Assembly (NCBI GenBank): GCA_019115685.1
Contig: DXDC01000205.1
Location: 1 to 11,869, forward strand
Origin: Candidatus Agrococcus pullicola
GTDB lineage: Bacteria; Actinomycetota; Actinomycetes; Actinomycetales; Microbacteriaceae
DNA length: 11,869 bases
Direction: 5' to 3'
Every line of letters starts with the position of its first letter. Position 1 is the stretch's first letter. Positions 1-11,869 of the stretch are shown here, one piece after another. Below the pieces are notes generated by a model. That model ran no database searches, was not told the origin of the DNA, and worked only from the letters and a program-made list of their open reading frames with translations. Position numbers and translations under genes: made by a program.

Positions 1-315
1 TAGCAGCGACAGCGTGCCCGGGATGCGCGCCATCACGCTCGCTCGCTGCGCGAGCTCTTGGAGCGCACAGTGCCGGCAGGGTATGTCCAGCAGCTCATGC
101 GGACGAAGCGTCCCGAGCCGCTCGTCTCCCAGATCGTGCCAGATCGCGCGCAGTGAAGGAAAGTACGTGTACAGCGCATTGGTCGCGACTCCCACTTCTT
201 TCGCCACGGAGCGGAGTGCGATGCCTTCGATCGAGTTTCGCTCGTGCAGCAGCTTGTCGGCTGCGTGCAGGATGCGCTTTCGATCGATGTCGCCCCTCGG
301 TCCGCGGCGCGTCAT
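1..315 (-). CDS. TetR/AcrR-family transcriptional repressor, 5' part only
   Basis: The minus strand reads open from an ATG at 315-313 to the window edge, giving 105 residues beginning MTRRGPRGDIDRKRIL. Residues about 14-60 form a typical TetR N-terminal DNA-binding domain: the segment with ALRSVAKEVGV followed by TNALYTYFPS is the helix-turn-helix plus the aromatic pair that opens the next helix. The ligand-binding C-terminal domain lies outside the window, so the inducer cannot be guessed. GGGG lies 6 bases before the ATG. The gene is divergent from the CPBP protease gene, and a 15-bp inverted repeat at 428-442 lies between them. TetR proteins usually repress themselves and the divergent neighbour, so control of the protease gene is the simplest inference. 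The family call is firm and the target is inferred. Confidence 0.9.
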   Translation of the reverse strand, partial: MTRRGPRGDIDRKRILHAADKLLHERNSIEGIALRSVAKEVGVATNALYTYFPSLRAIWHDLGDERLGTLRPHELLDIPCRHCALQELAQRASVMARIPGTLSLL

Positions 316-427
316 GCCTTACCCCGGGTACGCAGGGTTGGCGAGTGCCTGCGGGGGCGGCTGTTCGCTTTCTGCCTGAGCTGCTCGAAGTACTTCACGA
401 TTCCCAGCTTACGTTCACCCAAAGAGA

Positions 428-442
428 TTGTACATTGTACAA
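428..442. promoter_or_regulatory. Inverted repeat, probable TetR operator
   Basis: TTGTACA-T-TGTACAA is a perfect inverted repeat of two 7-bp arms around one base, in the gap between the divergent TetR and CPBP genes. On the minus strand it contains two overlapping TACAAT hexamers, close to a -10 box, and on the plus strand TACATT at 431-436. A repressor bound here would cover start signals for both genes. No convincing -35 box is visible for either direction. The palindrome is seen directly; its recognition by the adjacent TetR protein is inferred from the usual arrangement in that family. Confidence 0.72.
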
Positions 443-481
443 ACTGGGTGCATGAACTACGAGCGCACACTTGGAGCACCG

Positions 482-1453
482 ATGCACGTTACATCCGGAA
501 GCCCTGCCGCGACCGACCGCAGCGCCCCGGATGAACGGACGAGCGGTGCTCCTCACGGATTCCACCAGCCCCGAGTTCCCGGAAACGCAGCTGCGAGCGA
601 GCGCGCATCCGCTGCGGCATTCGAAGAAGGTGCCGGTACGGGACGCCCGGCTTCTGCACCTGAACGACCGCACCGCCGTCTGCTCGAATCCACGATCTTC
701 GTCGTGCTCGCGACGATGCTCTGTTTCGGCGCCGCGGCTCCTGCGATCTTCGGTGCGCTGCCCGAGGAGATGATCGGCGTTCTGGTACCGGCAGCGCAAT
801 TGACGCCCTTCTTGGCGGCGCTGGTCATGTTCACGGTGATCCGGCCGCGAGGGTTCGCCCGCCAGTTCGCGCTTGGCTGGGGTCGTTCGTGGCGGGCGAT
901 CGCGGTCGGCGTCGCGGTCGTCATCGCCGTTGGATTCGCGCAGCTGAGCACCGGGCTCTTGACCGGGTTCGAATTCACCGCTGTGGATGCCATTCTGCTG
1001 GCGGCCGTTGCCGTGCCCGTGTTCTGGGTGCTGCAGGGGATATTCGCCGTCGGGGAGGAACTCGGCTGGCGAGGATGGCTGATCTCCCGCTTGCGCGGCT
1101 ACGGGTTCTGGGCGATCGCGGCAGTCTCGACCGTTGCCTGGATGGTGTGGCACCTGCCCGCAATCCCGCTCATCGTCGGCGATGGAGGTTTCGAGGTCGG
1201 GCTCGCTTACCTGCTGGCTATCGGTTCCTGGGCGCCGTTCATGGTGGCACTGCGCCTCTGGTCTGGGTCCGTGTGGCCGGCGATCATCGTGCACGGGGCG
1301 CTCAACAGCGTCCGCGTGTTCCTGACGCAGTCCATTGCAGCCGGCAGCGGAGTGAACTGGTTCGTCGAGGGCATCGGTTGGGTGCTCTGGCTGGTCGCCG
1401 CGGCCCTGCTGTGGCGCTTCGCGCTGCGCCGGACTCGTACAACATCTCGGTAG
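482..1453 (+). CDS. CPBP-family intramembrane metalloprotease (CAAX protease/bacteriocin-processing type)
   Basis: Membrane protein of 323 residues with the motifs of the CPBP (Abi) family: EELGWRGWL at about residues 192-200 (paired glutamates plus arginine), WHLP at about 223-226, and HGALN at about 271-275. These supply the glutamates, histidines and asparagine that form the intramembrane metal site in this family, so catalytic competence is plausible. Several hydrophobic segments follow residue 70. Bacterial members act in peptide processing, bacteriocin immunity or protein sorting; the substrate here is unknown. The ATG at 482 is chosen because GGAG at 473-476 sits 5 bases before it. An ATG at 452 in the same frame has no clear ribosome site, and the in-frame TTG at 428 lies inside the operator. 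The first about 67 residues are hydrophilic, rich in Ala, Pro, Ser and Arg, and probably disordered, which is unusual for this family. Likely controlled by the divergent TetR gene. Confidence 0.85.
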   Translation: MHVTSGSPAATDRSAPDERTSGAPHGFHQPRVPGNAAASERASAAAFEEGAGTGRPASAPERPHRRLLESTIFVVLATMLCFGAAAPAIFGALPEEMIGVLVPAAQLTPFLAALVMFTVIRPRGFARQFALGWGRSWRAIAVGVAVVIAVGFAQLSTGLLTGFEFTAVDAILLAAVAVPVFWVLQGIFAVGEELGWRGWLISRLRGYGFWAIAAVSTVAWMVWHLPAIPLIVGDGGFEVGLAYLLAIGSWAPFMVALRLWSGSVWPAIIVHGALNSVRVFLTQSIAAGSGVNWFVEGIGWVLWLVAAALLWRFALRRTRTTSR

Positions 1454-1491
1454 TCAGGCTGCTCTCGCTGTCGAGGGCGTGATGGCAATGT

Positions 1492-1532
1492 GAGAGATGC
1501 CTGCTGAAGAGCATTCCCGGCAGGCGTTTCTC
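1492..1532. terminator. Hairpin between convergent genes, possible bidirectional terminator
   Basis: GAGAGATGCCTGC at 1492-1504 pairs with GCAGGCGTTTCTC at 1520-1532, giving a 13-bp stem with two G-U wobbles and a 15-base loop. It lies between the 3' ends of the CPBP gene (plus) and the LacI gene (minus), where a shared terminator is expected. There is no clean T-run after it on either strand, so classic intrinsic termination is not certain; many actinobacterial terminators lack one. A smaller GCCCC/GGGGC stem at 1548-1571 lies just beyond and may assist on the LacI side. Confidence 0.5.
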
Positions 1533-1599
1533 GTCTCACGCGTTCGTGCCCCGGAGTTTTGAGGCAGGGGCGAGGGGGTCTCTCTCCTCGGAAGCCGAC

Positions 1600-2583
1600 T
1601 CAGTCGCGGGTCGACGCCCTGTACTGCACTTCGATCTCGAGCGGCACGACCTCGTCGGGGGCTCGCTCCCCGCGCAGGATGCCAAGCAGGAGTTCCACGC
1701 AGCGGGCGCCGGCGGGGCGCGGGGCAAGATCGATCGCGGTCACGGGCGGGTCGACGTAGGCGAGCGCAGGGTTGTCCACCAGCGCGGCGATCTGCACGTC
1801 GTCGCCCGGCTGCTTGCCGGAATCCTGCAGGACGTCCATGACCACGAGCGCGGAACCGTCCGGTCCGCAGAGCACAGCGTCTATGCCTTCGTCGAGCGAC
1901 AGCAGCTCCCTCGCCGCCTCAGCGAGCGTGGCGGAGTCGGAGCCGAATGTTCGCTCCGCGACCAAGGGCCGCTTACCGTTCTCGCGGCACCACTGCCGAT
2001 ACGCAGTTTGCACGCGCGTGCCCCAGTTGGTGCTGCGGGGAGAAGCGAGCAACGCCGGTGTGGATGCTCCCTGCGCGACGAAGTGATCCAGCAGTTCGCG
2101 CACACCGGCTTCGTGATCGGCTGAAACGATACCCGCCTGATCGGCGCCATCCGCGGGCTCGAGCGTCACGACGGGAACATCGAGGTCCATCAGCTGCGTT
2201 GCCGCGGTGTCGTGCGCAAGCGGGTCGAGCAGGATAACCCCGTCAACGGGCGGGCGATGCCCGCCGAACAGCCGCTGCGAGGTGATGAGCGTCACGTTGG
2301 TCTGCTGCCTCGCGGCTTCCTCGAGCGCGCCGTACACGATCTGCAGGTAGTAATCGATCCGCGTCATGACCTCGGGGAGGTGGATGCCGATCGCTCCCTT
2401 CGTGGCAGTCCTGAGCGATTGCGCGGCAGCGTTCGGGCGGTATCCGAGCGCGGATGCGGCGCGTTCGACCATCAGCCTGGTGGGCTCGGATACTCGACCG
2501 TTGTTATTGAGTGCGTCCGAAGCTGTCGTCCGTGAGACTCCTGCGAGTCGAGCCACGTCGACGATCGTGATGGCCTTCTTCAT
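1600..2583 (-). CDS. LacI-family transcriptional regulator, probable repressor of the divergent transporter-hydrolase operon
   Basis: Full-length LacI/GalR protein of 327 residues. The N-terminal helix-turn-helix (about residues 5-25) reads ITIVDVARLAGVSRTTASDA, a near-textbook family start, which also fixes the ATG at 2583-2581. The hinge-helix region follows at about 48-60 with NAAAQSLRTA. Residues about 63-327 are the periplasmic-binding-protein-like effector domain, ending PLEIEVQYRAS as is usual. Family members bind small molecules, usually sugars or nucleosides, and release DNA or change affinity. Here the neighbour is a peptide-type ABC operon, so the ligand may not be a sugar. No strong ribosome site is seen; a TGTG-5-CACA repeat at 2588-2600 lies just before the start codon and could take part in self-control. 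Divergence from the operon and the two palindromes in between support local regulation. Confidence 0.93.
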   Translation of the reverse strand: MKKAITIVDVARLAGVSRTTASDALNNNGRVSEPTRLMVERAASALGYRPNAAAQSLRTATKGAIGIHLPEVMTRIDYYLQIVYGALEEAARQQTNVTLITSQRLFGGHRPPVDGVILLDPLAHDTAATQLMDLDVPVVTLEPADGADQAGIVSADHEAGVRELLDHFVAQGASTPALLASPRSTNWGTRVQTAYRQWCRENGKRPLVAERTFGSDSATLAEAARELLSLDEGIDAVLCGPDGSALVVMDVLQDSGKQPGDDVQIAALVDNPALAYVDPPVTAIDLAPRPAGARCVELLLGILRGERAPDEVVPLEIEVQYRASTRD

Positions 2584-2617
2584 GCTTTGTGTCTATCACA
2601 GTTGATGGCGAGTGTGC

Positions 2618-2629
2618 CGGATCGATCCG
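2618..2629. promoter_or_regulatory. Palindrome, candidate upstream LacI operator (copy 1)
   Basis: CGGATCGATCCG is a perfect 12-bp palindrome centred on CpG, as is usual for LacI-family operators. Its wider context, TGCCGGATCGATCCGA (2615-2630), matches 15 of 16 bases at 2728-2743. It lies 32 bases upstream of the LacI start codon and about 70 bases upstream of the operon promoter, so it could serve self-repression or loop formation. The sequence match is seen; binding is inferred. Confidence 0.55.
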
Positions 2630-2690
2630 ATTGACCAGAGCGCCAGTCTGTCACGATTAGGTAACCGGCCTGGAAAAATGCGGTAATTAC

Positions 2691-2719
2691 TTGACCTTTG
2701 TGGGTAGGTTGCCTACATT
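2691..2719 (+). promoter_or_regulatory. Sigma-70-type promoter of the transporter-hydrolase operon
   Basis: TTGACC (2691-2696; 5/6 to TTGACA) and TACATT (2714-2719; 4/6 to TATAAT) are separated by exactly 17 bases. Transcription would start near 2726, giving a leader of about 60 bases before the lipoprotein start at 2787. An inverted repeat GTAGG-TTG-CCTAC (2704-2716) overlaps the spacer and the -10 box, and an 8-bp palindrome GTAATTAC (2683-2690) abuts the -35 box. Either could be a further protein-binding site. Confidence 0.65.
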
Positions 2720-2730
2720 TGCCTGTATGC

Positions 2731-2742
2731 CGGAACGATCCG
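2731..2742. promoter_or_regulatory. Palindrome, candidate downstream LacI operator (copy 2)
   Basis: CGGAACGATCCG differs by one base from the perfect palindrome at 2618-2629, and the surrounding 16 bases match 15/16. It sits about 12 bases past the -10 box, at roughly +5 to +16 of the predicted transcript, the usual place for a repressor site that blocks transcription start. The centre-to-centre distance to copy 1 is 113 bp. Confidence 0.58.
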
Positions 2743-2786
2743 AAAAGCACCTTCGGCGAGATCAAAGAAGATACGGGAGGCACTCA

Positions 2787-4397
2787 GTGCGCAGCAAGAC
2801 AAAGGCCCTCACGGGAGTCGCGGTTGTCGCGGCGCTCGTACTCACCGCCTGTTCTGGACCGAATGACGACAGCGACGAAGCCGGGCTTGATCTGCCGGAC
2901 GGATACGCGGCGTACGACGACCCCGCGGTCGAGAGCGCGGGCGGAACGCTGAGCATGCAGCTCGACTACGACACGGCGGAAACGGGCGGGCTCGACCCGG
3001 CAACCGCGGAAATCGCGCGTTCCTGGACGATCATGGGGCTCGTATACGAGTCTCTCGTCTCCATTGGCCCGAACTTCGAGATCGAGCCGGAACTCGCGAC
3101 CTCGTGGGAGCAGCCCGACGAGACCACCTACGTCTTCGACCTCCAGCCGGACGCAACGTTCTCCAACGGCAGGGCGGTGAGTGCCGACGATGTCGTCGGT
3201 TCCTTCGAACGGCTCCTGGACATGGGTGCGCTGTGGGCGGGGCAGCTGGGGCCGATCGAGTCGATCGAGGACACATCCGACGGCGACGCGCAGCAGGTGA
3301 CGATCTCACTCGAACGCCCGTACACGCCGCTGCTGGCAGCACTCGCGAACACCCCGGCGGCCATCCTGCCCATGGAAGAGCTCGACGCTGGCGACTTCGA
3401 CCCGGCAGAGGAGATGCTGGGCTCCGGTGCTTTCGCAGTCTCCGATCACCGACAGGACGAGTATTGGGTGTTCGAGGCGAACCCCGAGTGGTGGAACGCC
3501 GACTCGTTGGGCGTGGAGGAGCTCCGCATCGAAATCTCCGGTGACGACCAGACTCGACTTGCAGGGCTGCGCGACGGATCGTCGCAGTTCGCGAACTTCT
3601 CGAACCCGGACGCGTTGTCGTTGCTGGAATCGGCGCAGGGCGTGACCGCGGCCAGTCAAACGCAGAGCGACTTCTTCTACCTCATGTTCAATGCTCTCGG
3701 CGATTCTGACATGGCAGAGCAGGAGACCCGTCAGCTCGTGAACGCTGCGATCGACCGCGAACAGCTGGTCGATGTCGCGCTTGCCGGTGCCGCTGTCCCG
3801 ACCGGCGTGACTCCCGCGAATCTGCCCGATGCCTGCTCGGCAGAAACGCTGCAGTCGGCGAACACCGAGGTCGAAGCGGGTGCGCTCGAAGGACTCTCGT
3901 TATCGCTGCTGGTCTACAACAGCGACCCGTCGCTCGTGGCGATCGGTCAGGTCGTGCAGCAGCAGCTCGAGGCCGCGGGTGCCACCGTGGAGCTCGAAAG
4001 CCTTGACTACGGCAGCTATGCCGACCGCGTCTACACGGCGCAGCCCGGGCAGTTCGACCTCGCGCTCGGGTGGTTCGCCGGTTACGCGGATCCGTCGATG
4101 GTGACGTCGTGGTGGGACCCCGATACGGCCATTTTCAACGCCGGGTTCATGGAGTCGCACGACGACCTCACAGCCGCGATCGAGGAGGCAAAGGGTCTCG
4201 AGTCCGGCGACGAACGCGCAGAAGCGCTGCAGACGGTCTGCGAACTCGTCGACGACTACTCGGAGATGGTGCCGCTCGCAACCCGGCCACAGGTGGTCGG
4301 TTACCGATCCGACAGCCTCGGCATCACGCTGCTGACGGATGAGGGCTACGGCGACTTCCTGCGCGGCATCGTCGACTTCAGGACGCTCGAGTCCTGA
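2787..4397 (+). CDS. Peptide/nickel-type ABC transporter substrate-binding lipoprotein (SBP family 5)
   Basis: Extracytoplasmic binding protein of 536 residues that would deliver substrate to the permeases encoded next. The start is GTG 2787, because GGGAGG at 2775-2780 lies 6 bases before it and the product then begins with a proper lipoprotein signal: MRSKTK, a hydrophobic stretch, then LTAC with the lipidated cysteine at about residue 22. A short acidic linker follows. The mature part shows family-5 features: GLDPATAE near the start, YESLVSI, PELATSWEQ, then TYVFDLQPDATFSNGRAVSADDVVGSFERLL, and GSGAFAV in the middle. The family takes oligopeptides, dipeptides, nickel chelates and some glycosides or opines, so substrate cannot be set from sequence alone. 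First gene of the operon; its TGA shares one base with the ATG of the permease. Confidence 0.93.
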   Translation: MRSKTKALTGVAVVAALVLTACSGPNDDSDEAGLDLPDGYAAYDDPAVESAGGTLSMQLDYDTAETGGLDPATAEIARSWTIMGLVYESLVSIGPNFEIEPELATSWEQPDETTYVFDLQPDATFSNGRAVSADDVVGSFERLLDMGALWAGQLGPIESIEDTSDGDAQQVTISLERPYTPLLAALANTPAAILPMEELDAGDFDPAEEMLGSGAFAVSDHRQDEYWVFEANPEWWNADSLGVEELRIEISGDDQTRLAGLRDGSSQFANFSNPDALSLLESAQGVTAASQTQSDFFYLMFNALGDSDMAEQETRQLVNAAIDREQLVDVALAGAAVPTGVTPANLPDACSAETLQSANTEVEAGALEGLSLSLLVYNSDPSLVAIGQVVQQQLEAAGATVELESLDYGSYADRVYTAQPGQFDLALGWFAGYADPSMVTSWWDPDTAIFNAGFMESHDDLTAAIEEAKGLESGDERAEALQTVCELVDDYSEMVPLATRPQVVGYRSDSLGITLLTDEGYGDFLRGIVDFRTLES

Positions 4398-5362
4398 TGC
4401 AGGCACTGCTGTGGGCGGGGAGGCGGGTTCTGACAGGGCTCGTCACCCTGCTCGGCATCGCAATCCTGGTGTTCATGGCGGCCAGGATCGTGCCGGGCCA
4501 GACCGCGGACGTGCTGCTCGGACCGCTTGCGACCCCTGAGCAGCGCGAGACGCTGACGGAGGAGCTCGGTCTGAACGAGGGGCTGCTCACGCAGTTCTCG
4601 ATTTGGATGGGCAACGTGCTGCAGGGCGACTTCGGCGACTCGATCGTCTCCCGGCAGCCGGTGCTGGAGGAACTGGCGCTGCGGTTGCCGGTGACGGCGA
4701 CGATCGCGCTGCTGGCGCTGTTGATGGCGCTGCTGGTCGGCATCCCCGTCGGTACGGTGCAGGCGCTGCGAGCAAGCCGGAGGGGCGGTGCGGTCGCATC
4801 CCGCATTGCGAGTGGCTTGGGCATCAGCGTCCCCGACTTCGTCCTCGGTGCACTCGTCGTGCTGGTTTTTTCGACGCTCCCTCTGGGCATCACGATCGGC
4901 AATTTCACGTCGGTCACCGACACGTTCTGGCGCGGCGTCGCCTCTTCTCTCCTGCCCGCGGCCGTGCTCGCGGTCTTCTGCGCCGCAGCCACAGCCAGGA
5001 CCACGCGCGACGCGGTCCTCGGTGTGCTCGTCGAGCCGTACATCCAGGCAGCCGTCGCCCGCGGTGAACGGCCCGCGACGATCGTGCGGCGGCACGTGCT
5101 GCGCAACAGCTCGATCCCCATCCTCACGCTGACGGCGACGCTGCTGGCGTACCTGCTCGGAGGAGCCGTCATTATCGAGGGACTCTTCAACGTGCCCGGT
5201 ATCGGCTCGTACTTCATTCTTGCCATGGACCGGCGAGACTACGCAGTCATCCAGGCCGGCGTGATGCTGGCGGCCGTCGTCTTCGTGCTGATGAGCCTGC
5301 TGGTCGAACTGACCTCCAGCCTCATCGACCCCCGGGTATCGACGATCGGAAAGGCATCATGA
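4397..5362 (+). CDS. ABC transporter permease, DppB/OppB type
   Basis: Inner-membrane permease of 321 residues, normal length for the DppB type. It has an N-terminal membrane helix (about 9-31), the conserved extracytoplasmic segment with GDFGDS at 77-82, further hydrophobic helices, and the cytoplasmic coupling loop starting EPYIQAAVARG at about 213, which contacts the ATPase. It ends with the DPRV motif near 311-314 typical of this subfamily. It should form a heterodimer with the next permease. The start ATG shares one base with the stop of the binding-protein gene and has only a weak, distant ribosome site, suggesting translational coupling. Confidence 0.93.
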   Translation: MQALLWAGRRVLTGLVTLLGIAILVFMAARIVPGQTADVLLGPLATPEQRETLTEELGLNEGLLTQFSIWMGNVLQGDFGDSIVSRQPVLEELALRLPVTATIALLALLMALLVGIPVGTVQALRASRRGGAVASRIASGLGISVPDFVLGALVVLVFSTLPLGITIGNFTSVTDTFWRGVASSLLPAAVLAVFCAAATARTTRDAVLGVLVEPYIQAAVARGERPATIVRRHVLRNSSIPILTLTATLLAYLLGGAVIIEGLFNVPGIGSYFILAMDRRDYAVIQAGVMLAAVVFVLMSLLVELTSSLIDPRVSTIGKAS

Positions 5363-6231
5363 CCGGCACGGCCGCGAGCCGGGCGACTGCCGCCGGCGGG
5401 CTCCGCAAGCTGCGCACGAGCGACCCGGTGTTCTTCACAGCGCTCGGACTGCTGACGCTGCTCATCCTCGCGAGCGTCGCGGGTCGACTGATCCCCGGCC
5501 TCAACGACGGCGCGAGCAGCGTCGGAGGCCGCTTCGAGGCTCCCAGCCTCGCGCACCCGCTCGGCACCGACGGTCTGGGGCGCTCGCTGCTGGCCCGCCT
5601 CCTCGAGGGCATCGGCACGACCTTCCTGCTCTCGCTCGCAGCCGTCGTCTGCACGGCGATCATCGCCACTGCACTCGGCATCATCGCCGCGTACGCGGGC
5701 GGATGGGCACGTGAGATCGTCATGCGGATCGGCGACATCCTCTACGCTTTCCCCGCGATCCTGCTCGCGTTGCTCATCGCCGCGTCGCTCGGGCCAGGAG
5801 GAACAGCGGCACTCGCGAGCATCGTGCTGGTGACCGTGCCGCTCATGACAAGGATGGTCGGAGCAGCAGCCGCACAGGTGGTGCAGCGCGACTTCGTCAC
5901 CAACGCACGCATATCCGGTGTCGCGGCGCCGCTCATCATGGTGCGGCATGTGCTCGTGAACGTTGCGGGAACCGTGATCGTGCAGGCGACCTATGCGCTG
6001 AGCGTCGCGATCCTGGTCGAGGGCGGGCTGTCCTTCCTCGGCTACGGTGTGCAGCTGCCGGCATCCTCGCTCGGACTGCTCGCCAGTGAAGGGAACGTGT
6101 ACATGCTGACGGCGCCCTGGATCCTGATCGCGTCCGGCGGCACCATGGTGATCGCGATCCTCGCCGTAAATCTCCTCGGCGACTGCTTGCGCGATCGACT
6201 CGAGCCTCGGAAGGCGGTGGACCTCACGTGA
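5359..6231 (+). CDS. ABC transporter permease, DppC/OppC type
   Basis: Second permease, 290 residues. A helix at about 22-44 is followed by the DppC hallmark HPLGTDGLGRS at 66-76, then five further hydrophobic segments, the coupling loop DFVTNARISG at about 178-187, and EGGLSFLGYGVQLP near 231. The C-terminus NLLGDCLRDRLEPR matches the usual NLLGD-LRD-LDPR ending, with Glu in place of Asp. It overlaps the upstream permease by 4 bases (ATGA) and has GGAAAGG 4 bases before the start. It pairs with the DppB-like protein to make the membrane pore. Confidence 0.93.
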   Translation: MTGTAASRATAAGGLRKLRTSDPVFFTALGLLTLLILASVAGRLIPGLNDGASSVGGRFEAPSLAHPLGTDGLGRSLLARLLEGIGTTFLLSLAAVVCTAIIATALGIIAAYAGGWAREIVMRIGDILYAFPAILLALLIAASLGPGGTAALASIVLVTVPLMTRMVGAAAAQVVQRDFVTNARISGVAAPLIMVRHVLVNVAGTVIVQATYALSVAILVEGGLSFLGYGVQLPASSLGLLASEGNVYMLTAPWILIASGGTMVIAILAVNLLGDCLRDRLEPRKAVDLT

Positions 6232-7070
6232 GCCTGATAGAAGTCGACGATCTGGTCGTCGAGTACGCAACGCGCGATCGCACGGTTCGCGCGCTCGACG
6301 GTGTTTCGCTACGCGTCGAGGCGGGAGAGCGACTCGCTCTCGTCGGTGAATCGGGCAGCGGGAAATCAACCCTCGGAGTATCGCTCGGGGCGCTGCTGCC
6401 GGCGCCGGCTCGCATCGCCGAGGGCAGTGTTACCGTGAACGGATATGCGTTGGGGGAACTCGACCGGGACGGGTTGCGCACGCTGCGCAGGGAAACCCTC
6501 GGGTTCATCCCGCAGGATCCGATCGCGACGCTCGACCCGACCAAGCGCATCGGTAAGCAGCTAGCGATGGTCGTCGGTGATCTCGGCGGTGACACGTCCA
6601 GGGCGGCGCTCGCGAACCTGCTGGAAGATGTCCGAATCAACGACCCTGCAGCCGTGCTGCGCAGATTCCCGCACCAACTCTCCGGGGGAATGGCGCAGCG
6701 GGTAGCGGTCGCCATCGCGATGGTGCGGAAGCCCCGTGTACTCGTCGCCGATGAGCCGACCGCAGCGCTCGATGCGAACGTGCGACGGGATGTGCTGCGA
6801 CTGATCTTCGACATCGCCGCCGAAACGGGCGCAACCGTGATCTGGCTGAGTCACGACCTGGACGCCGTCGCCAAGTGGTGTGAACGGGTGGCCGTCATGT
6901 ATCGCGGCAAAGTCGTCGAGGACGGCCCCGTGGGCATCGTCTTGCAGGAGCCGGAGCACCCGTACACGAAGTCGCTGCTGGACTCGATGCCCTCTCGCCT
7001 GCAGCACGGTGTCGAAGTACGCACCTACACCGAGATGCTGCGCATGCAGGGCGAGGAGGGAACGGTATGA
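6228..7070 (+). CDS. ABC transporter ATPase, DppD/OppD type, short form
   Basis: Cytoplasmic ATPase of 280 residues that powers the importer. Motifs in order: Walker A GESGSGKST at 40-48, Q-loop PQDP with Gln96, signature LSGGMAQR at 151-158, Walker B VLVADEP ending near 177, and the switch histidine in SHD at 209. All residues needed for ATP hydrolysis are present. The C-terminal PEHPYTKSLL marks the start of the oligopeptide-transporter extension, but the protein is shorter than typical DppD/OppD (around 320-335) and lacks the cysteine-containing tail. Start is GTG 6228, overlapping the permease stop by 4 bases. It likely forms a heterodimer with the next ATPase. Confidence 0.93.
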   Translation: MSLIEVDDLVVEYATRDRTVRALDGVSLRVEAGERLALVGESGSGKSTLGVSLGALLPAPARIAEGSVTVNGYALGELDRDGLRTLRRETLGFIPQDPIATLDPTKRIGKQLAMVVGDLGGDTSRAALANLLEDVRINDPAAVLRRFPHQLSGGMAQRVAVAIAMVRKPRVLVADEPTAALDANVRRDVLRLIFDIAAETGATVIWLSHDLDAVAKWCERVAVMYRGKVVEDGPVGIVLQEPEHPYTKSLLDSMPSRLQHGVEVRTYTEMLRMQGEEGTV

Positions 7071-7798
7071 GTCTGCTGGAGCTCGACAGCGTCACCGTGC
7101 GCTTCGGCGTCGGGGCACGCGCGGTCGTTGCCATGCGCGACGTGTCGTTCAGCGTTGAGGCCGGTGAGACCCTCGGACTCGTGGGGGAATCGGGCAGCGG
7201 AAAGTCCACGGCGGCATCCGTGGCGCTCGGGCTCCGGTCTCCGAACTCCGGTGAGGTGCTCTTCGAAGGCGAGCGGTTGCGCCGCCGACGTGCAGCGGGC
7301 CGGATGCAGGCGGTGCTGCAGCATCCCGTCTGGGCGCTGAACCCGAGAATGACCGTCGCCGCATCCATCGCCGAGCCGCTGCAGGTGCAGACCCGAGGCC
7401 GGACGCGGGTGCGCGAGCGCGTGCAGGAGATGCTCGAATCGGTCGCGCTCGATGACGCTCTCGCAACGCGTCGACCTCACGAGCTCTCCGGCGGGCAGCG
7501 ACAGCGCGTCGCAATCGCCCGAGCGCTCATCACTCGCCCGCGATTCATCGTGTTCGACGAAGCCGTCAGCGCGCTGGACGTATCGGTGCAGGCGCAGATC
7601 CTGCAACTGCTGCGCAGACTCCAGCAGGAGCACGGTTTCGGCGCGCTCTTCATAACCCACGACATGGCCGTCGTCCGCTACATCGCCGACAGCATCTGCG
7701 TGATGCGCTCCGGCGAGGTCGTGGAGTCGGCGACGCTGGAGGCATTCGTGGCCGACCCTCAGCATCCGTATTCCCGCACACTCTTGGAGGAACAATGA
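7067..7798 (+). CDS. ABC transporter ATPase, DppF/OppF type, short form
   Basis: Second ATPase, 243 residues. Walker A GESGSGKST at 40-48, signature LSGGQRQRV at 140-148, Walker B FIVFDEAVSALD with Asp164-Glu165, and the switch histidine in ITHD at 198. The DEAVSALD variant is common in DppF/OppF. It stops right after PQHPYSRTLL, so almost the whole C-terminal oligopeptide extension is missing; DppF proteins are usually above 300 residues. The ribosome site GAGGAGGG at 7053-7060 lies 6 bases before the ATG, and the start overlaps the upstream stop by 4 bases. Confidence 0.93.
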   Translation: MSLLELDSVTVRFGVGARAVVAMRDVSFSVEAGETLGLVGESGSGKSTAASVALGLRSPNSGEVLFEGERLRRRRAAGRMQAVLQHPVWALNPRMTVAASIAEPLQVQTRGRTRVRERVQEMLESVALDDALATRRPHELSGGQRQRVAIARALITRPRFIVFDEAVSALDVSVQAQILQLLRRLQQEHGFGALFITHDMAVVRYIADSICVMRSGEVVESATLEAFVADPQHPYSRTLLEEQ

Positions 7799-8844
7799 AC
7801 GAGACCCACTTCGCACCGCAGCACCACTGGGATGCATCCCCGCGGCACACGGATCGATCCTCGTTCGAGTCGCTCGCCGTCAACGCCGATGCATCGCTTA
7901 CGCCGGTACCGGGCGATCACGGTCGAGTCGTCGAGTTCGACTTCCCGCGCGTGAGCGTCGGGGTCGCCGAGTATGCGGAGGGCCCGACGGGCGTCACGGT
8001 CGTCGAGGTCGAGGGCGGTGCCCGCACGGCGATCGACGAACGCGGCGGCGCGATCGGCATAACCGGCCGCTACCCCTTCAACCACGCGATCACGATCGCA
8101 GGCGGCAGCGTGCACGGGCTCGCGGCCGCGAGCGGCGTCACGGATGCACTGCTGGAAGAGCGCGGACGCCGCACCGGGTTCGGCGATCTCTCGCTCGTGA
8201 CCGGCGCGTGCATCTACGACTTCGCAGTGCGCGACAATGCGATTACGCCCGACAACGCGCTGGGCCGTGCCGCGCACGAGCGCCGGGATGCTCGGCTCGC
8301 TCCGGTCGGCAGGGTCGGAGCCGGAGTCGGCGGCAGCTGCGGCAAGATGAGCCCGCGCTCGACGGAATGGGCCGGTCAGGGCGTCGCATTCCGTGAGTTC
8401 GGTGGCTTCAAAGTGTTTGCGCTCACCGTCGTCAACGCGGTCGGGGCCGTTATCGACCGCGACGGCACCGTGCTGCGCGGCAATGTGCAGCCCGACGGGA
8501 CGCGCCGACATCCCGTCATTGACGGCACCGGACTGTTCGAAGACCAGCAGGCGTCAGCGGACGGTCCGCAGACGGGCAACACCACGATCTCCGTCGTCGT
8601 CACGAACGCGAAACTCTCCGACACCGACCTGCGCCAGCTCGCGACGCAGATCCACTCGTCCATGCACCGCGGCATCCAGCCCTTCCACACGCAGTTGGAC
8701 GGCGACACGCTGTTCCTGCTGACCACCGACGAGGTCGACCTGCCCGTCTACAACCCGCGCGACGGTCTGGGGCAGAGCATCGCGTCGTTCGGCGCGATCG
8801 CGTCCGAGGTGATGTGGGACGCAATCATCGAGGGCGTTCGCTGA
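7795..8844 (+). CDS. P1-family self-processing hydrolase (DmpA/BapA/NylC-like aminopeptidase or amidase)
   Basis: 349 residues without a signal peptide, so probably cytosolic. Family P1 enzymes are N-terminal-nucleophile hydrolases that cut themselves into two chains and then use the newly exposed Ser or Thr. Known members act on D-amino-acid amides, beta-peptides or nylon oligomers. Seen here: GGSVHGLAAASGV at about 103-115, VGAGVGGSCGK near 175-185, and GNTTISVVVTNAKL with Asn262-Thr263. The Asn-Thr pair is where NylC-type members cleave (Asn266/Thr267 in NylC), so Thr263 is the predicted nucleophile; DmpA uses Gly-Ser instead. Strong ribosome site GGAGG lies 4 bases before the ATG, which overlaps the ATPase stop. 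Co-transcription with a peptide-type importer suggests it hydrolyses the imported compound. Substrate is unknown. Confidence 0.88.
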   Translation: MNETHFAPQHHWDASPRHTDRSSFESLAVNADASLTPVPGDHGRVVEFDFPRVSVGVAEYAEGPTGVTVVEVEGGARTAIDERGGAIGITGRYPFNHAITIAGGSVHGLAAASGVTDALLEERGRRTGFGDLSLVTGACIYDFAVRDNAITPDNALGRAAHERRDARLAPVGRVGAGVGGSCGKMSPRSTEWAGQGVAFREFGGFKVFALTVVNAVGAVIDRDGTVLRGNVQPDGTRRHPVIDGTGLFEDQQASADGPQTGNTTISVVVTNAKLSDTDLRQLATQIHSSMHRGIQPFHTQLDGDTLFLLTTDEVDLPVYNPRDGLGQSIASFGAIASEVMWDAIIEGVR

Positions 8845-8845
8845 C

Positions 8846-9544
8846 GTGCACACGTATCCGAACTATCACGCACCGGACGGCAGAGCGCTCGTCGATCTGG
8901 TGCGCACGACGCCGTTCGCGCTCGCGGTCACCTCGCAGCCGGGAGCGCCGATAGCGACGCACGTTCCCGTCGTTGTGCCCCCGGGTGTGGATCTGCGCGA
9001 ACGGGATTCGCTCGTCGGCGTCACCCTGTGGTCGCATATGGGCAGACGAAACCGGCACTGGCGCCTCATGGCGGAATCGCCAGAGGTGCTGCTCATCCAC
9101 TCCTCTTCTCACGGGTACGTCTCTCCCACGCTCTATCGCAAAGAAGGCTCGGTGCCGACGGTGGACTACGCGGCGGTGCATCTGACGGGCACCGTACGCT
9201 TGATGCTCGACGACGAGGAGGCGCTCGCGGTGGTTGAACAGACCGTGACCCAGCTCGAGGGAACGCGTTCCGAGCAGTGGGACATGACGCCCTCGAAGGG
9301 CGTTTTTCGCAAAATCATAGGAGGCGTCACGGCCTTCGCGATCACGATTACGGAGGAACAAGCGGTGTTCAAGCTGAGCCAAGAGCAGCCGGAGGACATT
9401 CGGGCTCGGGTGCGAGACGAATTCGCGGGCCGAACGGAGAGCTCGATCCCCGGATGCCCGCACGCGGACCTTGCGCAGCTCATGGACGCACTTCCCGATG
9501 ATCACGTGAGACGCGGGCACTTCCCTCCGGAGGCGGCGCAGTGA
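8846..9544 (+). CDS. PaiB-like FMN-binding split-barrel protein
   Basis: 232 residues beginning MHTYPNYHAPDGRALVDLV, similar in plan to Bacillus PaiB. Features: PFALAVTSQPGAPIATHVPVVV at about 28-49, the GHM-like SHMGRRNRHW near 68-77, HGYVSPTLY followed by VPTVDYAAVHLTG in the middle, and FKLSQEQPEDIRARV toward the C-terminus. These belong to the PaiB/HugZ-like flavin-binding split-barrel group. PaiB was named a negative transcription regulator in Bacillus, but the fold is that of small FMN proteins, and there is no helix-turn-helix visible; an oxidoreductase or flavin-handling role is equally possible. Start is GTG 8846, one base after the hydrolase stop; the ribosome site is weak (GAGGG, 11 bases away). 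Confidence 0.85.
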   Translation: MHTYPNYHAPDGRALVDLVRTTPFALAVTSQPGAPIATHVPVVVPPGVDLRERDSLVGVTLWSHMGRRNRHWRLMAESPEVLLIHSSSHGYVSPTLYRKEGSVPTVDYAAVHLTGTVRLMLDDEEALAVVEQTVTQLEGTRSEQWDMTPSKGVFRKIIGGVTAFAITITEEQAVFKLSQEQPEDIRARVRDEFAGRTESSIPGCPHADLAQLMDALPDDHVRRGHFPPEAAQ

Positions 9545-10620
9545 TGCGCGTGATCGAGGTCAGACTGCCGGAAGGGCCTGCTCGGCAGCGGGGTGCCGCA
9601 TACGGCCGAACTGTCAGCAACGAACTGCGCAACTCCGCCCGACTCTATGCGGGGGCGTTTCGCGACCTCGGGGTTGGGGACGCCGACGTGGACCGGGTGG
9701 TCGCGGCGAGCGCGGAGACGATTCCGGAGTACGCTCCCGAGCTCTGGCAGGAACTGCAGGGGCTGGTGGAAGGCTCTGGCGCCAGCATGCGCGATCTGCT
9801 GCTGCTCAACGCACGCACGGAAATCCTCGCCTACTCCGACGCGCCGCAGACCGAATGCTCAACGGTCGTCGCCCTCGGGCCCGGGCGCGCGCCGAGCACG
9901 ATGCAGACCTGGGACTGGCAGGCCGAGCTCGCTCCGACCGGGACGATGCTCGAGATTCCACTCGGCCACCGCGTGGTGCGCACCTTCACGGAAACCGGGA
10001 TGCTCGGGAAAATCGGTGTCACGCATGGCCTCGGCGTGCACTTCAACATCCTGAATCACGCGAGCGATCGAGGTGATGCCGGAGTTCCCGTTCACGTACT
10101 GATGCGCATGATTCTCGATCGTGCCGAAACCGTCGACGAAGCGATCGAGATCGCTCGCGCAACCCCGGTATCCGCCTCAACCGTGCTGACCGTCGTGCAG
10201 CCGCAGAGCAATCTGGGCGACGCGCACGCGGTCAGTATCGAACTGTCACCTGCGGGCGTGGCAGTTGTCGGGCCGGACGACGGACTCCTCGCGCATACGA
10301 ACCACTTCCTGGACCCAGCGCTCGCAGAGGGCGAAGCGAGAGCGGAAGAAGGCTCTACGACGAAGCCCCGCTACCGGCACACGGTGGATCAACGGGACGC
10401 CCTGCTGGCGGTCCGCGATCCCTACGCGATGGCGGAGGCCTTCTGCGGCAGCGCCGGTGATGATGCGCCGGTGTGCATGCGGCCGAAACCGGGCGCTCCT
10501 CGGTACGAGCGATGGGAGTCGCTCATCACGATCGCGCTGGATGTCGAAGCCGCGGCCATGGACTGGGCTGTCGGGCCTCCCAGCGGGTTCACGCCCGACC
10601 GAGTCGCCCGCTTCGAGTAG
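9541..10620 (+). CDS. C45-family peptidase / acyl-CoA:6-aminopenicillanic acid acyltransferase-like hydrolase
   Basis: 359 residues, no signal peptide. The C45 family comprises N-terminal-nucleophile enzymes that self-cleave before a cysteine; the fungal prototype (nucleophile Cys103) swaps acyl groups on penicillin, and bacterial members are mostly amidases of unknown substrate. Here the expected landmarks occur in order: LLLLNARTEI about 15 residues before the nucleophile, TECSTVVALG with Cys106, TWDW at 123-126 (Asp125 a candidate active-site residue), GLGVHFNIL in the middle, and HTNHFL starting at 252. The residue before the nucleophile is Glu rather than Gly. Start is GTG 9541, 7 bases after GGAGG and overlapping the PaiB-like stop by 4 bases; ATG 9544 directly after it is the alternative. 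Last gene of the operon. Confidence 0.87.
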   Translation: MMRVIEVRLPEGPARQRGAAYGRTVSNELRNSARLYAGAFRDLGVGDADVDRVVAASAETIPEYAPELWQELQGLVEGSGASMRDLLLLNARTEILAYSDAPQTECSTVVALGPGRAPSTMQTWDWQAELAPTGTMLEIPLGHRVVRTFTETGMLGKIGVTHGLGVHFNILNHASDRGDAGVPVHVLMRMILDRAETVDEAIEIARATPVSASTVLTVVQPQSNLGDAHAVSIELSPAGVAVVGPDDGLLAHTNHFLDPALAEGEARAEEGSTTKPRYRHTVDQRDALLAVRDPYAMAEAFCGSAGDDAPVCMRPKPGAPRYERWESLITIALDVEAAAMDWAVGPPSGFTPDRVARFE

Positions 10621-10651
10621 GCGGTTCGGGTTTAGGTGCCGTTGGGCGGTC

Positions 10652-10691
10652 GCCGTGAGAAATCGACACGCCCGGCGATCTGCGGCACGGC
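10652..10691. other. Imperfect hairpin after the operon, weak terminator candidate
   Basis: GCCGTG at 10652-10657 pairs with CACGGC at 10686-10691, and ATCG (10662-10665) pairs with CGAT (10676-10679) inside, across an asymmetric internal loop. It lies 31 bases past the stop of the C45 gene. There is no T-run after it, so termination is uncertain. Confidence 0.25.
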
Positions 10692-10716
10692 CATGCATGA
10701 GGCGTCGGTGTCGTCA

Positions 10717-10744
10717 TGGAACGAAACCCGATCGTGATGTTCCA
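10717..10744. promoter_or_regulatory. Spaced inverted repeat upstream of the second lipoprotein gene, possible operator
   Basis: TGGAAC (10717-10722) and GTTCCA (10739-10744) form perfect 6-bp arms around 16 bases, with CGATCG (10729-10734) almost at the centre. A TACGAT hexamer at 10771-10776 could be a -10 box, but no -35 box is found at the right distance. The position ahead of a transporter gene makes a regulator site plausible, yet nothing identifies the regulator. Confidence 0.3.
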
Positions 10745-10847
10745 CCGGCGCGAAGCGTTTCTGGACGCGCTACGATTGCCCCTATGCACGCTCACCGTGG
10801 AGCGGTTGGTGCGTGCGAACTGTTTTCTCAATGAAAGGCCCAGTACC

Positions 10848-11869
10848 GTGAGCATCAAACCTCAGAAGCGGCGCCTCAAGGCGGGGATGGCGGGTGGAGC
10901 TGCACTCGTCATCGCCCTGACAGGATGCGTGGAGAGCCAGCGTGACGGCGATGGGGACACTCCCGCAGAAGACGTCAACTCGACGTTCATCTTCGCTGCC
11001 TCGTCCGACCCATCCGGTCTCGACCCGGCATTCGCCAATGACGGAGAGACATTCCGCATCTCGCGCAATATTTTCGAAGGCCTCGTCGGGGTAGAGCCCG
11101 GCGGAGCTGACCCGGCACCGCTGCTGGCAACCGAATGGGAGGCCAGCGAAGACGGCACCTCCTACACGTTCCAGCTGCAGGACGGCGTCACCTTCCACGA
11201 TGGCACCGAGTTCAACTCGGAGGCGGTCTGCGCCAACTTCGAACGCTGGTACAACTGGGAGGGTCTCCCGGCAGCAGAGAGCATGTCGTACTACTACGGC
11301 AACCTCTTCCACGGTAACCGCGGTGATGACAACGCGCTCTACGAGTCGTGCTCGGCTGACGAAGAGCTCGTCGCAACCGTGAACCTCACCCGCCCGTTCA
11401 CAGGCTTCATCCCCGCGCTCTCACTCCCGGCGTTCGCGATGCAGAGCCCTTCGGCCATGGAAGAGTACGGCGCGGATGACGTGGGCGGCACCGAGGACGC
11501 TCCGCAGTACAGCGAGTACGCGGAATCACACCCGTCAGGTACGGGCCCGTTCACGTTCGACTCGTGGTCGCCAGGATCGGAAGTCGTGCTGCAGGCCAAC
11601 CCCGACTACTGGGGCGAGCAGGGCCAGGTGCAGGAGGTCGTGTTCAGGGTCATCGACGACCCCACGGCACGTCGCCAGGCGCTCGAAGCAGGCGACATCG
11701 ACGGGTACGACCTCGTGGCCCCGGCAGACACGGAAGCGCTGGAGAGCGCCGGCTACAACATCATGCAGCGCGACCCCTTCACGATTCTGTACCTCGGCTT
11801 CAACCAGCAGATCGAAGAGCTCGCCGACCCACTGGTCCGTGAAGCGATCACGCACGCGATCGACCGCGA
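10848..11869 (+). CDS. Second peptide-type ABC substrate-binding lipoprotein (SBP family 5), 3' end outside window
   Basis: At least 340 residues, open to the window edge. GTG 10848 is the start: GAAAGG at 10833-10838 lies 9 bases before it, and translation gives a basic N-terminus (MSIKPQKRRLK), a hydrophobic stretch, then LTGC with the lipidated cysteine at about residue 27. The mature protein has GLDPAFANDGE, RNIFEGLVG, TEWEASEDGTSYTFQLQDGVTFHDGTEFNSEAV and SGTGPFTFDSW, the standard family-5 landmarks. It resembles the common actinobacterial peptide-binding type more than the lipoprotein at 2787 does and has two cysteines after the lipobox in the visible part (VCANFERW, YESCSADE) that could form a disulphide. 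It is probably the first gene of a second transporter, separate from the upstream operon because of the 227-bp gap. Confidence 0.92.
   Translation, partial: MSIKPQKRRLKAGMAGGAALVIALTGCVESQRDGDGDTPAEDVNSTFIFAASSDPSGLDPAFANDGETFRISRNIFEGLVGVEPGGADPAPLLATEWEASEDGTSYTFQLQDGVTFHDGTEFNSEAVCANFERWYNWEGLPAAESMSYYYGNLFHGNRGDDNALYESCSADEELVATVNLTRPFTGFIPALSLPAFAMQSPSAMEEYGADDVGGTEDAPQYSEYAESHPSGTGPFTFDSWSPGSEVVLQANPDYWGEQGQVQEVVFRVIDDPTARRQALEAGDIDGYDLVAPADTEALESAGYNIMQRDPFTILYLGFNQQIEELADPLVREAITHAIDR

Follow-up and report, generated by a model that had tools for sequence, protein, structure and literature searches.

An operon of eight genes with a divergent LacI-family regulator, found in the 11,869-nucleotide stretch of DNA analysed here (the window), probably belongs to a regulon under LacI control that serves the catabolism of hydroxamates, N-hydroxylated compounds joined by amide links. 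The likeliest substrates are siderophores of the desferrioxamine type or their fragments. The substrate class, an amide with an N-OH group, is fairly supported, and we infer a desferrioxamine-type molecule as the actual compound. N-hydroxylated amides are favoured by the chemistry of the PaiB and MOSC families, by C5 (glutarate) genes and by siderophore-importer genes beside some of the loci. The first-pass annotation of this DNA had proposed an N-acyl or non-standard peptide; the amide part of that proposal is retained, but just any such peptide is unlikely on the same grounds.

The operon and its two self-processing hydrolases

The eight genes lie contiguously on the plus strand from 2787 to 10620, with successive inter-gene spacings of -1, -4, -4, -4, -4, +1 and -4 bases; the gene set read in the first-pass annotation is real. 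Profile searches likewise bore out its peptide-type ABC importer (SBP_bac_5, two BPD_transp_1 and two ABC_tran proteins), which is not of the Fhu/Fec type (Peripla_BP_2 with FecCD). The divergent LacI gene belongs to the same unit.

1600..2583, minus strand: LacI-family regulator, divergent from the operon (PF00356 and PF13377, above cut-off)
2691..2719, plus strand: putative promoter-like boxes TTGACC, 17 bases, TACATT (sequence reading)
2728..2745, no strand assigned: candidate LacI-type operator TGCCGGAACGATCCGAAA, 2 mismatches against TGCCGGAWCGWTCCGGCA (pattern match)
2787..4397, plus strand: importer substrate-binding lipoprotein, Opp/Dpp-type (PF00496, SBP_bac_5, 201.5 bits; GTG start; VLTAC lipobox)
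4397..5362, plus strand: importer permease 1 (PF00528, BPD_transp_1, and PF19300)
5359..6231, plus strand: importer permease 2 (PF00528, BPD_transp_1)
6228..7070, plus strand: importer ATPase 1 (PF00005, ABC_tran)
7067..7798, plus strand: importer ATPase 2 (PF00005, ABC_tran)
7795..8844, plus strand: P1/S58 self-processing hydrolase, NylC-like, predicted nucleophile Thr263 (PF03576; PDB match NylC)
8846..9544, plus strand: PaiB-like protein, predicted heme-dependent N-hydroxylamine dehydratase (PF04299; PDB matches NohD, KtzT, PipS)
9541..10620, plus strand: C45 (isopenicillin-N acyltransferase-like) self-processing hydrolase, predicted nucleophile Cys106 (PF03417, NF040521)

The P1 protein matched the Peptidase_S58/P1 family (PF03576) with 61.9 bits against a cut-off of 23.9. 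Its predicted nucleophile, Thr263, sits in the motif G-N-T-T in a column that is invariant in an alignment of 23 sequences, which upholds the earlier assignment. The autoprocessing pair N262-T263 is accompanied by K184, N214, D302 and D304, at what we take, from NylC numbering, to be the Lys, Asn and Asp active-site positions. Its best sequence match among PDB structures is the nylon-oligomer hydrolase NylC (5xyg, E 4e-100, 338 bits), and the nearest solved structures carry the name 6-aminohexanoate-oligomer hydrolase. NylC (endo-type; S58/P1; PDB 3axg, 5xyg) shares the Thr nucleophile and the conserved Lys, Asn and Asp positions; unlike NylC, the window P1 is encoded alongside an importer, a C45 hydrolase and a predicted N-hydroxylamine enzyme in one regulated operon.

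The C45 protein matched PF03417 (AAT/C45) and scored 221.8 bits against NF040521, for which the cut-off is 85. The predicted nucleophile Cys106 held up as well, since Glu105-Cys106-Ser107 (E-C-S) is invariant in an alignment of 21 sequences. The window protein resembles penicillin AAT, the C45 autoproteolytic acyltransferase/hydrolase, in exceeding the NF040521 cut-off and in its Cys nucleophile, but the solved enzyme, a penicillin-type acyl-coenzyme A acyltransferase, is a remote relative although the nearest one (59 bits only), and the window C45 is paired with a P1 hydrolase.

Co-occurrence of these genes extends beyond this strain, so the grouping is not a product of chance and the first-pass annotation's own refuting condition, a set confined to this strain, does not hold: including the window, 24 distinct operons with importer, P1 and C45 were found in several actinobacterial families, 23 of them at other loci. 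A literature search on C45 with P1 and on the operon returned nothing, and related searches gave background and no such operon.

The PaiB-like protein and the MOSC alternative

The PaiB-like protein had been called an FMN protein. Its family stood (FMN_bind_2/PaiB, PF04299, 123.6 bits), while the flavin found no support: the FMN label comes from the Pfam family name alone, and the closest PDB relatives by sequence and fold search are the heme enzymes NohD, KtzT and PipS, so a flavin enzyme was set aside. The AlphaFold model is weak (mean pLDDT 67) and its fold matches, at an rmsd near 9 Å, serve for fold assignment only. In the 11 operon copies that were aligned, of 15, residues H64, N69, T105 and K176 are invariant, and the heme His and Thr-Lys dyad (H64, T105, K176) have the same spacing as H61, T102 and K173 of SbPZS. 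The heme enzymes NohD (an N-hydroxylamine dehydratase) and KtzT and PipS (piperazate synthases), of the PaiB fold, share this His and dyad with the window protein, which differs from them in belonging to a degradation operon. On these sequence features it is predicted to be a heme-dependent N-hydroxylamine dehydratase.

Piperazate synthesis was also considered and set aside, given the catabolic setting and the absence of three synthase-associated residues: at the places of PZS Tyr150 and of the Ala and Asn engineered into NohD, the window protein has V153, V103 and G66, so the Tyr, Ala and Asn of the engineered NohD PDB entries are all missing. Residues 180-182 (EQP) agree with the engineered, synthase-like NohD variant. 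PipS, as excerpted in PMC11705231, acts as a dehydratase on 5-hydroxyaminopentanoate and N6-hydroxylysine, giving first an imine and from it an aldehyde; PDB titles name N-hydroxylated ornithine as the ligand in NohD crystals. A literature search on hydroxylamine dehydratase with heme returned nothing; among the papers listed for NohD none dealt with the enzyme, and among those listed for PaiB with N-hydroxylamine or heme only piperazate and N-N-bond papers were relevant. PMC12154649 concerns another heme family. The genomic context of NohD may already be in print, in the paper on NohD to which PMC12576811 refers.

PaiB was found in or beside 15 of the 24 operons and a MOSC-FAD-2Fe2S reductase in six; none had both, and the three complete operons with neither (L126, L130, L133) belong to one genus. 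Three importer+P1 loci lacking C45 and two P1+LacI loci are also without PaiB and MOSC, and PaiB is present elsewhere in G475, G490 and G498, genomes of loci without either. Neither family occurred at any of the 80 C45 loci lacking P1, of which 53 are from Pseudomonas or Burkholderia. The MOSC swap requires no more than a single change on the P1 tree and may have been one event, so the mutual exclusion does not represent many independent events. In the excerpt of PMC10637980, hydroxylamines as well as hydroxamic acids are substrates for reduction by mARC, a MOSC enzyme, YcbX and YiiM carry out the same reaction type, and no such operon is mentioned. Like these N-reductases, the reductase of the six operons has a MOSC domain, with FAD/NAD and 2Fe-2S domains, and it stands in place of PaiB; the window has no MOSC reductase.

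The candidate operator and the C5 catabolic genes

A LacI gene adjoins 21 of the 24 operons. Its position varies, lying downstream of C45 in L021, L087, L123, L140 and L146 and upstream on the same strand in L037 and L088; it is not listed for L126, L130 and L133, where the fetched stretches stop on that side. The palindrome TGCCGGAWCGWTCCGGCA was present within 2 mismatches at 21 of 29 P1 loci and not found within that limit at the other 8, compared with one of 91 other loci, namely L155, which lies in the same A. baldri region. Three shuffled patterns gave 0-1 of the 29 P1 loci and the reversed pattern gave none. As judged from the sequences, the LacI gene and this common operator at the member genes mark a LacI-type regulon. 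The idea that iron controls this operon directly was discarded, with no iron box found in the window within 5 mismatches of the iron-box consensus.

The genome of the window (G000) has only two other sites with at most one mismatch, just upstream of an aldehyde dehydrogenase gene and a GABA-type transaminase gene, and both recur in G1159. Two Agrococcus species, A. baldri and A. jejuensis, have a site flanked on one side by an aldehyde dehydrogenase gene and on the other by CoA-transferase/glutaryl-CoA dehydrogenase genes. Transaminase and aldehyde dehydrogenase genes behind the same operator indicate catabolism, so of the pathway for uptake and stepwise breakdown or detoxification first suggested, a conserved importer beside two amide-hydrolase genes in a catabolic setting stands. 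In G000 both enzymes score below curated cut-offs, and thus their substrates are not fixed by family match. The other one-mismatch sites were inspected in small part. The operator site at C1:2300091 of G028, with convergent genes on its two sides, is probably due to chance, and the one-mismatch site at C2:20821 of G1163 gave no clear result.

It is very improbable that the operon serves for broad detoxification or peptide salvage directed at an amide antibiotic, unconnected with iron or N-OH groups. Such an operon would suit the Opp-type importer, the penicillin-type nearest solved relative of C45 and the presence of ThnT among the PDB matches of P1, but central-catabolism genes behind the same operator suggest food rather than inactivation, and none of the inspected members of the regulon stood out as a resistance gene.

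For 7 of the 24 operons (L014, L015, L125, L126, L129, L130, L133) a glutaryl-CoA dehydrogenase gene lies no more than about 10 kb from the nearer end, and copper amine oxidase was found in 8 of the 24. Among 10 operon genomes searched, 9 have glutaryl-CoA dehydrogenase, but just two showed it near the operon; the stretch fetched around the G1159 gene contains no operator for it, and the MOSC-type G028 and G487 showed no glutarate genes in an extra 20 kb per side. Adipate/nylon-6 as the main route was set aside because the structures closest to the acyl-CoA dehydrogenase bear the name glutaryl-CoA dehydrogenase (3sf6, 584 bits), with all NCBIfam matches below cut-off. Beta-alanyl amines (carnosine, carcinine), an early idea drawn from the C45/P1 background, were set aside too, the neighbourhoods giving no sign of them.

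Siderophore-importer genes and the proposed pathway

Siderophore-importer genes adjoin the P1 locus in four genomes other than the window's. A Peripla_BP_2 binding protein with a FecCD permease was found at L037/L188, L088/L190 and L150, and at L152 the binding protein alone was seen. The L188 binding protein matches the ferrichrome-binding PiaA (287 bits). No siderophore importer was seen beside the window operon or its near relative L012. For the FoxB-like PepSY protein encoded in G028, no sequence relative with a solved structure was found.

These four loci, together with the 21 operons carrying PaiB or MOSC, both families tied to N-OH chemistry, make it unlikely that the substrates lack N-hydroxylation and are N-acyl diamines such as acyl-cadaverines, or omega-amino-acid amides, nylon-like oligomers and beta- or omega-peptides included, with PaiB or MOSC as an accessory or stress protein. 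The names of the nearest solved P1 relatives and the three complete operons with neither family do favour that explanation, and transaminase, aldehyde dehydrogenase and amine oxidase would suit any diamine.

N6-hydroxylysine could also lead to glutaryl-CoA, and a peptide siderophore with N-hydroxyornithine or N-hydroxylysine (ferrichrome, coprogen, mycobactin-like) would in addition account for the ligand named in the NohD PDB titles and for a PiaA/ferrichrome-like binding protein in Streptomyces. Such a substrate in place of desferrioxamine nevertheless seems quite improbable: copper amine oxidase, GABA-type transaminase and CoA-transferase appear better suited to a free C5 diamine or amino acid than to ornithine or lysine, and the NylC-like P1 is suited to methylene-chain amides.

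Desferrioxamine-type siderophores are chains of succinate and N-hydroxycadaverine. With such a substrate, the Opp/Dpp-type importer would bring the molecule into the cell, P1 would cut its nylon-like amide backbone in the cytoplasm, and C45 would cut the remaining N-acyl bond (a hydroxamate or monohydroxamate). The heme PaiB-like enzyme would convert the freed N-hydroxylamine to an imine and then an aldehyde, whereas in MOSC-type operons it would be reduced to the amine instead. The C5 amine would go to glutarate by way of GABA-type transaminase and aldehyde dehydrogenase, joined by copper amine oxidase in some genomes, and CoA-transferase and glutaryl-CoA dehydrogenase would pass this to central metabolism. 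Free pieces or the compound itself may induce the operon by releasing LacI from the operator placed just after the promoter.

Bacteria are reported to use desferrioxamine B as a carbon source by hydrolysing its amides (Pierwola 2004 and Winkelmann 1999, as cited by PMC12364333). This resembles the pathway proposed here, but it concerns other organisms, and the excerpt of PMC12364333 names no genes. Tentatively, and with some doubt, we suggest that this regulon provides the genetic basis for the catabolism of desferrioxamine-type siderophores in actinobacteria, that the succinyl/N-hydroxycadaverine backbone is the natural substrate of NylC-like enzymes, and that the heme PaiB-like dehydratase and the molybdenum MOSC reductase are interchangeable for N-hydroxylamine disposal. 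If true, genes could be assigned to siderophore degradation, in the excerpted literature a chemistry without genes; relatives of nylon-degrading enzymes would gain a natural role, and a physiological setting would be found for PaiB-like heme enzymes, whose annotation is still that of FMN proteins or of regulators. One small operon and a defined operator make all three questions testable.

Against this reading, Streptomyces has a kinase-aminotransferase fusion, which is at odds with a simple desferrioxamine route.

Conservation of the operon

The window corresponds to contig C144 of a 2.98-Mb assembly that is 79% complete, and Agrococcus is the nearest source of matches for its proteins. A LacI-type regulator gene is divergent from eight tightly packed genes (L-numbers are fetched loci and G-numbers genomes, G000 being the window's own).

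Genes of the window
428-1453: CPBP/Rce1-like membrane protease gene, upstream of the LacI gene
1600-2583, minus strand: LacI gene, divergent from the operon
2787-10620, plus strand: SBP_bac_5 lipoprotein, two permeases, two ATPases, P1/S58 hydrolase, PaiB-like protein and C45 hydrolase, in this order
10716-11869 (start approximate): second SBP_bac_5-like gene, running past the window end

Loci were collected with the C45 hydrolase (the best 80 of 334 as named loci; within the class, matches also came from 50 of 394 genomes, the window's included, and the 16 best others were fetched) and with P1, for which 8 of 299 matched including the window's own, 4 being fetched and 3 weaker ones left out. 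Further P1 collections at E <= 1e-60 gave 3/396, 8/394, 4/22 and 8/160 matches in overlapping sets. From fetched and typed loci we counted 24 distinct importer+P1+C45 operons: the window, L012, L014, L015, L017, L021, L037, L056, L087, L088, L090, L123, L125, L126, L129, L130, L133, L139, L140, L141, L146, L148, L149 and L151. L138 was excluded, its contig being identical to L017.

A PaiB-like gene lies within or adjoins 15 of the 24 operons, and a MOSC-FAD-NAD-2Fe2S protein is encoded in six (L021, L037, L087, L088, L123 and L140). No operon among the 24 has both, and three from a single genus (L126, L130 and L133) have neither. Partial arrangements were also seen: L144, L145 and L147 carry importer and P1 without C45, PaiB or MOSC, and L150 and L152 carry P1 and LacI without an operon-type importer, PaiB or MOSC. 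At the 80 C45 loci without P1, counting one contig twice (L016/L124), neither PaiB nor MOSC was found; 53 of these belong to Pseudomonas or Burkholderia, where C45 (L023, L022 and others) often stands with LysR, Amidohydro_3 and MFS genes and apparently serves a different pathway. C45 loci without P1 that adjoin a glutaryl-CoA-dehydrogenase-like gene are L013, L016 (=L124) and L131.

At the window's edges, the second SBP_bac_5-like gene was not seen as a member of the conserved operon; behind its counterpart in L012, a near relative, come two permease genes and, in the opposite orientation, an ATPase gene. In one set of fetched loci, the CPBP/Rce1-like gene was seen at this position in L012 only.

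The hydrolases and the PaiB-like or MOSC enzyme

The first-pass annotation had proposed uptake and stepwise breakdown, or detoxification, of an N-acyl or non-standard peptide by an operon with two Ntn-type hydrolases and a flavin protein. The closest solved structure to P1 is the nylon-oligomer hydrolase NylC (E 4e-100, 338 bits), with Thr263 aligned onto NylC Thr267 and Lys184, Asn214, Asp302 and Asp304 aligned to NylC residues 189, 219, 306 and 308, which we take to be active-site positions. With NF040521 (cut-off 85) the C45 protein reaches 221.8 bits, and its residues 105-107 are still Glu-Cys-Ser. Elsewhere in G000, another S58 peptidase gene (C349:107-1000, L001) reaches 323.5 bits against the Pfam profile, far above the window P1, and a distant second C45 paralogue adjoins the operon in A. 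baldri (L014:10933-12240), A. jejuensis (L015:11304-12491) and G253 (L141:17906-18970).

The supposed flavin protein matches PF04299, a family labelled 'FMN-binding'; its nearest solved relatives are the heme enzymes NohD (an N-hydroxylamine dehydratase), KtzT and PipS. An alignment of 11 of the 15 operon copies shows no variation at His64, Asn69, Thr105 or Lys176. Their spacing equals that of His61, Asn66, Thr102 and Lys173 of a piperazate synthase, as given in an excerpt of PMC13274692. At three positions engineered in NohD (taken from PDB entry titles plus alignment), the window has Val103, Val153 and Gly66 against engineered Ala, Tyr and Asn; its EQP at 180-182 equals the engineered variant, which makes the comparison a mixed one. 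Substrates of the related PipS are 5-hydroxyaminopentanoic acid, N6-hydroxylysine and simple hydroxylamines; their dehydration gives imines, which hydrolyze to aldehydes (excerpt of PMC11705231). Hydroxylamines as well as hydroxamic acids are reduced by the MOSC enzyme mARC; YcbX and YiiM perform the same reaction type (part of PMC10637980). The N-hydroxylamine step would then have two unrelated enzyme solutions, PaiB-like and MOSC.

PaiB genes number one to two per genome in 10 of 11 genomes, and a full-length MOSC reductase is restricted to the two of 11 with an operon-borne copy. Because the MOSC label costs one change on the P1 tree (74% of bootstrap trees; the PaiB label costs four), exchange of PaiB for MOSC may have been a single event, now present in three families.

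The predicted LacI operator and siderophore-importer genes

The palindrome TGCCGGAWCGWTCCGGCA is common to the upstream regions of the operons. At two mismatches or fewer it occurs at 21 of 29 P1 loci (the 24 operons plus L144, L145, L147, L150 and L152) versus 1 of 91 others, the exception (L155) being the same A. baldri region again. As controls, three Markov shuffles placed it at 0-1 of the 29 loci, and the reversed pattern occurred at 0. It was absent within two mismatches from L012 (three mismatches), L056, L090, L130, L141, L145, L147 and L150. In the window, the predicted operator TGCCGGAACGATCCGAAA at 2728 lies a short way downstream of the promoter-like TTGACC-17-TACATT, and L021, L087, L123 and L140 have two to three copies at divergent MOSC/SBP promoters.

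Scanning 14 genomes at one mismatch or fewer (the reversed control had 0 to 2 sites on each strand) gave 20 exact 16-base sites, 16 at the operon. Of the others, two fall between the kinase-aminotransferase and siderophore-importer genes of Streptomyces, one precedes a PepSY_TM gene and one separates two convergent genes. In an exact-only scan of 11 genomes, seven had one site each, at the importer+P1 locus, and four had none. Within one mismatch, G000 has only two sites: one is 31 bases ahead of an aldehyde dehydrogenase start (L183), the other 16 bases ahead of a GABA-type transaminase (L184). Both proteins score below the curated cut-offs; the nearest relative shares both sites (L185, L186). 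In A. baldri and A. jejuensis (L155, L182), a one-mismatch site near the operon separates an aldehyde dehydrogenase from a divergent CoA-transferase/glutaryl-CoA dehydrogenase pair.

L150 and two Streptomyces loci (L188, L190) have, next to the locus, genes for FecCD permeases together with a Peripla_BP_2 binding protein; L152 has the binding protein and no FecCD match. The L188 protein is nearest to PiaA (287 bits), and that of L150 is nearer to other iron-transport binding proteins. The PiaA ligand is ferrichrome, a hydroxamate siderophore (portion of PMC3741162). Upstream of the binding-protein gene are an operator-like palindrome (four mismatches in L150, two in L152) and, in both, an iron-box-like sequence with 3-5 mismatches to the consensus. 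G429 (L153) has a FecCD permease and ATPase about 9.5 kb from C45; a search with these importer proteins as queries showed no others next to operons among the fetched ORFs.

The PepSY_TM gene (L180:7194-8492, G028) has one exact and one one-mismatch operator upstream, and its protein no relative among solved structures. The family takes in siderophore reductases such as FoxB, and this protein is a candidate siderophore reductase within the regulon.

Proposed C5 catabolism and substrate

Since about 10 kb per side was covered at most loci, neighbour-gene counts are lower bounds. Seven of the 24 operons (L014, L015, L125, L126, L129, L130 and L133) have a glutaryl-CoA-dehydrogenase-like gene at most about 10 kb from their nearer end; the L126 protein scores 584 bits against 3sf6, its NCBIfam matches falling under cut-off. 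All seven are accompanied by a CoA-transferase whose top NCBIfam match, under cut-off, is NF052585 (succinate-glutarate CoA-transferase); among PDB entries an unnamed CaiB/BaiF protein and formyl-CoA transferase rank first, then succinate-hydroxymethylglutarate CoA-transferase. Nine of ten operon genomes searched have a glutaryl-CoA dehydrogenase gene, seen near the operon in two only. Eight of the 24 operons (L125, L126, L129, L130, L133, L146, L148 and L149) have a copper amine oxidase, which scores 798 bits against phenylethylamine oxidase 1rjo. No glutarate genes were found in the extra flanks of the MOSC-type G028 and G487; G487 yielded only an aldehyde dehydrogenase of 42% identity. The amine oxidase, the transaminase and the aldehyde dehydrogenase, with the CoA-transferase and the glutaryl-CoA dehydrogenase, add up to a C5 route for a diamine or amino acid, by way of cadaverine, 5-aminovalerate and glutarate.

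Judged from gene content, the operon probably acts on an N-hydroxylated amide. Desferrioxamines, in which succinate alternates with N-hydroxycadaverine, are a more tentative proposal within that class, made because a NylC-type hydrolase, a second acyl-amide hydrolase, an N-hydroxylamine enzyme, C5 catabolism and siderophore uptake converge there; to our knowledge, they are the one known molecule type uniting these features. The weakest points of this reading include the following: no siderophore importer was seen adjoining the operon of the window, and some operons carry neither N-hydroxylamine enzyme. Bacteria have been reported to degrade desferrioxamine B by amide hydrolysis (excerpt of PMC12364333, citing Pierwola 2004 and Winkelmann 1999). 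The literature searched, which leaves out most subscription journals, gave no account of such an operon; the component families are already known, and the combination, regulon and proposed role appear new.

An APH kinase and a class III aminotransferase adjoin P1 at L037:58-2514, L088/L190, L145:11249-14551 and L147:6306-9407, the domains being demonstrated for L037 and L145. In both Streptomyces the kinase-aminotransferase has an exact operator upstream.
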